64,000 nt of DNA from Plantactinospora endophytica (lineage in GTDB: Bacteria > Actinomycetota > Actinomycetes > Mycobacteriales > Micromonosporaceae): the NCBI RefSeq assembly GCF_016862915.1, contig NZ_BONW01000005.1:186001-250000 (forward strand). The letters run 5' to 3'. The position numbers and the translations under genes were made by a program. Positions 1-64,000 of the stretch are shown piece by piece (position 1 is the first letter of the stretch; each line of letters begins with the position of its first letter). Under the pieces are notes generated by a model. The model did not search any database. It was not told the origin of the DNA and was given only the letters and a program-made list of their open reading frames with translations.

Positions 1-1189
1 CGGGGTTGACCTCGTAGTAGGAGGTGGAGCCGAGCACCTCGCCGGTGACCGCGTCGAGCTGCACCCACGGCACCCGCTCGCCCCGCTGGTGGGCGTCCAG
101 TGCGTCGCGGACGATCGGAGCGAGCCCGGCCGGGTCGCTCGGCTGGGCGGCACTGAGGTGGGTCCAGACGTCGGGGTCGCGGGTCGCCGCGTACAGGGCG
201 TCGACGTGGGACTCGGACAGTGCTTCGAGCCGGACGTGGGTGCCGGCCATCGGCACCGGAGCGTGCCAGGGGGAGCGGTCGGGGCGCAGGTACGCCGGCA
301 GCGGGGCGGTCACCCCGTCGTCCGGCTCGGGCCGTCCGGCGACGGTACGCAGCGGCAGCACGCCGGCCCAGTGCGGCAGGTCGTAGTCGGCGGGCTCGTC
401 GCGTACGCCACCGGTGCGGGCCCGCACCGAGACCTCGTGCAACGGCAGCGCCAGTACGGCGGTCTCGGCCAGCTCCCGGCGGGTCGGTGGGCGACTGTCG
501 GCGGCCCGGCCCCGGCCGACCTTCTCGACCAGCGCCGTCAGCACGGTCCGCTTCTCCGCCTCGTCGGCGACCAGATGTGCGCTGCCGTGCGCGACAAGCG
601 AGCGGTAGTTGGCGCTGTGGTGGAACTGGGAGCGGCCGTACACCAACCCGTCGAGCTGGGTCACCGCGACGCAGACCGGCAGCCCGGCGTCGCCCCGGGC
701 GGCCAGCAGCGGCCGGCTGCCGGTCGAGCCGTGCAGGTAGAGCGTGTCGCCGATCCGCACGTGCAGGGTGGGCAGGATCCGGGGTTCACCGTCCACAGTG
801 AACCCCAGGTGGCAGTGGTACGCCTCGTCGAGCAGGTCGTGCGCGGCGTCGCGCCGGTAGTCCATCTTCGACCGGTCCCGGCTGGCGACGGTCCGCCGAG
901 TCTGCGGATAGCTCCCGGCCGCACCGCTCGACTGCGACCCGGTCTGCGTTTGCGTCTGCGTCCCGGTCTGCGTTTGCGTCTGCGTCCCGGTCTGCGTTTG
1001 CGTGTGCGTCCCGGTCTGCGGCTGCGACTGCATCCCGGCCTGCGGCTGCGACTGCATCCCGGCCTGCATCTGTGTCCCGGTCTGCGGCTGTGGCGCAGTT
1101 TGCGGCTGTGGCGCGGTCTGCGGCTGGATTCGCGGCTCGGTCTGTGGCTGGATGTGCGGCTGCGTGTGCGTCTGGATCTGCTCGGCCAT
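1..1189 (-). CDS. FMN-binding split-barrel / GNAT acetyltransferase fusion, 3' end outside window
   Basis: The reading frame is open from ATG at 1189 to the window edge (396 residues seen). Residues 1-93 are low-complexity Gln/Thr/Pro repeats. Residues about 105-260 resemble the pyridoxamine 5'-phosphate oxidase-like split barrel of the NimA/Pyridox_ox_2 type (YRRDAAHDLLDEA, LHVRIGDTLYLHGS). From about 315 a GNAT N-acetyltransferase domain begins (HVRLEALSESHVDALYAATRDP) and is cut by the window. Such barrels bind FMN or heme cofactors; the acetylated substrate is unknown. A GGGCAGG-like RBS lies 6 nt before the ATG. The gene is divergent from a MocR-type PLP-binding regulator, which may control it. 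The domain calls are firm; the biological role is not known. Confidence 0.8.
   Translation of the reverse strand, partial: MAEQIQTHTQPHIQPQTEPRIQPQTAPQPQTAPQPQTGTQMQAGMQSQPQAGMQSQPQTGTHTQTQTGTQTQTQTGTQTQTQTGSQSSGAAGSYPQTRRTVASRDRSKMDYRRDAAHDLLDEAYHCHLGFTVDGEPRILPTLHVRIGDTLYLHGSTGSRPLLAARGDAGLPVCVAVTQLDGLVYGRSQFHHSANYRSLVAHGSAHLVADEAEKRTVLTALVEKVGRGRAADSRPPTRRELAETAVLALPLHEVSVRARTGGVRDEPADYDLPHWAGVLPLRTVAGRPEPDDGVTAPLPAYLRPDRSPWHAPVPMAGTHVRLEALSESHVDALYAATRDPDVWTHLSAAQPSDPAGLAPIVRDALDAHQRGERVPWVQLDAVTGEVLGSTSYYEVNP
938..1100. repeat. In-frame 24-bp tandem repeats encoding Gln/Thr repeats
   Basis: Three nearly identical 24-bp units lie at 938-961, 962-985 and 986-1009 and decay into related 15-24-bp units up to about 1100. 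They encode TQTQTQTG-type repeats at the N-terminus of the split-barrel/GNAT fusion. Every unit is a multiple of three, so copy-number changes would keep the frame. Confidence 0.85.
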
Positions 1190-1228
1190 CTCGCGCCTGC
1201 CCTTTTGTTATAGTACAATCCTGAAACT
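1190..1228. promoter_or_regulatory. Divergent promoter between split-barrel fusion and MocR regulator
   Basis: This 39-bp gap is markedly AT-richer than its surroundings. On the + strand TACAAT (1214-1219) is a good -10 hexamer that would start transcription about 3 nt before the GTG at 1229, giving a nearly leaderless MocR transcript. On the - strand TATAAC can serve as -10 for the fusion gene. The MocR protein probably binds here, as is usual for the family. Confidence 0.55.
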
Positions 1229-2569
1229 GTGACAGCACATTATCAGATCGCCGGTACGACGGCAGCCGAGATAGCGGCCAGCGTCGAGGCCGGGGTCCGG
1301 ACCGGCGACCTGCCGGCCGGGGCCGCGCTGCCCGCCGTCCGGGCGCTCGCCCAGGATCTCGGGGTCAGCCCGGGGACGGTCGCCAAGGCGTACCAGGGGC
1401 TGCGGCAACGCGGCATGGTGGAGACCGCCGGCCGCAACGGCACCCGGATCCGCCCGAAGCCCCCGGTCACCGGCCGCCGGGCCGCGCTGCGGCTGCCCGC
1501 GCCGCCCGGCGCGCTCGACCTCTCGGTCGGCGAACCCGACCCCGGGCTGCTTCCGCCGATCGGCGCCCACCTGGCCGCGCTGGCCCGCTCCGCCGGTGCC
1601 TCGGTCAACTACGGGGGCGGCGGCGTGCTGCCCGAACTCGTCGAGGCGGCCCGGGAGCGGCTGACCGCCGACGGGGTGCCGGCCGGGGCGGTGACGGTGA
1701 CCGGCGGCGCGTCGGACGGCATCGAGCGGCTGCTGGTCAGCAACCTGAGCCCCGGCGACGCGGTCGCGATCGAGGACCCTGGCTGGGCCAACACCATCGA
1801 CCTGGTCGCCACGCTCGGGCTGCGGGCGGTGCCGATGCCGGTCGACGACGCCGGCCCCACCCCGACCGGGCTGCGGGCCGCGCTGGCCGCCGGAGTCCGG
1901 GCGGTGCTGGTGACCAGCCGGGCGCAGAACCCGACCGGGGCGGTGGTCACCGCCGAGCGGGCGGCGGCGCTGCGGACCGTGCTGGCCGGGCATCCCGACG
2001 TACTGCTGATCGAGGACGACCACGCCGCCGAGCTATCCGTCGAGCCGCTGCACACCCTGGCCGGCGCCACCCGGAGCTGGGCCTTCGTCCGGTCGGCGAG
2101 CAAGCCGTACGGGCCGGATCTGCGGATCGCCGTGCTCGCCGGGGACGAGGTGACGGTGGCCCGGGTGGCGGGGCGGCTCCGGGTCTGCTCCGGCTGGGTC
2201 TCCACGCTGCTGCAACGGCTCACCCTCGCGCTGTGGCAGGACCCGGCGGTCACCGAGCGGATCGCGCTGGCCCGGGCCAGCTACGCCGAACGGGTCGCCG
2301 CACTGTGTGCCGCGCTCGCCGAGCGCGGGCTGACCGGGCACGGGCGTACCGGAATCAACGTCTGGTTGCCGGTGCCCGACGAGACCCGGGCGGTCGCGGT
2401 GCTGCGTGACGCCGGCTACGTGGTGGCGCCGGGCTCGCTGTTCCGGTTGGCCAGCGGGCCGGGTATCCGGATCACCGTCAGCCCGCTCGTCGAGGCCGAC
2501 ATCGCGCCGCTGGCCGACGCGCTGGCCCTGGCCGCCGCCCCCGCCACCCCGGCCACCCTCAGCGCCTGA
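1229..2569 (+). CDS. MocR/PdxR-type GntR regulator with PLP aminotransferase-like domain
   Basis: The protein has 446 aa. Residues 10-75 form a GntR winged helix (LPAVRALAQDLGVSPGTVAKAYQGL). Residues 95-440 form a fold-type I aminotransferase-like domain with NPTG (234-237), Asp263 and the PLP-anchoring SASK motif (Lys292). MocR proteins sense PLP or an amino-substrate adduct of it and often activate a divergent gene while repressing themselves. Here the divergent gene encodes a PNP-oxidase-like barrel fused to an acetyltransferase, so a vitamin B6-linked or amine-linked role is possible, but this is inference. The GTG start is nearly leaderless relative to the -10 at 1214-1219. Confidence 0.88.
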   Translation: MTAHYQIAGTTAAEIAASVEAGVRTGDLPAGAALPAVRALAQDLGVSPGTVAKAYQGLRQRGMVETAGRNGTRIRPKPPVTGRRAALRLPAPPGALDLSVGEPDPGLLPPIGAHLAALARSAGASVNYGGGGVLPELVEAARERLTADGVPAGAVTVTGGASDGIERLLVSNLSPGDAVAIEDPGWANTIDLVATLGLRAVPMPVDDAGPTPTGLRAALAAGVRAVLVTSRAQNPTGAVVTAERAAALRTVLAGHPDVLLIEDDHAAELSVEPLHTLAGATRSWAFVRSASKPYGPDLRIAVLAGDEVTVARVAGRLRVCSGWVSTLLQRLTLALWQDPAVTERIALARASYAERVAALCAALAERGLTGHGRTGINVWLPVPDETRAVAVLRDAGYVVAPGSLFRLASGPGIRITVSPLVEADIAPLADALALAAAPATPATLSA

Positions 2570-2645
2570 CCACCCAGACGCCACCCGCCGCCCGCCGCCC
2601 GCCGCCCGGTGCCCAGTGCTCGCCGCCCGGTGTCCGGTGTCCGGT

Positions 2646-2710
2646 GGCGCCAAGATTCTTGGCGAGAAACGGCTCGCGGCGAACCAGAAATCGCCAAGAA
2701 TCTTGGCGCC
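2646..2710. repeat. Perfect 20-bp inverted repeat, each arm itself palindromic
   Basis: The arms GGCGCCAAGATTCTTGGCGA (2646-2665) and its exact reverse complement (2691-2710) flank a 25-nt spacer. Each arm contains GCCAAGA-T-TCTTGGC, itself a perfect palindrome, so the site can form either one long hairpin or two short ones. It lies between the MocR gene and udgX, on the same strand as both. It could act as a terminator, an operator pair or a dispersed repeat. The preceding 2580-2645 stretch is GCCGCCC-type simple sequence. Confidence 0.85.
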
Positions 2711-2767
2711 CGCCGTGCCGGGCGCGCCGAGCGCGTGATCGCGGGGGTTCGGGGTAGAACATGCGCT

Positions 2768-3466
2768 ATGCCTGAGACGGAGACCGCTCCCGGAGCGCAG
2801 GAGTTCATCCCACCTGGTGCCGACACCCTGGCCGAGCTGCGCGCCGCCGCCAGCGGTTGCCAGGGCTGCGAGCTGCACCGGGACGCCACCCAGACGGTCT
2901 TCGGCCGGGGTGACGAGCACGCCCGGGTGGTCTTCGTCGGCGAGCAGCCCGGCGACGTCGAGGACCAGAAGGGGCTGCCGTTCGTCGGGCCGGCCGGGCA
3001 CCTGCTGCGGCGGGCCGTCGACGAGGCCGGCATCGACCCGGCACACCTCTACATCACCAACGCGGTAAAGCACTTCCGGTTCGAGATGCGCGGCAAGCGA
3101 CGGCTGCACAAGACCCCGGACCGGGTACACATCGTCGCCTGCCGGCCCTGGCTGGTCGCCGAGTTCGCCCGGCTGCACCCGGAGGTCGTGGTGGTACTCG
3201 GTGCGACGGCGGCCAAGGCCCTGCTCGGCCCGTCGTTCCGGGTCACCCAGTCCCGGGGCGTACTGCTGCCCTGGCCCGAGTCGGCGCAGCGCCCGCAGGA
3301 CTTCGCCAAGGTGCCGGTCGGGCCGACCGGTGAACGCGAGACCGTGGCGCCGACCCGGCTCGTCGCCACCATCCACCCGTCCGCGGTGCTCCGCGCCGAC
3401 GACCGGGACGCCGCGTACGCCGGCCTGGTCGCCGACCTGACGGTGGTGGCCGGTGCGCTCGGCTGA
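2768..3466 (+). CDS. udgX: UdgX-type uracil-DNA glycosylase
   Basis: The protein has 232 aa. It shows the family-4/5 UDG fold with motif GEQPGD (58-63), cluster cysteines C31-x2-C34 and C125, and HPS (203-205). The stretch KRRLHK (110-115) is the diagnostic UdgX insertion (usual form KRRIHK), in which the His (here His114) becomes covalently attached to the abasic sugar after uracil excision. As in other UdgX proteins, His (H102) stands where canonical family-4 UDGs have a cluster Cys. The enzyme acts on uracil in DNA and is thought to act as a suicidal enzyme. ATG 2768 is chosen because the upstream reading frame runs through the repeat-rich gap. Confidence 0.93.
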   Translation: MPETETAPGAQEFIPPGADTLAELRAAASGCQGCELHRDATQTVFGRGDEHARVVFVGEQPGDVEDQKGLPFVGPAGHLLRRAVDEAGIDPAHLYITNAVKHFRFEMRGKRRLHKTPDRVHIVACRPWLVAEFARLHPEVVVVLGATAAKALLGPSFRVTQSRGVLLPWPESAQRPQDFAKVPVGPTGERETVAPTRLVATIHPSAVLRADDRDAAYAGLVADLTVVAGALG

Positions 3467-3564
3467 CCCGCGACGGCCGGTGGTGCTGGTGGCCGATGCG
3501 CTCGGCTGACCCGGGACGCCCGGTGGTGCTGGTGGCCGGCGCGTTCGGCTGACCCGGGACGACC
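3437..3564. repeat. 43-bp tandem repeat duplicating the 3' end of udgX
   Basis: The last codons and stop of udgX (CGGCTGA, 3460-3466) recur at 3503-3509 and 3546-3552. This gives about three degenerate copies of a 43-bp unit, the first of which lies inside the gene. Confidence 0.8.
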
Positions 3565-3600
3565 GGTGGTGCCGGCCCGGTGTGGCAGGCCGGCACCACC
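3565..3600. terminator. Convergent terminator, udgX / Nramp-like gene
   Basis: GGTGGTGCCGGC (3565-3576) pairs perfectly with 3589-3600 across a 12-nt loop. It sits between two convergent genes. There is no U-tract, which is common for actinomycete terminators. Confidence 0.7.
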
Positions 3601-3608
3601 GGGTGGCG

Positions 3609-5030
3609 TCAGAGCCGTTGGAGTTGGGTGACCACCATCGCGACGGCGAAGAAGCCGTAGAAGCCGATCGCCACCAGCATGCCGCCGAGTCGCCAGCCGC
3701 GTAGCCGGATCGCGGTCGGCAGCTCCCGGATGTTGAGCCGGACCAGCAGGATCGAGTAGAGCAGGGTGACCACCGAGGCCGCGCAGGTGGAGATGATCAG
3801 CAGCCCGAGCGGTTGGCTGAAGCCGGCGAGCAGGATGACCGAGCCGAGCACGATCTCGGCCCAGACCACCGCGAGATAGAGCCGGGCCTCGGTCCACCGA
3901 GTGGAGGTGGCGAGATAGTTGCGCCGGAGGAAGTCGCTGGCCACCCGGCCGATCACGTCCAGCAGCCCCATCGCGGCGGCCCAGAGCGAGACCACGGCGA
4001 TCGCGAAGAAGAGCAGCTTGAGCCAGGTACCCACCGCGGCGGCGAGCAACTCGCCCTCGATCCGCAGGAACGACGGGTCGTTCTTCAGGTCGTCCCGGCC
4101 GAAGAGGGTCTCGTAGGCGAGCAGGCACATGATCGTGATGGTCACGAAGCAGACCAGCGCGAAGGTGAAGAAGTGCTCGATGTTGGCGCGCCTCCACCAG
4201 GTCGCCCAGCGGGCCAGGCTCGGCTCGTCCTGCGGGAAGGCGTACCGGTCGGCGCCGGCGGCCTCCTCCTGACCGGTGATCGGGGAGATCAGCCGGGGTA
4301 CGTGCGCGCCCATCCCGTACCGCTTGTCGCGGATCCAGTTGCTCAGCACCAGGTTGTGCACCCCGCCCGCCCCGGCGGCCCCGATGGCGCTGAGCAGCAG
4401 GGTGAAGGTGATCCCGGCCGGGATCTGCCCGAACCCGAGGACCGTCTCCGACGCCCCCTCGCCCCAGGTGCCGAGCGAGACAACGAAGACCACCACCACG
4501 GCCAGGAAGAAGAGCGTGAGCGCCACCTTGACCATCTCGACCCGCTCGACGGTCCGGTAGATCACCTTGGAGACCGAGAGCAGTACGCCGATGGCGACGA
4601 GTACGCCCACCGTGATCCAGACGGTGTTCCCGCCGCCGACCAGGTAGGTGAAGACGGCGGAGCCGCTGGTGGCCCAGCCCGGCCAGACGTACTGGAAGGC
4701 TCCGGCGAGGCAGATGACGATGCCCCAGCCCTTCCACCAGCGGGAGAACCCGGCGACCACGGTCTGCCCGCTGGCCAGCGTGTACCGCTCGATCTCCATG
4801 TTGATGACGAACTGGACGGCGAGGGTGGCGATGGCCAGCCAGAGCAGGCCGAGCCCGCCCAGCGCGGTCAGGTAGGGCCAGAGGATGAGTTCCCCGGCGG
4901 CCATCCCGATGCCGACCGCCACCACGCCGGGGCCGACCATCCGGCGCAGCGGCATCGGTTCGGGCAGTTCGCGGGTGACCGGGTCGTCGGGGGGTACGGC
5001 GGTGTCGGGGGTGGTCGCCTGTCGGCTCAT
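3609..5030 (-). CDS. Nramp-fold membrane transporter lacking canonical metal motifs
   Basis: The protein has 473 aa and about 11 predicted membrane helices of the Nramp/LeuT type. In canonical Mn/Fe transporters TM1 carries DPGN and TM6 carries MPH. Here the TM1 stretch reads GIGMAAGELI (residues 40-49) and the TM6 stretch GAGGVHNLVLSNW (220-232), so the metal ligands Asp, Asn and Met are absent. The gene lies about 100 bp downstream of the quinate/shikimate dehydrogenase gene on the same strand and probably shares its promoter and TetR operator. I infer uptake of an organic solute or an unusual cation, possibly the substrate of the pathway. The fold is confident; the substrate is unknown. 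Confidence 0.8.
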   Translation of the reverse strand: MSRQATTPDTAVPPDDPVTRELPEPMPLRRMVGPGVVAVGIGMAAGELILWPYLTALGGLGLLWLAIATLAVQFVINMEIERYTLASGQTVVAGFSRWWKGWGIVICLAGAFQYVWPGWATSGSAVFTYLVGGGNTVWITVGVLVAIGVLLSVSKVIYRTVERVEMVKVALTLFFLAVVVVFVVSLGTWGEGASETVLGFGQIPAGITFTLLLSAIGAAGAGGVHNLVLSNWIRDKRYGMGAHVPRLISPITGQEEAAGADRYAFPQDEPSLARWATWWRRANIEHFFTFALVCFVTITIMCLLAYETLFGRDDLKNDPSFLRIEGELLAAAVGTWLKLLFFAIAVVSLWAAAMGLLDVIGRVASDFLRRNYLATSTRWTEARLYLAVVWAEIVLGSVILLAGFSQPLGLLIISTCAASVVTLLYSILLVRLNIRELPTAIRLRGWRLGGMLVAIGFYGFFAVAMVVTQLQRL

Positions 5031-5132
5031 CGGGTACTCCGGGGGTGGTGTGGGGGTGTGGGGGAGCGGACCGTCCCGGTGGGACGGCCGGTGGTGCGGC
5101 GGCGCCGTGCGGGGTGACCACGCGGCGCCGGT

Positions 5133-6002
5133 TCAGGTGGCGGGTCGGGCCCGCCCGGCGAGCAGCAGGTCGAGGTGGCGCAGCATCCGGCCGGTGTCCG
5201 GGGTACGGCCGGTGAAGAGCGCGAACGCGGCGGCGGCCTGGAAGACGCACATGCCGGTACCGCCGATCGCGCGCAGCCCGGCCGCCCGGGCGGCGGCGAG
5301 CAGTTCGGTCTCCACCGGCATGTAGATGACGTCCAGCACCCAGAGGCCGGGATGCAGCAGCTCGACCGGCAGCGGTACGCCCGGATGCGCCCGCATCCCG
5401 ACCGGGCTGGTGTTGACCAGCCCGTCGGCGGCGCCGACGGCGGCCGGCAGCTCCGCCGGGCCGGCCACCGCGATCCGTTCGGTGTCGAACCGCAGGCTCA
5501 GGGTCTCGGCGAGCAGGCCGCGCCGGTCCGGGTCGGGGTCGACCACGGTGAGGTGCCCGACGCCGGCCTCCAACTGGGCGTACGCGCAGGCGGCGCCGGC
5601 ACCGCCGGCCCCGAGTTGCACGACCCGGCCGGTGGCGGCACCGGGCAGCCCGAGCCGGAACGACTCGGTGAACCCGTAGGCGTCGGTGTTGTGGCCGATC
5701 CGGCGCCCGTCCCGGAAGACGACCGTGTTGACCGCGCCGATGTCGTCGGCCGGTGGGGCGAGCCGGTCCAGCAGCTCGATCACCTGTTGCTTGAACGGAT
5801 GCGTGACGTTCAGTCCGGCGAACCCGGCCGCCTCGGCGTCGTCCAGCAGCCGGCGCAGCTCGGTCGGGGTCTCCGGCCGGTCGACGTCGAGCAGCGCGTA
5901 CGACAGGTCGAGGTCGTGGTGCCGGCCCTCGGCCTCGTGCAGTGCCGGCGACAGCGACGTGCCGATGCCCGCTCCGATCAACCCGTAGCGGCAGGTCCGC
6001 AT
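5133..6002 (-). CDS. qsuD: Quinate/shikimate dehydrogenase (AroE/QsuD family)
   Basis: The protein has 289 aa. The substrate domain contains the SLSPALHE motif (16-23), the catalytic Lys in NVTHPFKQ (Lys71) and Asp107 (GHNTD). The nucleotide loop is GAGGAG (131-136). After beta-2 the sequence is VVDPDPDR, with acidic residues that favour NAD over NADP, as in catabolic QsuD/YdiB enzymes rather than biosynthetic AroE. The sequence DVIYMPVETELL also matches the Corynebacterium QsuD type. It would oxidise quinate and shikimate to the dehydro forms. It is divergent from a TetR gene and from the QsuB-type dehydratase beyond it, which supports a catabolic role. Confidence 0.85.
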   Translation of the reverse strand: MRTCRYGLIGAGIGTSLSPALHEAEGRHHDLDLSYALLDVDRPETPTELRRLLDDAEAAGFAGLNVTHPFKQQVIELLDRLAPPADDIGAVNTVVFRDGRRIGHNTDAYGFTESFRLGLPGAATGRVVQLGAGGAGAACAYAQLEAGVGHLTVVDPDPDRRGLLAETLSLRFDTERIAVAGPAELPAAVGAADGLVNTSPVGMRAHPGVPLPVELLHPGLWVLDVIYMPVETELLAAARAAGLRAIGGTGMCVFQAAAAFALFTGRTPDTGRMLRHLDLLLAGRARPAT

Positions 6003-6104
6003 GGTGCTCCCGTCCTGGTCCGGTGGCGGCGGTCAGCCCGCGCGACGCCAGCGCCGGTGCGGCCCGGACCGCCGGGTCGTGCCGTCGACCGGGTACCGGC
6101 GTCA

Positions 6105-6128
6105 GCTAATGTACGAACTGGTACGTTA
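6105..6128. promoter_or_regulatory. Probable TetR operator in the qsu divergent region
   Basis: A 24-bp imperfect palindrome has the core GTAC-N6-GTAC and outer arms CTAA/TTAG. It is followed by an AT-rich TTAGTTAT. It lies between the divergent qsuD and TetR genes, so one site could control both directions. Binding by the adjacent TetR protein is inference. Confidence 0.7.
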
Positions 6129-6218
6129 GTTATCCGCCTCGGTGTCGGGCCTGTCAAGGGCCTGCCGGAGGCACCGGCGCACACTGGTCCGATGGCGGAC
6201 ATCCGGGAGGACGAGGCG

Positions 6219-6938
6219 ATGACTCTGCGGGCGGCACCGGACACCGAGGCGCGACCCGACCGGGCCGAGGCGCCGGAGGCCGGAGCACGGCCCGGTCGGC
6301 GTACGGTGCCGGAGGTCGAGCGGCGGCGGGACGCGGAACGTACCCGGGCCGACATCATCGACGTCGCCACCGACGAGTTCGCCAACCGGGGCTACAGCGG
6401 TGCCCGGGTCGACGAGATCGCGGCCCGGACCCGCACCACCAAACGGATGATCTACTACTACTTCGGCGGCAAGGAGCAGCTCTACCTCGCCGTCCTGGAG
6501 CGCGCCTACGGCGAGATCCGGGCCGCCGAACGGAGCGTCGACGTCGACCACCTGGAGCCGGTGGCCGCGATCCGGCGCCTCGCCGAGGTCACCTTCGACC
6601 ACCACGAGGCGCATCCGGCGTTCATCAAGCTGGTCGGGGTGGAGAACGCCCAGCAGGCCGAGCACATGACCCACGTCGCCCGGCTGGTCGACCTGAACAG
6701 TTCCGCCGTGGACCTGCTCAGCGGCGTACTGGAGCGCGGGCAGCGGGCCGGGACGTTCCGCTCCGACGTGGACGCACTCGACGTACACATGATGATCAGC
6801 GCCTTCTGTTTCTTCCGGGTCGCCAACCGGCACACCTTCGCCGCGCTGTTCGACCGGGACCTGCTCGCCCCCACCAGCCGCCAGCACTACCGGACCATGC
6901 TCGCCGAGATGGTCATCGGCTACCTCCGCCGCCGCTGA
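6219..6938 (+). CDS. TetR-family regulator of the quinate/shikimate cluster
   Basis: The protein has 239 aa. After a basic, disordered leader (residues 1-45) comes a TetR HTH (IIDVATDEFANRGYSGARVDEIAARTRTT...MIYYYFGGKEQLY). The C-terminal half is alpha-helical, ending LAEMVIGYLRRR. ATG 6219 is chosen for its GGGAGG RBS 8 nt upstream; an in-frame ATG at 6192 lacks one. The gene is divergent from qsuD and co-directional with the QsuB-type gene 130 bp downstream. The palindrome at 6105-6128 is its likely operator. The ligand is probably quinate, shikimate or a downstream aromatic acid, by context only. Confidence 0.85.
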   Translation: MTLRAAPDTEARPDRAEAPEAGARPGRRTVPEVERRRDAERTRADIIDVATDEFANRGYSGARVDEIAARTRTTKRMIYYYFGGKEQLYLAVLERAYGEIRAAERSVDVDHLEPVAAIRRLAEVTFDHHEAHPAFIKLVGVENAQQAEHMTHVARLVDLNSSAVDLLSGVLERGQRAGTFRSDVDALDVHMMISAFCFFRVANRHTFAALFDRDLLAPTSRQHYRTMLAEMVIGYLRRR

Positions 6939-7068
6939 CCGCGCGTCCCCGGCGAGCCGCCGCTGACCGTGCGTCCCGGTGAGACGGCGCCGGCCGCGCG
7001 TCCCGGCGAGCCGTCGCCGACCGTGGGCCGGCACGCCGCCGCCGACCGCACCCCAGGGAGGGCACGCC

Positions 7069-8967
7069 ATGACCAACAGCCACCGTCCCGTCCCGACGCC
7101 GCCGCGTCCGACTGACCCGGGCCGGGAGCTGCGCCGGTCCGTGGCGACCGTCTGCCTCTCCGGCACCCTCGGGGACAAGCTCGCCGCCGCCGCGGCGGCC
7201 GGGTTCGACGGCATCGAGCTGTTCGAGAACGACCTGGTGGTCTCGGCCTGGTCACCGGCCGAGGTACGCGCCCGCTGCGCCGACCTCGGGCTCACCGTCG
7301 AGCTGTACCAACCGTTCCGGGACTTCGAGGCGGTCCCGGCCGATCTGCTGCGCGCCAACCTGACCCGGGCCGAGCACAAGTTCGACGTGCTGGCCGACCT
7401 CGGCGCCGACACCCTGCTGGTCTGCTCCTCGGTGGCACCGGCGGCGGTGGACGACGACGCGCTCGCCGCCGAACAGCTCCGGCTGCTGGCCGACCGGGCC
7501 GCCGCCCGGGGGATCCGGATCGCCTACGAGGCCCTGGCCTGGGGGCGGCACGTCTCCACCTGGGACCACGCCTGGCGGATCGTCGACCGGGCCGACCATC
7601 CGGCGCTCGGGATCTGCCTGGACTCGTTCCACGTGCTGTCCCGGGAGGTCGACCCGGCCGGCATCGCCGGCATCCCGCCCGGGAAGATCTTCTTCCTGCA
7701 ACTCGCCGACGCGCCGCACCTGCGGATGGACGTCCTGCAGTGGAGTCGACACCACCGGCTCTTCCCCGGGCAGGGCGCGTTCGACCTGGCGGGCTTCGTC
7801 CGGCTGGTGCTCTCCGCCGGGTACGCCGGACCGCTCTCCCTGGAGGTCTTCAACGACGTCTTCCGGCAGTCCGATCCGGCCCGTACCGCCGTCGACGCGA
7901 TGCGCTCCCTGGTCCACCTCGAGGACGGCCTGCACCAGGCCGAACGGCCGGACCTGCGGTTCCGACGGCTGCCGGCGGCACCCGGGCTGACCGGGTACGC
8001 CTTCACCGAGTTCGCCGTCGACGGCCGGTCCGGCCCGGTCCTCCAGGACGTGCTGCGGGGACTCGGCTTCACGCACACCGGGCAGCACCGCTCCAAGCCG
8101 GTACAGCTCTGGGAGCAGGGCGACTGCCGGGTGGTGCTGAACAGTGCGGTGACCCGCCCGCAGGCGTCCGGTACGGCCGCGATCAGCGCGTTCGCGCTGA
8201 CCACCGCGGATCCGCACCGGGGCGTCGACCGGGCCGGGGCGCTGCACGCGCCGGTACTGCCCCGGCGCCGTGGCCCGGCCGAGGCGGAGCTGGCGGCGGT
8301 CGCCGCCCCGGACGGCACCTCGGTCTTCCTCGCCGAACCCGACGACGGCTGGCGGGCCGACTTCCTGCCGACCGGCAACGAGGTCGCCGGGGAGGCCGGA
8401 CTCGTCGGCACCGACCATCTCGGCCTGACCCAGCCCTTCGACCACTTCGACGAGGCCGGCCTCTTCTACCGCTCGGTGCTCGGGCTGCGCCGGCTCGGCA
8501 CCGAGGAGTACGCGGCACCGTTCGGGTTGATGCGGTCCCGTGGCTTCACCGATCCGGATCGCACGGTCCGGCTCGCCCTCACCGTCGCCGTACTCCGACG
8601 TGGCGACTGGGCGCCGTCGGTGGCCGATCCGCAGCACGTCGCCTTCGGCACCGACGACATCTTCGGCACCGCCGCCGCGCTCGACCGGCTCGGCGCCGAC
8701 ACGCTGAAGATTTCCGACAACTACTACGCCGATCTGGTCGCCCGGTTCGGTCTCGACGAGGAGACGGTGGCGCGACTGCGCCGGTACGGCATCCTCTACG
8801 ACCGTGACCCGGGCGGCGGCGAGCTGCTGCACCTCTACACGCCGGTCTACGGCGGCCGGATCTTCTTCGAGGTGCTGCAACGCCGGGCCGGTTACGACGG
8901 CTTCGGCGACGCCAACGCGCCGGTCCGGATGGCGGCACACCGGCACCAGCGACTCGCCGAAACCTGA
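7069..8967 (+). CDS. qsuB: 3-dehydroshikimate dehydratase with C-terminal HPPD-like dioxygenase domain (QsuB type)
   Basis: The protein has 632 aa. Residues 25-290 are an AP-endonuclease-2-type TIM barrel with the metal ligands of DHS dehydratases: Glu154 (IAYEALAWG), Asp185 (CLDSFH), Gln211 (FLQLAD) and Glu259 (SLEVFND). Residues 305-620 form a two-part VOC domain like 4-hydroxyphenylpyruvate dioxygenase, retaining His450 (GTDHLGL), His523 (PQHVAFG) and Glu601 (IFFEVLQR), the full iron triad. The first domain converts 3-dehydroshikimate to protocatechuate. Whether the second is catalytic or structural is open. The start has an AGGGAGG RBS 7 nt upstream. Confidence 0.9.
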   Translation: MTNSHRPVPTPPRPTDPGRELRRSVATVCLSGTLGDKLAAAAAAGFDGIELFENDLVVSAWSPAEVRARCADLGLTVELYQPFRDFEAVPADLLRANLTRAEHKFDVLADLGADTLLVCSSVAPAAVDDDALAAEQLRLLADRAAARGIRIAYEALAWGRHVSTWDHAWRIVDRADHPALGICLDSFHVLSREVDPAGIAGIPPGKIFFLQLADAPHLRMDVLQWSRHHRLFPGQGAFDLAGFVRLVLSAGYAGPLSLEVFNDVFRQSDPARTAVDAMRSLVHLEDGLHQAERPDLRFRRLPAAPGLTGYAFTEFAVDGRSGPVLQDVLRGLGFTHTGQHRSKPVQLWEQGDCRVVLNSAVTRPQASGTAAISAFALTTADPHRGVDRAGALHAPVLPRRRGPAEAELAAVAAPDGTSVFLAEPDDGWRADFLPTGNEVAGEAGLVGTDHLGLTQPFDHFDEAGLFYRSVLGLRRLGTEEYAAPFGLMRSRGFTDPDRTVRLALTVAVLRRGDWAPSVADPQHVAFGTDDIFGTAAALDRLGADTLKISDNYYADLVARFGLDEETVARLRRYGILYDRDPGGGELLHLYTPVYGGRIFFEVLQRRAGYDGFGDANAPVRMAAHRHQRLAET

Positions 8968-9067
8968 CCGCCGCCCGCACCGGATCGGCCCGCGTATCGT
9001 CCTGATCTTTGAGCCGGCACCAGTTTGAGCCGGCACCAGCGACTCGCCGAAACCTGACCGCCGCCCG
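8941..9067. repeat. 37-bp direct repeat duplicating the 3' end of qsuB
   Basis: Positions 8941-8977, covering the last codons and stop of qsuB, recur exactly at 9031-9067. A shorter GAGCCGGCACCAG motif is repeated at 9011 and 9027. The rest of the 291-bp gap to the acyl-CoA dehydrogenase shows no gene. Confidence 0.85.
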
Positions 9068-9258
9068 GGGTACCCGCCGACCGGCCCGAAGCCGACCGCG
9101 CCGAGCCGCGCCGAGGTCCGGGTGCCGGTCGGCGCCGAGCGGCAGGGATCCGGTGCGGACGATTTGGTCCACCGGGTGTGCGGGGTGCCGGCGGTCCGGC
9201 CGGAGTCCGAGCGCGGCGGGGATGTGCCCACCCGGGTCGCCGGGGCAGACTGACCGGC

Positions 9259-10401
9259 ATGGAACAGCACCTCTACGAGCCCGTGCACGAGGAGTTCCGG
9301 GAGCTGTGCCGGGCGTTCCTGGCCCGCGAGGCGGTGCCGCACCACGACCGGTGGGAGGCCGACGGCATCGTCGACCGGGAGGTCTGGCGTAGGGCCGGTG
9401 CCGCCGGCCTGCTCGGGACGGACATCTCCGAGGAGTACGGCGGTGGCGGCCAACGCGACTTCCGGTTCAACGCCGTACTCGTCGAGGAGGTCGTCGGCAG
9501 CGGCTGTTCCGGCCTCGGGTTCGGGCTGCACAACGACGTGGTCGCGCCGTACCTGAGCGAGCTGGGCACGGAGGAGCAGCAGGCCCGCTGGCTGCCCGGC
9601 TTCTGCTCCGGCGAGCTGGTCACCGCGATCGCGATGAGCGAGCCGGGCGCCGGCTCCGACCTGGCCGGCATCCGCACCACCGCCACCCGGGACGGCGACG
9701 ACTACGTCCTGTCCGGACAGAAGACGTTCATCACCAACGGCGAACTGGCCGACCTCGTCCTGGTGGTGGCGAAGACCGCGCCGGAGCGGGGCGCGCACGG
9801 CGTGAGCCTGCTGGTGGTCGAGCGCGGCACGCCCGGGTTCACCCGGGGACGGCGGCTGGCCAAGGTCGGGCTGAAGGCCAACGACACCGCCGAGCTGTTC
9901 TTCGACGACTGCCGGGTACCGGCGGCGAACCTGCTCGGTACGGAGAACAAGGGCTTCTACCACCTGATGGCGAACCTGCCCCGGGAGCGGCTCGGCATCG
10001 CGGTCGCGGCGGTCGCCGCCGCCGAGCGGCTGCTCGCGGTCACCCTCGAACACGCCCGGTCCCGCCAGGCGTTCGGTCAGCCGATCGGCGCGTTCCAGCA
10101 CAACCGGTTCCTGCTCGCCGAGCTGGACACCGAGATCACCATCGCCCGTACCTTCCTGAACCACTGCGTCGCCGAGTTCAACGCGGGCCGGCTGTCGGCG
10201 GTGGACGCGGCGAAGGTCAAGTGGTGGACCACCGAGTTGCAGAACCGGGTCGCCGACCGCTGTGTGCAACTGCACGGCGGCTACGGCTACATGCTGGAGT
10301 ACCCGGTCGCACGGGCCTGGCTGGACAGCCGGGTGCAGACCATCTACGGCGGCACCACCGAGATCATGAAGGAGATCATCGGCCGGGACCTCGGCCTCTG
10401 A
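9259..10401 (+). CDS. Acyl-CoA dehydrogenase
   Basis: The protein has 380 aa, the normal length for a soluble FAD acyl-CoA dehydrogenase. It contains AIAMSEPGAGSDL (FAD/substrate signature, 124-136), GQKTFITNG (153-161), RQAFGQPIGAFQ (269-280) and YGGTTEIMKE with the catalytic base at Glu368 (363-372). It oxidises an acyl-CoA to the enoyl-CoA. It follows qsuB by 291 bp, so membership of the same catabolic group is possible but not shown. The chain-length preference cannot be read from sequence. Confidence 0.92.
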   Translation: MEQHLYEPVHEEFRELCRAFLAREAVPHHDRWEADGIVDREVWRRAGAAGLLGTDISEEYGGGGQRDFRFNAVLVEEVVGSGCSGLGFGLHNDVVAPYLSELGTEEQQARWLPGFCSGELVTAIAMSEPGAGSDLAGIRTTATRDGDDYVLSGQKTFITNGELADLVLVVAKTAPERGAHGVSLLVVERGTPGFTRGRRLAKVGLKANDTAELFFDDCRVPAANLLGTENKGFYHLMANLPRERLGIAVAAVAAAERLLAVTLEHARSRQAFGQPIGAFQHNRFLLAELDTEITIARTFLNHCVAEFNAGRLSAVDAAKVKWWTTELQNRVADRCVQLHGGYGYMLEYPVARAWLDSRVQTIYGGTTEIMKEIIGRDLGL

Positions 10402-10425
10402 GGAACTTCCGGCCGGACCACGCCG

Positions 10426-10554
10426 GTGCCGAGGACCCGCCGGACGGGGAGCCCGAACCGTGCCGAGGACCCGTCGGACGGGAGCCCGAACCGTCCCGAG
10501 GACCTGCCGGACGGAAGCTCGGCCGTCCCGAGACCTGCCGGACGGGAGTCGGCC
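10426..10554. repeat. Four degenerate 30-34-bp tandem units
   Basis: Units beginning GTGCCGAGGACC or GTCCCGAGGACC and containing GCCGGACGG follow one another four times in the 319-bp gap between the acyl-CoA dehydrogenase and MFS genes. A frame through them encodes repetitive Pro/Asp-rich sequence but has no RBS, so I do not call a gene. The remainder of the gap (10555-10720) shows nothing else I can name. Confidence 0.75.
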
Positions 10555-10720
10555 GGCGGCGAGGTCGGCGCGCTACGCCGTCGGCGAATCGGGGTTGAAC
10601 CGACCCGGACGCCGTGCTTCGATCCGCAGGTAAGGATGGCTCCGGTCTACCGCTCCTTGCGGCGGGCCGGCGCCTCCCGCCCGGTGGTGGCGGGCCCGGA
10701 CGGGGACGGGAGCGGCTGAC

Positions 10721-12055
10721 GTGACGACGGAACTGACCACCGGAGTCGACGGCCGACCCGCCGCGACGCCGCCGGTCGACGTACCCCGGCTCCAGCGGCG
10801 CACGCTGCTGCTGCTCTGCCTCACCCAGATCATCGGCGGCACCGGGATGACCATCGGGATGACGGTCGGCGTGCTGCTCGCCGCCCGGCTCGGCGGCACC
10901 GCGATCTCGGGTCTGGTGCAGAGCGCCTCGGTGGTCGGCGGTGCGCTGCTCGCCGTACCGGTGAGCCGGATCATGCGCAGCGGTGGTCGGCGGCCGGGAC
11001 TGGTCGCCGCGTACCTGGTCGGTGCGGTGGGCGGGGTCCTGATCATCCTGGCGGCGGTCACCGGCTGGGTACCGCTGCTCTTCCTCGGCGCGCTGCTCTT
11101 CGGCGGCGGTACGACCGCCGGGCTCCAGGCCCGGTACGCCGCAGTCGACCTGGCCGAGCCGACCCGTCGGGGGCGGCACCTGTCGATCGCCGTCTGGGCC
11201 ACCACCGTCGGTGCGGTGACCGCGCCGAACCTGGCCGCGCCGGCCGACCGGGCGCTGGCCTGGACCGGGGTACCCGTGCTGGCCGGCCCGTTCGTCTTCA
11301 GTGTGCTCGCCTTCGTGCTGGCTGCCGGCGTACTCGTGGTGTTCCTGCGGCCCGACCCGCTGCTGACCGCGCGCCGGCTCGCGGCCCCGGCACCCGACGC
11401 GGCGCCGGCCGTCGACACTGCCGGGGCGGCTGCTCCCGCCGACCGGGACGACGGCCTGCGCGGGGCGCTGCGGGTGGTCCGCGACCTGCCGGCCGCCCGG
11501 CTCGGCATCTCCGCCGTCGCGATGGGACACCTGGTGATGGTCGGGGTGATGGTGATGACCCCGGTACGCCTCGGCGAGTGGCACTCCGACGCCCACCTGC
11601 TCCGGGTGGTCGGTCTCGTGCTCAGCCTGCACATCGCCGGGATGTTCGCGCTCGCCCCGGTGGTCGGCTGGCTCACCGACCGGGTCGGGCGGCGGGCGGT
11701 GATCCTCGGCGGGCTCGGCCTGCTGCTCGCCGCCTGCGCGGTCGCCGGGACCGCCGGGCACGACACCGTGCGGATCTCGATCGGGCTCACTCTGCTCGGC
11801 CTGGGCTGGTCCGGCACGATGGTGGCCGGCTCGACCCTGCTGTCGGAGTCGGTACCGGTGTCGGTGCGCCCGGCGGTGCAGGGGCTCTCCGACCTGACCA
11901 TGGGGCTGGCCGGGGCGCTCGCCGGGGCGCTGAGCGGGTTTGTCATCCAGGTTGCCGGCTATCCGGTGCTGAACCTGCTGGCGGCGGTCGCCGTGGTACC
12001 GCTGCTGGCGCTAGCGTTGCGGACGGCCCTGCCACGGGTACGGGCCGGGGCGTGA
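10721..12055 (+). CDS. MFS transporter
   Basis: The protein has 444 aa and about 12 hydrophobic helices in two blocks of six, separated by a hydrophilic loop around residues 215-245 (ends of RRLAAPAPDAAP...). The MFS A-motif-like sequence GWLTDRVGRRAV occurs in the second half. The GTG start follows an ACGGGAG ribosome site. The substrate is unknown; export of a small molecule is the family norm. It lies just upstream of DUF3046-recA, and its stop is 40 bp from that gene. Confidence 0.85.
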   Translation: MTTELTTGVDGRPAATPPVDVPRLQRRTLLLLCLTQIIGGTGMTIGMTVGVLLAARLGGTAISGLVQSASVVGGALLAVPVSRIMRSGGRRPGLVAAYLVGAVGGVLIILAAVTGWVPLLFLGALLFGGGTTAGLQARYAAVDLAEPTRRGRHLSIAVWATTVGAVTAPNLAAPADRALAWTGVPVLAGPFVFSVLAFVLAAGVLVVFLRPDPLLTARRLAAPAPDAAPAVDTAGAAAPADRDDGLRGALRVVRDLPAARLGISAVAMGHLVMVGVMVMTPVRLGEWHSDAHLLRVVGLVLSLHIAGMFALAPVVGWLTDRVGRRAVILGGLGLLLAACAVAGTAGHDTVRISIGLTLLGLGWSGTMVAGSTLLSESVPVSVRPAVQGLSDLTMGLAGALAGALSGFVIQVAGYPVLNLLAAVAVVPLLALALRTALPRVRAGA

Positions 12056-12095
12056 GGCCGGGCCGGGTGCCCGGGGCGGAAGGGGAGAGTGGTCC

Positions 12096-12296
12096 GTGCG
12101 GCTGACAGACTTCTGGGCGCGGCTGGAGCAGGCGTTCGGTCCGGGGTACGCCGGCAGCATCGCCGCCGACCAGGTGTTGCCGCAGTTGGACGGCCGGACC
12201 ATCCGGCAGGCGCTGGAGGCCGGCGAGGAGACCGTGGTGGTGTGGCGGGCGGTCTGCGCGGCGTACCCGGACCGGGTGCCGGCTCGGCTACGCTGA
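12096..12296 (+). CDS. DUF3046 protein
   Basis: A small acidic protein of 66 aa (MRLTDFWARLEQAFG...TIRQALEAGEETVVVWRAVC). It matches DUF3046, which is found almost always directly upstream of recA in actinobacteria. The GTG start is preceded by GGGGAGA. The function is unknown. Confidence 0.9.
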   Translation: MRLTDFWARLEQAFGPGYAGSIAADQVLPQLDGRTIRQALEAGEETVVVWRAVCAAYPDRVPARLR

Positions 12297-12367
12297 GGCA
12301 CCGATCGACGTGCGTCTCTCGGTGATCGACTAGGCACTTACGGTAGTTTGGCGTGTCGTGTGCCGAG

Positions 12368-12383
12368 TCGTACACCTGTTCGG
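12368..12383. promoter_or_regulatory. SOS box upstream of recA
   Basis: TCGTACACCTGTTCGG matches the actinobacterial LexA box TCGAAC-N4-GTTCGA at 10 of 12 informative positions. A possible -10 TATTGT follows at 12385-12390. It lies about 130 bp upstream of the recA start, and lexA itself is in this window. Confidence 0.8.
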
Positions 12384-12513
12384 CTATTGTCCACAGCGAG
12401 GCGCCCGTCCACAGGTCGCGGCCAGCCGGCTGTTTTCTGTCGGACCGAGCGCCTAGCGTGTGCGCGTGACGAAAAGCTCAGCGAAGCAGCCGGCGAAGGC
12501 AGGGGTGGCGACC

Positions 12514-13563
12514 ATGGCGGCAGGGCCTGACCGGGAGAAGGCACTCGACCTTGCTCTCGCTCAGATCGACAAGCAGTTCGGCAAGGGCTCGGTGATGCGG
12601 CTGGGGGAGCGGCCGGTCATCCAGACCGCCGTGATCCCGACCAGCTCCATCGCGCTCGACGTGGCGCTCGGCGTGGGCGGTCTGCCGCGCGGCCGGGTCG
12701 TCGAGATCTACGGCCCGGAGAGCAGCGGTAAGACCACCGTCGCGCTGCACGCGGTGGCCAACGCGCAGAAGGCCGGCGGCATCGCCGCGTTCATCGACGC
12801 CGAGCACGCCCTCGACCCGGAATACGCGAAGGCGCTGGGCGTCGACACCGACGCGATGCTGGTCTCCCAGCCCGACACCGGTGAGCAGGCGCTGGAGATC
12901 GCCGACATGCTGATCCGGTCCGGCGCGCTCGACATCATCGTGATCGACTCGGTCGCCGCGCTGGTGCCGCGCGCCGAGATCGAGGGCGAGATGGGCGACA
13001 GCCACGTCGGTCTCCAGGCCCGGCTGATGAGCCAGGCGCTGCGGAAGATCACCGGTGTGCTCAGCCACACCGGCACCACCGCGATCTTCATCAACCAGCT
13101 CCGCGAGAAGATCGGAGTCATGTTCGGCTCGCCCGAGACCACCACCGGTGGCCGGGCGCTGAAGTTCTACGCCTCGGTCCGGCTCGACGTGCGGCGGATC
13201 GAGAGCCTCAAGGACGGCACCGACGTGGTCGGCAACCGGACCCGGGTCAAGGTGGTGAAGAACAAGGTCGCGGCACCGTTCAAGCAGGCCGAGTTCGACA
13301 TCATGTACGGCAAGGGCATCTCCCGGGAGGGCTCGCTGATCGACGTCGGCGTCGAGCAGTCGATCATCCGTAAGTCCGGCGCCTGGTACACCTACGACGG
13401 GGACCAGCTCGGTCAGGGCAAGGAGAAGGCCCGCGAGTTCCTCCGGGAGAACCCGGACGTGGCGGCCGAGATCGAGAAGAAGATCCTGGAGAAGCTCGGC
13501 GTCGGGGTGGCCGCCGGCACGGACGCGGCCGGCGGGCCGGAGCTGCCGCCGGTGGACTTCTGA
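12514..13563 (+). CDS. recA: Recombinase RecA
   Basis: The protein has 349 aa. It is a full-length RecA with Walker A GPESSGKT, Walker [11 protein letters not shown], loop 1 [12 protein letters not shown] and loop 2 [20 protein letters not shown]. It forms filaments on single-stranded DNA, drives strand exchange and stimulates LexA self-cleavage. ATG 12514 ([17 protein letters not shown]) is chosen over an upstream in-frame GTG (12460) because it matches the family N-terminus and follows AGGGGTGG. No intein is present. recX follows 23 bp downstream. Confidence 0.98.
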
Positions 13564-13586
13564 CGGTCGACCGAGTCCACATCGAC

Positions 13587-14327
13587 GTGGCAGGACGACG
13601 TGGTGCCCGTACGGGCCGGGGCTGGGATGCCGCCCCGTCGGCCCGTACGGGCGGCAGTGGCACGGGCCGGCGGGGCCGGGGCCGTTCCGATGGTTCGGCT
13701 GCCTCCTCCGGGCGGTGGCCGGCCGGAGCGGCCCGGCCGGGCGACGAATCCGACGAGTCGACGCCGACCCCGGCGCCGCCCCGCGACGAGGCGGAACAGG
13801 CCCGGGAGATCTGCCTGCGCCAACTCGCCGTGCGGCCACGCACCCGGGCCGAGCTGGCCACCGCGCTGACCCGGCGGGGCATCTCCGAAGAGGTGGCCGC
13901 CCAGGTGCTGGACCGCTACGACGAGGTCGGCATCATCGACGACGCCGCCTTCGCCCGGGCCTGGGTCAGCAGCCGGCATCAGGGCCGGGGGCTGGCCCGC
14001 CGGGCGCTCGCCAACGAGCTGCGCCAGCGGGGCGTGGACGCCGACGTCGCCACCGAGGCGCTCGGCGAGCTGGACGAGTCGACCGAGGCCGAGACGGCCA
14101 GGTCACTTGTCGACCGCAAACTCCGGACGGCCACCGGCTCGCCGGAGGCGGTCTTCCGGCGGCTGGTCGGAATGCTGGCCCGCAAGGGCTATCCGCCAGG
14201 GGTGGCGATCCGGGCGGTCAAGGACGCGTTGGCCGAGCGGGATGCCGAGGCGGCGGAGTTCGCCGACCAGATCGACGCCGACGCGTTGGCCGAAGCCGGG
14301 TCGGATCCGGAGCGGGACGCTCTCTAG
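13587..14327 (+). CDS. recX: RecA regulator RecX
   Basis: The protein has 246 aa as drawn from GTG 13587. Residues 70-225 carry the three-helix repeats of RecX (LRQLAVRPRTRAELATALTRRGI, VGIIDDAAFARAWV, RQRGVDADVATEAL). The first 65 residues are a Gly/Arg/Ser-rich disordered extension, usual for high-GC actinobacteria, so the true start may be further downstream. RecX modulates RecA filaments and is probably co-transcribed with recA. Confidence 0.9.
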   Translation: MAGRRGARTGRGWDAAPSARTGGSGTGRRGRGRSDGSAASSGRWPAGAARPGDESDESTPTPAPPRDEAEQAREICLRQLAVRPRTRAELATALTRRGISEEVAAQVLDRYDEVGIIDDAAFARAWVSSRHQGRGLARRALANELRQRGVDADVATEALGELDESTEAETARSLVDRKLRTATGSPEAVFRRLVGMLARKGYPPGVAIRAVKDALAERDAEAAEFADQIDADALAEAGSDPERDAL

Positions 14328-14841
14328 GACCGCGCCGCGTTCGCCTACCGCCGGAGGGCTCCGGAGCAGCGTGGGAGCGCTCTCCCGCCGACCGGCCGAT
14401 CCACCTCGGAGCGACCGCAGGGCGAGTCGGATTCCGGACTCGCCCCCTTATGCCCACCCCGAAATCAGCTTCCAGTGAGCGTACGATCGCCGTACGTCAG
14501 CCACCCGGCCGGATCATGAGTTTCTTGACCGAATGCCCCATCGCGACCTAGCCTCGCCTTAGACGAGTTTTCCCGACCATCGCAGGCTAAGCGCACAACA
14601 TAGATCGCGTAACAGTACGGCATCACTTCGGCCAGCTCATCGGCCAGATATTTCGATCACCGGACGGGCCGGTCCGGTGATCTTAGTACCAGCACCCGGT
14701 CGTCGGCGGTGTCCCCGGGGGGCACTGCCCGGTGGCCGTACCCTCGGTCAGCCGCCTCGGTCGGGCGTCGTGACAGTCGAAGGGCACGCCTCACCCACGG
14801 GCGTAGCCCCTCCGGCGCAGGACGGCAAAGGGGAGGCGGCC
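14328..14841. other. Long non-coding leader region upstream of rny
   Basis: Most of this gap holds no recognisable gene. The part from 14460 to 14640 is clearly AT-richer than the neighbouring genes and probably carries a promoter. A perfect 11-bp hairpin lies at 14655-14682. The distance to rny (677 bp from the recX stop) is long for this region and leaves room for a structured leader. Confidence 0.6.
14655..14682. terminator. Hairpin in the recX-rny gap
   Basis: GATCACCGGAC (14655-14665) and its perfect complement (14672-14682) enclose a 6-nt loop. There is no U-tract. It could be the recA-recX terminator or part of the rny leader. Confidence 0.55.
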
Positions 14842-14898
14842 ATGACCAAGCGGGCCAGAGTCAGCAGCGGGTACCGGCGGACCGAGGCGCCGGCATGA
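14842..14898 (+). CDS. Tiny leader ORF 1 upstream of rny (18 aa)
   Basis: This ORF encodes MTKRARVSSGYRRTEAPA. A strong GGGGAGG ribosome site lies about 5 nt before its ATG. Its TGA overlaps the ATG of the next tiny ORF in an ATGA junction. The peptide is basic and unlike any family I recognise. It may be a real small protein or a coupling leader. Confidence 0.45.
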   Translation: MTKRARVSSGYRRTEAPA

Positions 14899-15008
14899 GC
14901 GAGCCGAGCGAGCCACGCGGGCGAACCAGCCAGTCACGCGGGCGAATCAGCCAGTCCGGTACGGCTGTGCCTCGTCGGGGAACGCGGCGCGGTGGAGTGC
15001 CGGCATGA
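14895..15008 (+). CDS. Tiny leader ORF 2 coupled to rny (37 aa)
   Basis: The ORF begins at the ATGA junction with tiny ORF 1 and ends at another ATGA junction with rny (15005). Its peptide contains the repeats RGRTSQS and RGRISQS. The two junctions share GCCGGCATGAGC, so one may derive from duplication of the other. No function is known. Confidence 0.4.
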   Translation: MSEPSEPRGRTSQSRGRISQSGTAVPRRGTRRGGVPA

Positions 15009-16780
15009 GCGCCCTCGAATGGGCCCTGCTGGCCGCGATCGTCGGGCTGGCCGCGCTGGTGCTCGTCGCGATCAGCCTGGGCGCCCGGGCCCTGCGCCGG
15101 ATCGGCACCGTGGCCGGCACACCTCCGGCGGACGATCCGGCGTTCGTCGCCGAGAAGGACCGCCAGGAACAGTCGCTCGCGGCGTTGCGTACGGCGGCGA
15201 ACGAGGCGTCGTCGAGCGTCGACACGGCCAAGTCGGCCGCCGCCTCGGCCCGCGCCGACGCCGCCGCTGCCAAGGCCGAGGCGAGTGCGGCCCGGGCCGA
15301 GGCGCAGCGGGTGCTGGACGCCGCCCGGGCCGAGGCCGACACGGTGCTGGAGCGGGCACACCGGCAGGCCGAGGCGGATGCCGAGCAGGTACGCGCGGCG
15401 GCCCGGCGCAGCGGCGAACGGGAGATCTCGCTGCTCGCCTCCACCACCCGTGAGCAGGCGGCGGAGGTGGAGCGGCGGGCCCAGCGGATGGACGAGCGGG
15501 AGCGGCTGCACACCGAGGAGGTCGAGCGGCTCGCCGAGCGGGAGCGCCGGTTGACCGCCTCGGCCGCCGAGCTGGCGGCCCGGAAGGCGGCACTGGTCGC
15601 CCGGGAGGCGGCGCTGGCCGAGGCGGAGGAGCAGCGGAAGAAGGAGCTTGAGCGGATCGCCGGGCTGACCGCCGAGACCGCCCGGGCCGAGCTGGTGGAG
15701 GCGATCGAGGGACAGGCGAAGCGGGAGGCCGCAATCCTGGTCCGGGACATCGAGTCCGACGCGCGGAACACGGCCGAGCAGCGGGCCCGGCACATCGTGG
15801 TCGACGCCATCCAGCGGGTGGCGAGCGAGCAGACCGCCGAGAGCGTTGTCAGTGTGCTGCACCTGCCCGGTGACGAGATGAAGGGCCGGATCATCGGCCG
15901 GGAGGGCCGCAACATCCGGGCCTTCGAATCGGTCACCGGAGTCAACCTGATCATCGACGACACACCCGAAGCGGTGCTGCTCTCCTGCTTCGACCCGGTA
16001 CGCCGGGAGATCGGCCGGCTCACCCTGGAGAAGCTGGTGCTGGACGGCCGGATCCATCCGCACCGGATCGAGGAGGTCTTCGAGACCGCCAAGCACGAGG
16101 TGGAGCGGCTCTGTCAACGGGCCGCCGAGGACGCCCTGGTCGAGGTGGGCATCACCGAGATCCACCCGGAGATGGTCAGCCTGCTGGGCCGGCTCCGCTA
16201 TCGGACGTCGTACGGGCAGAACGTGCTCAAGCACCTGGTCGAGACCGCGCACATCGCCGGGATCATGGCCGCCGAGCTGCGCCTGGACGCGCCGATGATC
16301 AAGCGGTGCGCGTTCCTGCACGACATCGGCAAGGCGCTCACGCACGAGGTGGAGGGGAGCCACGCGCTGATCGGCGCCGACCTGGCCCGCAAGTACGGCG
16401 AGGTCGAGGAGGTCGTGCACGCGATCGAGGCGCACCACAACGAGGTACAGCCGCAGACCATCGAGGCGGTGTTGACCCAGGCGTCGGACGCCTGCTCCGG
16501 CGGCCGGCCCGGCGCCCGGCGGGAGAGCCTGGAGGCGTACGTCAAGCGGCTGGAGCGGATCGAGGAGATCGCCGCCGGCAAGTCGGGCGTGGAGAAGGTC
16601 TTCGCGATGCAGGCGGGTCGGGAGATCCGGGTGATGGTGAAGCCGGACGACGTCGATGAGATCGGCGCGGCGGTGCTGGCCCGGGACGTGGCGAAGCAGA
16701 TCGAGGAGGAGCTGACCTATCCGGGGCAGATCCGGGTCACCGTGGTACGCGAGTCCCGGGTCACCGAGATCGCCCGCTGA
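15005..16780 (+). CDS. rny: Ribonuclease Y
   Basis: The protein has 591 aa. It has an N-terminal membrane anchor (residues 5-28), a long Ala/Glu/Arg-rich coiled coil (about 45-250), a KH domain with GRIIGREGRNIRAFE (about 298-312) and an HD domain with HDIGKA. It is a membrane-bound endoribonuclease that starts mRNA decay. The start lies in an ATGA overlap with a tiny upstream ORF, which suggests translational coupling. Length and domain order match the family. A strong terminator follows. Confidence 0.95.
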   Translation: MSALEWALLAAIVGLAALVLVAISLGARALRRIGTVAGTPPADDPAFVAEKDRQEQSLAALRTAANEASSSVDTAKSAAASARADAAAAKAEASAARAEAQRVLDAARAEADTVLERAHRQAEADAEQVRAAARRSGEREISLLASTTREQAAEVERRAQRMDERERLHTEEVERLAERERRLTASAAELAARKAALVAREAALAEAEEQRKKELERIAGLTAETARAELVEAIEGQAKREAAILVRDIESDARNTAEQRARHIVVDAIQRVASEQTAESVVSVLHLPGDEMKGRIIGREGRNIRAFESVTGVNLIIDDTPEAVLLSCFDPVRREIGRLTLEKLVLDGRIHPHRIEEVFETAKHEVERLCQRAAEDALVEVGITEIHPEMVSLLGRLRYRTSYGQNVLKHLVETAHIAGIMAAELRLDAPMIKRCAFLHDIGKALTHEVEGSHALIGADLARKYGEVEEVVHAIEAHHNEVQPQTIEAVLTQASDACSGGRPGARRESLEAYVKRLERIEEIAAGKSGVEKVFAMQAGREIRVMVKPDDVDEIGAAVLARDVAKQIEEELTYPGQIRVTVVRESRVTEIAR

Positions 16781-16801
16781 CGCGCCGACCCGACGAACGG
16801 C

Positions 16802-16842
16802 GAACGCCGGTCACCACCGCAAGGTGGTGACCGGCGTTCTTT
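16802..16842. terminator. Terminator between rny and gluD
   Basis: A perfect 17-bp stem (16802-16818 / 16823-16839) with loop GCAA is followed by TTTG. It serves rny on the + strand and may also stop gluABCD transcription from the other side. Confidence 0.9.
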
Positions 16843-16859
16843 GTGCCGCTCGTGCTCCG

Positions 16860-17831
16860 CTAGCTGGCGGCTGCGCTGGAGTCGGCCTGCGCCATCACCG
16901 ACGGCGGGGCGGCCTGGGTCGGCAGGGCACGGGTCTTGCGGGCCCGCGCCATCCGGCGCTGCGCGTACTCGGCGAGCTTGGAGAGCAGGTAGTTGACCAG
17001 GATGTAGATGGCGCCGACCACCGCGTACACCTGGATCGGGTTCTCCAGGTTGTCGATGATGAACCGGCTGACCCGGAGCACTTCCTCGTAGCTGATGATG
17101 AAGCCGAGCGAGGTGTCCTTGAGTACCACGATGAGCTGGCTGATCAGGGCCGGCAGCATGATCCGGAACGCCTGCGGCAGCAGGATCATCCGGGTGGTCT
17201 GGAACGAGGTGAGGCCGACCGCCTGGGCCGCCTCCCGCTGCCCGCCGGGCAGGCCCTCCATCCCGGAGCGCAGGATCTCGCCGATCACCACGCCGTTGTA
17301 GATGGTCAGGCCGATCACCAGGTACCACAGGATGTCGCCGAGGTCGACGCCCAGGTCCGGCAGGGCGCTGGCGACGAAGAAGATGGTGATCACGACCGGC
17401 AGGCCGCGGAAGATCTCCACGCAGAACCGGGTGACCGCGTTGAGTACCCAGCCGAGCCCGCGCAGCGACCACGCGGCCGGGGTCGGCAGTCCGACGAACT
17501 GCCGCTGCTTGAGCGTCTTGAGCTGGATCCGGAGTACGGCCAGCGCCGTACCGAAGATCAGCGAGCTGACGATCGCCAGCCCGGCCGCGGTGAGGGTGGC
17601 GATGAAGCCTTCCCGCAGCCGTGCCCAGACCAGCGAGAAGACCTCGTTGTTGGGGTCGATCAGCGGACCCCACTTCTCCATCGTGAACTGGCCGTTCTCG
17701 TCGAGCGGCCGGTAGACGAGGAAGTATCCGACGACGGCGATGCCGACGACGGCGAGCAGGCTCACGATCAGGGTGACCCGGCGGGCGCGCGGCCCGGGTG
17801 CGTCGTAGAGCACCGTCTGCTGCTGGCTCAT
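16860..17831 (-). CDS. gluD: Glutamate ABC transporter permease GluD
   Basis: The protein has 323 aa and is a polar amino acid permease with several membrane helices. Its EAA-type loop reads EILRSGMEGLPGGQREAAQAVGL. The C-terminal 30 residues are hydrophilic. It pairs with GluC to form the channel of the glutamate importer. It is the last gene of gluABCD, 58 bp after gluC. Confidence 0.92.
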   Translation of the reverse strand: MSQQQTVLYDAPGPRARRVTLIVSLLAVVGIAVVGYFLVYRPLDENGQFTMEKWGPLIDPNNEVFSLVWARLREGFIATLTAAGLAIVSSLIFGTALAVLRIQLKTLKQRQFVGLPTPAAWSLRGLGWVLNAVTRFCVEIFRGLPVVITIFFVASALPDLGVDLGDILWYLVIGLTIYNGVVIGEILRSGMEGLPGGQREAAQAVGLTSFQTTRMILLPQAFRIMLPALISQLIVVLKDTSLGFIISYEEVLRVSRFIIDNLENPIQVYAVVGAIYILVNYLLSKLAEYAQRRMARARKTRALPTQAAPPSVMAQADSSAAAS

Positions 17832-17889
17832 GCCTGCACTCCGCTTCGCTCCGCGCCCATGAAGTCTGCTTCCCGGGTGTCCACCGTGC

Positions 17890-18600
17890 TCATCGGGCCG
17901 CCACCGCCCGGCGCCGCTCGATGCGGTCGAGGAGGATGCCCAGCGGCACGGTCATCACGAGGAACCCGATCGAAACTCCGATGAAGACCGGGATGATCGG
18001 CTCGCCGAGCGCGCTGGTGAGGTTCTGCGCCGAGTTGGAGAGGTCACCGATCACGCCGAAGAAGCCGGCGAGCGCCGAGTTCTTGATCATCGCGATGATG
18101 ACCGAGCCGAGTGGTACCACCGCCGACTTCCAGGCCTGCGGCAGTACGACGTACCGCAGGTTCTGCCCGAAGGTGAGCCCGATGGCCCGGGCCGCCTCGG
18201 CCTGTCCCGGCGGTACGGCGTTGATGCCGCTGCGGATCGCCTCGCAGACGAACGCGGCGGTGTAGAGGGCCAGCGCGATCACGGCGAACCGGAAGTACGG
18301 CAGGTCGATGCCGAGCCGGGAGAAGATGCTGGTGAGCCCCGGGATGCGGAGGAAGTCGGCGTTCGAGCCGAGCGCCGGCAACCCGAAGGCGGCGAAGAAC
18401 ATCACGATGGTCAGCGGACTGTTGCGGAACACCGTCACGTACGCGGTACCGATCCAGCGCAGCGGCGGGACCGGGGAGATCCGCATGACCGCGACCAGGG
18501 TGCCCACCAGCAGGGCACCGGTCGCGGCGAGGATACAGAGCTGGAAGGTGAGCCAGAACCCTCCGGCGAAGACGTCGAAGTGGTCGACGAGCACACTCAC
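17890..18600 (-). CDS. gluC: Glutamate ABC transporter permease GluC
   Basis: The protein has 236 aa from the GTG at 18600 (MSVLVDHFDVF), chosen because AGAGAGG lies 7 nt upstream; a GTG two codons earlier is too close to that site. It carries the permease loop AIRSGINAVPPGQAEAARAIGL. It is the partner of GluD in the high-affinity glutamate importer. Confidence 0.92.
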   Translation of the reverse strand: MSVLVDHFDVFAGGFWLTFQLCILAATGALLVGTLVAVMRISPVPPLRWIGTAYVTVFRNSPLTIVMFFAAFGLPALGSNADFLRIPGLTSIFSRLGIDLPYFRFAVIALALYTAAFVCEAIRSGINAVPPGQAEAARAIGLTFGQNLRYVVLPQAWKSAVVPLGSVIIAMIKNSALAGFFGVIGDLSNSAQNLTSALGEPIIPVFIGVSIGFLVMTVPLGILLDRIERRRAVAAR

Positions 18601-18673
18601 GGGCACGCCTCTCTCATGGTCACCTTCCAGCTCCTACCTAACTATCTGATCCGTCCGTCGACGCCGGTGTCCG

Positions 18674-19564
18674 TCAGTACCGGTTGACGGCCGGGCCCTG
18701 CGGGACGGTCGAGTCGAACTTGCCCGCGGTGTCCTGCCAGGCCTTCGCGTACCGGCCGTCGGTGTAGATCTTCTCCAGCGTGGCGTTGATGAACTCGCGG
18801 AACGCGGTGTCGCCCTTCTTGACGCCGATCCCGTACGGCTCCTCGGTGAACTTCTCGCCGGCCAGCTTGAACTTGCCCTCGCTCTTGGCCACGTAGCCGA
18901 GCAGGATGACGTTGTCCGTGGTGACCGCGTCGACCTGCTTGTTGGTCAGCGCGTCGACGCACTTCTGGTAGCCGTCGAAGAGCACCAGCTGGGCGCCGGG
19001 GCTGGCCGGGTTGGCCAGGTACTTCTTGATGTTGTCGCCCGGGGTCGAACCCTGCACCGAGCAGACCTTCTTGTCGCCGGCCTTGAACGAGTCCGGGCCG
19101 GTGATGGAGCTGTCGTCGGCGCGGATCATGATGTGCTGCCCGGCGACGTAGTACGGACCGGCGAAGTCGATCCGCTCCTTGCGCTTGTCGTTGATGGTGT
19201 ACGTCGCCACCACGATGTCGGCCTTGCCCTGCTCCAGGACCTCTTCCCGGACCGCGGACGGGGTCTCGATGTACTCGACCTTGTCCTCGGCGATGCCGAG
19301 CTCACCGGCGATGATCTTGCCGATCTCGACGTCGAAGCCGGCCGGCTTGTTGTCCAGGCCCTTGAGGCCGAAGCCCGGCTGGTCGAACTTGGTGCCGATG
19401 ATGATCTTCTGGGCCTTGTTCAGCCGCTCCATCGTGGAGCCGGCCTCGAAGGTCTTGCTGCCGGCACCGGTGTCCCCGCCGTCCCCGTCGTCACCGCCGC
19501 AGGCGGCCACGGTGAAGGCCAGTGCCGCGACCGCGGCAACCGCCGCCACTCGCGTCATTCGCAT
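18674..19564 (-). CDS. gluB: Glutamate-binding lipoprotein GluB
   Basis: The protein has 296 aa. It has a signal peptide with lipobox VAAC (Cys22), followed by an Asp/Gly-rich linker and a periplasmic-binding-protein type-2 domain (IIGTKFDQPGFGLKG, GFDVEIGKIIA, KADIVVATYTI). It delivers glutamate to GluCD at the outer face of the membrane. ATG 19564 follows AAGGAGAG at good spacing. Confidence 0.94.
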   Translation of the reverse strand: MRMTRVAAVAAVAALAFTVAACGGDDGDGGDTGAGSKTFEAGSTMERLNKAQKIIIGTKFDQPGFGLKGLDNKPAGFDVEIGKIIAGELGIAEDKVEYIETPSAVREEVLEQGKADIVVATYTINDKRKERIDFAGPYYVAGQHIMIRADDSSITGPDSFKAGDKKVCSVQGSTPGDNIKKYLANPASPGAQLVLFDGYQKCVDALTNKQVDAVTTDNVILLGYVAKSEGKFKLAGEKFTEEPYGIGVKKGDTAFREFINATLEKIYTDGRYAKAWQDTAGKFDSTVPQGPAVNRY

Positions 19565-19627
19565 TGCTCTCTCCTTCTTCGACGGAGCGGTCAGACCCGG
19601 TGGGGCAGTCCGCTCCACTGTGGATAC

Positions 19628-20413
19628 CTAGTGGGTGAGGATTTTGGACAGAAAGTCCTTGGCCCGCTCGCTGCGCGGGTTGGCGAAGAACTCGTCCGGC
19701 GCGGCGTCCTCGACGAGCTGGCCGTCGGCCATGAAGATGACCCGGTTGGCCGCGTGCCGGGCGAAGCCCATCTCGTGGGTCACCACCACCATCGTCATGC
19801 CGTCCCGGGCCAGCGAGGTCATCACGTCCAGCACCTCGCCGACCATCTCCGGGTCGAGGGCGCTGGTGGGCTCGTCGAAGAGCATCGCCTTGGGCTGCAT
19901 GGCCAGGGCGCGGGCGATCGCCGCCCGCTGCTGCTGCCCGCCGGAGAGCTGGGCCGGATACTTCTCGGCCTGGTTGGCGATGCCGACCCGCTCCAGCAGC
20001 TTCATCGCCCGGTCCCGGGCGGCGGCGGGCTTCTCCTTGCGGACTTTGACCGGACCCAGCGTGACGTTCTCGAGGATCGTCTTGTGCGCGAAGAGGTTGA
20101 ACGACTGGAAGACCATCCCGACCTCGCTGCGCAGCCGGGCCAGGGCCTTGCCCTCGGCCGGCAGCGGCCGGTCGTCGAAGGTGATCGTCCCGGAGTTGAT
20201 CGGCTCGAGCCGGTTGATCGCCCGGCAGAGCGTCGACTTGCCGGAACCGGAGGGCCCGATCACCACCACGACCTCGCCACGGGCCACCGACAGGTTGACG
20301 TCCTGCAACACGTGCAGCGGGCCAAACCACTTGTTGACCCCGTCAAGCCTGATGAGCGGTTCGCCGGTCGTCGTCCCACCGGCCACCTCGACCGCCTCAG
20401 TCCGCTCGGTCAT
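19628..20413 (-). CDS. gluA: Glutamate ABC transporter ATPase GluA
   Basis: The protein has 261 aa. Walker A is GPSGSGKST, the signature LSGGQQQR and Walker [13 protein letters not shown]. It is first in the gluABCD operon and powers the importer. ATG 20413 ([10 protein letters not shown]) follows GGTGGGGG; two further in-frame starts lie upstream (20434, 20473), so the exact N-terminus is uncertain. Confidence 0.94.
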
Positions 20414-20658
20414 GCCCCCACCTGTCTTGTCCATGATCTGTCGCACCGGATTCCGGCTGAATCGGTGACGCAACTCTAGGGGACCTGACGTGCTGGAATG
20501 TAATCGAGTTCATCACGGGGCGATAACAGCAGCGACAATGATCGCGACTGTCCGCTAAGGTCCGTCAACTCTGAGTAGCCGCGCGGTGACGCCGTGTCTT
20601 CTCGTGGTGGTCGGTCGGTCACCGGAACCGGGCGACCGGGTCGTCCCGGGAAGAAAAC

Positions 20659-20754
20659 TGGCGGAGGCGTACGGGAATCGAACCCGCCCGACCGAGCTGC
20701 TCGGTCGCATCGGTTTTGAAGACCGTGAGGACCACCAGGCACCTGCCCGCCTCC
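20659..20754 (-). tRNA. selC: tRNA-Sec (anticodon TCA)
   Basis: On the minus strand the gene runs from GGAGGCG at 20754 to an encoded CCA at 20659 (96 nt). The anticodon loop reads CTTCAAA with TCA. The T arm contains GGTTCGATTCC, the variable arm is long, and the acceptor is closed by GGAGGCG/CGCCTCC. The length, the long variable arm and the UCA anticodon identify the UGA-decoding selenocysteine tRNA. The rest of the 20414-21064 gap holds no gene I recognise. Confidence 0.92.
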
Positions 20755-21064
20755 AGGTCGGACTATAACCGCGCCGGAACTGTCCGGTGCCCGACCCCGG
20801 TGGTCCGAACAGACCACGCTGGGTGAGCGTGTCGGGCAAGCTGCGCCGGCAGGGTGGTGGCCTCCGACTACAATAGGTAGTCAAGGGTCGTCTATTTCGG
20901 CGGATATGGTCACAGACCGGTAACTTAGCCGCTCTCGACCCGGTGTGCCCGGCACCATCGTGGGTGAGGCCGTTACATTCAGGCACCACGGTGCCCGGCC
21001 CGACGGGGGATGCCCGACCGAGACCCGGCATCCAGCCACGACCGAGTACGGCGAGGAGGCGGCA

Positions 21065-21547
21065 ATGATCGAGCTGTGGAACTGGAGGACCGAGGGGCGG
21101 GTCGCCGCCTCGGAGATCCGCCTCGCGCTTGCCGACGCGCTCGACGTACCGGTGCTGCCGCTGGGCGGGGTCGACCTGGCCCGGGTGCCGTCCGGCGCGC
21201 TGCTGGTCGACGTCTGGCACCGCTCCGGCGACTTCCCGACCTCCGTCGACTGCTACGGGGTGCCGGCCGAACTGCCCGAGGTGGGCGCCGTCGCGGCGTT
21301 CGCCCGCCGGCTGGGCCGGGCCTGCCTGCTGCCGGACGACACCCTCGACGCCGGCCGGCACCTGCTGGTCGCGGCGGACGGCACCATCCGGCCGGTGCAC
21401 CACGAGGTGCGGGACACCGAGGACGGCGAAATCCTCTCCGAGCAGCGGCTCTGCACCGTGCTCAGCCCGCGCTGCCGGGGCTGGTCGCCCTGTCAGCGGT
21501 CGCGCTGGGTTCCGGACTCGGTCATCCCGGCGCTCGCCGCGGCCTGA
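21065..21547 (+). CDS. Hypothetical protein, 160 aa
   Basis: I do not recognise a family. The protein starts MIELWNWRTEGRVAASEIR, has no signal peptide or membrane segment, and its last 35 residues contain three Cys ([15 protein letters not shown]). ATG 21065 follows GAGGAGG at good spacing. Its last 55 bp overlap the convergent DUF2277 gene. Codon use looks like that of real genes here. Confidence 0.7.
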   Translation: MIELWNWRTEGRVAASEIRLALADALDVPVLPLGGVDLARVPSGALLVDVWHRSGDFPTSVDCYGVPAELPEVGAVAAFARRLGRACLLPDDTLDAGRHLLVAADGTIRPVHHEVRDTEDGEILSEQRLCTVLSPRCRGWSPCQRSRWVPDSVIPALAAA

Positions 21548-21774
21548 CCGTCCGCCGCCGGCTGGCCGGACCCCTTCACCACGAGCTGGTCGAGCAGGGT
21601 CCGGGTCGCCTCGGCCACGGCGGCCACCGCCGCGTGGAAGGCCGCCGCGTTGTGCGCCGCCGGGGCGCGGAAACCCGAGATCTTGCGGACGTACTGCAAC
21701 GCCGCCGCCTCGATGTCCGTCTCGGTGACGACCTCGGCGTACGGCTGGCGCAGGGTCTTGATGCTCCGGCACAT
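21493..21774 (-). CDS. DUF2277 protein
   Basis: The protein has 93 aa. The N-terminus [46 protein letters not shown] is the DUF2277 signature. The conserved part ends near residue 68. The remaining 25 residues are a low-complexity tail encoded within the overlap with the convergent hypothetical gene. Function unknown. Confidence 0.88.
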
Positions 21775-21854
21775 GGCACTACCTTCCCGTCGGTGGGGGC
21801 TGGACGTCCCAGGGGATCTGGCTTCCCGGGTGCTGCGGATACTCTGTCACTGTC

Positions 21855-23348
21855 ATGACTACCGCAGCCCTCGGCAGCCCGCGTACCTATCAGGTACGCA
21901 CCTACGGCTGCCAGATGAACGTGCACGACTCCGAGCGGATCTCCGGACTTCTGGAGCAGGCCGGCTACGTCCAGGCGGCCGACTCCGACGATCCGGACGT
22001 GGTGGTCTTCAACACCTGTGCCGTACGCGAGAACGCCGACAACCGCCTCTACGGCAACCTCGGCCACCTGCGTCCGGTCAAGGACAAGCGCCCCGACATG
22101 CAGATCGCGGTCGGCGGCTGCCTGGCCCAGAAGGACCGGGGCGAGATCGTCCGCCGGGCGCCCTGGGTCGACGTGGTCTTCGGCACCCACAACATCGGCT
22201 CGCTGCCGGTGCTGCTGGAGCGGGCCCGGCACAACTCCGCCGCCGAGGTGGAGATCCTGGAGTCGCTGGAGGTCTTCCCCTCCACCCTGCCGACCCGGCG
22301 CGAGTCGACGTACGCCGGCTGGGTGTCGATCTCGGTGGGCTGCAACAACACCTGCACCTTCTGCATCGTGCCGGCGCTGCGCGGCAAGGAGAAGGACCGC
22401 CGGCCCGGCGACATCCTGGCCGAGGTACGCGCCCTGGTCGCCGAGGGTGTGCTGGAGGTCACCCTGCTCGGCCAGAACGTGAACTCCTACGGGGTGGAGT
22501 TCGGTGACCGGCTCGCCTTCGGCAAGCTGCTCCGGGCCACCGGGGAGATCGACGGGCTGGAGCGGGTCCGGTTCACCAGCCCGCATCCGAAGGACTTCAC
22601 CGACGACGTGATCGCCGCGATGGCCGAGACGCCGAACGTCTGCCACTCGCTGCACATGCCGTTGCAGTCCGGCTCCGACGACGTGCTCCGGGCGATGCGC
22701 CGGTCCTACCGCGCCGAGCGTTACCTCGGGATCATCGAGAAGGTCCGGGCGGCGATGCCGGACGCGGCGATCACCACCGACATCATCGTGGGCTTCCCCG
22801 GCGAGACCGAGGCCGACTTCGCCCGCACCCTGGACGTGGTCCGGGAGGCGAGGTTCGCCTCCGCGTTCACCTTCCAGTACTCGAAACGCCCGGGCACGCC
22901 GGCCGCCACCATGCCCGACCAACTGCCCAAGCAGGTGGTCCAGGAGCGTTACGAGCGGCTGATCGCGGCGGTCGAGGAGATCACCTGGGCGGAGAACCGC
23001 AAGCTCGTCGGCACCCCGGTCGAGGTACTGGTCGCGGTTGGTGAGGGGCGCAAGGACGAGCGCACCGGACGGCTCTCCGGCCGGGCCCGGGACGGTCGGC
23101 TGGTGCACTTCGCCGCCGGGTCGTACGAGGGGAAGATCCGGCCGGGCGACATCGTGCAGACCACGATCAGCTACGCCGCACCGCACCACCTGAACGCCGA
23201 CGGCGAGCCGCTGGCCCACCGGCGTACCCGGGCCGGGGATGCCGCCGAGGCGGGCCGGGCACCGCGTACCGGTGGGGTGTCGCTCGGGTTGCCCACGGTC
23301 GGGGTGCCGCCGCCGTTGCCGGCCTCCGCCGGGGCCTGCGACCGCTGA
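21855..23348 (+). CDS. miaB: tRNA-2-methylthio-N6-dimethylallyladenosine synthase MiaB
   Basis: The protein has 497 aa. The UPF0004 domain holds three cluster Cys ([21 protein letters not shown]); the radical-SAM domain has [11 protein letters not shown]; a TRAM domain follows at about 400-455. It adds the methylthio group at position 37 of tRNAs that MiaA has prenylated. miaA lies 2.4 kb downstream. The C-terminal 40 residues are a variable extension. Confidence 0.96.
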
Positions 23349-23493
23349 CGTCCGTCCGGCCGGGCCGGCCGTAGCGGACTTACCCGTACCCGGTCCCCAA
23401 CGGACCTTCCCCCTGAACCGCGCGACCACGCGCGCCTCGACGTCCGCCCGCGACGACGAGGGACCGGAAGGCCGGAGAGAAGGTCAACCGGAA

Positions 23494-23521
23494 GACGCCG
23501 CCCGGCATGCCGGGCGGCGTC
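23494..23521. terminator. Convergent terminator, miaB / DUF349 gene
   Basis: A 28-bp perfect palindrome (GACGCCGCCCGGC at 23494-23506 and its complement) lies between the convergent genes miaB and the DUF349 gene. No U-tract. Confidence 0.75.
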
Positions 23522-23581
23522 GACAGTGGTCCGATTCGGGAGCACCGACCGGGACCAGGCGATGCCCGCCCCGGGGTCGGC

Positions 23582-24790
23582 TCAGCTCGCCTGCTCCGCC
23601 AACTCCAGGAACCGCCGCTTGGCGGCGAGGGCCTGCTCGGCCTCGCGGATCCGCTTCGCGTCACCGGCCGTCTTGGCCCGGGCCAGCCGCTGCTCCGCCT
23701 CGGCGACCTGGTCGCGCATCTGCGCCAGCAGCGGGTTGGCCGACGGCTCGGTCCGCCGCCACGCGGAATCCATCGCCTGGCGGACCTTCTCGTCCACCAC
23801 CCGCAGCCGCCGATCCAGGTTGGCCGCCGCCTCCCGGGGCACCCGGCCCGCCTCGTGCCACTGGCCCTGGATCTCCCGCAGCTTCGCCTGCGCGCCGCGC
23901 GGGTCGCCCTCGACGTCGAGCCCCTCCGCCTCGGCGAGCAGCGCCTGCTTGCGCTCCAGGTTGCCCCGCTGCTCGGCGTCCCGGGCGGAGAAGACCTCGC
24001 TACGCCGGGAGAAGAAACCGTCCTGCGCGCCCCGGAAGCGTTCCCAGAGCCGCTCCTCGGCCTCCTTCGAGGCGCGCGGCGCGGCCTTCCACTGTGCCAT
24101 CAGCTCCCGGAGCCGGTTGGCGGTCGCCGCCCAGTCCGTCGAGTCGGCCAGCGACTCGGCCTCGACGACCAACTCCTCCTTGGCCGCCTGGGCCTGCTTG
24201 CGCTGCGCGTCCAGGGTGGCGAAATGCGCCCCCCGGCGCCGGGTGAAGCCGTCCCGGGCAGCGGCGAACCGCTTCCACAACTCGCCGTCGGTCTTCTTGT
24301 CGACGCCGCGGATGGTCTTCCACTCGTCGAGGATCTCCTTGAGCCGGTCGCCCGCGGTCTTCCAGCCGGTCGACTCCGCGGCCAGCTTCTCCGCCTCCTC
24401 GACCAGGGTGGTCTTCCGGGTGACCGCCTCGGCCCGGGCGGTCTCCCGGGCGGCCCGGGCCTCGCCGGCCTTCCCCTCGGCCAGGGTGGCCAGTCGCTCC
24501 AGCCGGGCGGCGAGCGCGTCGATGTCACCGACGACGTGCGCCTCGGCGAGCGACGCGCGCAGCCGCCGGATGGTGGCGAGCGACCCCGACGGATCCGCCG
24601 CCCCCGAATTGAGCCGGGCCTCGGTCAGGTCGACCTCGGTGACCAGGTCGGCGAAGCGGCGGGCGAAGTGGGCCAGACCTTCCTCCGGGGCACCGGCCTG
24701 CCAGGAACCGACCACACGCTCGCCCTCGGCCGTCTTGACGTAGACGTTCCCGTCCGCATCCACCCGTCCAAAGGCAGTCCAGTCACTCAT
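23582..24790 (-). CDS. DUF349 domain protein
   Basis: The protein has 402 aa and is almost entirely helical, with several DUF349 repeats (units such as LRELMAQWKAAPRASKEAEERLWERFRGAQDGFFSRR). N-terminal residues 1-30 form a short beta-rich piece (WTAFGRVDADGNVYVKTAEGERVVGSW). Coiled-coil character is strong. ATG 24790 is chosen as the conserved MSDW start; a longer frame upstream lacks an RBS. Function unknown; the family is common in actinobacteria. Confidence 0.88.
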   Translation of the reverse strand: MSDWTAFGRVDADGNVYVKTAEGERVVGSWQAGAPEEGLAHFARRFADLVTEVDLTEARLNSGAADPSGSLATIRRLRASLAEAHVVGDIDALAARLERLATLAEGKAGEARAARETARAEAVTRKTTLVEEAEKLAAESTGWKTAGDRLKEILDEWKTIRGVDKKTDGELWKRFAAARDGFTRRRGAHFATLDAQRKQAQAAKEELVVEAESLADSTDWAATANRLRELMAQWKAAPRASKEAEERLWERFRGAQDGFFSRRSEVFSARDAEQRGNLERKQALLAEAEGLDVEGDPRGAQAKLREIQGQWHEAGRVPREAAANLDRRLRVVDEKVRQAMDSAWRRTEPSANPLLAQMRDQVAEAEQRLARAKTAGDAKRIREAEQALAAKRRFLELAEQAS

Positions 24791-24999
24791 GAGCCCATCC
24801 TCGTTCTCCCGGCGCTGCCGGGGATGGGGGTCCCCGGCGGTCGCCGCCACGGCGCAGCGAAGTTTCTCCCGGCATTGTCACAGGTCCAACCCGGTCCGCG
24901 TCGAGCGCCTATCGTCGACCGTGACCATACGGTGTCCTAGACCGCACTCGGATCGGCTGGCCTTCGGGTGTAAGGTTCGCTGCCCGCTACGGTGGTGGC

Positions 25000-25770
25000 G
25001 TGCCACTGGTCGCCGCCGCCGTCTGCCCACATCCGCCGATGATCGTTCCGGAACTCGCCGGGTCGGCGGCCGGTGAGCTGGATGATCTCCGTCTCGCCTG
25101 CACCGAGGCGGTCACCCGGCTGCTGGCGACCGGGCCGGACGTCGTACTGGTGCTGGGGGGCGGGGAGCGGACCGTCCGGCACGGACCGGCCGACGGCGGC
25201 AGCCTGCGGCCGTACGGGCTGGATCGGGTGCTGCGGCTGGGGCCCGGTGACGAACCGACCGACGGGATCGAACTTCCGCTCAGTGTGCTGATCGGTGCCT
25301 GGCTGCTGGACCGGGCCGGTGTGGTGACGCCCCGCCGGGGACAGAGCGTCGACACCGACGCCCCGGTCGACGAGTGCCGGCGGATCGGCGCCGAACTGGT
25401 CGGCGATCCGGCGGAGCGGGTCGCGCTGCTGGTGCTCGGCGACGGGTCGGCCTGCCGGGGCGAGCGGTCACCCGGGTACGCCGACCCGCGTGCCGAGCCC
25501 TACGACGACCGGGTCGCCACGGCACTGCGTACCGCCGACGGACCGGCCCTGCTCGGGCTGGACCCGGAGCTGTCGGCCCGGCTCCGGGTCGCCGGCCGGG
25601 CCCCGTGGCAGGTGCTCGCCGCAGCGGTGGCAAGCAGCGCCACAGCCTGGCACGGCGACCTCTCCTACTACGCGGCGCCCTACGGCGTCAGCTACTTCGT
25701 GGCCAACTGGACGCCCACCGGGTCGGCCGGGCCGTCCGGTCCCGACGAGCGCGCCGGGGAGCCGGCGTGA
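25000..25770 (+). CDS. Class III extradiol dioxygenase-like (LigB/MEMO-fold) protein
   Basis: The protein has 256 aa. It starts MPLVAAAVCPHPPMIVPELAG, typical of the LigB-like proteins found next to miaA in actinobacteria. A catalytic dioxygenase role is not evident. The GTG start at 25000 is the only sensible one. Its last codons overlap the miaA start by 4 bp (GTGA), so the two are translationally coupled. Confidence 0.82.
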   Translation: MPLVAAAVCPHPPMIVPELAGSAAGELDDLRLACTEAVTRLLATGPDVVLVLGGGERTVRHGPADGGSLRPYGLDRVLRLGPGDEPTDGIELPLSVLIGAWLLDRAGVVTPRRGQSVDTDAPVDECRRIGAELVGDPAERVALLVLGDGSACRGERSPGYADPRAEPYDDRVATALRTADGPALLGLDPELSARLRVAGRAPWQVLAAAVASSATAWHGDLSYYAAPYGVSYFVANWTPTGSAGPSGPDERAGEPA

Positions 25771-26726
25771 CCGGGCGCGGCCGGGTCGTCGCGGTCGTCG
25801 GCCCCACCGCCACCGGCAAGTCGGGACTCGGCGTCGAACTGGCCCGGGCCCTCGACGGCGAGGTGGTGAACGCCGACTCGATGCAGCTCTATCGCGGAAT
25901 GGACATCGGCACCGCCAAGCTGAGCCTGGCCGAGCAGGACGGCGTACCGCACCATCTGCTGGACATCTGGGCGGTCACCGAACCGGCGAGTGTGGCGGCG
26001 TACCAGGAACTGGCCCGGGCGGCGGTCGACGACATCCTCGGCCGGGGCCGGGTACCGCTGCTGGTCGGCGGCTCCGGACTGTACGTGCGGGCGGTGCTCG
26101 ACGAGTTCGAGTTCCCCGGCACCGATCCGTTGGTACGGGCCCGGCTGGAAGCCGAACTGGCCGCCTCGGGCCCGGCACCGCTGTACGCCCGGCTGCGCGC
26201 CGCCGACCCGGTGGCGGCGGAGAACATCCTGCCCGGCAACGGGCGGCGCATCGTCCGGGCGCTCGAAGTGATCGAGCTGACCGGGGCACCGTTCACCGCC
26301 TCGCTGCCCCGGCCGGTCCCGTACTACGACGCCGTCCAGCTCGGCGTCGACCGGGAGACCGCCGAACTGGACGAGCGGATCGCCGTACGGGTGGACCGGA
26401 TGTGGGCGGACGGCCTGGTCGCCGAGACCACCGCCCTGGCGGCGCGGGGCCTGCGGGACGGCCGGACGGCCGGCCGGGCGCTCGGCTACCAGCAGGTGCT
26501 CCGGCAGCTCGACGGCGAGATCTCCGAGCCGGAGGCGCGGGCCGACACGGTCCGGGCGACCCGGCGGTTCGTCCGACGGCAGCGTTCCTGGTTCCGCCGC
26601 GACCCCCGGATCCACTGGTTGGACGGGGCCCGACCCGACCTGGTCGAAGCGGCGCTCGCCCTGCTCACCGACCCGGCCGAGGTCAAGGGCTCCGGTGCGA
26701 CCGACCCGGCACACCGGGCGGGTTGA
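25767..26726 (+). CDS. miaA: tRNA dimethylallyltransferase MiaA
   Basis: The protein has 319 aa. P-loop GPTATGKS, then NADSMQLYRGMDIGTAK and GGSGLYVRAVLDEFEFP; RRFVRRQRSWFRRD near the C-terminus contacts tRNA. It transfers dimethylallyl to A37, the substrate of MiaB encoded upstream. The GTG start overlaps the LigB-like stop (GTGA). Confidence 0.96.
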   Translation: MTGRGRVVAVVGPTATGKSGLGVELARALDGEVVNADSMQLYRGMDIGTAKLSLAEQDGVPHHLLDIWAVTEPASVAAYQELARAAVDDILGRGRVPLLVGGSGLYVRAVLDEFEFPGTDPLVRARLEAELAASGPAPLYARLRAADPVAAENILPGNGRRIVRALEVIELTGAPFTASLPRPVPYYDAVQLGVDRETAELDERIAVRVDRMWADGLVAETTALAARGLRDGRTAGRALGYQQVLRQLDGEISEPEARADTVRATRRFVRRQRSWFRRDPRIHWLDGARPDLVEAALALLTDPAEVKGSGATDPAHRAG

Positions 26727-26877
26727 CCCGGGCCGGGCGGCGCCCTCCGGCCGTCGCGCCTCGAAGCGTTTGCGCTGGTCCGAGACGTCTCCTGGGGCGA
26801 GGCAGGTCTTTCGGGGTGGGGCACGTCTGGTGGGACGGAGTGGGTTGCTGAGTTGGGAGTAGTTGGTCGGGGTGGGA

Positions 26878-26942
26878 CGGAGTCGGGTCGAGGGTGCCGG
26901 GCGGGGCGGGCGGAGTCAGGTCGAGGGTGCCGGGCGGGGCGG
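26878..26942. repeat. Two 32-33-bp tandem units upstream of dapF
   Basis: Units starting CGGAGTCGGGTCGAGGGTGC (26878-26909) and a one-mismatch copy (26911-26942) follow each other directly before dapF. The flanking sequence is rich in GGTGGGACGGAG-like elements. Confidence 0.75.
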
Positions 26943-26967
26943 CGGCGGCTCGGGGGATGATGGAGGG

Positions 26968-27813
26968 GTGCGGTTCACCAAGGGCCACGGCACCGGTAAC
27001 GACTTCGTGCTCCTGCCCGACCCAGACGGCCAACTCGACCTGACCCCGTCGACCGTGGCGGCGCTCTGCGACCGCCGACGCGGCATCGGCGCGGACGGCG
27101 TACTGCGGGTGGTGCGGGCGGCCAAACATCCGGACGCCGTCGGGTACGCCGGTACGGCCGAGTGGTTCATGGACTACTGGAACGCCGACGGATCCCTCGC
27201 CGAGATGTGCGGCAACGGCACGCGGGTCTTCACCCACTACCTTCTCGTCAACGGGCTCGCGGAGCCGGTCGACGGCGGCCTGCCGATCGCCACCCGGTCC
27301 GGAGTGGTACGCGCCGAGGTGACGGCCGGGGAGATCTCGGTGGATCTGGGCGCCCCCAGGATCACCGGTGGTGCCGTGGCCACCCTCGGTGGACTCACCC
27401 TGGCCGGTACCGCCGTGGACTGCGGCAACCCGCACCTGGTCTGCGTACTGCCGGCCAGCATCGAGCTGGCGGGACTGGACCTGACCCGGGCACCCGGTTT
27501 CGACCCGGCGGCCTTCCCGACCGGGGTGAACGTCGAGTTCGTCACTTCCGCCGAGCCGGTCGACGGCGCCGACGCGCACGTACGGATGCGGGTCTACGAG
27601 CGTGGCTCGGCGGAGACCCTCTCCTGCGGCTCCGGCGCCTGCGCGGTGGCGGCGGTGGCGTTGCGCGACGCCGGGCGTACCGCTGGGGTGGTGGCGGTGG
27701 ACGTGCCCGGCGGCCGGCTGACGGTGACGCTGGACGGCGAGAGCTGCTGGCTCGCCGGCCCGGCCGTCCTGGTCGCGCACGGCGAGATCGACCTGCCGGT
27801 GCTCACCGGCTGA
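26968..27813 (+). CDS. dapF: Diaminopimelate epimerase
   Basis: The protein has 281 aa. N-terminal VRFTKGHGTGNDF, with catalytic Cys in AEMCGNGTR and ETLSCGSGACA. It converts LL- to meso-diaminopimelate for lysine and peptidoglycan. GTG 26968 fits the family N-terminus, but the GGAGGG just before it is too close to be a good RBS; GGGGG 11 nt upstream may serve. An in-frame extension upstream would be made of the tandem repeat and is rejected. Confidence 0.95.
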   Translation: MRFTKGHGTGNDFVLLPDPDGQLDLTPSTVAALCDRRRGIGADGVLRVVRAAKHPDAVGYAGTAEWFMDYWNADGSLAEMCGNGTRVFTHYLLVNGLAEPVDGGLPIATRSGVVRAEVTAGEISVDLGAPRITGGAVATLGGLTLAGTAVDCGNPHLVCVLPASIELAGLDLTRAPGFDPAAFPTGVNVEFVTSAEPVDGADAHVRMRVYERGSAETLSCGSGACAVAAVALRDAGRTAGVVAVDVPGGRLTVTLDGESCWLAGPAVLVAHGEIDLPVLTG

Positions 27814-27886
27814 CCGGTTCGCCGACGGTCTGCGAGCCACCCGAGCCGGTTCCCGAGATGTCAGGGCGACTTCCGGGTTCGAGCCA

Positions 27887-27968
27887 CGCGGGCAGTCTCC
27901 AGATCACCTGAGCCCGTCTTCGGGCCGCGCGGGCAGTTTCCAGATCACCTGAGCCCGTCTTCGGGCCG
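27887..27968. repeat. Two 41-bp tandem units between dapF and malic enzyme
   Basis: The 41-bp unit, with few mismatches, covers 27887-27927 and 27928-27968. Each contains the small hairpin GCCCGTCTTCGGGC. These convergent-gene hairpins may together terminate both genes. Confidence 0.8.
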
Positions 27969-28031
27969 CGCGAGCCGGTCCGAGCGCTTCCGGGCCCGGC
28001 CGCCGCCGCAGGGCGGCGACCGGGTCTGCGG

Positions 28032-29513
28032 TCAGCTCGACAGTGGGCTGGCCGGGGCGGCGGCCTCGGCGGCGATCTCGGGCAGGTCGGCCGGGCCGGG
28101 GTCCGCGGCCGGCGGGGGAGCGGGGTGCTGCGCGGCGGCCCGGACGGCGGCGGCCACCGCCGGTGCCACCCGGGAGTCGAAGACGCTCGGCACGATGACG
28201 GTTCGGTTGATCTTGTCCGTGCCCACCACGTCGGCGATGGCCCGGGCAGCCGCGATCGCCATCTCCTCGGTGAACTCCTCGGCGTGCGCGTCCAGCATGC
28301 CGCGGAAGACGCCCGGGAAGGCGAGCACGTTGTTGATCTGGTTGGGCTGGTCGGACCGGCCGGTGGCGACCACCGCCGCGTGCCTGCGGGCCTCCCTCGG
28401 GTCCACCTCCGGGTCCGGGTTGGCCAGCGCGAAGACGATCGCGTCGGGGGCCATCGTGGCGATGTCGTCGCCGGTGAGCAGGTTGGGGGCGCTGACCCCG
28501 ATGAAAACATCCGCGCCGCGCAGGGCCGCCTTGAGGTCGCCGGAGAAGTCGTCCCGGTTGGTGTTCTCGGCCAACCACTGCCAGGCCGAGTTCAGCCCGT
28601 CCAGGCCGCGGTGCAGGGGGCCCTGGCGGTCGTACGCGATGATGTCGCCGACGCCCTGCCGGAGCAGCAACTTCATGATCGCCGTACCGGCGGCACCGGC
28701 GCCGGAGACGACCACCCGGACGTCGGTGAGCTTCTTGCCGACCACCCGCAGCGCGTTGGTGAGCGCCGCGAGTACCACGATCGCGGTGCCGTGCTGGTCG
28801 TCGTGGAAGACCGGGATGTCGAGCAGTTCGCGCAACCGGTTCTCGATCTCGAAGCAGCGCGGCGCGGCGATGTCCTCCAGGTTGATCCCGCCGTACTGCG
28901 GTGCGATCGCCCGGACGATCGAGACGATCTCGTCCGGGTCCTGGGTGTCCAGCACCACCGGCCAGGCGTCCACCCCGCCGAACCGCTTGAAGAGCGCCGC
29001 CTTGCCCTCCATCACCGGAAGCGCCGCCGCCGGACCGATGTTGCCCAGTCCGAGTACGGCCGACCCGTCCGTCACCACCGCGACGGTGTTCCGCTTGATG
29101 GTCAGCCGGCGGGCGTCGGCGGGGTTCTCCGCGATCGCCAGGCAGACCCGGGCGACCCCCGGGGTGTACGCGCGGGAGAGCTCGTCCCGGTTGCGCAGCG
29201 CGACCTTCGGGGAGACCTCGATCTTGCCGCCGAGGTGCAGCAGGAAGGTCCGGTCGGAGACCTTGCGGACGTCCACCCCGTCCAGCGCGGTCAGTGCCTC
29301 CACCACCTGGTCGGCGTGGTTCGCGTCGGCGGTGTCGCAGGTCAGGTCGACGACCACCGTGGTCGGGTCGGAGTCGACCACGTCGAGCGCGGTGACGATG
29401 GCGCCGGCCTCACCGACGCAGGTGGTCAGCCGGCCGATGGCCGAGGCGTCCGCCGTTACGCTGATCCGGATGGTGATCGAGAATCCGGCACTCGGCAGTC
29501 GGGTGATCGCCAC
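28032..29513 (-). CDS. NAD-dependent malic enzyme with N-terminal ACT domain
   Basis: The protein has 493 aa. Residues 10-90 are an ACT-like domain (SITIRISVTADASAIGRLTTCVGEAGAIV). The malic domain has SRAYTPGVARVCLAIAENP and FHDDQHGTA; the NAD domain has VVVSGAGAAGTAI. It decarboxylates malate to pyruvate. The ACT domain suggests control by an amino acid or other small ligand. The C-terminal 35 residues are an Ala/Pro-rich tail. Confidence 0.93.
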   Translation of the reverse strand: MAITRLPSAGFSITIRISVTADASAIGRLTTCVGEAGAIVTALDVVDSDPTTVVVDLTCDTADANHADQVVEALTALDGVDVRKVSDRTFLLHLGGKIEVSPKVALRNRDELSRAYTPGVARVCLAIAENPADARRLTIKRNTVAVVTDGSAVLGLGNIGPAAALPVMEGKAALFKRFGGVDAWPVVLDTQDPDEIVSIVRAIAPQYGGINLEDIAAPRCFEIENRLRELLDIPVFHDDQHGTAIVVLAALTNALRVVGKKLTDVRVVVSGAGAAGTAIMKLLLRQGVGDIIAYDRQGPLHRGLDGLNSAWQWLAENTNRDDFSGDLKAALRGADVFIGVSAPNLLTGDDIATMAPDAIVFALANPDPEVDPREARRHAAVVATGRSDQPNQINNVLAFPGVFRGMLDAHAEEFTEEMAIAAARAIADVVGTDKINRTVIVPSVFDSRVAPAVAAAVRAAAQHPAPPPAADPGPADLPEIAAEAAAPASPLSS

Positions 29514-30263
29514 GTGGTCCTCCGTCGTCTTCCCGCGGCCTCGCTGCCGCCGTCAGCATCTTCCCTGCTGGTCCGGACCCGCCGTCGGCCGGCCCGGTCC
29601 CCGTCGCCACTCGGCGACCCGGACCACCCTAGGCCCGGTCGACATGGCCACCGACGCCAGCCCGTCCGGTTGCCGCCGCCGTCTCACCTTTTCCGATCGC
29701 CATCCCACTTCCGCGAGGGCGGACGGGACCGTCCGTCGGCCGGTTCCGGGGCTTGCCGGCGGTCTCGGTCTCGGGGAGGGCATCGGCGGGACGCGGCCGG
29801 AGCGTGCGATCCGTGCCGGAGCGGAATTTTGGCCGGGCGAAGGCCGTTGACCTTTCCGGTGGCCGTGACCGGCCTCGGTGGCGGATGATCCGCGCTGCTG
29901 CTCGGCCCGTTCCTGGCACTGGACCGGGGGCTGGAGGAGGCGGCGCAGGTCTCCGGACGGGCGAGCTGCGTAGGTGGCGAATCGCCCCGGGCCGGGCGTG
30001 CAGGCCAGCGAGTTCACCCCGGGAGCCGGCCCGGACGGCCGGACCGATATATAGCGGGTGCGCCTGACCGGCGCGCGTGTCACGATTGATTGCCACCGGC
30101 GCGCACAGCGTAACCAATGCGACGACAAGCCGCAGAGCGCGCAGAAGGTGTGCGCAGCACAGTTGGCGAGACAGGGTCGAACGTCCCGACGGCCGCCGGG
30201 TAACCGCCGGAGGACCGGCTCGGTGGCGGACCGACCAGGAGCAGCGGGAGCAGGAGGAACGGC
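29514..30263. other. 750-bp non-coding region upstream of hflX
   Basis: I find no convincing gene. A short + strand stretch near 29895-29965 reads LLLGPFLALDRGLEEAAQVSG, reminiscent of an ABC permease EAA loop, but it is flanked by stops. The part 30040-30160 (including GATATATAG) is AT-richer and probably holds the hflX promoter. Confidence 0.5.
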
Positions 30264-31715
30264 TTGCGAGACCAGGAAAGCTTCGTTCGGCTGGCGGACG
30301 AGGACCTTGACGCCATCGTCATCGATGGCGACGTCACCACCGGCGAGCTGGAGCTGGAGGACCGCCAGGCGCTCCGGCGGGTCGCGGGCCTCTCCACCGA
30401 GCTGGCCGACGTCACCGAGGTCGAATACCGGCAGCTCCGGCTGGAGCGGGTGGTCCTGGTCGGGGTCTGGACGGACGGCACGGTGACCGACGCGGAGAAC
30501 TCCCTCGCGGAGCTTGCCGCGCTGGCCGAGACCGCCGGCTCGCAGGTGCTGGAGGGCCTGATCCAGCGGCGCAGCCGGCCGGATCCGGCCACCTACATCG
30601 GGCGGGGCAAGGTCGACGACCTCGGCTCGGTGGTGCTGGCGTCCGGTGCGGACACGGTGATCTGCGACGGTGAGCTGTCCCCGTCCCAGCTCCGCAACCT
30701 GGAGCAGCGGACCAAGGTCAAGGTGGTCGACCGGACCGCCCTGATCCTCGACATCTTCGCCCAGCACGCCAAGAGCCGGGAGGGTAAGGCGCAGGTCGAG
30801 CTGGCCCAGCTCGAATACCTGCTGCCCCGGCTGCGCGGTTGGGGTGAGAGCCTGTCCCGGCAGGCCGGCGGTAGCGGCCGGGGCGGCGGCGCCGGTGGCG
30901 GCGTGGGGCTGCGTGGTCCCGGTGAGACCAAGCTGGAGACCGACCGGCGGCGGATCCGGATCCGCATCTCCCGGCTCCGCCGCGAGATCAAGAACATGCG
31001 GACCGCCCGGCTCACCAAGCGGGCCCGCCGGGCCCGCAACGGCGTGCCAGCGGTGGCGATCGCCGGCTACACCAACGCCGGCAAGTCCAGCCTGCTCAAC
31101 CGGCTGACCAACGCCGGGGTACTGGTCGAGGACGCCCTCTTCGCCACGCTGGACCCGACGACCCGCCGGGCGTACGCGGCCGACGGGCGGATCTACACCC
31201 TGGCCGACACTGTCGGATTCGTCCGGCACCTGCCGCACCAGATCGTCGAGGCGTTCCGCTCCACGCTCGAGGAGGTGGCCGACGCCGACCTCGTGGTGCA
31301 CGTGGTGGACGGGGCGCACCCCGACCCCGAGGAGCAGGTCCGGGCGGTACGCGAGGTGCTGGCCGAGGTCGGCGCCGACAAGCTCCCCGAGTTGCTGGTG
31401 GTCAACAAGACCGACGCGGCGGACGAGGAGACCCTGCTCCGGCTGAAGCGGGAGTGGCCGGAGGCGGTGTTCGCCTCGGCGCGTACCGGCGGCGGGGTCG
31501 AGGAGGTCCGGGCGGCCATCGAGGCCCGGCTGCCCCGGCCGGCGGTGGAGGTTCGCGCGGTGCTGCCGTACGACCGGGGGGACCTGGTCGCCCGGGTACA
31601 CCGCCGGGGCGAGGTGCTCGGCACGGCGCACCTGCCGGAGGGGACGAAACTGCACGTACGGGTGGACGAGGCGCTGGCCGCCGAGTTGGCACCGTACCGG
31701 GAGGTAGTGGCATGA
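30264..31715 (+). CDS. hflX: Ribosome-associated GTPase HflX
   Basis: The protein has 483 aa. The N-terminal HflX domain (TYIGRGKVDDL, LILDIFAQHAKSREGKAQVELAQLEYLLPRL) is followed by a Gly-rich linker and GLRGPGETKLETDRRRI, then the G domain with GYTNAGKSS, DTVGFV and NKTD. It splits or rescues stalled 70S ribosomes under stress. A TTG start with GGAGGAA upstream is the best reading. It continues into a membrane-protein gene 81 bp later. Confidence 0.95.
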   Translation: MRDQESFVRLADEDLDAIVIDGDVTTGELELEDRQALRRVAGLSTELADVTEVEYRQLRLERVVLVGVWTDGTVTDAENSLAELAALAETAGSQVLEGLIQRRSRPDPATYIGRGKVDDLGSVVLASGADTVICDGELSPSQLRNLEQRTKVKVVDRTALILDIFAQHAKSREGKAQVELAQLEYLLPRLRGWGESLSRQAGGSGRGGGAGGGVGLRGPGETKLETDRRRIRIRISRLRREIKNMRTARLTKRARRARNGVPAVAIAGYTNAGKSSLLNRLTNAGVLVEDALFATLDPTTRRAYAADGRIYTLADTVGFVRHLPHQIVEAFRSTLEEVADADLVVHVVDGAHPDPEEQVRAVREVLAEVGADKLPELLVVNKTDAADEETLLRLKREWPEAVFASARTGGGVEEVRAAIEARLPRPAVEVRAVLPYDRGDLVARVHRRGEVLGTAHLPEGTKLHVRVDEALAAELAPYREVVA

Positions 31716-31796
31716 CCGGCCGCACCGTTGACCGGTGACGGAGGGTTGATCACGCCGCCTCCCCGGGAGGCGGCATCCGCATGCGACACTGGGCGG

Positions 31797-33653
31797 ATGC
31801 GGCGAGTCCTCTCCATGGTGCTGGTTGCCTCCGGCGTGCTCGGGTCGAGCCTGGGCCTGCTCGGAGCCAGTCTCGGTTTCGGAGCTGTCGCGGCCTCCGC
31901 CGCTGCCGGCAAGAAGGTCTGCACCATCACCGACGAGCGGATGACGGAACTCTCCGGCATCCTCGCTACGTCGAGTGGTTACGTCGTGATCAACGACGGG
32001 AGCGACAACCCCGACCGGGAACGGGTCTTCCTGCTGGACACCAAGTGCAAGCTGAAGAAGGCCGTCCAGTACGCCAGCAATCCGCGCGACCCGGAGGATC
32101 TCGCCCTCTCGCCCGACGGCAAGACGGTCTGGATCGCCGACATCGGTGACAACGACACCGAGCGGCGGTCCAGCGTCGTGCTCTGGAGCATGCCGCTGAC
32201 CGGCGCCACCAAGCCGGTACTGCACCGGCTCGCCTTTCCCGGCAACAAGCGGCACGACGCCGAGGCGCTGCTGATCGGGGCGGACAACGTTCCGTTGATC
32301 ATCACCAAGTCGACCGGCAAGGCGGAGATCTACCGCCCGACCGGGGCGCTGGTCAAGAACAACGACGACGGGGTGCCGCTGGAGAAGGCGGGCGAGATCA
32401 CCCTGCCGAAGTCCACCACGCCCAACCCGTTCGGTGGGGCGGGCCGGGTGACGATCACCGGGGCGGCCCGCTCGCCGGACGGCAGCCGGGTAGCGCTGCG
32501 GACGTACGCGGACGCGTTCGAGTGGGACGTCGAGGGCGACGACCTGGTGAAGTCCCTGACCACCGGGAAGCCTCGGATGACGCCGCTGGCCGACCCGTTC
32601 GGCGAGGGGATCGCCTACACGCCCGACGGGAAGAGCTTCCTGACCGTCTCCGACGTCGACTCGCTCGGCGAGGACCAGGACGTGACGGTGCTCAGCTACG
32701 CCCCGGCCAAGGTGGCGGCCCCGGCAGCGGTCGGTGGGGCGGGGGCCGATGCGAAGAAGTCCGAGAAGTCCTGGACGGACTCGCTGACCCTGGACGACAT
32801 CACGTACCTGATCGCCGCCGTGGGGGTGATCGGCGCCCTGCTGGTCGGGCTCGGGATCTTCGGGATCGTGCGGGCGCGCCGCCGGGGGCGGGAGGACGGC
32901 CTGGGCGCCACCGGCCCGGACGGTGACGACAACGATCCGAGGGCCGGCCGGGAGGCGATGCCCGGTGACGACCGGGACGGGTCCGGCGGCCGGCGCCCCG
33001 GTTACGACGACGACTCCAACTGGGGTCCGGGTTCGCAGCGCTCCGGCGGGTACGACGACGACGGCTACCGCTCCGACCGCCCGGCCGAGGACTTCCAGCC
33101 GGCCGGTCGGGGCAGGCCGGCGGGTGGCGTCTACGGCGGCGGTGGGAAGCCGGCCAGCGGCGCCGTCTACGGCGGCCAGCCGGCCGGCGGTGGCGTGTAC
33201 GGCGGAGGCGGTCGACCCCAGGGCGGTGGTCGACCCCAGGGCGGTGGCGGCCGGCCGCAAGGCGGTGGTGGTGGTCGGCCCCAGGGTGGCGATCGACCGC
33301 AGGGCGGCGGTGGCGGCCGGCCGCAGGGCGGTGGCGTCTACGGCGGAGCTCCCGCCGGTGCCGGCGGCGCTCCGGGCGGCGGTGGCCGGCCCCGGGCCGG
33401 AGGTGGCGGCGGTGGTGGCCGGCCCCGGGCGGGCGGTGGTGGTGGCGGTGTCTACGGCGGCCAGCCGTCCGGCAACGGGAACGGTCGGGGTGGTCGACCC
33501 GGACCGGACGACCAGTGGGGCGACCAGCGTGGCGGGCCGCCGCCACGGACCGGTCAGGGCACCGGGTCACGTGGCGGCGGACCTCGCGGCGGCCAGTACG
33601 GCCAGCCCCGGAAGCGTTCCGGCGGACATCCCGACGACCACGACTACCGCTGA
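31797..33653 (+). CDS. Exported beta-propeller-like protein with TM anchor and Gly-rich cytoplasmic tail
   Basis: The protein has 618 aa. A signal peptide spans 1-37. Residues 40-305 look like a beta-propeller (LALSPDGKTVWIADIGDND, ARSPDGSRVALRTY, AYTPDGKSFLTVSD). A single TM helix lies at about 335-358, followed by RARRRGRE, which places the rest inside. From 370 the tail is Asp/Gly-rich and from 440 it is built of VYGG and GGRPQGGGG repeats ending GGHPDDHDYR. I do not recognise a function. It follows hflX closely and may share its mRNA. Confidence 0.8.
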   Translation: MRRVLSMVLVASGVLGSSLGLLGASLGFGAVAASAAAGKKVCTITDERMTELSGILATSSGYVVINDGSDNPDRERVFLLDTKCKLKKAVQYASNPRDPEDLALSPDGKTVWIADIGDNDTERRSSVVLWSMPLTGATKPVLHRLAFPGNKRHDAEALLIGADNVPLIITKSTGKAEIYRPTGALVKNNDDGVPLEKAGEITLPKSTTPNPFGGAGRVTITGAARSPDGSRVALRTYADAFEWDVEGDDLVKSLTTGKPRMTPLADPFGEGIAYTPDGKSFLTVSDVDSLGEDQDVTVLSYAPAKVAAPAAVGGAGADAKKSEKSWTDSLTLDDITYLIAAVGVIGALLVGLGIFGIVRARRRGREDGLGATGPDGDDNDPRAGREAMPGDDRDGSGGRRPGYDDDSNWGPGSQRSGGYDDDGYRSDRPAEDFQPAGRGRPAGGVYGGGGKPASGAVYGGQPAGGGVYGGGGRPQGGGRPQGGGGRPQGGGGGRPQGGDRPQGGGGGRPQGGGVYGGAPAGAGGAPGGGGRPRAGGGGGGGRPRAGGGGGGVYGGQPSGNGNGRGGRPGPDDQWGDQRGGPPPRTGQGTGSRGGGPRGGQYGQPRKRSGGHPDDHDYR

Positions 33654-33661
33654 ACGGATCG

Positions 33662-33694
33662 CCGTATCAGCCGCCGGCCCGGCGGCTGATACGG
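33662..33694. terminator. Convergent terminator before lexA
   Basis: CCGTATCAGCCGCCGG (33662-33677) is perfectly complementary to 33679-33694, leaving one central base. It lies between the beta-propeller gene (+) and lexA (-). Confidence 0.75.
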
Positions 33695-33770
33695 ATCGCC
33701 GGATGCGCCCCCGGCGCCGGCCTCTCCATCGCCGCTGTCGCCTACCCCGTCCGGTGACCGGGCGACGGGC

Positions 33771-34556
33771 TCAGATCCGGCGGAGTACCGCGACCACCCG
33801 GCCCATGATGGTGGCGCTGTCCCCGGGGATCGGGTCGAAGGCGGAGTTCGCCGGCATCAGCCAGACGTGCCCGTCCCGGCGCCGGTAGGTCTTGACCGTC
33901 GCCTCGCCGTCGAGCATCGCCGCGACGATCTCCCCGGAGTTCGCGGTCGGCTGCTGGCGGACCACGACCCAGTCGCCGTCGCAGATCGCCGCGTCGAGCA
34001 TCGAGTCGCCCTTGACCTGGAGCATGAAGACCTCGCCCTCGCCGACCAGCTCGCGGGGCAGCGGGAAGATGTCCTCGACGGCCTGCTCGGCGAGGATCGG
34101 GCCACCGGCGGCGATCCGACCGAGCAGTGGCACGTAGGCCGGGGTGGGGCGCTGGGCGCGGGCGGTCTCGTCGTCGATCATCTCGCTCGGTGGGCGTACG
34201 TCGACGGCGCGGGGGCGGTTCGGGTCGCGCCGGAGGAAGCCCTTCCGCTCCAACTCCTTGAGCTGGTAGGCCACGCTCGACGGGGAGACCAGCCCGACCG
34301 CCTCGCCGATCTCCCGGACGCTGGGCGGGTAGCCGTAGCGCTCCACCCAGTCCCGGATGAACTCCAGGATCCGCCGCTGCCGGGCGGTGAGGTCGGCGGT
34401 GACCAGGTCGGGGAAGGCGCTCACCACCGGAGTGACCGCCCGCAGCGCGGGGGCACCCTCCCGGGGCCGCGGGCCGGCCGTACGGCGGCTGGCCCGACTG
34501 CCTGGTGCGACGCTCTTCTGGGGCTTCTGCCGGCTCGTCCGGTCGTCGGTCGACAC
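33771..34556 (-). CDS. lexA: SOS repressor LexA
   Basis: The protein has 261 aa. A 50-residue disordered leader precedes the winged helix ([34 protein letters not shown], 56-89). The S24 peptidase domain has cleavage site Ala150-Gly151 (RIAAGGP), nucleophile Ser185 (GDSMLD) and Lys222 (ATVKTY). RecA filaments trigger its self-cleavage. The GTG start follows AGGAGG. It is divergent from a small LysM protein with two SOS boxes between them, and its box also lies before recA. Confidence 0.96.
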
Positions 34557-34735
34557 GTCGTCCTCCTGATGGCGGTGGGGGTGCCTTGGCGGCTCGTGGT
34601 GCGGCGTGGGCTCGGCGCCGTTACCGCGATCGCCGCGGTCCCGGTGTCGATGTTCAAAACCGTATAGGTGAGATCACACAGTTTCAAACATCTGTACGAC
34701 ATTCGGCGCGGCGTGTCGGCTCCGACAGCTCGACA

Positions 34736-34751
34736 TCGAACGCCTGTTCTG
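34736..34751. promoter_or_regulatory. SOS box 1, lexA-LysM region
   Basis: TCGAACGCCTGTTCTG matches the LexA box at 10 of 12 informative positions. It starts 40 bp (about four helical turns) before the second, perfect box. Confidence 0.75.
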
Positions 34752-34775
34752 ATAAACCATCGTACGTCCGTTCGT

Positions 34776-34791
34776 TCGAACTCCTGTTCGA
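34776..34791. promoter_or_regulatory. SOS box 2, directly upstream of LysM gene
   Basis: TCGAACTCCTGTTCGA is a perfect TCGAAC-N4-GTTCGA box. It ends just 14 nt before the ATG of the LysM gene and abuts its TTGGAGG ribosome site, so LexA there would block that transcript directly. Confidence 0.92.
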
Positions 34792-34805
34792 TCTTGGAGG
34801 TCACG

Positions 34806-35132
34806 ATGGGTGCGACGGGGTTTCCGAGGGCTTCCCGGGGCGGTGGGCGACTGCGGCTGACCCGGCGGGGACGGCTGGTCGTCACCGTGCTCCTGCTGCT
34901 CCTCGTCGCCGGCCTGGCGGCGGTGCTGTCGCCGGCCTCCCGGGCCGCGGACCCGCCCGGAGCGCCCGAGACGGCGGTGGTCCAACCCGGCGACACGCTC
35001 TGGTCGGTCGCCGAGCGGCACCGACCCGGCCAGCGACCGTTCGCCGTGATCGACGAGATCCGCCGCCTCAACGGGCTGGACGACCACACGGTGCACGCCG
35101 GGCAGCGGCTGGTCCTGCCGGCGGAGCGGTAG
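34806..35132 (+). CDS. SOS-controlled LysM membrane protein (probable ChiZ/DivS-type division inhibitor)
   Basis: The protein has 108 aa. A basic N-terminus (1-23) is followed by one TM helix (25-42) and a single LysM domain (57-105: VVQPGDTLWSVAERH...VIDEIRRLNGLDDHTVHAGQRLVLP). ATG 34806 follows TTGGAGG. In Mycobacterium (Rv2719c/ChiZ) and Corynebacterium (DivS) a small SOS-induced cell-division inhibitor is encoded next to lexA. Position, size, topology and the perfect SOS box fit that role. It would bind peptidoglycan at the septum. The function is inferred from context. Confidence 0.85.
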   Translation: MGATGFPRASRGGGRLRLTRRGRLVVTVLLLLLVAGLAAVLSPASRAADPPGAPETAVVQPGDTLWSVAERHRPGQRPFAVIDEIRRLNGLDDHTVHAGQRLVLPAER

Positions 35133-35255
35133 GTCCAAGAGGCTGCCTTCGGCCGGGTCGCAGCAGCCGTCGTACCGGTGACGCGGCGGGAAGATTTGCG
35201 CGGCACGCCACGCCCCGTTCAACTTGACCTCGGCTCGTCGGCGGCATACGGTCGA

Positions 35256-35303
35256 ACCCTAGATGTAGTAGTGACAAGCGTGTAAGTAGACTAGAAGTTG
35301 GGG
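35256..35303. promoter_or_regulatory. Tandem NrdR boxes upstream of nrdR-nrdJ
   Basis: ACCCTAGATGTAGTAG (35256-35271) and AGACTAGAAGTTGGGG (35288-35303) resemble the 16-bp NrdR palindrome (ACACTAnATnTAGTGT type). They start 32 bp apart, about three helical turns, which is the usual arrangement. They lie about 150 bp before nrdR, leaving a long leader. Confidence 0.75.
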
Positions 35304-35449
35304 TTCCACTACCCGCAGCTCTCAGGTACACCAACATCGCGGGAGCCACTGACGGTGGCTGGCCCGGCGGTGTCGGCTGCCTGTGGGCCGGTCCGCCTTG
35401 CCGGTGGGCCGCGCGCGAGGTGGTCACGGCGGTGTGAAGGAGGTCGGTG

Positions 35450-35959
35450 ATGCGGTGTCCGTACTGCCGGCACGCCGACTCCCGGGTGGTCGACTCGCGG
35501 GAGGCCGATGACGGCCAGTTGATCCGCCGTCGGCGGGCCTGCCCGGAGTGCGGCAAGCGGTTCACCACGGTCGAGGAGCCAGTGCTCGCGGTCGTCAAGC
35601 GGAGCGGGGTCACCGAGCCGTTCAGCCGGACGAAGATCATCGGCGGGGTACGCAAGGCGTGCCAGGGCCGCCCGGTGGACGACGACGCGATCGCCCTGCT
35701 GGCCCAGCGGGTGGAGGAGACGGTCCGGGCCAAGGGCGCGGCCGAGATCCCCAGTCACGACGTGGGGCTCGCCATCCTGGGTCCACTGCGCGAACTGGAC
35801 GAGGTGGCCTACCTCCGCTTCGCCAGCGTTTACCGATCGTTCGAATCGTTGGACGACTTCGAACGGGAGATCGACACGCTGCGGGCGGCGGCGATGGCCC
35901 GGAGCCGGTCGGCGGACGGCGTCGGGGCCGTCCAGCCGGCGGGCGAGCCGGCCAGCTAG
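35450..35959 (+). CDS. nrdR: Transcriptional regulator NrdR
   Basis: The protein has 169 aa. A zinc ribbon (CPYC...CPECGKRF) is followed by an ATP-cone domain ([24 protein letters not shown]). It senses ATP/dATP and represses ribonucleotide reductase genes through the boxes upstream. ATG 35450 has GAAGGAGG 6 nt before it; a GTG 3 nt earlier is less likely. nrdJ follows at 73 bp. Confidence 0.96.
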
Positions 35960-36031
35960 TTCTTTCCGGTAACAAGATCAGCGATTGCCGTACGACGGGA
36001 AGAGTCGTGCGTGCGTAAGGGGGCGGAGAAG

Positions 36032-38890
36032 ATGTCGGGGGAAGGTGTGACAGCAAGTAGGTCACGGACCCGGGCGGCGGCGACGGCCGGCCTGAAGGTC
36101 GAGCGCGTCTGGACCACCGAGGGTGTGCACCCGTACGACGAGGTGGCCTGGGAGCGCCGGGACGTCGTGATGACGAACTGGCGGGACGGCTCGATCAACT
36201 TCGAGCAGCGCGGCGTCGAGTTCCCGGAGTCGTGGAGCGTCAACGCGGCCAACATCGTCACCACGAAGTACTTCCGGGGCGCGGTCGGCACCGCGGAGCG
36301 GGAGTGGTCGCTCAAGCAGCTCATCGACCGGGTGGTGAAGACGTACCGGGTGGCGGGGGAGCAGCACGGCTACTTCGCCGGCCCGGCCGACGCGGAGATC
36401 TTCGAGCACGAGCTGACCTGGATGCTGCTGCACCAGGTGTTCAGCTTCAACTCGCCGGTCTGGTTCAACGTCGGCACCGCGTCGCCGCAGCAGGTGAGCG
36501 CGTGTTTCATCCTGGCCGTCGACGACTCGATGGACTCGATCCTGGACTGGTACAAGGAGGAGGGGCTGATCTTCAAGGGCGGCTCCGGCTCCGGGGTCAA
36601 CCTGTCCCGGATCCGTTCCTCCAAGGAGCTGCTCTCCAGCGGCGGCACCGCCTCCGGTCCGGTCAGCTTCATGCGCGGCGCCGACGCCAGCGCCGGCACC
36701 ATCAAGTCCGGCGGCGCCACCCGGCGGGCCGCGAAGATGGTCATCCTGGACGTCGACCACCCGGACGTCGAGGAGTTCGTGCTCACCAAGGCGCGTGAGG
36801 AGCACAAGATCCGCGCGCTGCGGGACGCCGGGTTCGACATGGACCTCGGCGGCTCCGACATCGTCAGCGTGCAGTACCAGAACGCCAACAACTCGGTCCG
36901 GGTCTCCGACGAGTTCATGCGGGCGGTGCAGGACGGCGGCAAGTTCGACCTGCGCGGCCGGCTGGACGGCGCGGTGATCGAGACCATCGACGCCAAGGGG
37001 CTGTTCCGGACCATCTCCCAGGCCGCCTGGGAGTGCGCCGACCCCGGCCTCCAGTACGACGACACGATCAACGACTGGCACACCTGCCCGGAGACCGGCC
37101 GGATCACCGCCAGCAACCCGTGCTCGGAGTACCTGCACCTGGACAACTCCTCGTGCAACCTGGCCTCGCTCAACCTGATGAAGTTCCTCCGCGCCGACGG
37201 CGGGTTCGAGGTCGCCAAGTTCGTCAGGTCGGTCGAGCTGGTCATCACCGCGATGGACATCTCGATCTGCTTCGCCGACTTCCCGACCGAGAAGATCGGC
37301 GAGACCACCCGGGCGTACCGGCAGCTCGGCATCGGGTACGCCAACCTCGGCGCGCTGCTGATGGCGACCGGCCACCCGTACGACTCGGAGAGCGGACGGT
37401 CGGTGGCCGCCGCGATCACCTCGCTGATGACCGGTACCGCGTACCGCCGCTCGGCCGAGCTGGCCGGCGTGGTCGGCGCCTACGACGGGTACGCCCGCAA
37501 CGCCGAGCCGCACAAGCGGGTGATGCGCAAGCACGCCGCCGCCAACGACGCGATCAAGCCGACCGGCACCGTCGCCACCGAGATCGTCCGGGAGGCCACC
37601 AAGCAGTGGACCCAGGGCAACAAGATCGGTGACAAGTCCGGCTGGCGCAACGCCCAGGCGTCGGTGCTCGCCCCGACCGGCACCATCGGGCTGATGATGG
37701 ACTGCGACACCACCGGTGTCGAGCCGGACCTGGCCCTGGTCAAGTTCAAGAAGCTGGTCGGCGGCGGCTCGATGCAGATCGTCAACCAGACCGTGCCGCG
37801 CGCCCTGCGCAGCCTCGGCTACCCCGAGGAGCAGGTCGAGGCGATCGTCGAGCACATCTCCGAGCAGGGCCACGTCGTCGACGCGCCCGGGCTCAAGCCG
37901 GAGCACTACGCCGTCTTCGACTGCGCGATGGGTCAGCGCTCGATCGCCCCGATGGGGCACGTCCGGATGATGGCGGCGGTGCAGCCGTTCATCTCCGGTG
38001 CGATCTCCAAGACGGTCAACATGCCAGAGTCGGCCACCGTCGAGGAGGTCGAGGAGATCTACTTCGAGGGCTGGAAGCTCGGCCTGAAGGCGCTGGCGAT
38101 CTACCGGGACAACTGCAAGGTCGGCCAGCCGCTCTCCGCCGCCAAGAAGGAGCCGGAGAAGGCGGTCGCGCCGGCCCAGGTGGAGAAGACGGTCGAGAAG
38201 GTCGTCGAGTACCGGCCGGTGCGCAAGCGGCTGCCGAAGAAGCGTCCCTCCGAGACGGTGTCGTTCTCGGTCGGCGGGGCCGAGGGCTACCTCACCGCGT
38301 CGTCGTACCCGGACGACGGGCTCGGCGAGGTCTTCCTCAAGATGTCGAAGCAGGGCTCGACGCTGGCCGGGGTGATGGACGCCTTCTCGGTGGCCATCTC
38401 GATCGGCCTGCAGTACGGAGTGCCGCTGGAGACGTACGTCAGCAAGTTCACCAACATGCGGTTCGAGCCGGCCGGGATGACCGACGACCCGGACATCCGG
38501 ATGGCCGCCTCGGTGATGGACTACATCTTCCGCCGGCTGGCCCTGGACTTCCTGCCCTACGAGCGCCGGGCCGAGCTGGGCATCTTCACCGCCAAGGAGC
38601 GTGCCGCGCAGTTGCGGGCCGAGGCCGAGGCGGAGAGCGCGGTCGACCTGGCCGCGATGGCGGCGTCTGCACCGGTGGAGACGGCCAAGCCGGAGCCGAC
38701 TTCGGAGCAGCAGGTCGAGGTGGTGACGGAACGGCCGGCGCCGAAGGTCGGCTCCTCCACCGAGTTGCTGGAGGCGGTGCTCGGCACGGCGGCGGACGCC
38801 CCGCTCTGCTTCACCTGCGGCACCAAGATGCGCCCCGCCGGTAGCTGCTACGTCTGCGAGGGCTGCGGCTCGACCTCGGGTTGCAGCTAA
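36032..38890 (+). CDS. nrdJ: Vitamin B12-dependent (class II) ribonucleotide reductase
   Basis: The protein has 952 aa. Class II features are CFILAVDDSMDSI, the finger-loop region NPCSEYLHLDNSSCNLASLNL, and the C-terminal redox Cys pairs CFTCGTKM and CYVCEGCGSTSGC. It reduces ribonucleotides to deoxyribonucleotides using adenosylcobalamin and without oxygen. ATG 36032 follows GGGGGCGGAG; a GTG at 36011 would add seven residues. It is in an operon with nrdR. Confidence 0.97.
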   Translation: MSGEGVTASRSRTRAAATAGLKVERVWTTEGVHPYDEVAWERRDVVMTNWRDGSINFEQRGVEFPESWSVNAANIVTTKYFRGAVGTAEREWSLKQLIDRVVKTYRVAGEQHGYFAGPADAEIFEHELTWMLLHQVFSFNSPVWFNVGTASPQQVSACFILAVDDSMDSILDWYKEEGLIFKGGSGSGVNLSRIRSSKELLSSGGTASGPVSFMRGADASAGTIKSGGATRRAAKMVILDVDHPDVEEFVLTKAREEHKIRALRDAGFDMDLGGSDIVSVQYQNANNSVRVSDEFMRAVQDGGKFDLRGRLDGAVIETIDAKGLFRTISQAAWECADPGLQYDDTINDWHTCPETGRITASNPCSEYLHLDNSSCNLASLNLMKFLRADGGFEVAKFVRSVELVITAMDISICFADFPTEKIGETTRAYRQLGIGYANLGALLMATGHPYDSESGRSVAAAITSLMTGTAYRRSAELAGVVGAYDGYARNAEPHKRVMRKHAAANDAIKPTGTVATEIVREATKQWTQGNKIGDKSGWRNAQASVLAPTGTIGLMMDCDTTGVEPDLALVKFKKLVGGGSMQIVNQTVPRALRSLGYPEEQVEAIVEHISEQGHVVDAPGLKPEHYAVFDCAMGQRSIAPMGHVRMMAAVQPFISGAISKTVNMPESATVEEVEEIYFEGWKLGLKALAIYRDNCKVGQPLSAAKKEPEKAVAPAQVEKTVEKVVEYRPVRKRLPKKRPSETVSFSVGGAEGYLTASSYPDDGLGEVFLKMSKQGSTLAGVMDAFSVAISIGLQYGVPLETYVSKFTNMRFEPAGMTDDPDIRMAASVMDYIFRRLALDFLPYERRAELGIFTAKERAAQLRAEAEAESAVDLAAMAASAPVETAKPEPTSEQQVEVVTERPAPKVGSSTELLEAVLGTAADAPLCFTCGTKMRPAGSCYVCEGCGSTSGCS

Positions 38891-38993
38891 CCGGCTGACA
38901 CTGGGGCCGCTGCCGGCTGAGGATCTGGCCTGCGGTGCCCAGCGACGGCTGATGCATCGAACGACGGCCGAACCGTACGACGGCTGACGCGAA

Positions 38994-39041
38994 CGACGGC
39001 GACCGCCCGAACTCCGCAGGGGGTTCGGGCGGTCGCCGTCG
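38994..39041. terminator. Terminator after nrdJ
   Basis: A perfect 19-bp stem (38994-39012 / 39023-39041) with a 10-nt loop lies 100 bp after nrdJ. It is preceded by GACGGCTGA-like short repeats (38945-38998). Confidence 0.9.
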
Positions 39042-39112
39042 CAGCTCCATCGTGAGCAGCGATACACCGCCGGTGGCGGCCGTCGGCGTAACTCCGCTGG
39101 GATCATCGGAAG

Positions 39113-40075
39113 ATGACGATCGCCACGACGTACGTCGAGTTCGGCATACGTGAGGCGCAGGGCGTGTCGCCCGCGTACGAGCGCCTCTCGCTCGCGGTCT
39201 CCCGCGACGACGAACTGCTCGCCCTGATCGGTACGCTGCCGGCGGCCAAGCGGCAGCCGAACCTGCTGTTCAGCGTCGTACGGCTGCTCGGCGGTCCGGT
39301 CGAGGATCCGGCGGCGTTCCACGACTACGTGCTGGCGAACTGGGCGGTGATCGCGGCGGAGCTGCGGAACCGGGCCACCCAGACCAACGAGGCCGGCCGG
39401 TGTGCGGTGCTGCTGCCGGTGCTCGCCGCGCTGCCGCAGCCGCTCGCGCTGCTGGAGGTAGGTGCCTCCGCCGGTCTCTGCCTCTATCCCGACCGCTACG
39501 CCTACCGCTACGGCGACCAGCTCCTCGGCACCGGCGACCCGGTGCTCGACTGCGCGGCCACCGGGCTGACGCCGCCGGACCGGCTGCCCGAGGTGGTGTG
39601 GCGGGCCGGCCTGGACCTGAACCCGCTGGACGTCTCCGATCCCGCCGACGTCGGCTGGCTGGACGCCGTCATCTGGCCGGAACACGCGCACCGGCGGGAC
39701 CGGCTGCGCGCAGCGGCGGCCGTCGCCGTCGCCGAGCCGCCGCTGCTCGTCCGGGGCGATCTGGTGGCGGACCTGCCCGCGCTCGCCGCGCAGGCGCCGG
39801 CCGGCGCGACCCTGGTGGTCTTCCACAGCTCGGTGCTCTACCAGGTGCCGGCGCCGCGCCGGGACGCCTTCGTCGAGGTGGTACGCGGCCTGCCCGGTCA
39901 CTGGATCGCGAACGAGGCTCCCGAGGTGCTGGCGTACAACGGGTTGCCGGAGCCGCCGAGCGGAGCCCTGCACAACGTGCTCGCGTTGGACGGCACGCCG
40001 CTCGCCTGGACCCGGGGGCACGGACAGTCGATCGTCTGGTTCGGCCGGTCTCTTCCGACCGCCACCGTGTCGTAG
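39113..40075 (+). CDS. DUF2332 family protein
   Basis: The protein has 320 aa. It contains the DUF2332 hallmarks EFGIREAQGVSPAYERLSLAVSRDDELL, NLLFSVVRLL and LLEVGASAGLCLYPDRYAYRY. The last motif resembles a methyltransferase glycine loop, but no activity is known. Only 10 bp separate it from the DUF5522 gene, so they are probably co-transcribed. Confidence 0.92.
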   Translation: MTIATTYVEFGIREAQGVSPAYERLSLAVSRDDELLALIGTLPAAKRQPNLLFSVVRLLGGPVEDPAAFHDYVLANWAVIAAELRNRATQTNEAGRCAVLLPVLAALPQPLALLEVGASAGLCLYPDRYAYRYGDQLLGTGDPVLDCAATGLTPPDRLPEVVWRAGLDLNPLDVSDPADVGWLDAVIWPEHAHRRDRLRAAAAVAVAEPPLLVRGDLVADLPALAAQAPAGATLVVFHSSVLYQVPAPRRDAFVEVVRGLPGHWIANEAPEVLAYNGLPEPPSGALHNVLALDGTPLAWTRGHGQSIVWFGRSLPTATVS

Positions 40076-40085
40076 GGTCGGCGCG

Positions 40086-40421
40086 ATGGACGGTACCGGC
40101 AACGTGGCGAGCCGCTCCACCGCGATGGACGGTATGCGTCGGCGGGCGGAGGAGCGGCGTCTGCCGTTGGCGCCCCGACCGCTCGACCGGCCGCACCCGT
40201 CCCGGCTCGCGCCGACGCACCCGGAGCGGGCGCGGATCCTCGCCGCACATTCCGCCGCACTCGCGGCCGGCGAGGCCGGCTATCCCGACCCGGAGACCGG
40301 GCTGTTCGTGCTCACCGCCGGTTTCCTGGCCCGGCGCGGTACCTGCTGCGGACGCGGCTGCCGGCACTGCCCGTACGTTGACGACCCGTACCTCCCGGAC
40401 CCGGTGCCGCCGCCCGACTGA
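40086..40421 (+). CDS. DUF5522 small Cys-rich protein
   Basis: The protein has 111 aa. It has the pattern RLAPTHPERARILAAHSAALAAGEAGYPDPETGLFVLTAGFL followed by TCCGRGCRHCPY, whose Cys cluster may bind metal. This is the DUF5522 signature. An in-frame ATG at 40125 could be the true start. Function unknown. Confidence 0.85.
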   Translation: MDGTGNVASRSTAMDGMRRRAEERRLPLAPRPLDRPHPSRLAPTHPERARILAAHSAALAAGEAGYPDPETGLFVLTAGFLARRGTCCGRGCRHCPYVDDPYLPDPVPPPD

Positions 40422-40591
40422 CTCGTACCGTCCCGGCGGCGGTCCGGCGCGGCCCGGCCGCTCGCTCGCTTGACGGAAGCGCGGGAGTGGGGAGCGGGAG
40501 CGCGGGGAGCGGGGTTTCGCCGGACGGCCCGAACCCGTACGGTGTCCGACGGACTCCCCGGCGCTCAGGCCGGGTCGGTGGGAGGTACGAC

Positions 40592-41140
40592 GTGCGCGGA
40601 CGACTCTGCCTGATTGGCGCCGGTTTGCTGCTGCTCGCCGGCTGTGCCGAGGAGGCCGCGCCGCCGCAGTCGCCCGCCCCGGCGCCGAAGGTGGTACGGC
40701 TGCCCGCGTCGGCGGCCGGCGGTGCCTGCCAACTGCTCGAATATCCGGCGGTCGAGCAGTCCATCGGCACCCTGTTCGAGGTGGCGGCGGCGAGCCGGCA
40801 CGGCAAGACCGACACCTGCGTGCTGCGTGGGGAGGCGGAGCCCCGCCCCGAACTCACGCTGTCGGTGACCCCGACCACCGTCGACGCGTCGATCTTCGCC
40901 GACGAGGTGGTCCCGAGCGGTGGGAAGAGCGTGAAGGGGCTGGGCAAGGCCGCCTACCGCGCCACGGCGGCGCCGACGAAGAGTGCCGGAAGCTCCGTCG
41001 AGATCGGCTGGCTCGCCGGCAACGGCCGCCTGTTCAACCTCCGCTTCACGTTCCCGACCGGGCAGGACCAGGACCAGGCCGACGCCCTCGCGCCCAAGCT
41101 GGTCAACCTGGCGAAGAAGATCGACACGAGCAGCCTCTGA
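40592..41140 (+). CDS. Small lipoprotein of unknown function
   Basis: The protein has 182 aa from GTG 40592, which follows GTGGGAGG. The signal peptide ends in lipobox LLAGC (Cys18). The mature part has a Pro/Ala linker and a compact domain with two Cys (GGACQLLEYPAVEQSIG, KTDTCVLRGE), reminiscent of DUF3558-like lipoproteins, but I do not claim that family. It would be anchored at the outer face of the membrane. Confidence 0.78.
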   Translation: MRGRLCLIGAGLLLLAGCAEEAAPPQSPAPAPKVVRLPASAAGGACQLLEYPAVEQSIGTLFEVAAASRHGKTDTCVLRGEAEPRPELTLSVTPTTVDASIFADEVVPSGGKSVKGLGKAAYRATAAPTKSAGSSVEIGWLAGNGRLFNLRFTFPTGQDQDQADALAPKLVNLAKKIDTSSL

Positions 41141-41184
41141 ACCCTGCCGCCGCGACACCGGCCGGCGAGACGAGCCGGAAGAGG

Positions 41185-41871
41185 TCAGTGCGCGGCGACG
41201 AAGACCCGGGAGGCGACCTCCCGAGGCAGCCGGACCTTGTCGCCGGAGCGGTCGATGGTGACACCGTCACGTTCCTGGGCGACCGTCACCGTCGCACCCG
41301 GGTCCACTCCGGCGGCGTGCAACTGCCGCAGCACGTCGCCGTCCTTCTGGACGCTCTCACAGATCCGTCGGACCACGACGGGGCCGCTCAGGCCGGGGAA
41401 GGCGAGGTTCCGTTCGGCCTCGCTGACCATCTCGACCGGGACGTCGGGGTTGGTGACCAGCGCCTCAAGCCCCGGGATCGGGTTGCCGTACGGCGAACGG
41501 GTGGGCCGGTCGAGCAGCTCGTAGACCTTCTTCTCCACCGAGTCGCTCATCACGTGCTCCCAGCGGCAGGCTTCCTCGTGAGCCTCCTCGTAGGGCATCC
41601 CGATCACGTTGACGAGCAGGAGTTCGGCCAGCCGGTGCTTACGCATCACGGAGATCGCCTGCGTCCGACCGAGCGCGGTGAGCTGGAGGTGGCGGTCGTC
41701 CTCGACGGTCAGCAGACCGTCACGCTCCATCCGGGCGACGGTCTGGCTGACCGTCGGACCACTCTGGCGCAGCCGCTCGGCGATCCGGGCACGCAGCGGC
41801 GGCACACCCTCTTCTTCCAGCTCAAGGATGGTGCGCAGGTACATCTCGGTGGTGTCGACAAGGTCGTTCAC
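41185..41871 (-). CDS. ideR: Iron-dependent repressor IdeR/DmdR1
   Basis: The protein has 228 aa from GTG 41871, chosen for GGGAGG 9 nt upstream and the family N-terminus VNDLVDTTEMYLRTI. With this start the metal ligands fall at Met10, His79, Glu83, His98, Cys102, Glu105 and His106, exactly as in mycobacterial IdeR. The HTH is at 28-50. The C-terminal SH3-like domain is present. With Fe2+ it represses siderophore and iron uptake genes. Confidence 0.95.
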   Translation of the reverse strand: MNDLVDTTEMYLRTILELEEEGVPPLRARIAERLRQSGPTVSQTVARMERDGLLTVEDDRHLQLTALGRTQAISVMRKHRLAELLLVNVIGMPYEEAHEEACRWEHVMSDSVEKKVYELLDRPTRSPYGNPIPGLEALVTNPDVPVEMVSEAERNLAFPGLSGPVVVRRICESVQKDGDVLRQLHAAGVDPGATVTVAQERDGVTIDRSGDKVRLPREVASRVFVAAH

Positions 41872-41968
41872 GTCAGTGGTCCTCCCGGTCACGATGGTAC
41901 CTCGCGGCACCGATAATCACCGTCGCCGAGCCGGGCGGTTCCGCCCCGGATGGTGTTGACTGGACGGC

Positions 41969-42829
41969 GTGTCCGTACCGGATGACCTCCTCGTCGACGT
42001 GACCGGGCTCGCCGCCGAACTGGCGTCGACCGAGCCGCCGGCCGTACTCGACGTCCGCTGGCGGCTCGTCGGGCCGCCCGGCCGCACCGACTATCTGGCC
42101 GGGCACCTGCCCGGCGCGGTCTTCGTCGATCTGGACGCCGAACTGTCCGGACCGCCCGGGGCGGGCGGCCGGCATCCGCTGCCCGACCCGGCGGCGTTGC
42201 AGCGGGTGCTCCGGGCCGCCGGCGTCCGCACCGGCCGCCCGGTGGTGGTCTACGACGGCGGCGACGGGATGGCGGCGGCCCGGGCCTGGTGGACGCTGCG
42301 CTGGGCCGGGCACCGGCAGGTCCGGGTACTCGACGGCGGCTTCCCCGCGTGGGCCGGGGCCGGGCTGCCCGTGGTCACCGAGGCGCCGTCGCCGACGCCG
42401 GGTGACATGACCGTACGGCCGGGCGGGATGCCGGTGCTCGACGCCGGCTCGGCCGCCGAGGTGGCGTCGGACGGTGTGCTGGTCGACGTCCGGGCGGCGG
42501 CGCGCTACCGGGGCGAGAGCGAGCCGGTCGACCCGGTGGCCGGGCACATTCCCGGCGCGGTGAACGTGCCGGCCACCGACTACGTCGGCGTGGACGGCCT
42601 GCTTCCGGCCGCGGATTCGCTCCGGGCGCGGTTCGCCGAGGTGGGCGTCCGGCCCGGGGTACGCGTCGGCGCGTACTGCGGCTCCGGGGTCACTGCCGCG
42701 CAGGCGGTACTCGTCCTGCACCGGGCCGGCTATCCCGAGGCGGCTCTCTACGTCGGCTCGTGGAGCCACTGGATCACCGACCCCGACCGTCCGGTGGCGA
42801 CCGGCGCCGAACCCGGCGACCCGGCGTAG
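41969..42829 (+). CDS. Thiosulfate/3-mercaptopyruvate sulfurtransferase (two-domain rhodanese)
   Basis: The protein has 286 aa and two rhodanese domains. The first has YDGGDGMAAARAWW, with Asp96 at the active-site position. The second has the catalytic loop YCGSGVT (Cys237). SWSHWITDPDRPV follows, as in SseA-type enzymes. It transfers sulfur from thiosulfate or mercaptopyruvate. The GTG start is 97 bp from ideR, which is divergent. Confidence 0.92.
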   Translation: MSVPDDLLVDVTGLAAELASTEPPAVLDVRWRLVGPPGRTDYLAGHLPGAVFVDLDAELSGPPGAGGRHPLPDPAALQRVLRAAGVRTGRPVVVYDGGDGMAAARAWWTLRWAGHRQVRVLDGGFPAWAGAGLPVVTEAPSPTPGDMTVRPGGMPVLDAGSAAEVASDGVLVDVRAAARYRGESEPVDPVAGHIPGAVNVPATDYVGVDGLLPAADSLRARFAEVGVRPGVRVGAYCGSGVTAAQAVLVLHRAGYPEAALYVGSWSHWITDPDRPVATGAEPGDPA

Positions 42830-42915
42830 GGCGTTTCTCTCTCCCCCCGCTCGGGCGGCGCGCGGGGCGCTCCGGAGAACGCGGTCGCGGGTGCTCGCTG
42901 GGGCGACGTGCGACG

Positions 42916-44106
42916 ATGAACAACATGTCGGACGACACGGTGGTGGTCTGGGACGAGAGTCTGCTGACGTACGACCTGGGCGACCACCCGCTCGACCCGG
43001 TACGGGTGGAGCTGACCATGGCCCTGGCCCGGGAACTCGGCGTACTGGACCGCCCCGGCGTACGCCTGGTGGCGCCCACTCCGGCCGACGACGCGGCACT
43101 GGCCCGGGTACACCGTCCGGACTACCTGGACGCGGTCCGGGCGGCCCCGCACGATCCGCTCTTCTCCGGGTACGGTCTCGGCACCACGGACAACCCGATC
43201 TTCGACGGGATGCACGAGTCCAGCGCGCTGGTCGCCGGAGCCAGTCTGGCGGCGGCCGAGGCGGTCTGGCGGGGCGAGGCCCGCCGGGCGGTCAACGTGG
43301 CCGGCGGCCTGCACCACGCCATGCCGAGCCGGGCGGCCGGATTCTGCGTCTACAACGATCCGGCGGTGGCCATCGCCCGGCTGCTCGACCTCGGCGCCGA
43401 ACGGGTGGCCTACGTGGACGTCGACGTGCACCACGGCGACGGGGTGCAGCAGATCTTCTACACCGATCCCCGGGTGCTGACGATCAGCCTGCACGAGACG
43501 CCGTTGGCGCTGTTCCCCGGCACCGGCTTCTCGGACGAGACCGGCGGCCCGGGAGCCGAGGGGAGCGCGGTCAACCTGCCGCTGCCGCCCGGCACCGGTG
43601 ACGCGGGATGGCTGCGGGGCTTCCACGCCACCGTCCCGGCGATGCTGCGCGCGTTCCGGCCGCAGATCCTGGTCACCCAGTGCGGCGCGGACAGTCATCG
43701 GCTGGATCCGTTGGCGGACCTTCGGTTGAGCGTCGACGGCCAGCGGGCGAGCTATCTGGCGCTGCGGGCGCTCGCCGACGAGCTCTGTGACGGGCGCTGG
43801 CTGGCCACCGGCGGCGGCGGGTACGCGCTGGTCGAGGTGGTGCCCCGGGCCTGGACCCACCTGCTCGCGGTGGCCACCGGTGAACCGATCGTGCCGGCCG
43901 CGCTGACTCCGCCGGCCTGGCGGGCGCTGGCTCGGGAGCGCCGCCCCGAACGGGACGTGCCGCTGCGGATGACCGACGACGCGGACGGCTCGTACGAGCC
44001 GTGGCAGCCGACCGGCGAACCGGACGCGGTGGACCGGGCGATCATGGCGACCCGCAAGGCGGTCTTCCCGCTGCACGACCTCGACCCGCAGGATCCCGCA
44101 CTCTGA
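42916..44106 (+). CDS. acuC: AcuC-type class I deacetylase
   Basis: The protein has 396 aa. Histone-deacetylase fold residues are GGLHHAM, YVDVDVHHGDGVQQIFY and CGADSHRLDPLA with the Zn-binding Asp/His set. AcuC removes acetyl groups from acetyl-CoA synthetase and similar proteins. A second ATG three codons later (42925, MSDDTVVVWD) is equally good as a start. It follows the rhodanese gene on the same strand. Confidence 0.92.
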   Translation: MNNMSDDTVVVWDESLLTYDLGDHPLDPVRVELTMALARELGVLDRPGVRLVAPTPADDAALARVHRPDYLDAVRAAPHDPLFSGYGLGTTDNPIFDGMHESSALVAGASLAAAEAVWRGEARRAVNVAGGLHHAMPSRAAGFCVYNDPAVAIARLLDLGAERVAYVDVDVHHGDGVQQIFYTDPRVLTISLHETPLALFPGTGFSDETGGPGAEGSAVNLPLPPGTGDAGWLRGFHATVPAMLRAFRPQILVTQCGADSHRLDPLADLRLSVDGQRASYLALRALADELCDGRWLATGGGGYALVEVVPRAWTHLLAVATGEPIVPAALTPPAWRALARERRPERDVPLRMTDDADGSYEPWQPTGEPDAVDRAIMATRKAVFPLHDLDPQDPAL

Positions 44107-44184
44107 TCCCCCAGGCGGTCTTCGACCCCTCGGCGCTCCGGACCCGGCTACCCGCCCAGGAGTCACTACTCGCCGTCGAGCCCT

Positions 44185-44224
44185 GTCGCAAAATAGTCTC
44201 GAATTAGCGTCGCAAAACTGTCTC
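44185..44224. repeat. AT-rich 16-bp direct repeat pair
   Basis: GTCGCAAAATAGTCTC (44185-44200) and GTCGCAAAACTGTCTC (44209-44224) differ at two positions and are spaced 24 bp. The base composition stands out from the surrounding GC-rich sequence. It could be the remains of an IS end or a regulator site. Confidence 0.7.
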
Positions 44225-44233
44225 ACTATTGCT

Positions 44234-44280
44234 CGCCGCACCGCCGCACCGCCGCACCGCCGCACCGCCGCACCGCCGCA
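44234..44280. repeat. 8-bp microsatellite CGCCGCAC x6
   Basis: Six exact copies of the 8-mer, the last one incomplete, follow the 16-bp direct repeats in the convergent gap between acuC and the TetR gene. Confidence 0.9.
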
Positions 44281-44333
44281 GTGCAGCTCTGTTGTTCTGC
44301 CGCTCTGTCGTTCGTCGCGGTGTTGCTCGGCTG

Positions 44334-45269
44334 CTACTGCGGTGGGTGTGCCGGGTCGGGGGACCGCAGGTGCCGGTAGAGCGTGGCCCGGGAGACGCCC
44401 AGGCTCGCGGCGATCTGGTCCACCGTGTGCAGGCCGGCGGCGTGCATCGCCCGAGCCGCCCGTACCTGCTCGGCGCTGAGCCCGGGTGGTCGGCCGGCCC
44501 GTCGGCGACGCCCCGGCCGACCATGGTCCGGGCCGACGCGCGGGCCACCGCCCAGCCCGGAAGCCGAGCGGAGTTGTCGGCTGTCCGGGCGGTCGGAAGG
44601 CGCACCCGCCCCGCCGGCCTCCGTCGCCACTCGGCTCGCCCCCGTCGGGGCTGCCGGGACCGCTGCGACCGCACCCGCCGCCGTCGGGGCCGCCGTGCCC
44701 GCCAAGGTCACCGGTGCGGGCGGTGCCGGTTCGCCGAGCAACCGGGCCACTCCGTCGAGCATGTCCGCCCGTAGTTCGTCGTCGGGTACGTCGGCGAAGA
44801 AGACGATCGGGTCACTGAGTACCGCAGTGGCCTGGATGGCGCGGATCCGCTCGCGCCGGGTCGCGTTCGGGCCGGCCACCAGGTCGTGCGCGTGGGTGGC
44901 GAGCCGCAGGATCCGGGCGTACGTGCTGCCCTGGGAGAGCAGCGTCATGTCGTGGTAGAGCGTCCCCAGTGGGCGACGGTGTCGCAGCAGGGTGTCGAGC
45001 CAGCCCTCCAGTGCCGCCCAGCGGGCCGCCGGCCAGGGCATCCGGGCCGCCCGGTCGAGCGCCGCCTCCAGATCCGAGATGAGCGGCTCGGCCAGCGCCA
45101 CCAGGAGGTGTTCCTTGCTGGGGAAGTGGTAGAGGATGCCGGCCTTGGTCAGCTCCAGCCGGTCGGCGATCTGCCGCAGCGAGGTGCGCTGGTAGCCCTG
45201 CGTGCCGAACAGGTCCAGGGCGGTACGCAGGATCCGGCCCGGAGTGTCGAGGGTCGGCGGCGCGTCCAC
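44334..45269 (-). CDS. TetR regulator with a second, resolvase-type C-terminal HTH
   Basis: The protein has 311 aa. Residues 10-60 are a TetR HTH (ILRTALDLFGTQGYQRTSLRQIADRLELTKAGILYHF). The middle is a TetR ligand domain to about 180, then a disordered Ala/Pro/Arg linker. The end (about 262-303: GRPPGLSAEQVRAARAMHA...VDQIAASLGVSRATLYRHL) is the HTH of serine recombinases. It is divergent from an ABC exporter pair, which it probably represses. Confidence 0.88.
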   Translation of the reverse strand: MDAPPTLDTPGRILRTALDLFGTQGYQRTSLRQIADRLELTKAGILYHFPSKEHLLVALAEPLISDLEAALDRAARMPWPAARWAALEGWLDTLLRHRRPLGTLYHDMTLLSQGSTYARILRLATHAHDLVAGPNATRRERIRAIQATAVLSDPIVFFADVPDDELRADMLDGVARLLGEPAPPAPVTLAGTAAPTAAGAVAAVPAAPTGASRVATEAGGAGAPSDRPDSRQLRSASGLGGGPRVGPDHGRPGRRRRAGRPPGLSAEQVRAARAMHAAGLHTVDQIAASLGVSRATLYRHLRSPDPAHPPQ

Positions 45270-45287
45270 CCGTGCAGCGTACCGGGC

Positions 45288-45336
45288 ACTGACCGACGAT
45301 CAGAAATTTGTGACAGTCGTCCTACCATCGGTCAGT
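45288..45336. promoter_or_regulatory. Inverted repeat and promoter between TetR-HTH and ABC genes
   Basis: ACTGACCGAC (45288-45297) is inverted as ATCGGTCAGT (45327-45336, one mismatch). A -10-like TACACT starts at 45336 and a -35-like TGACAG lies about 19 bp upstream. The spacing of 29 bp between arms would suit a protein with two DNA-binding domains. Confidence 0.6.
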
Positions 45337-45425
45337 ACACTGGGGATCGAGACACCGTCACGATCCCGCTCGACGCGTCGTCTGCACTGTGGACGACGCG
45401 GAATCGGCACTAGCAAGGGAGCGTC

Positions 45426-46352
45426 ATGACCGCGATCTCGGTGGCCGGCCTGGTGAAGACCTTCGGGGCCACCCGCGCGCTGGACGAACTGGACCTGACC
45501 GTCAGGTCCGGTGAGGTGCACGGGTTCCTCGGACCGAACGGGGCGGGCAAGTCCACCACCATCCGGATCCTGCTCGGCCTGCTCCGCAGGGACGCGGGCC
45601 AGGTCAGCGTGCTCGGCGGTGATCCATGGCAGGACGCCGTGGGGCTGCACCGCCGGTTGGCGTACGTGCCCGGCGACGTGAACCTCTGGCCCAACCTCTC
45701 CGGCGGCGAGGCGATCGACCTGTTCGGTGCGCTCCGGGGCGGCCTCGACCCGGCCCGCCGGGACGAACTGCTGCGGCGCTTCGACCTCGACCCGACGAAG
45801 AAGTGCCGCACCTACTCGAAGGGAAACCGGCAGAAGGTGGCGATCGTGGCCGCGTTCGCCTCCGACGTGGAGCTGCTGGTGCTCGACGAGCCGACCTCCG
45901 GACTGGACCCGTTGATGGAGGCGGTCTTCCGGGAGTACGTCTCCGCGCTGCGCGACGCCGGCCGGACGGTCCTGCTCTCCAGCCACGTGATGTCGGAGGT
46001 GGAGGCGCTCTGCGACCGGGTCAGCATCATCCGGGCCGGCCGTACGGTCGAGTCCGGCACCCTGGCCGAACTGCGCCACCTGACCCGTACGCCGATGACG
46101 GTGGAGACCGAACGACCCGTCGACGGGCTCGCCGACCTCGCCGGGGTGCACGCGGTGACCGTCTCCGGCCCGACCACCCGGTTCGAGGTCGAGTCCGGCA
46201 CCCTCGACCCGGTGCTGACCCACCTGGCCAGGTTCGGCGTACGCACGCTGACCAGTACGCCGCCGACGTTGGAGGAGCTGTTCATGCGGCACTACGGGGA
46301 CGGATCCGACGCCGTCCCGGCGGAGCGTGCGGTGCCGGCGGGTACCCGATGA
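45426..46352 (+). CDS. ABC exporter ATP-binding protein
   Basis: The protein has 308 aa. Walker [10 protein letters not shown], signature YSKGNRQK (DrrA-type form), Walker [16 protein letters not shown]-terminal extension of about 90 residues matches antibiotic-exporter ATPases. The ATG follows AAGGGAG. It overlaps the permease by 4 bp. Confidence 0.93.
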
Positions 46353-47977
46353 CCACGTTCACCGGCACCGCCCGGCTGACCAGGCTGGCGCTGCGCCGGG
46401 ACCGGGTCAAACTGCTGGTCTGGGCGCTGGCCGTGCCCGGGGTGGCCGCCCTGGTCGCGCAGAGCGTCGCCGGCATCTACGGCACCGAGCAGGACCGGAT
46501 CGGGTACGCCACCACCAGCGCGGCGAGTGTGGTGGCCCGGGCGTTCAACGGCCCGGTCTCGGGACCGAGTCTCGGCTCGGTGGTGACCGCCGAGGCGTAC
46601 ACGATGCTGGCCCTGCTCGCCGCGTTGCTGAGCACCTTCGCGGTGGTCCGGCACACCCGGCAGAACGAGGAGACCGGTCGCGCGGAACTGCTCGGCTCGG
46701 CGGTGGTCGGCCGGCACGCCCCGCTCTCGGCGGCCCTGCTCACCACGCTGGCGGCGAACGTACTCAGCGGGCTGCTGCTCGCCGGGGTACTGATCGCCGG
46801 CGAACTGCCGGTGGCCGGCTCGCTGGCTCTCGGTGCCGCGATCGCGGGTATCGGGATCTCGTTCGCGGCGGTCGCCGCGGTAACCGCCCAGATCTCCGGT
46901 ACGGCGCGCGGCGCGAACGGCATGGCCGCAGCCGTCGTCGGGCTCGCCTTCCTGCTCCGGGCGGCCGGAGACGCCTGGGGCGACGTCACCGTCGACGGGA
47001 TGCGGGTGGTCAGTGCCTGGCCGTCCTGGCTCTCCCCGCTGGGCTGGGCCAACCAGGTCCAGGCGTTCGACGGCAACCGCTGGTGGGTACTGGCGCTGAC
47101 CGCCGGGTTCGCGGCCCTCGCCGTCGGTACGGCCTTCGCGCTGACCTCGCACCGCGACCTGGGCAGCGGGCTGCTGGCGGTCCGCCGGGGACCCGCGACG
47201 GCGCCCCGGGCACTGCTCAGCCCCGTCGGGCTGGCCTGGCGGTTGCAGCGCGGCGTGGTGCTCGGCTGGGCGGTCGGCGTCGCGGTGATGGGACTGTCGA
47301 TGGGCTCGGTCGGCGACGAGGTGGGCAGCTTCGTCGGCGACAACGAGGCCGCGAGCGAACTGATCGCCCAACTCGGCGGCACCGACGAGTTGGTCGACGC
47401 GTTCCTGGGCACCATGATGGCGATGTTCGCGCTGGCGGTGGCCGGGTTCGCGGTCCAGTCGGTGCTCCGGCTCCGGGCCGAGGAGACGGCCGGCACCCTG
47501 GAGGGACTGCTCGCCACCGCGCTCAGTCGGCCCCGGTGGTTGCTCAGCCACCTGTGCTGGGCCGCGCTCGGCACGGCCGGCCTGCTGGCGCTGGCCGGCG
47601 CGAGCACCGGGCTGGGCTACGGCCTGGTCAGCGGTGACGTGCCGGGCGAGGTGGCCCGGCTGACCGTGGCCGGGCTGGTCCAGGTGCCGGCGGTATTGGC
47701 GCTCGCCGGACTGGTCGTGGTGCTGTTCGGGCTGCTGCCCCGGCTGGCCGTGGCGCTGTCCTGGTCGGTCTTCCTGCTCTGCGTGCTGGTGGGTCAGCTC
47801 GGCGCACTGCTGGAGTTGCCGCAGGCGGTGCTGAACCTGTCCCCGTTCACCCACCTGCCGGCGGTGCCGGCAACCGACCCGACCGCCACCCCGCTGGTCG
47901 CGCTGCTCGTCGTCGCCGTCGCGCTGACCGGGCTCGGCCTGGCCACCTTCCGCCGCCGGGACCTGGCGATCGGCTGA
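46349..47977 (+). CDS. ABC exporter permease
   Basis: The protein has 542 aa and about 12 hydrophobic segments in two blocks. It belongs to the large ABC-2-like permeases of actinomycete antibiotic or lipid exporters (starts [25 protein letters not shown]). The ATGA overlap with the ATPase shows coupling. The substrate is unknown; the TetR-HTH gene opposite probably senses it. Confidence 0.9.
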
Positions 47978-47995
47978 GCAGCCGGGCACTGTCGC

Positions 47996-48061
47996 CATCC
48001 GGCGCAACGCGGACGCCTATCCGGTGCAACGCGGACGCCTATCCGGTGCAACGCGGACGCC
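47996..48061. repeat. Three 22-bp tandem units
   Basis: Three near-identical 22-bp units, with core CCGGTGCAACGCGGACGCC, fill 47996-48061 and run into the terminator stem. Confidence 0.9.
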
Positions 48062-48088
48062 CCCGCCACCTGTGCAGGTGGCGGGGGC
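48059..48088. terminator. Convergent terminator, ABC exporter / sigma factor
   Basis: GCCCCCGCCACC (48059-48070) pairs perfectly with 48077-48088 over loop TGTGCA. It lies 17 bp from the sigma gene's stop. Confidence 0.8.
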
Positions 48089-48105
48089 GTCGACGTCGAA
48101 GGAGC

Positions 48106-49152
<1,047 letters not shown>

Positions 49153-49353
49153 CTGTCGCCTCCCCGCTTCGACAATGTGGCGCGTACCAGCGGACAACCG
49201 CGCTGGTGACACATAGCTTGGCCGGTAGGGCGTGAAGCCGAGGTGAGGAGAGCGTGCGGTTGGCATGAAACCGGGAGGTCGACGAACCCGGATTTGTCCG
49301 GTTCTTCGGCCTTGATCCGATTGATTACCGCCCGGCGGCCATGCCCGGCCCGG

Positions 49354-49518
49354 CACACACATCCGGGCTCAAGGCAAGGCGCATATCCGGGCTCGGGGCA
49401 GGCGCACATCCGGGCTCGGGCGAGCATGCATCCAGGCCCGGAGCAGGCGCACATCCGGGCCTCGGGGCGAGCACAGGTCCAGGCTCGGCCGGGCACACAT
49501 CCGGGTTCGGGCCGGCAC
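49354..49518. repeat. Degenerate tandem repeats of about 23 bp upstream of spo0M
   Basis: Seven to eight units centred on CACATCCGGGCTCGGGGCAG cover most of the gap between the divergent sigma and spo0M genes. Frames through them encode peptides like HPGSGQAHIRA, but no RBS is present. The sigma promoter must lie in 49153-49330. Confidence 0.8.
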
Positions 49519-49593
49519 GGACCTGGGCGGGAGTTGCCGGCGGCGGTTACCGTGCGAGACGGACCGAGATCAAAATGACGGATGGAGGACGTG

Positions 49594-50382
49594 GTGGTCT
49601 TCAAGCGGTTGATGCAGGCGATGGGCGTGGGCGGTCCGTCGGTCGAGACGGTGCTGACCAACCCGAACTGCCGGCCAGGCGGTCTTCTGGAGGGCCAGGT
49701 CCACGTCTCGGGCGGCGACCACCCGGTCGACGTCGAGTACGTCTCGCTCGGCCTGGTGACCCGGGTCGAGGTGGAGAGCGGTGACAGCGAGTACAACACC
49801 ACCCAGGAGTTCCAGCGGCAGCGGGTGACCGGCCCGTTCCGGTTGGAGAGCGGGCAGCGCCACGACATCCCGTTCCGTTTCGAGGTGCCGTGGGAGACGC
49901 CGCTCACCGAGATCGGCGGCCAGCACCTGCACGGGATGACCATGGGGCTGCGTACCGAGCTGGAGGTGGCTCGCGCGGTGGACAAGGGCGATCTCGACCC
50001 GGTGGCCGTGTACCCGCTGCCGGCGCAGGAACGCGTCATCGACGCTCTGGTGCAGCTCGGCTTCCGGTTCAGCCGGGCGGACGTCGAACGCGGCCACATC
50101 TACGGCGTACAGCAGACCCTGCCGTTCTACCAGGAGATCGAGTTCTACCCCGGTCCCCAGTACGCCCGGGCGATCAACCAGCTCGAACTGACCTTCGTGG
50201 CGACGCCGCAGCAGTTGCAGATCGTGCTGGAGATCGACAAGCGAGGCGGCCTCTTCACCGAGGGTCGGGACGCGTTCGGCCGGTTCGTCGTCGACTACGC
50301 GACCGTCGACCGGACCGACTGGACCCGGCAGCTCGACGGCTGGCTCCGCCAGTCGATGCAGAAGCGCGGCCTCTTCTTCTAG
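49594..50382 (+). CDS. spo0M: Sporulation-control protein Spo0M
   Basis: The protein has 262 aa. It begins MVFKRLMQAMGVGGPSVETVL, as Spo0M proteins do, and keeps the arrestin-like motifs QVHVSGGDHPVDVEYVSLGLVTRVE and HDIPFRFEVPWETPLTEIGGQ. GTG 49594 is chosen because GGAGG lies 5 nt before it and matches the family start. Spo0M influences cell division and development in Bacillus; here its role is not known. Confidence 0.92.
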   Translation: MVFKRLMQAMGVGGPSVETVLTNPNCRPGGLLEGQVHVSGGDHPVDVEYVSLGLVTRVEVESGDSEYNTTQEFQRQRVTGPFRLESGQRHDIPFRFEVPWETPLTEIGGQHLHGMTMGLRTELEVARAVDKGDLDPVAVYPLPAQERVIDALVQLGFRFSRADVERGHIYGVQQTLPFYQEIEFYPGPQYARAINQLELTFVATPQQLQIVLEIDKRGGLFTEGRDAFGRFVVDYATVDRTDWTRQLDGWLRQSMQKRGLFF

Positions 50383-50466
50383 CCCCCGCATGCCCGGAGC
50401 CCTCGTCCGCGCCGGAGCGCTCGTCCGCGTCGAACTCCACCGATTGACCGGGGCGGCGCGTCCGGC

Positions 50467-50889
50467 TCACAGGTCGAGCAGCACCGTACGCGGCCCGACG
50501 TTGACGCTCTCGACCAGCATGTGCGCCCGGAACCTGCCGGTCTCCACCTTCGCGCCCCGGATCCGCAGCGCCTCGACGAAGGCGGTCACCAGCGGTTCGG
50601 CCACCTCGGCCGGGGCCGCCGCGCCCCAACTGGGCCGGCGGCCCTTCCGGGCGTCGCCGTAGAGGGTGAACTGGCTGACCACCAGCAGCGGCGCTCCGGC
50701 GTCGGCGGCGGACCGTTCGTCGTCCAGGATGCGCAGCTCGTGCACCTTCCGGGCCATCGTCTCGGCAGTGGCCGGGGTGTCGGAGTGGGTCACCCCGAGC
50801 AGCACCAGCAGCCCGTCGGAGACCGCCCCGACCACCTCGCCGTCCACCGTCACGCTGGCCCGGCTGACCGTCTGCACCACCGCCCGCAC
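50467..50889 (-). CDS. dtd: D-aminoacyl-tRNA deacylase
   Basis: The protein has 140 aa. It has [21 protein letters not shown], the catalytic [16 protein letters not shown] and a C-terminal [12 protein letters not shown]. The usual cross-subunit Gly-cisPro motif is NxGPVT; here an Arg replaces the Val. It removes D-amino acids from mischarged tRNA. It lies 5 bp after the methyltransferase gene and is translationally close to it. Confidence 0.93.
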
Positions 50890-50894
50890 GGCGG

Positions 50895-52388
50895 TCAGTC
50901 TGCCACGGGCGCGATGACGCCGCGTTCCACCAGGTGCGCGATGATCGGCCCGGCCGCCTCCGCAAGATCATCTGCCGGTACGTCGTGCGCGAGCGCCAGC
51001 ACCCCGAGCTGCTCACGCAGCGGCACCTGACCGTTGGCCCCGCCGACCAGCGCCAGCACCAGCGGGTCCACCTCCTCCGACCAGCGCAGCCCGTGCGACT
51101 GGACGAGCACCTGCCGGTCCACCGCCCAGCCCTCGTCGCCCATCGACGCCTCCTGGCGCAGCTTCAGCCCGTCGACCGCCCGGAACCGGGTGGCCAGCAG
51201 CGCCTCGCCGTCCCGGGCCCGCAACCAGTCCTGCCGGTCGAACCAGGCGGCGATCTGCTCGCCCATCGGCGGCTGTACGGCCTGCCGCAGGTCCTCGACC
51301 CGGAGCACCGGATCGGTGTGACCGCCCCGGCGCAGGTTCACCACCCCGAAGCCGACCGCCTCCACCTTCTGCGCGTCGAACCAGTCCAGCCAGGCCGCCA
51401 TCCGATGCGGATCGGCCGCCTCGCTGGCGTCGGCCAGCCACAGGTCGACGTACGCCATCGGGTCGGCGACCTCGCGCTGGATCACCCAGGCGTCCAGGCC
51501 GGTACCCGCGAACCAGCCGGCCACCCGCTCGCCCCAGTCCTCGCCGGCCACGTGCAGCCAGTTGGCCAGGTACTGCATAGTGCCGCCCTCGGTGAGCAGC
51601 GTCGGCGCGGCGGCGGCCAGCTCGGCGGCGATCCCGTCGCCGACCCGGCCCGAGTCGCGGTAGCTGTGCGTGGTGGTGCCGGGGCCGACCACGAACGGCG
51701 GGTTGCTGACGACCAGGTCGAAGCGGCGGCCGGCCACCGGACCCACCAGGTCGCCCTTCAGCAGTTCCCAGGTGTGGCCGTTCAGGGCGGCGTTGGTCGC
51801 CGCGAACCGCAGCGACCGGTCGGAGACGTCGGTGGCGGTCACCGAGCGGGCGTGCTCGGCCAGGTGCAGGGCCTGCACACCGCTGCCGGTGCCGAGGTCG
51901 AGCGCGCTGCCGACCGGGCGCCGGACGGTCGCCCCGACCAGCGTGGTGGTCGCGCCGCCGATTCCGAGCACGTGGTCGGCGGCGAGCGGCTGGCCGGGTC
52001 GGGCACTGGCCGGCACGTCGGAGAGAACCCACCAGGAGTCCCCGTACGGCTCCAGGTCGACGCCCTGGCGGAGCCCGTCGCCGACCCGTTCGAGCAGCCC
52101 TCCGGCGAGCGCCTCGGCGAGCGGCAGCGGCGCGAAGGCCGCGCGTACCGCCTCTTCCGGCTCGGTCTGGGCACAGACGAAGAGCCGGATCAGGGTGGCC
52201 AGCGGATCCCGCTCCTCGGTGGCCCGCAGCGCAGCCCGGAAGTCGTTGCGGGCCAGACCGCTGGTCGCCCCCGGGCCGAGTCGGTCGGCGATGCCGGTCG
52301 ACGTGTAGCCCGCGCTGGTCAGTGCCGTCCGGAGCTGGTCCACCCCGGCGGGGGAGAGCAGCATGTCGTTCCCGTCCACGGCGTCCAT
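50895..52388 (-). CDS. Class I SAM-dependent methyltransferase (NPPF motif)
   Basis: The protein has 497 aa. Residues 1-120 are a helical N-terminal domain ([28 protein letters not shown]). The SAM domain has [18 protein letters not shown] and [16 protein letters not shown] marks methylation of an amide or amino group on Gln, adenine or rRNA bases. The C-terminal 180 residues are of unknown fold. It lies directly upstream of dtd. ATG 52388 starts [18 protein letters not shown] eight codons later is an alternative. Confidence 0.86.
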
Positions 52389-52493
52389 CCTGCCGGTCGG
52401 TCCTGTCGGCCCGAGCCGCAACCCCCGCAGTTGGCGGCCCGGAACCACCCCGTCGGGTGTAACCGGCGGGTACCCCGGCCGAGTGTGCCGAGG

Positions 52494-53744
52494 TCAGTCG
52501 GCCGGTCCGACCGGCGTCTCCCCGGCGCCGGGCGGCTGTCCCGGTGCCGTCGCAGTGGGTACTTCCACCGCCGATGCCGGGGCGTCGGGCGTCGGCGCGG
52601 CCACCGACGGATTTCCGGGCGCCGGGATCGGGTGACCGGGTGTCCCGGCCGGATACGCCAGCGCCGGATCCGGCTGTCCGATCCCGACCGGATACCCGAC
52701 AACCCCACCGGCCGGGTACCCGACGGCCGCGTCGACCGGGTGCCCGACGCCGGCAGCCGGGTATCCGACCGGTACGGCGACCGGCTGCCCGACGGGTACG
52801 ACAGGGAGGTAGCCGACGGGTTCGACGGTCAGCGGCTCGGGGGTGGTGGTCGACAGTCCCCGACGGCGGGCCAGCCGGAGCACCACCACGGTGTACGCGC
52901 TGTGCACCAGCATGCTGACCACGAACATCTCCCAGGGAGCGTCCGCAGCCGTCTCCTCAGCGCCGAGTTGACCCAGTGCCGCCGCACCACCCAACGCGAT
53001 CACGTTGTTCACCACGTGCAGCGCGATCGCCGCCTCCAGCCCGCCGGTACGGATGGTCAGCCAGGCCATCAGGCCGGCCACGATCGCCAGGTCGACGAAG
53101 CCCCACCGGGTACCCCAGCCGTGGGCCAGCGCGAAGAGCACGGCCTGGAGGGCGATCGCCGGCCACGGCGTCCGGAGGAAGGCGCCGACGGCCTGCAACA
53201 GCCAGCCCCGGAAGACGTACTCCTCGGCGGCGGCCTGCAACGGGACCAGCAGGAGCAGCAGCGCCAGCGCGCCGAGGAAGCCGATCCAGCCGGGCCAGCC
53301 GGCACCGACGTCCGTACCCTCGTCGCTGCCGGTCAGCGTGAGCAGGCCGAAGCTGCCGCCGATCAACAGCAGCACGGTCGGTACGGCGACCAGCGCGCAC
53401 CAGCCGAGCCAGCGCCAGCGCAGCCGGCCGAGCACCGAGGAGACCGTACCGGTCGGCCGGGCCTGCACCCAGCGCACCGCGAGCAGCACGAAGGGCAGCG
53501 CGGCGGCGACACCCGCCAGGGTCAGGACCAGTTCGCCCAGGGCGCCGAGCGTCGGCAGGCCGTCCGGGTCGGTCGGCCGTCCGGCGAGGGCGGCGATCGA
53601 CATGCCGACGCCGGTCAGCAGGCAGACCACGACGAGTGTGCCGCCGAGGATCAGCAGCGTGCCGAGTACCGGTCGCCACCAGCGGTGCCGGTCGGTCCGG
53701 GCGAGCCGGTGGTACGGGGTACCCGGTGCGGGTGCGGTTGTCAT
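52494..53744 (-). CDS. CPBP-family intramembrane protease with Pro/Gly/Tyr-rich tail
   Basis: The protein has 416 aa and about seven to eight membrane helices. The CPBP (Abi) motifs are AAEEYVFRG, FALAHG and HVVNN. The last 110 residues are an unusual repeat tail with PVGYP and GVGHPV units. CPBP proteins cleave within the membrane. The start MTTAPAPGTPYHR at 53744 is preferred over a longer frame. The target is unknown. Confidence 0.87.
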   Translation of the reverse strand: MTTAPAPGTPYHRLARTDRHRWWRPVLGTLLILGGTLVVVCLLTGVGMSIAALAGRPTDPDGLPTLGALGELVLTLAGVAAALPFVLLAVRWVQARPTGTVSSVLGRLRWRWLGWCALVAVPTVLLLIGGSFGLLTLTGSDEGTDVGAGWPGWIGFLGALALLLLLVPLQAAAEEYVFRGWLLQAVGAFLRTPWPAIALQAVLFALAHGWGTRWGFVDLAIVAGLMAWLTIRTGGLEAAIALHVVNNVIALGGAAALGQLGAEETAADAPWEMFVVSMLVHSAYTVVVLRLARRRGLSTTTPEPLTVEPVGYLPVVPVGQPVAVPVGYPAAGVGHPVDAAVGYPAGGVVGYPVGIGQPDPALAYPAGTPGHPIPAPGNPSVAAPTPDAPASAVEVPTATAPGQPPGAGETPVGPAD

Positions 53745-53923
53745 GCACCAAGGGTGCGGCTTCGATGCCAGTGGGACATCGGCCACGTTCCCGAACCGGC
53801 CTCCGGTCCGGCGGCGTGGGCCGTTCGAACGGGTGGCCGGGCGCGCCGGCCGGCAGTGGCGGCCGGACGCGTCGACGCCGTGCGGGCGGGAGTTCTTCGC
53901 GCCGGTCGCCGGAGGGTCGTCCT

Positions 53924-53963
53924 CGACGGGATGCCGCCGGTTCGGGTCGGCGGCATCCCGTCG
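53924..53963. terminator. Terminator of the LPMO gene
   Basis: CGACGGGATGCCGCC (53924-53938) pairs perfectly with 53949-53963 across a 10-nt loop, 65 bp beyond the LPMO stop in its direction of transcription. Confidence 0.85.
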
Positions 53964-54028
53964 GGAGTGTCACGGACCGTCGCGCGCGGGCGGGCCGGGC
54001 GACGGGCTGGCGGCGGATGGACCGCAGG

Positions 54029-54700
54029 TCAGAACGTCACGTCCGAGCAGCCGTAGAAGGTCTCCGCGCTGTCGGACCGGGTCCACACCGAGTAGATGAT
54101 GTGGTGGCCGCTCTTGCCGGTGGGCAGCCGGCCGGTCCAGTAGTAGTGGCCCTCGTTGCTGCCGACGTTGCCCCGCTGCGGCGGGTTGGTGACCGAGGAG
54201 AACGGGGTGGACTCGAGGTCGCTCCAGGCCAGCGGACGGGTGGGGCTCCAGCCGTTGCGGGTGACGTAGAGGTCGAAGTGGCCGGGGTGCGCGGCCCAGT
54301 TGCTGTACCGGAACTCGACCGACGCGCCCGAACTGACCTGGGCCTTCGGGAAGTCGCTCCGGGCCAGGTCCCAGCCCCGGAAGGTGGAGTTGCCGCCGCT
54401 GCACAGTTGACCGTCCGGCACGAAGCCCCGGGTCCGGCCGGCACCGTCGGAGCGGAGCACGCTGAACCAGTTGTAGAGCGGGTAGACGCCGCTCACGTTG
54501 GCCGCGGCGACGCAGCCGGGGTTCTTGTTCACGATGTTGCCCTGCGGGGTCAGGCCGTCCCGGTAGCACGCGTAGGTGCGGCTCCCCGGGATCATCAGCG
54601 CGCCGTGTGCGGCGGCCTGGTTCGGTGAGATCACCGTCAGGAGTCCGGCGGTCAGCACGGCGCTGACGCCGACGACCGTGAGTCTGCGCAGGAGTTTCAC
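54029..54700 (-). CDS. AA10 lytic polysaccharide monooxygenase
   Basis: The protein has 223 aa. A signal peptide (1-31, ending QAAA) precedes His32, which becomes the N-terminal copper-binding His of HGALMIPGSRTYACYRDG. The second brace histidine is in NWAAHPGHFDLYVT. No extra carbohydrate-binding domain follows, so it is a single-domain enzyme. It cleaves chitin or cellulose oxidatively outside the cell. The GTG start follows AAGGGA. The 45-bp element at 54861-54905 lies 160 bp upstream. Confidence 0.94.
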   Translation of the reverse strand: MKLLRRLTVVGVSAVLTAGLLTVISPNQAAAHGALMIPGSRTYACYRDGLTPQGNIVNKNPGCVAAANVSGVYPLYNWFSVLRSDGAGRTRGFVPDGQLCSGGNSTFRGWDLARSDFPKAQVSSGASVEFRYSNWAAHPGHFDLYVTRNGWSPTRPLAWSDLESTPFSSVTNPPQRGNVGSNEGHYYWTGRLPTGKSGHHIIYSVWTRSDSAETFYGCSDVTF

Positions 54701-54860
54701 GAGTTGGGTCCCTTCTGTTCGACCACGGCCCGCAGTGGTTGTTCGTCGGGCGGCGCGGTCGGATGGAGACCGGCGGGGCGTACGGGCGTGGTGGTGGCGC
54801 CCGTCGCGCCCCGGCGCGGCTGTGGAGGGAAGAAAGTCGTGCCCGGATCCCACACTCGCC

Positions 54861-54905
54861 GTACGGTTGCCCCCGTACTGCGGCGATATGGACCATTGCA
54901 GCACG
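54861..54905. promoter_or_regulatory. 45-bp conserved element, copy A (upstream of LPMO)
   Basis: It is 40/45 identical to the copy at 56378-56422. It begins with GTACGG-6 nt-CCGTAC, a hairpin or palindrome, followed by conserved TGCGGCGATATG. It lies 160 bp upstream of the LPMO start on the LPMO's strand. I do not recognise the motif. Confidence 0.8.
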
Positions 54906-54992
54906 GGTGGCCGACTCAATCAATAGGTGTTCATCTATGTGCGGCGGACGGAAAGGTCCCGCATGTCCACCCCGGACCGGTCCGTCGGCGGA

Positions 54993-55433
54993 TCAGGCCA
55001 GTTGGAAGTCGGCGAAGTCGAAGCCCGGTGCCACCACACAGCTGACCAGGACCGGCTGCCCGCCCGCCGGTTCGGCCGCCTGCCACACGCCGCCCGGGAT
55101 CACCGCCTGCGGCGCTTCGCCGGCCGGCACGTCCGGGCCGAGCCGCACCTCCGTCGGCTCCGTCCCCGGTACCTCGGCCGAGCCGCCGAGCCACAGCCGC
55201 AGCGGGCCGCCCGAGTGCCACAACCACAGCTCGTCGGAGCGGACCACGTGCCAGCGGGACCGCTCCCCGGGGTACAGCAGGAAGTAGATCGCGGTCGCGG
55301 CGGCGCGCGGTCCGGCGTACCCCTGCGGGGTGAAGGCGTGCGTGGAGCGCCAGGTCTCGCGGAACCAGCCGCCCTCCGGGTGCGGAGCCAGGTCGAGCTG
55401 CTCGGCCAGCGGGGGTCGGCGCGGCGTCGTCAC
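54993..55433 (-). CDS. DUF985 cupin protein
   Basis: The protein has 146 aa. Core motifs are LDLAPHPEGGWFRETWRS, AIYFLLYPGERSRWHVVRSDELWLWHSG and QAVIPGGVWQAAEP, the DUF985 cupin pattern. GTG 55433 follows GGAGG at good spacing. DUF985 proteins may bind a sugar or cofactor; no activity is proven. Confidence 0.88.
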   Translation of the reverse strand: MTTPRRPPLAEQLDLAPHPEGGWFRETWRSTHAFTPQGYAGPRAAATAIYFLLYPGERSRWHVVRSDELWLWHSGGPLRLWLGGSAEVPGTEPTEVRLGPDVPAGEAPQAVIPGGVWQAAEPAGGQPVLVSCVVAPGFDFADFQLA

Positions 55434-55594
55434 GGGTTGACCTCCACTCGGGTACGGCCGCAGCCAGGCCCGGCCCGCCGGCCCACGAGCCGACGACCGG
55501 AGTCTAGGCGAGCGGGGTACCGCCGGACGGAAACGCCCACCGGACGACCCGCCCGCGCCGCCGGCCGCCCGCCCGCCAGAGGTCACCGCCGGAA

Positions 55595-55639
55595 GGTCGG
55601 AGGCCGGCTGGTCGGAGGCGCGCTGGTCAGAGGCCGGCG
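55595..55639. repeat. Three 15-bp units duplicating the 3' end of the 192-aa membrane protein gene
   Basis: Units of the form GGTCGGAGGCCGGCT cover 55595-55609, 55610-55624 and 55625-55639. The last contains the stop codon of the minus-strand gene that ends at 55627. Confidence 0.75.
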
Positions 55640-56205
55640 GCGGCATCATAACGGCGGCGCAGGTCGGTCATCTCCGATTCGGCCAGCGCCTCCTTGAGGG
55701 CCAACTCCTCGTACTTGTCCGGGAACATCTCCCGGAGCCGGTCGACGAACCTGACCTCGGCGGTCGCCTCGACCACCTGGATGCCCGGCGGTTCCTTGGA
55801 CATGTCCATGATCACCGGGCCGGCCAGCTTGACCGCCCAGTCCCAGGGACGCTGCTTCTCGGCGACCCCGCAGAGATGGAAGCCGTAGACCGTCTTGACC
55901 TCGGCCAGCGTGCTGACCTCGGCCGGTTCGAAACCGTAGACGTGCACTCCGCAGATCACCGCCGGCTTCTCGCCGTCGGTCGTCTGCTGTGCGTTGTGGC
56001 CCGCGTGCTGGTGCTGCTCCGGGTCGGCCGATTCCAGCGTGGTCCGCATCCGGGTCAGGATCTGCCCCCGCAGATCCGCCGGCCTGGCCTCCGAGCCGGC
56101 CGAATTCACCAGTACGACCGCTGTGGCCGACGCCGCCAGCAGGATGACCGCCACCCACACGAAGCGGTTGCGGTACCAGCCCGCGAAGCTGTTCCGGGTA
56201 ATCAT
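55627..56205 (-). CDS. Membrane-anchored protein of unknown function
   Basis: The protein has 192 aa. One TM helix spans about 15-33 (RFVWVAVILLAASATAVVLVNS), with the rest outside. The external part has a His-rich stretch (HQHAGHN, about 65-71) and two Cys. I do not recognise a family. The 45-bp element at 56378-56422 lies 172 bp upstream of its start, as it does before the LPMO gene, so the two may be co-regulated. Confidence 0.7.
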   Translation of the reverse strand: MITRNSFAGWYRNRFVWVAVILLAASATAVVLVNSAGSEARPADLRGQILTRMRTTLESADPEQHQHAGHNAQQTTDGEKPAVICGVHVYGFEPAEVSTLAEVKTVYGFHLCGVAEKQRPWDWAVKLAGPVIMDMSKEPPGIQVVEATAEVRFVDRLREMFPDKYEELALKEALAESEMTDLRRRYDAAAGL

Positions 56206-56377
56206 GATCGTGTCTCACCTCGTCGCCGGGTCTGTGCACATGGCAGATCTCGTCGGACGCGCCGTCGTTCGCGGCTACCTGTCCGTCGTCGTCGGAAACT
56301 GGCCCGGCGATGCAGCGCGGTCTCCGTACGAGTGGCGCGCTGCCGGCACTGCTGTGCTCCCGTGCTGGCCGTGCTCA

Positions 56378-56422
56378 GTGCGGTTGCCCCCGCACTGCGG
56401 CGATATGAGCCATTCCAGCACG
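56378..56422. promoter_or_regulatory. 45-bp conserved element, copy B
   Basis: It begins with GTGCGG-6 nt-CCGCAC. Compared with copy A, the third base pair of the hairpin changed from A-T to G-C on both arms, so pairing is kept. It lies 172 bp upstream of the 192-aa membrane protein. Confidence 0.8.
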
Positions 56423-56525
56423 CCCCGCCCCACCCCGGCAACATCGACGGTCCTCGCCGCCCCGCCCGCCCGGACCGGGGCACCCGCCCGCGCCGGGCTT
56501 GATCCGTCGGCCGGTGCTGCGTAGG

Positions 56526-56634
56526 TTCCCCACGCACCGCGATCAGCTCTCCCCACGCACCGCGCTCAGTTCTGTCGCCAGGCACCGCGAGCAGTTCTTC
56601 CCCACGCACCGTAAGCAGTTATTTCCCACGCACA
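56526..56634. repeat. Degenerate 24-29-bp tandem repeats upstream of ridA
   Basis: About four to five units of the form CCCCACGCACCG...CAGTT fill this stretch directly before the RidA gene. The gap 56206-56679 otherwise holds only the 45-bp element. Confidence 0.75.
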
Positions 56635-56679
56635 TGATCCATGATCGATGATCAGTACGTCGTGACGCAGGAGGGTGTT

Positions 56680-57078
56680 GTGACCGAGGTCGAGATCCAG
56701 CAGATCAACCCGGCCGGGCTGCCGGCGCCGACGGGCAACTACACCCACGGCACGCTGGTCACCGGCGGCAGCCGTACGGTCTTCGTGAGCGGTCAGGTGC
56801 CGTGGCGGGACGAGGCGGGGTACATCCCGGAGGACTTCGACTCGCAGTGCCGGCTGGTGTGGCGCAACGTCCTCGCCGTACTCGCCGAGGCGGGGATGGG
56901 GGTGCGGAACCTCGCCAAGGTGACGACGTACCTCTCCGACCGGCGCTATCGGGAGGCGAACTCGCGGATCCGCAACGAGGTGCTCGGCGACCACGCGCCT
57001 GCGATCACCATCATCATCACCGACATCTACGCAGAGGAATGGCTGCTCGAGATCGAGGCGATCGCCGTAGGCGACTGA
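56680..57078 (+). CDS. ridA: RidA-family protein
   Basis: The protein has 132 aa from GTG 56680, which has GGAGG 5 nt upstream. Motifs are QINPAGLPAPTGNYTHG, VFVSGQVPWRDEAG and VTTYLSDRRYREANSRIRNE. RidA proteins hydrolyse reactive enamine/imine intermediates from PLP enzymes. The conserved catalytic Arg lies in the RIRNE region or near it, as expected. Confidence 0.87.
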   Translation: MTEVEIQQINPAGLPAPTGNYTHGTLVTGGSRTVFVSGQVPWRDEAGYIPEDFDSQCRLVWRNVLAVLAEAGMGVRNLAKVTTYLSDRRYREANSRIRNEVLGDHAPAITIIITDIYAEEWLLEIEAIAVGD

Positions 57079-57612
57079 TCCGAGGCGGGGGCCGGGGCGG
57101 TCGGATCGCATTGCTTACGGCGGTGTTGGTGCCCGTCCCGTTCCGATGTCCTGTGTGTTCGGTGTCCGGCCGCTGCTCTTCGCCGGGTCTTCGCCGGGTC
57201 TTCGCCGGCCTGGTCTCGTCGTTACCGATAAACGGCTCCGCCTGGTTTCGCTGAAACCCCGGGTAGGGCCGAATCGGGCTCCTGTGATTGCTCGATCACG
57301 GTTTGTGTCACCCTGACCCTGTGTAGCTGGGCGGCGACAGTCCACTGTGGTTGGCCGAGGCATGCGCAATCCCGGAAAGAGTGAAGCATTTTCAGGTTAC
57401 GTTTCCCGGGTTGTTGCGGGCGCGAATGTTGACGCAACACATAATGCTCGACCGATTCATCGCGCGATCGTGGCGAAGTTTTGCCCTTTCTTGACTAGCC
57501 CCGGCAGCGCCGCAATGGGATGATCCGAATTGTCGTTCGAGATCATCCGAGTTGGCCGCAACCGCTCGGTGACGGGGAATGATCTCCGACGATGGTCTGA
57601 ACCGCTGGACCC

Positions 57613-57650
57613 GGCGGGTAACGCAGTGCGACTGCGAGGCGTTACCCGCC
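57613..57650. terminator. Perfect 12-bp hairpin in the 57-kb gap
   Basis: GGCGGGTAACGC (57613-57624) pairs with 57639-57650 across a 14-nt loop. It may terminate a transcript starting in the AT-rich part of the gap. Confidence 0.6.
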
Positions 57651-57890
57651 CTCGAAAGGGCAAGAGCCCGGTGATCGACGGGCTGGCCCTCCTGCGAGGC
57701 GGAAGCGACACCTTCCGGTCGGCACCGTCGCGCGAGCCGTCGACGACATCGACGATCCCGTACCCACCTCCACCGGCCGGTGCCGGTTGGCGGGCCGGCC
57801 GTACCCACAGATGGGGAAAAGACGGTCGGTAACCCGGCGCCACCTGACCTCGGAGGTAATCGACAGGCTCCGGCATGCGGTGGCAGGTTC

Positions 57891-57934
57891 GGTGGCGTCG
57901 GCGGTACGGATCGACTTCGACCGCCGACGCCACC
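57891..57934. promoter_or_regulatory. Perfect 15-bp hairpin just before the SnoaL-like gene
   Basis: GGTGGCGTCGGCGGT (57891-57905) pairs perfectly with 57920-57934. The start codon lies 30 nt downstream with GGAAAGGACC between. It may act as an attenuator or control access to the ribosome site. Confidence 0.65.
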
Positions 57935-57963
57935 TGCACCGTCGTCCGGAAAGGACCTGAACC

Positions 57964-58329
57964 GTGACCGATTTCAAGGGTCTCGTCGACCAGTACCTGG
58001 CGCTGTGGAACGAGCCGGATCCCGCCGCCCGCTCGGCCGGGATCGCCGACCTGTTCGTCGAGGACGCCACCTACACCGATCCGCTGGCCGACGTCGGCGG
58101 GCACGCGGGGATCGGCGCGGTGATCAGCGGTGCCCGGGAGATGTTTCCCGGGCTTCGTTTCGCACCGACGGGGGACGTCGACGGGCATCACGACGTCGTC
58201 CGGTTCGGTTGGCAACTCGTACCGCCGGCCGGTGGCGAAGCGGTCGCGGTCGGCTTCGACGTCGCCGGGCTCGCCGACGACGGGCGGATCCGCGCCGTCT
58301 ACGGCTTCCTCGACAAGGTCCCCGGCTGA
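57964..58329 (+). CDS. SnoaL-like (NTF2-fold) protein
   Basis: The protein has 121 aa. It reads VDQYLALWNEPDPAARSAGIADLFVEDATYTDPLADVGGHAGIGAVI, the usual SnoaL-like polyketide-cyclase/hydratase pattern, with no additional domain. The GTG start follows AAAGGACC. The substrate is unknown. A strong hairpin precedes it. Confidence 0.85.
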   Translation: MTDFKGLVDQYLALWNEPDPAARSAGIADLFVEDATYTDPLADVGGHAGIGAVISGAREMFPGLRFAPTGDVDGHHDVVRFGWQLVPPAGGEAVAVGFDVAGLADDGRIRAVYGFLDKVPG

Positions 58330-58428
58330 CACCGAGGCTTTGGACTACCGTCGATCCTGCGACGGTGACGTACCGTCGTCCCGAGCCGGACGGGACGTGC
58401 GACCCGGCGGGGGCGGACCGCACCGAGG

Positions 58429-59082
58429 ATGTCCCAGATGATCCTTAGCCGGGCGATCGCCGAGGGCGTGGCGGCTGGCAGGGTGACCCTCGTCTTCCGG
58501 CGCTGGGCCAGACCCGGCGTCCGGGCCGGCGACACCCTGGTCACCGCCGCCGGGGTTGTCGCCGTCGAATCGGTCACCGCCGTCGAGCCGACCGGGATCA
58601 CCGATGCGGAGGCGCGGGGTGCGGGCGCATCCTCCGCCGAGGCGCTGATTGCGGCGCTCGGCGGTACGGCCGGCTGGCCGACGTACCGGATCGGGGTTCG
58701 TTGGGTGGGTCCCGACCCCCGGGTGGCGCTTCGGGCCGACAGCCGGCTCTCGGCGGAGCAGCGGACCGACCTGGTCGCCCGGCTGGCCCGGCTCGACCGG
58801 CACAGCCGGAGCGGCCCGTGGACCCACGCCCTGCTCCGGCTCGTCGCCGCCAACCCCGGTCGGCGGGCCGGGGACCTCGCCGACCAGGTCGGCCGGGAGC
58901 GGGATGCCTTCAAGCGTGACGTCCGCAAGCTGAAGAACCTCGGCCTCACCGAGAGTCTCGAAGTCGGTTACCGGATCTCTCCGCGCGGCGCCGCCTACCT
59001 CGCCGGTCTGCCCGCCGTACCGGCGGCGGGGTCCGCCGCACCGGCCGATCCGCTCGGGGGCGCTCCGCCACCGCCGGAGTGA
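58429..59082 (+). CDS. ASCH-like domain fused to a winged helix
   Basis: The protein has 217 aa. Residues 5-110 resemble an ASCH/PUA-like domain (LSRAIAEGVAAGRVTLVFRRWARPGVRAGDTLVTAAGVVAVESV, YRIGVRWVGPDPRVALR). Residues 125-190 resemble a MarR-like winged helix (HALLRLVAANPGRRAGDLADQVGRERDAFKRDVRKLKNLGLTESL). The tail is Pro/Ala-rich. It overlaps or abuts the next gene, a DNA glycosylase. RNA- or DNA-binding is likely; no activity is known. Confidence 0.78.
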   Translation: MSQMILSRAIAEGVAAGRVTLVFRRWARPGVRAGDTLVTAAGVVAVESVTAVEPTGITDAEARGAGASSAEALIAALGGTAGWPTYRIGVRWVGPDPRVALRADSRLSAEQRTDLVARLARLDRHSRSGPWTHALLRLVAANPGRRAGDLADQVGRERDAFKRDVRKLKNLGLTESLEVGYRISPRGAAYLAGLPAVPAAGSAAPADPLGGAPPPPE

Positions 59083-59099
59083 GCAGGCAAGATAGCCGC

Positions 59100-59678
59100 A
59101 TGACGCTCTTGCTGCCCATCGACGCCGAAGCCAACGAACTACTCCGGCGCGACCCGCTGGCGCTGCTGATCGGCATGGTCCTGGACCAGCAGGTCAGCAT
59201 GGAGAAGGCCTTCGCCGGCCCGTACGAGTTGCGCAGGCGGCTCGGTCACGACCCGGACGCCGCCGAACTGGCCGCCTTCGACCCGGACGCGCTGACCGCG
59301 ATCTTCGCCGAGCGCCCCGCCCTGCACCGGTTTCCCAAGGCGATGGCGGCCCGGGTGCAGGAGGTGTGCCGAACCCTCGTCGAGCAGTACGACGGTGACC
59401 CGCGCCGGCTCTGGTCGGAGGCCGAGGACGGCCGCGAACTGCTGAAGCGGATCACCGGGCTGCCCGGGTTCGGCAAGCAGAAGGGGCAGATCTTCCTCGC
59501 CCTGCTCGGTAAGCGGTTCGGGGTGCAGCCGCCGGGCTGGCGCGAGGCGGCCGGCGACTACGGCGTCGAAGGTGCCCACTACTCGGTCGCCGACGTGGTC
59601 GACGAGACATCGCTGGCCAAGGTACGCCAGCACAAGCAGCAGATGAAGGCCGCCGCCAAGGCCGCCGCAGCGGGCTGA
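59100..59678 (+). CDS. HhH-GPD family DNA glycosylase-like protein
   Basis: The protein has 192 aa. It contains LIGMVLDQQVSMEKAFAGPYELRRRLG and the helix-hairpin-helix ITGLPGFGKQKGQIFLALLGKRFG of the HhH-GPD superfamily (TIGR03252-like group). It lacks a clear 4Fe-4S loop. It probably removes damaged bases. A GTG at 59079, overlapping the previous stop, is an alternative start and would couple the two genes. Confidence 0.88.
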   Translation: MTLLLPIDAEANELLRRDPLALLIGMVLDQQVSMEKAFAGPYELRRRLGHDPDAAELAAFDPDALTAIFAERPALHRFPKAMAARVQEVCRTLVEQYDGDPRRLWSEAEDGRELLKRITGLPGFGKQKGQIFLALLGKRFGVQPPGWREAAGDYGVEGAHYSVADVVDETSLAKVRQHKQQMKAAAKAAAAG

Positions 59679-59973
59679 CCGCCTCGCCCGTGCCGCACGG
59701 AGCCGGCGGCGGCGCGGTGCCGGACGGCGGGAGTGGAGCCGGACGGCGGGAGAGGAGCGGGGCAGCGCGAGCGGTGCCGGACGGCCGTGGCGGAGCCGGT
59801 CGGCGAGCCGGATCGGGACGGCGGCGCGGATTCGGACGACGGCGGCGCCTCCGCGCAGGCTGGCTCGTTGAGTGTTGAGATCGTCGAGCATTCAGGGGGC
59901 GCTGTGGTGGTCCCGACGGCGCCGACCCGGGTACGACCCGGACCGCCGACCGCACCCGCCGGGCTGACACCGA

Positions 59974-61188
59974 ATGGCTGACACCCCGGCGGACCCGGTA
60001 CTGCGCGCCGAGTCCAGTTCGCAGCGCGCCACCTTCCTGGAACTGTTCCTGGACCTGGTCTTCGTCTTCGCGCTCACCCGGGTCTCCCAGCGGCTGGTCG
60101 AGGACTTCACCACCGACCAGCGCATCCTGCTCTCGGAGGCCGGCCAGACCCTGGTGCTGTTCCTGGCGCTCTGGCTGATCTGGGCGTCGACGGCCTGGGT
60201 CACCAGCACCCTGGAGCCCGAGGCGTTCGCCGTGCAGGGCGTCGTGGTGGTGACCGTGGTGTGCAGCATGGTGGTGGCGGTCACCCTGCCCCAGGGTTTC
60301 GGCGAGGGTGGCCTGATCTTCGTGGCCGGCTATCTCGCGGTCCAGTTCGTCCGGGTCGGCTTCTTCCTGATCGCCACGCGTGGCCGCGTCGTGGGCGACC
60401 CGGCGGCGCCGCGACGGGTGCTCTTCTGGGCCGGGCTGACCGCAGTGCCGTGGCTGATCGGTGGGATGGCCGGGGAGAGCCTCCTCCGGGGAGTGCTCTG
60501 GAGCGTCGCGGTCGGGGTGGACTATCTCGGGTTCACCCTCGGCTGGCCGACACCCCGACTCGGTCGCTCGGAGTACGGCGCGCAGCCGTTCGCCGGTGAG
60601 CACCTCGCCGAGCGCTACCAGCAGTTCCTGTTGATCGGGCTCGGTGAGCTGATCCTCGTCACCGGGGTCGCCTTCAGCAGCGGTGGCGGTGCCTTCGAGC
60701 CCGGTCGTACCGGCGCGCTGGGGCTGGCGTTGCTGACCACGGTGCTGCTCTGGCGGATCTACTTCTACCGGGCCGGACACGTGCTACCGGCCGCGATCAT
60801 CAAGTCCCGGGATCCGACGCGGCTCGGCCTCGCCGCCACCTACACACACCTGACCATGATTGCCGGCATCGTACTCACCGGAGTCGGCTACGAGCTGTCG
60901 ATCACGCACCCGTTCGGGCACATCGCGCCCGCCTGGCTGATCGCCATCCTGGGCGGGCCGGCGCTGTTCCTGGTCGGGCGGGCCGGGTTCGAGTTCCTGG
61001 TGTTCGGCCGGATCTCCCGGTCCCGGGTGATCGGCCTGGTCCTGCTGGCGGCGGCGGTGCCGGTTGTGCGGCGGTTGCCGCTGGTGGCGGTCGCCGGCAC
61101 CACCGCCGGCGTGCTGCTCGGGGTCGCGCTTTCCGACCTGCGCCGCTCGCACGGCAAGGCACTCGAAGCGCCCGCACCGCCGATCTGA
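59974..61188 (+). CDS. LtrA family membrane protein
   Basis: The protein has 404 aa and about ten membrane helices. FLELFLDLVFVFALTRVSQRL at the N-terminus and ERYQQFLLIGLGELILVTG are the LtrA (low temperature requirement A) signatures. Transport or sensing roles are proposed for the family; none is established. The preceding gap (59679-59973) contains GGACGGCGGGAG-like short repeats and no gene. Confidence 0.9.
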   Translation: MADTPADPVLRAESSSQRATFLELFLDLVFVFALTRVSQRLVEDFTTDQRILLSEAGQTLVLFLALWLIWASTAWVTSTLEPEAFAVQGVVVVTVVCSMVVAVTLPQGFGEGGLIFVAGYLAVQFVRVGFFLIATRGRVVGDPAAPRRVLFWAGLTAVPWLIGGMAGESLLRGVLWSVAVGVDYLGFTLGWPTPRLGRSEYGAQPFAGEHLAERYQQFLLIGLGELILVTGVAFSSGGGAFEPGRTGALGLALLTTVLLWRIYFYRAGHVLPAAIIKSRDPTRLGLAATYTHLTMIAGIVLTGVGYELSITHPFGHIAPAWLIAILGGPALFLVGRAGFEFLVFGRISRSRVIGLVLLAAAVPVVRRLPLVAVAGTTAGVLLGVALSDLRRSHGKALEAPAPPI

Positions 61189-61372
61189 CACCCGGCGCTC
61201 CCCAGCCGGCGCCAACGCGCAGGCGATAGCGCGCACGCGGCACCCCTCAGGCGGTGGCACCCAAGTGGTGGCCCCTCAGCCGGCTGTCTCAGGCGGCGAT
61301 CTCCACACGCTGGTAGCCGGGCAGAGAAGTCCAGGCGCTGGTATCCAGGCGGCGATCTCCAGGTGCTGGCGC

Positions 61373-61780
61373 TCAGGCGGCGGTCGGGTGGGCGAGCGCG
61401 GCGAGGGCCCGGCGTACGTCGGCCAGTGACACGGTCGCCGAGTCGTCCAGGTCGGCCAGCCCGGCCTCGATCCACTGCCGCATCAGGGTGGTCACCCCGA
61501 TGCCCCGCGCCTCGGCGGCCGAACGGACCCGTTCGTACGTGTCCAGCGGCAGGCGTACGGAGCGGCTGACCATCGGCACGTCGGTGTCCGGGGTGGGCAG
61601 CTCGACCGGCTGCGCGTCGTCGATCAGGTCCGCGAGCTGGTCGTCTCCGGCGTGGAACCGCTTGACGGCATCGTCTCGGTGCATCGTCACCGCCTCCTCC
61701 TCGTTTCCGTGCTCGATCTCGTGATCGATTCCGGTCTCCTGGTGCGCGATCTCGGGCCCGCCCGGCGGGGACGGACTCAT
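61373..61780 (-). CDS. Ribbon-helix-helix antitoxin-like protein
   Basis: The protein has 135 aa from ATG 61780, which overlaps the stop of the upstream gene (ATGA). An internal ATG at 61684 (MHRDDAVKRFHAGDDQ) has a stronger RBS (AGGAGGAGG) and may be the real start, giving 103 aa. The RHH motif is SRSVRLPLDTYERVRSAAEARGIGVTTLMRQWIEAGL. It is probably the antitoxin of the pair and represses the operon. Confidence 0.8.
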   Translation of the reverse strand: MSPSPPGGPEIAHQETGIDHEIEHGNEEEAVTMHRDDAVKRFHAGDDQLADLIDDAQPVELPTPDTDVPMVSRSVRLPLDTYERVRSAAEARGIGVTTLMRQWIEAGLADLDDSATVSLADVRRALAALAHPTAA

Positions 61781-62067
61781 CCTCGTCGTCGCCCCTGGAT
61801 CGTTTCCTCGTAGCGCTTCGACTCGATGTCGGTCAGGTCACGCGCGGAGAGGATGTCCCAGTCGTTGTCCACTTGATCGGCCTCGGCCAGCAGGATGGCC
61901 AGTCGTCGCCCGCGCCGTGCGGTCGCGTAGACGACCATCACGTCGTCGCCGAGGTGCCGGATTACCCGTCGGGCGCTGTGCAGCGCCTCCCAGACCTCGC
62001 CGGGGGTGACGTCGTGGACTCTCAGGTTGCCCAGCGCCTCGTCGGTGAAGCTGAACCTGCTGCCCAC
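61777..62067 (-). CDS. Small toxin-like protein, probable partner of RHH antitoxin
   Basis: The protein has 96 aa from GTG 62067, which is probably leaderless (-10-like TACGCT six nt before it). The sequence SRFSFTDEALGNLRVHDVTPGEVWEALHSARRVIRHLGDDVMVVYATARRGRRLAILL resembles small RelE/BrnT-like toxins, though no family is certain. The order toxin-antitoxin matches BrnT-BrnA and similar modules. Confidence 0.7.
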   Translation of the reverse strand: MGSRFSFTDEALGNLRVHDVTPGEVWEALHSARRVIRHLGDDVMVVYATARRGRRLAILLAEADQVDNDWDILSARDLTDIESKRYEETIQGRRRG

Positions 62068-62219
62068 GCGGGGAGCGTACCACGCACGTAACACGTCGAG
62101 GGAGTGTCGAGGCTGAGGCTGCCGCCCGCCGACCTGGCGGCGGAGGTGGAAGGATGGGGATGGCATCCCGGGACGGGAGAGTTCCGGGCGGACCGACCAG
62201 CATCCCTCCGGAGGCCGTG

Positions 62220-62576
62220 GTGAAGCGTCAGGCGTACCAGCCGATCCTGATCACCGACGCCTCGCGCAGCCAGGACGACCAGCTACGCACCCGCCAGCGC
62301 CGGTACATCGTCATGATGTCGATCCGGGCGCTCTGCGTGGTCGCGGGCGCGATCCTGGTCGGCGCCAAGGCGCCGCTGCTCTGGCTCTGGCTGCCGCTCT
62401 GTGCCGTCGGCATGGTGCTGATTCCGTGGCTGGCAGTGCTGCTCGCCAACGACCGTCCACCCAAGGAGCAGCACCGGATCGGTGCCCGGCTGCAGCGTAC
62501 GCACCGCGACGAGACCCCGCCCCGGGCGCTGCCCGCCGAGGAGCGCCAGCACCGGGTGATCGACGCGGAGCCGTGA
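62220..62576 (+). CDS. DUF3099 membrane protein
   Basis: The protein has 118 aa and two TM helices. It reads AYQPILITDASRSQDDQLRTRQRRYIVMMSIRALCVV, the DUF3099 signature. GTG 62220 is chosen; the longer upstream frame has no RBS. Function unknown. Confidence 0.88.
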   Translation: MKRQAYQPILITDASRSQDDQLRTRQRRYIVMMSIRALCVVAGAILVGAKAPLLWLWLPLCAVGMVLIPWLAVLLANDRPPKEQHRIGARLQRTHRDETPPRALPAEERQHRVIDAEP

Positions 62577-62677
62577 CCGGTACCCGCCGATCCGGTCGGT
62601 AGCCTGACCCGGGCGGTGATCATGGGACGCCGGCCGAGACAGCGACGCGGCCGGGCGACCGGTCAGGAGGAGCAACG

Positions 62678-63055
62678 GTGGGTAACTGGGGCTTCGGCAA
62701 CTTCGACAACGACACCGCCGCGGACCATCTCTCGATCCTCACCGACCGGCTGCTGACCGAGGTCGCCGAGGCGATGTCCGGCGATCCGGTCGAGATCGAG
62801 CCCGACGAGTACTGGGGCGTGGCGGTGCCCTGCAATCTCGAACTCCTCAACCGGCTCGCCGAACTGCCCTACGTCGGGGTGAGCCTGCCGGCGCCGGACC
62901 TCGCCGCCGAGTGGAAGCGGCACTACCTGGCCGTCTGGGACGAGAGCATCGGCGATCTCGTCGACTCGGCTGACGCCCGGGAAACCCGCAGGGCCGTCCT
63001 GGTGGAGACCTTCGACCGGTTCATCGAGGTGGCCCGGCGCGCGAGCACCGGCTGA
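62678..63055 (+). CDS. DUF4259 protein
   Basis: The protein has 125 aa. MGNWGFGNFDNDTAADHL is the DUF4259 hallmark. The GTG start follows AGGAGG. It is a small soluble acidic protein; function unknown. Confidence 0.9.
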   Translation: MGNWGFGNFDNDTAADHLSILTDRLLTEVAEAMSGDPVEIEPDEYWGVAVPCNLELLNRLAELPYVGVSLPAPDLAAEWKRHYLAVWDESIGDLVDSADARETRRAVLVETFDRFIEVARRASTG

Positions 63056-63079
63056 CCGGGCACCCGGCCGCCTCGACCG

Positions 63080-64000
63080 TCAGCCGTCGACGTCGGCCGG
63101 CCGTCGGGCCGGCGGTCGGGCGCCGAGGATGCCCACCGCCGCCGCGCCCAGTTCGGCCGCCCGGTCCAGCGCCTCGGCCGGAGCAGCACCGGCAGTCCAA
63201 GCCGCCAGCAGGCCGGCCGCGAACGCGTCCCCGGCTCCGGTCACGTCGCGCACCGGCACCCGACGGGCCGGCGCGGAGACCACCTCACCGTCGGGCCCGG
63301 CCCAGACCGCCCCGGCGGCGCCGCCCTTCACCACCACGTGCCGGGCCACCCCGGTCAGGACACCCGCCCGCTCGACCGGTGATCCGGGGCCGGCCAGCAC
63401 CGCTGCCTCGTCCGCGTTGGCGAGCAGCAGGTCGGTACCGCGTACCCACTCCAGGAACGCCGCCGCGCCGACCCGGCGCAGCGGTTCGGCGGAGGCCGCG
63501 TCGACGCTGGTGGTGAGCCCGCGCCCGCGCGCTGCGGCCAGCGCCCGCCGGCCGGCCTCCCGCGACCCGGCGTCCAACAGGGTGTACGCCGACAGGTGCA
63601 GATGGGTCGCGTCCGCGCTCGCGCCGAGCGCGGCTTCGACGTGCTCCGGGGTCAGCCGGAGGTTCGCCCCGCGCTGGGTGACCATGGTCCGCTCCCCGTC
63701 GCCGGCCAGCACGACGACGGTGCCGGTCGGCGTGTCCGGGTACCGCCGCACGGCGCACCGTACGCCCAGCGCGGTCAACTCGGCGAGCCTGGACGTTCCG
63801 GCGTCGTCGACGCCGACCGCACCGACCAGGGTCACCGGCGAGCCCTGCCAGGCCAGCCAGGCGGCCGTGTTGGCGGCCTGACCACCGCCGGTGACCCGGA
63901 TGTCGGCCGAAGTGTCCGAGCCGGCCGACACCGGCCCGGCCAGCAGGGCGAGTACGTCGGTGACGATGTCGCCGACCACGACGATCCGCCCCGTCGCCCT
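63080..64000 (-). CDS. PfkB-family carbohydrate kinase, 5' end outside window
   Basis: About 306 residues are visible. The frame is open to the window edge and reads ATGRIVVVGDIVTDVLA, so the real start lies outside; a GTG at 63979 is an internal Val. PfkB motifs are TGGGQAANTAAWLAWQG and DVTGAGDAFAAGLL (catalytic Asp). It phosphorylates a sugar or nucleoside; the substrate cannot be told. A 25-bp gap separates it from the convergent DUF4259 gene. Confidence 0.9.
   Translation of the reverse strand, partial: RATGRIVVVGDIVTDVLALLAGPVSAGSDTSADIRVTGGGQAANTAAWLAWQGSPVTLVGAVGVDDAGTSRLAELTALGVRCAVRRYPDTPTGTVVVLAGDGERTMVTQRGANLRLTPEHVEAALGASADATHLHLSAYTLLDAGSREAGRRALAAARGRGLTTSVDAASAEPLRRVGAAAFLEWVRGTDLLLANADEAAVLAGPGSPVERAGVLTGVARHVVVKGGAAGAVWAGPDGEVVSAPARRVPVRDVTGAGDAFAAGLLAAWTAGAAPAEALDRAAELGAAAVGILGARPPARRPADVDG

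Follow-up and report, generated by a model that had tools for sequence, protein, structure and literature searches.

LPMOs are central to the breakdown of cellulose and chitin, and to our knowledge the timing and placement of these enzymes in bacteria are poorly known. Among described modes of control, the target RNAs of ANTAR proteins carry tandem hairpins in their 5′ leaders, with a hexaloop that has A at position 1 and G at position 4. CebR, a LacI-family protein, governs the cellulose regulon of Streptomyces with the operator TGGGAGCGCTCCCA (PMC4898821), and the TcrA box of Actinoplanes missouriensis is nnGCA(A/C)CCG-n4-GCA(A/C)CCGn (PMC12691653).

Here we analyzed a 64-kb stretch of the Plantactinospora endophytica genome (the window), in which a preliminary description had reported a 45-bp element upstream of two minus-strand genes, one of them encoding an AA10 LPMO. 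Each copy of this 45-mer is the center of a larger module, in which a promoter-like part is followed by a stem-loop with a G-rich loop.

Two copies of a leader element in the window

Both copies lie where they had been placed, at 54861-54905 and 56378-56422 on the minus strand, and direct comparison revealed differences at 5 of 45 positions, in agreement with the reported 40/45 identity. Two of these five differences make up the paired A-T to G-C change that distinguishes the arms GTACGG/CCGTAC from GTGCGG/CCGCAC. The 6-bp inverted repeat of the original account is present, but the stem measures 8 bp in relatives (CAGYRCGG..CCGYRCTG, coding strand); likewise, the 45-mer is real, but the conserved block begins further upstream, at the promoter-like part. 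The distances to the downstream start codons were also as reported, at 160 bp for the LPMO gene (start 54700, GTG) and 172 bp for a gene encoding a 192-aa anchored protein, hereafter p192 (start 56205, ATG), and both gene assignments held (Table 1). The LPMO has 4oy7 as its closest solved chain (E 1e-63) and no further Pfam domain above threshold, while p192 matches nothing in Pfam or NCBIfam at E ≤ 1. The next gene after p192 in the window is a Cupin_5 gene, and the LPMO gene with its own leader comes after that.

Table 1 Features of the two leaders and their genes (window coordinates)
Feature	Position	Strand	Details
AA10 LPMO gene, 223 aa	54029..54700	-	LPMO_10 (PF03067, E 6.4e-57); signal-peptide-like start
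5′-leader stem-loop, LPMO gene	54856..54886	-	Core GTACGG-GGGCAA-CCGTAC at 54861-54878; fold, covariation, arm swap
Extended -10-like TGCTGCAAT (TGnTGnnAT), LPMO gene	54895..54903	-	Inside the 45-mer; promoter role suggested by spacing
-35-like TATTGA, LPMO promoter	54920..54925	-	TRTTGC-like hexamer in A4 and at 77/80 LPMO loci; putative function
p192 gene, 192-aa anchored extracytoplasmic protein	55627..56205	-	His-rich segment, two invariant Cys
Second conserved block CGGGAGCA, p192 leader	56355..56362	-	About 20 nt past the hairpin loop
5′-leader stem-loop, p192 gene	56368..56401	-	GCCG-CAGTGCGG-GGGCAA-CCGCACTG-AGCA-CGGC; RNAalifold, pair counts
Extended -10-like TGCTGGAAT, p192 promoter	56412..56420	-	Putative function
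-35-like TGTTGC, p192 promoter	56438..56443	-	Preceded by GTCGA; putative function

Beyond the two copies, the window contains no further 45-mer with three or fewer mismatches, and none was found in 100 shuffles. Across the 9.7 Mb of the same genome, a covariance model of the leader (R2) gave only three matches at E ≤ 0.1, all of them in leaders of regulon genes: the two near-exact copies and a diverged third, recovered by the model (G000:C49:38603-38683) in front of a CBM2-containing LPMO. The two window copies are neither chance nor a dispersed repeat, the latter being ruled out by this copy number and placement. A dispersed repeat or a recent, functionless local duplication would suit two very similar copies 1.5 kb apart, as well as the chimeric look of the LPMO copy, which local gene conversion would give, but the scarcity of copies in the genome and their retention in front of the same families of genes across many genera make this extremely improbable. 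The LPMO copy combines an LPMO-type -35 region (CTATTGATT) with a p192-type start and hairpin, and most other LPMO leaders have GGGCUG-type loops. Gene conversion from the nearby p192 leader would explain the 40/45 identity; such an origin is possible and is compatible with function.

Between the p192 leader and a Rid-family gene (56641-57078) lies a tandem array of 24-bp units, TTCCCCACGCACCGCGAGCAGTTC (56526-56633; 4.5 copies, 81% matches). The two closest matches to the unit core in this genome are both inside the array, and many 3-mismatch matches elsewhere in the genome are probably due to chance.

A promoter-like part precedes the stem-loop

In a diverse alignment of 26 leaders (A4), TRTTGC is followed by TGnTGnnAT, with 17-18 bp between TTGNNN and TGNNAT, and the stem-loop lies about 10 nt beyond TGnTGnnAT. 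The first T and G, the second G and the A of this second block are invariant across the 26 leaders. Whereas the usual -10 hexamer has A at its second base, the block has G at that position. The two elements are the only sites in the window that match the pattern T[AG]TTG-N16-19-TGnTGnnAT. From motif and spacing, we infer that the two blocks form a promoter. The 5′ part of the 45-mer (TGCTGSAATGG) is then most likely the -10 region and not transcribed, which by its spacing would place the RNA start near CATATCG. The earlier proposal of a structured leader or regulator site stands in part: the leader is common to a regulon, with covariation and gene specificity, but the 5′ third of the 45-mer is likely an untranscribed promoter part.

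Distances from the hairpin core to the p192 start codon range from 64 to 293 nt (L005-L028), and this variability ties the element to the promoter rather than to the ribosome site.

Co-evolution of the hairpin arms

We searched 200 family genomes for the pattern of the element and identified it at 36 sites in 30 of them. Six of the seven genomes of the same genus (g1), including this one, carry two copies, and the remaining 24 pattern-positive genomes carry one copy each, in all 24 cases with a p192 gene downstream. The p192-type element occurs in genus g19 (G018, G052), and the LPMO coordinates of G052 match those of Asanoa ishikariensis. We aligned 29 of the 36 sites, omitting L009, L015, L016, L023 and the second copies of G058, G104 and G113; the stem is broken by an insertion in L023 and by CCACAC in the 3′ arm of the second copies of G058 and G104.

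For the 8-bp stem of this 29-site set (CAGYRCGG-GGGCAA-CCGYRCTG), 96.9% of cells were paired and 17 cells were changed on both sides, each value being reached in 0/500 shuffles that do not keep relatedness; three pairs with changes on both sides were reached by 39/500 shuffles and five further pair types by 499/500. The diverse 26-leader set behaved similarly under the same shuffles, with 86.5% of cells paired and 18 cells changed on both sides (each 0/500), while its count of pairs changed on both sides was reached by 63/500 and its further pair types by 492/500. These pair counts yielded covarying pairs additional to the one first noticed. Run on 28 relatives, RNAalifold predicted 12 pairs in the p192 hairpin, 3 of them with changes on both sides. 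RNAalifold also added a GCCG/CGGC pairing below a bulge in the 28 p192 leaders, present at the window p192 copy as well, but this extension never varies and is no proof of pairing by itself.

We then exchanged arms between leaders and compared own with random pairing over 5000 permutations. Across all gene families, and with one anchor-less leader left out, the 98 distinct arm pairs gave -20.75 kcal/mol for own arms versus -17.55 kcal/mol for random pairing (0/5000), which corresponds to a cost of about 3 kcal/mol for swapped arms. The energy difference persisted among divergent representatives (n = 19, 0/5000; n = 11, 2/5000) and was not significant for seven very divergent ones (290/5000). 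Stem length averaged 8.36 for own arms versus 7.54 (sd 0.18) for random pairing (0/5000), with 143/5000 for 10 divergent representatives. Together, the arm swaps and pair counts indicate that each arm evolves in step with the other, a pattern that suits RNA better than it suits a protein-binding site in duplex DNA.

Folds of single sequences carry much less information than the arm swap, such tests being weak in GC-rich DNA. The mean stem per sequence was 8.8 bp, barely above the 7.8 bp of shuffles; stems of at least 8 bp occurred in 44/64 leaders versus 53% of shuffles, and mean energy was -25.3 versus -21.8 (sd 4.5) in shuffles. A G-rich loop appeared in 48/62 single folds, and many LPMO leaders had z near 0. 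When 73 LPMO leaders were aligned by sequence only, the RNAalifold consensus was weak and the stem did not stand out in mutual information.

These data bear on whether the inverted repeat is instead a DNA operator, bound in double-stranded form by a dimeric repressor or activator with the RNA fold incidental. Its position at about +10 to +35 is usual for a repressor, its core letters are highly conserved within the p192 family, and the second block described below could be seen as one of two tandem sites. However, arms that diverge yet stay complementary would not keep a protein reading of the DNA, and between gene families the arms vary more than the loop; we consider an operator quite unlikely.

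A conserved loop and a second conserved block

Most p192-type leaders have the loop GGGCAA, as does the LPMO leader of the window. Stem sequences vary widely while the GGGC loop is kept, for example around the arms GGTGACGTG/CGCGTCACC of one LPMO leader, and the LPMO leaders of the sampled loci have very different stems, mostly around GGGCTG-like loops. A second block follows the stem-loop: CGGGAGCA was exact in 20/29 p192 and Cip1-like leaders versus 0.1 expected from shuffles, and CGCGAGGGC in 61/77 LPMO leaders versus 0.1 expected. Among six LPMO leaders of the window's type, two contain the shorter block CGGGA (0.6 expected), and the window's own LPMO leader lacks the second block as such. 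The block looks similar by eye to the hairpin's loop side, and it may be a second contact site.

A simpler function would be passive, with a 5′-end hairpin that guards the mRNA from nucleases and a promoter for an alternative sigma factor or activator that carries all of the regulation. This would account for a promoter part that is constant across gene families, a stem-loop that begins within about 10 nt of the inferred transcription start and a leader of variable length. A stabilizer, however, needs neither a conserved loop nor a second block, yet GGGC-type loops and CGCGAGGGC or CGGGAGCA are kept, and we regard a purely passive role as rather unlikely.

The conserved loop and second block would also suit a ligand-binding riboswitch, responding for example to copper or a sugar signal and perhaps switching to a second hairpin that uses the CCAGCACGG stretch; this alternative is the minimum-energy fold in some p192 leaders. 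But the alternative hairpin (CCGYRCTGG/CCAGCACGG) does not covary, with standard pairs in 8/28 p192 leaders at one position, so we claim no two-state switch. Given also the small core and the lack of a U run after the hairpin in most leaders inspected, a riboswitch is very unlikely. An outer stem, GTGCTGG/CCAGCAC, was dropped as well, because one base on its 5′ side is free and it would overlap the -10 part.

The module marks a small set of secreted-protein genes

The model R2, built from the 26 leaders of the diverse alignment, was run on 38 hand-picked family genomes and matched 37 of them at E ≤ 0.1, with the qualification that it favors pairing by construction and that some matches are training sequences, which match by construction. 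We classified the 73 best matches (E ≤ 0.027) by tblastn with p192, LPMO and Cip1-like queries, which placed 62 of them upstream of one of these genes (33 LPMO, 26 p192 and 3 Cip1-like). Specificity followed score closely: matches of at least 27.3 bits were upstream of one of the three gene kinds in 61/61 cases, versus 1/12 below that score. Strong copies lie in front of functionally linked genes rather than at random positions. The shared leader that the preliminary description proposed for a two-gene regulon is supported, but the regulon is larger: this genome has three copies, and each relative with a strong match has between one and three classified ones.

For a sample free of hairpin bias, we took the best 80 of 117 LPMO relatives, chosen by protein similarity, and searched for the promoter pattern without a hairpin term. 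It was present with at most one mismatch at 77 of those 80 loci; the three loci without it (L210, L216 and L233) are all from Asanoa. A second type of LPMO leader (L093, L094, L096, L100, L110, L111, L114) has a similar promoter, NRTTGC then RTGnTSNAATGK, followed by another conserved stretch, GTGSCGGTCGCGAGTGGCC or close to it, that may form a hairpin with a GCGAGU loop.

At the class level, R2 matched 5/296 genomes at E ≤ 0.001 under stricter filters, which lose weak matches, and three of these were in Micromonosporaceae; the two outside the family were at chance level and had no LPMO- or p192-like gene among the called ORFs. At the order level, with the same kind of filtering, the model R1 matched 45/298 genomes at E ≤ 0.01 and exceeded 30 bits only inside the family. 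We took the matches in other families (19/45 genomes, about 22-29 bits) as chance, and three of them look by eye like coding sequence.

The Cip1-like protein is secreted and matches PF21340 (E 8.1e-9) and Cip1 (3zyp, E 7.4e-5); fungal Cip1 is reported to be co-regulated with cellulases (PMC3764139). In 7/7 main loci from other genera with wider flanks, the next same-strand gene after p192 encodes a second type of AA10 LPMO (Pfam was run on four of the seven). A p192 paralogue (L291, G010:C1:314000-323000; 58% identical) has a diverged leader copy and precedes an alpha-galactosidase-like gene (Melibiase_2, NPCBM). A profile of the p192 protein matched 2/246 genomes across the phylum, both Micromonosporaceae. 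The AlphaFold model of p192 (pLDDT 79.7) had no PDB match at E ≤ 0.001. The invariant residues among 32 relatives (alignment A5) include H65, C85, H110 and C112, a pattern that makes a metal role possible.

A model for the leader

The larger module, its gene specificity and the co-evolution of its arms are direct products of the computation, and we consider this anatomy of the LPMO-regulon leader strong. To it we add a mechanism in which the transcription start, the role of the RNA form, the trans-acting factor and the signal are proposed. Our preferred reading, held at just short of even confidence, is that the element serves as promoter and 5′ leader for a small regulon of secreted polysaccharide-oxidizing genes in Micromonosporaceae and that its stem-loop is recognized at the RNA level. 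From a promoter made up of TRTTGC and TGnTGnnAT, the mRNA would start at about the A of CATATCG, and its first 35 nt or so would fold into a stem-loop that displays a G-rich loop (GGGCAA, GGGCUG or GGGGCUGA). In most leaders the second conserved motif, CGGGAGCA or CGCGAGGGC, comes next. A trans-acting factor, protein or small RNA, would then most likely recognize the stem-loop as RNA and set the stability or early elongation of the regulon mRNAs. The outcome would be joint production of AA10 LPMOs, the p192-LPMO pair and the Cip1-like protein.

A more specific version is tentative and, in our estimate, somewhat unlikely: a new class of regulatory RNA leader, so far confined to Micromonosporaceae, that coordinates copper-dependent LPMOs with the His/Cys-bearing anchored p192 through an RNA-binding factor recognizing both the G-rich loop and the downstream motif. 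If true, LPMO genes would thereby gain their first known structured leader, as far as our searches go, and p192 would be a new LPMO partner, for example in copper loading or electron supply. More generally, the shared promoter and hairpin point to a common, so far undescribed control of cellulose-attacking enzymes. A gene-specific leader found at LPMO genes across much of a family of bacteria offers a direct handle on their regulation and connects them with an unstudied anchored protein and a Cip1-like protein.

Comparison with known systems

The preliminary description had not recognized the element as any known riboswitch, and no Rfam 15 family reaches its gathering score in the window leaders. 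Across the whole window only a selenocysteine tRNA does so (RF01852, 74.6 bits; 20663-20754, minus strand). At E ≤ 10, the region 54600-56700 gave one sub-threshold sR40 match (56507-56565), and eight relative loci at E ≤ 1 gave three sub-threshold microRNA matches only.

The ANTAR targets are similar in having a leader hairpin, a hexaloop, conserved loop letters and a second motif downstream, but the loop here is GGGCAA and not the hexaloop with A1 and G4, and we rejected this assignment. Like the leader, CebR coordinates secreted cellulose-degrading genes in an actinomycete; the conserved feature here, in contrast, is a promoter plus a covarying stem-loop, and reading through both window leaders revealed no box of the form TGGGAGCGCTCCCA. 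The CebR-like TGGAAGCGCTCCCA, and no leader, stands upstream of two further LPMO genes in the genome (L126 and L127, on C4 and C28), which are 77-78% identical to the p192-adjacent LPMO of other genera. The replacement of the leader by a CebR-like box suggests that this LPMO type may have changed regulation in the genus.

In the p192-type element, GCAACCG coincides with one half site of the TcrA box and keeps the correct 11-bp register. The complete box, with two GCA(A/C)CCG 11 bp apart, was rejected: the other half is GCAGYRC here, and most LPMO leaders have GCTG there. GCAACCG is absent from most LPMO leaders of the 80-locus sample, and the published account places TcrA boxes upstream of start sites (PMC12691653), which also differs from the arrangement here.

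A search of the open-access literature found no description of such a leader in titles or abstract openings, and the promoter and stem-loop leader is newly described as far as our searches go. The cis-regulatory leaders of Rfam 15 share with it a covarying stem, a conserved loop and a position upstream of a related gene set. With compensatory changes in its helix and a constant association with functionally related genes, two hallmarks of cis-regulatory RNA leaders, the hairpin most likely acts as an RNA-level cis-element of the LPMO regulon.
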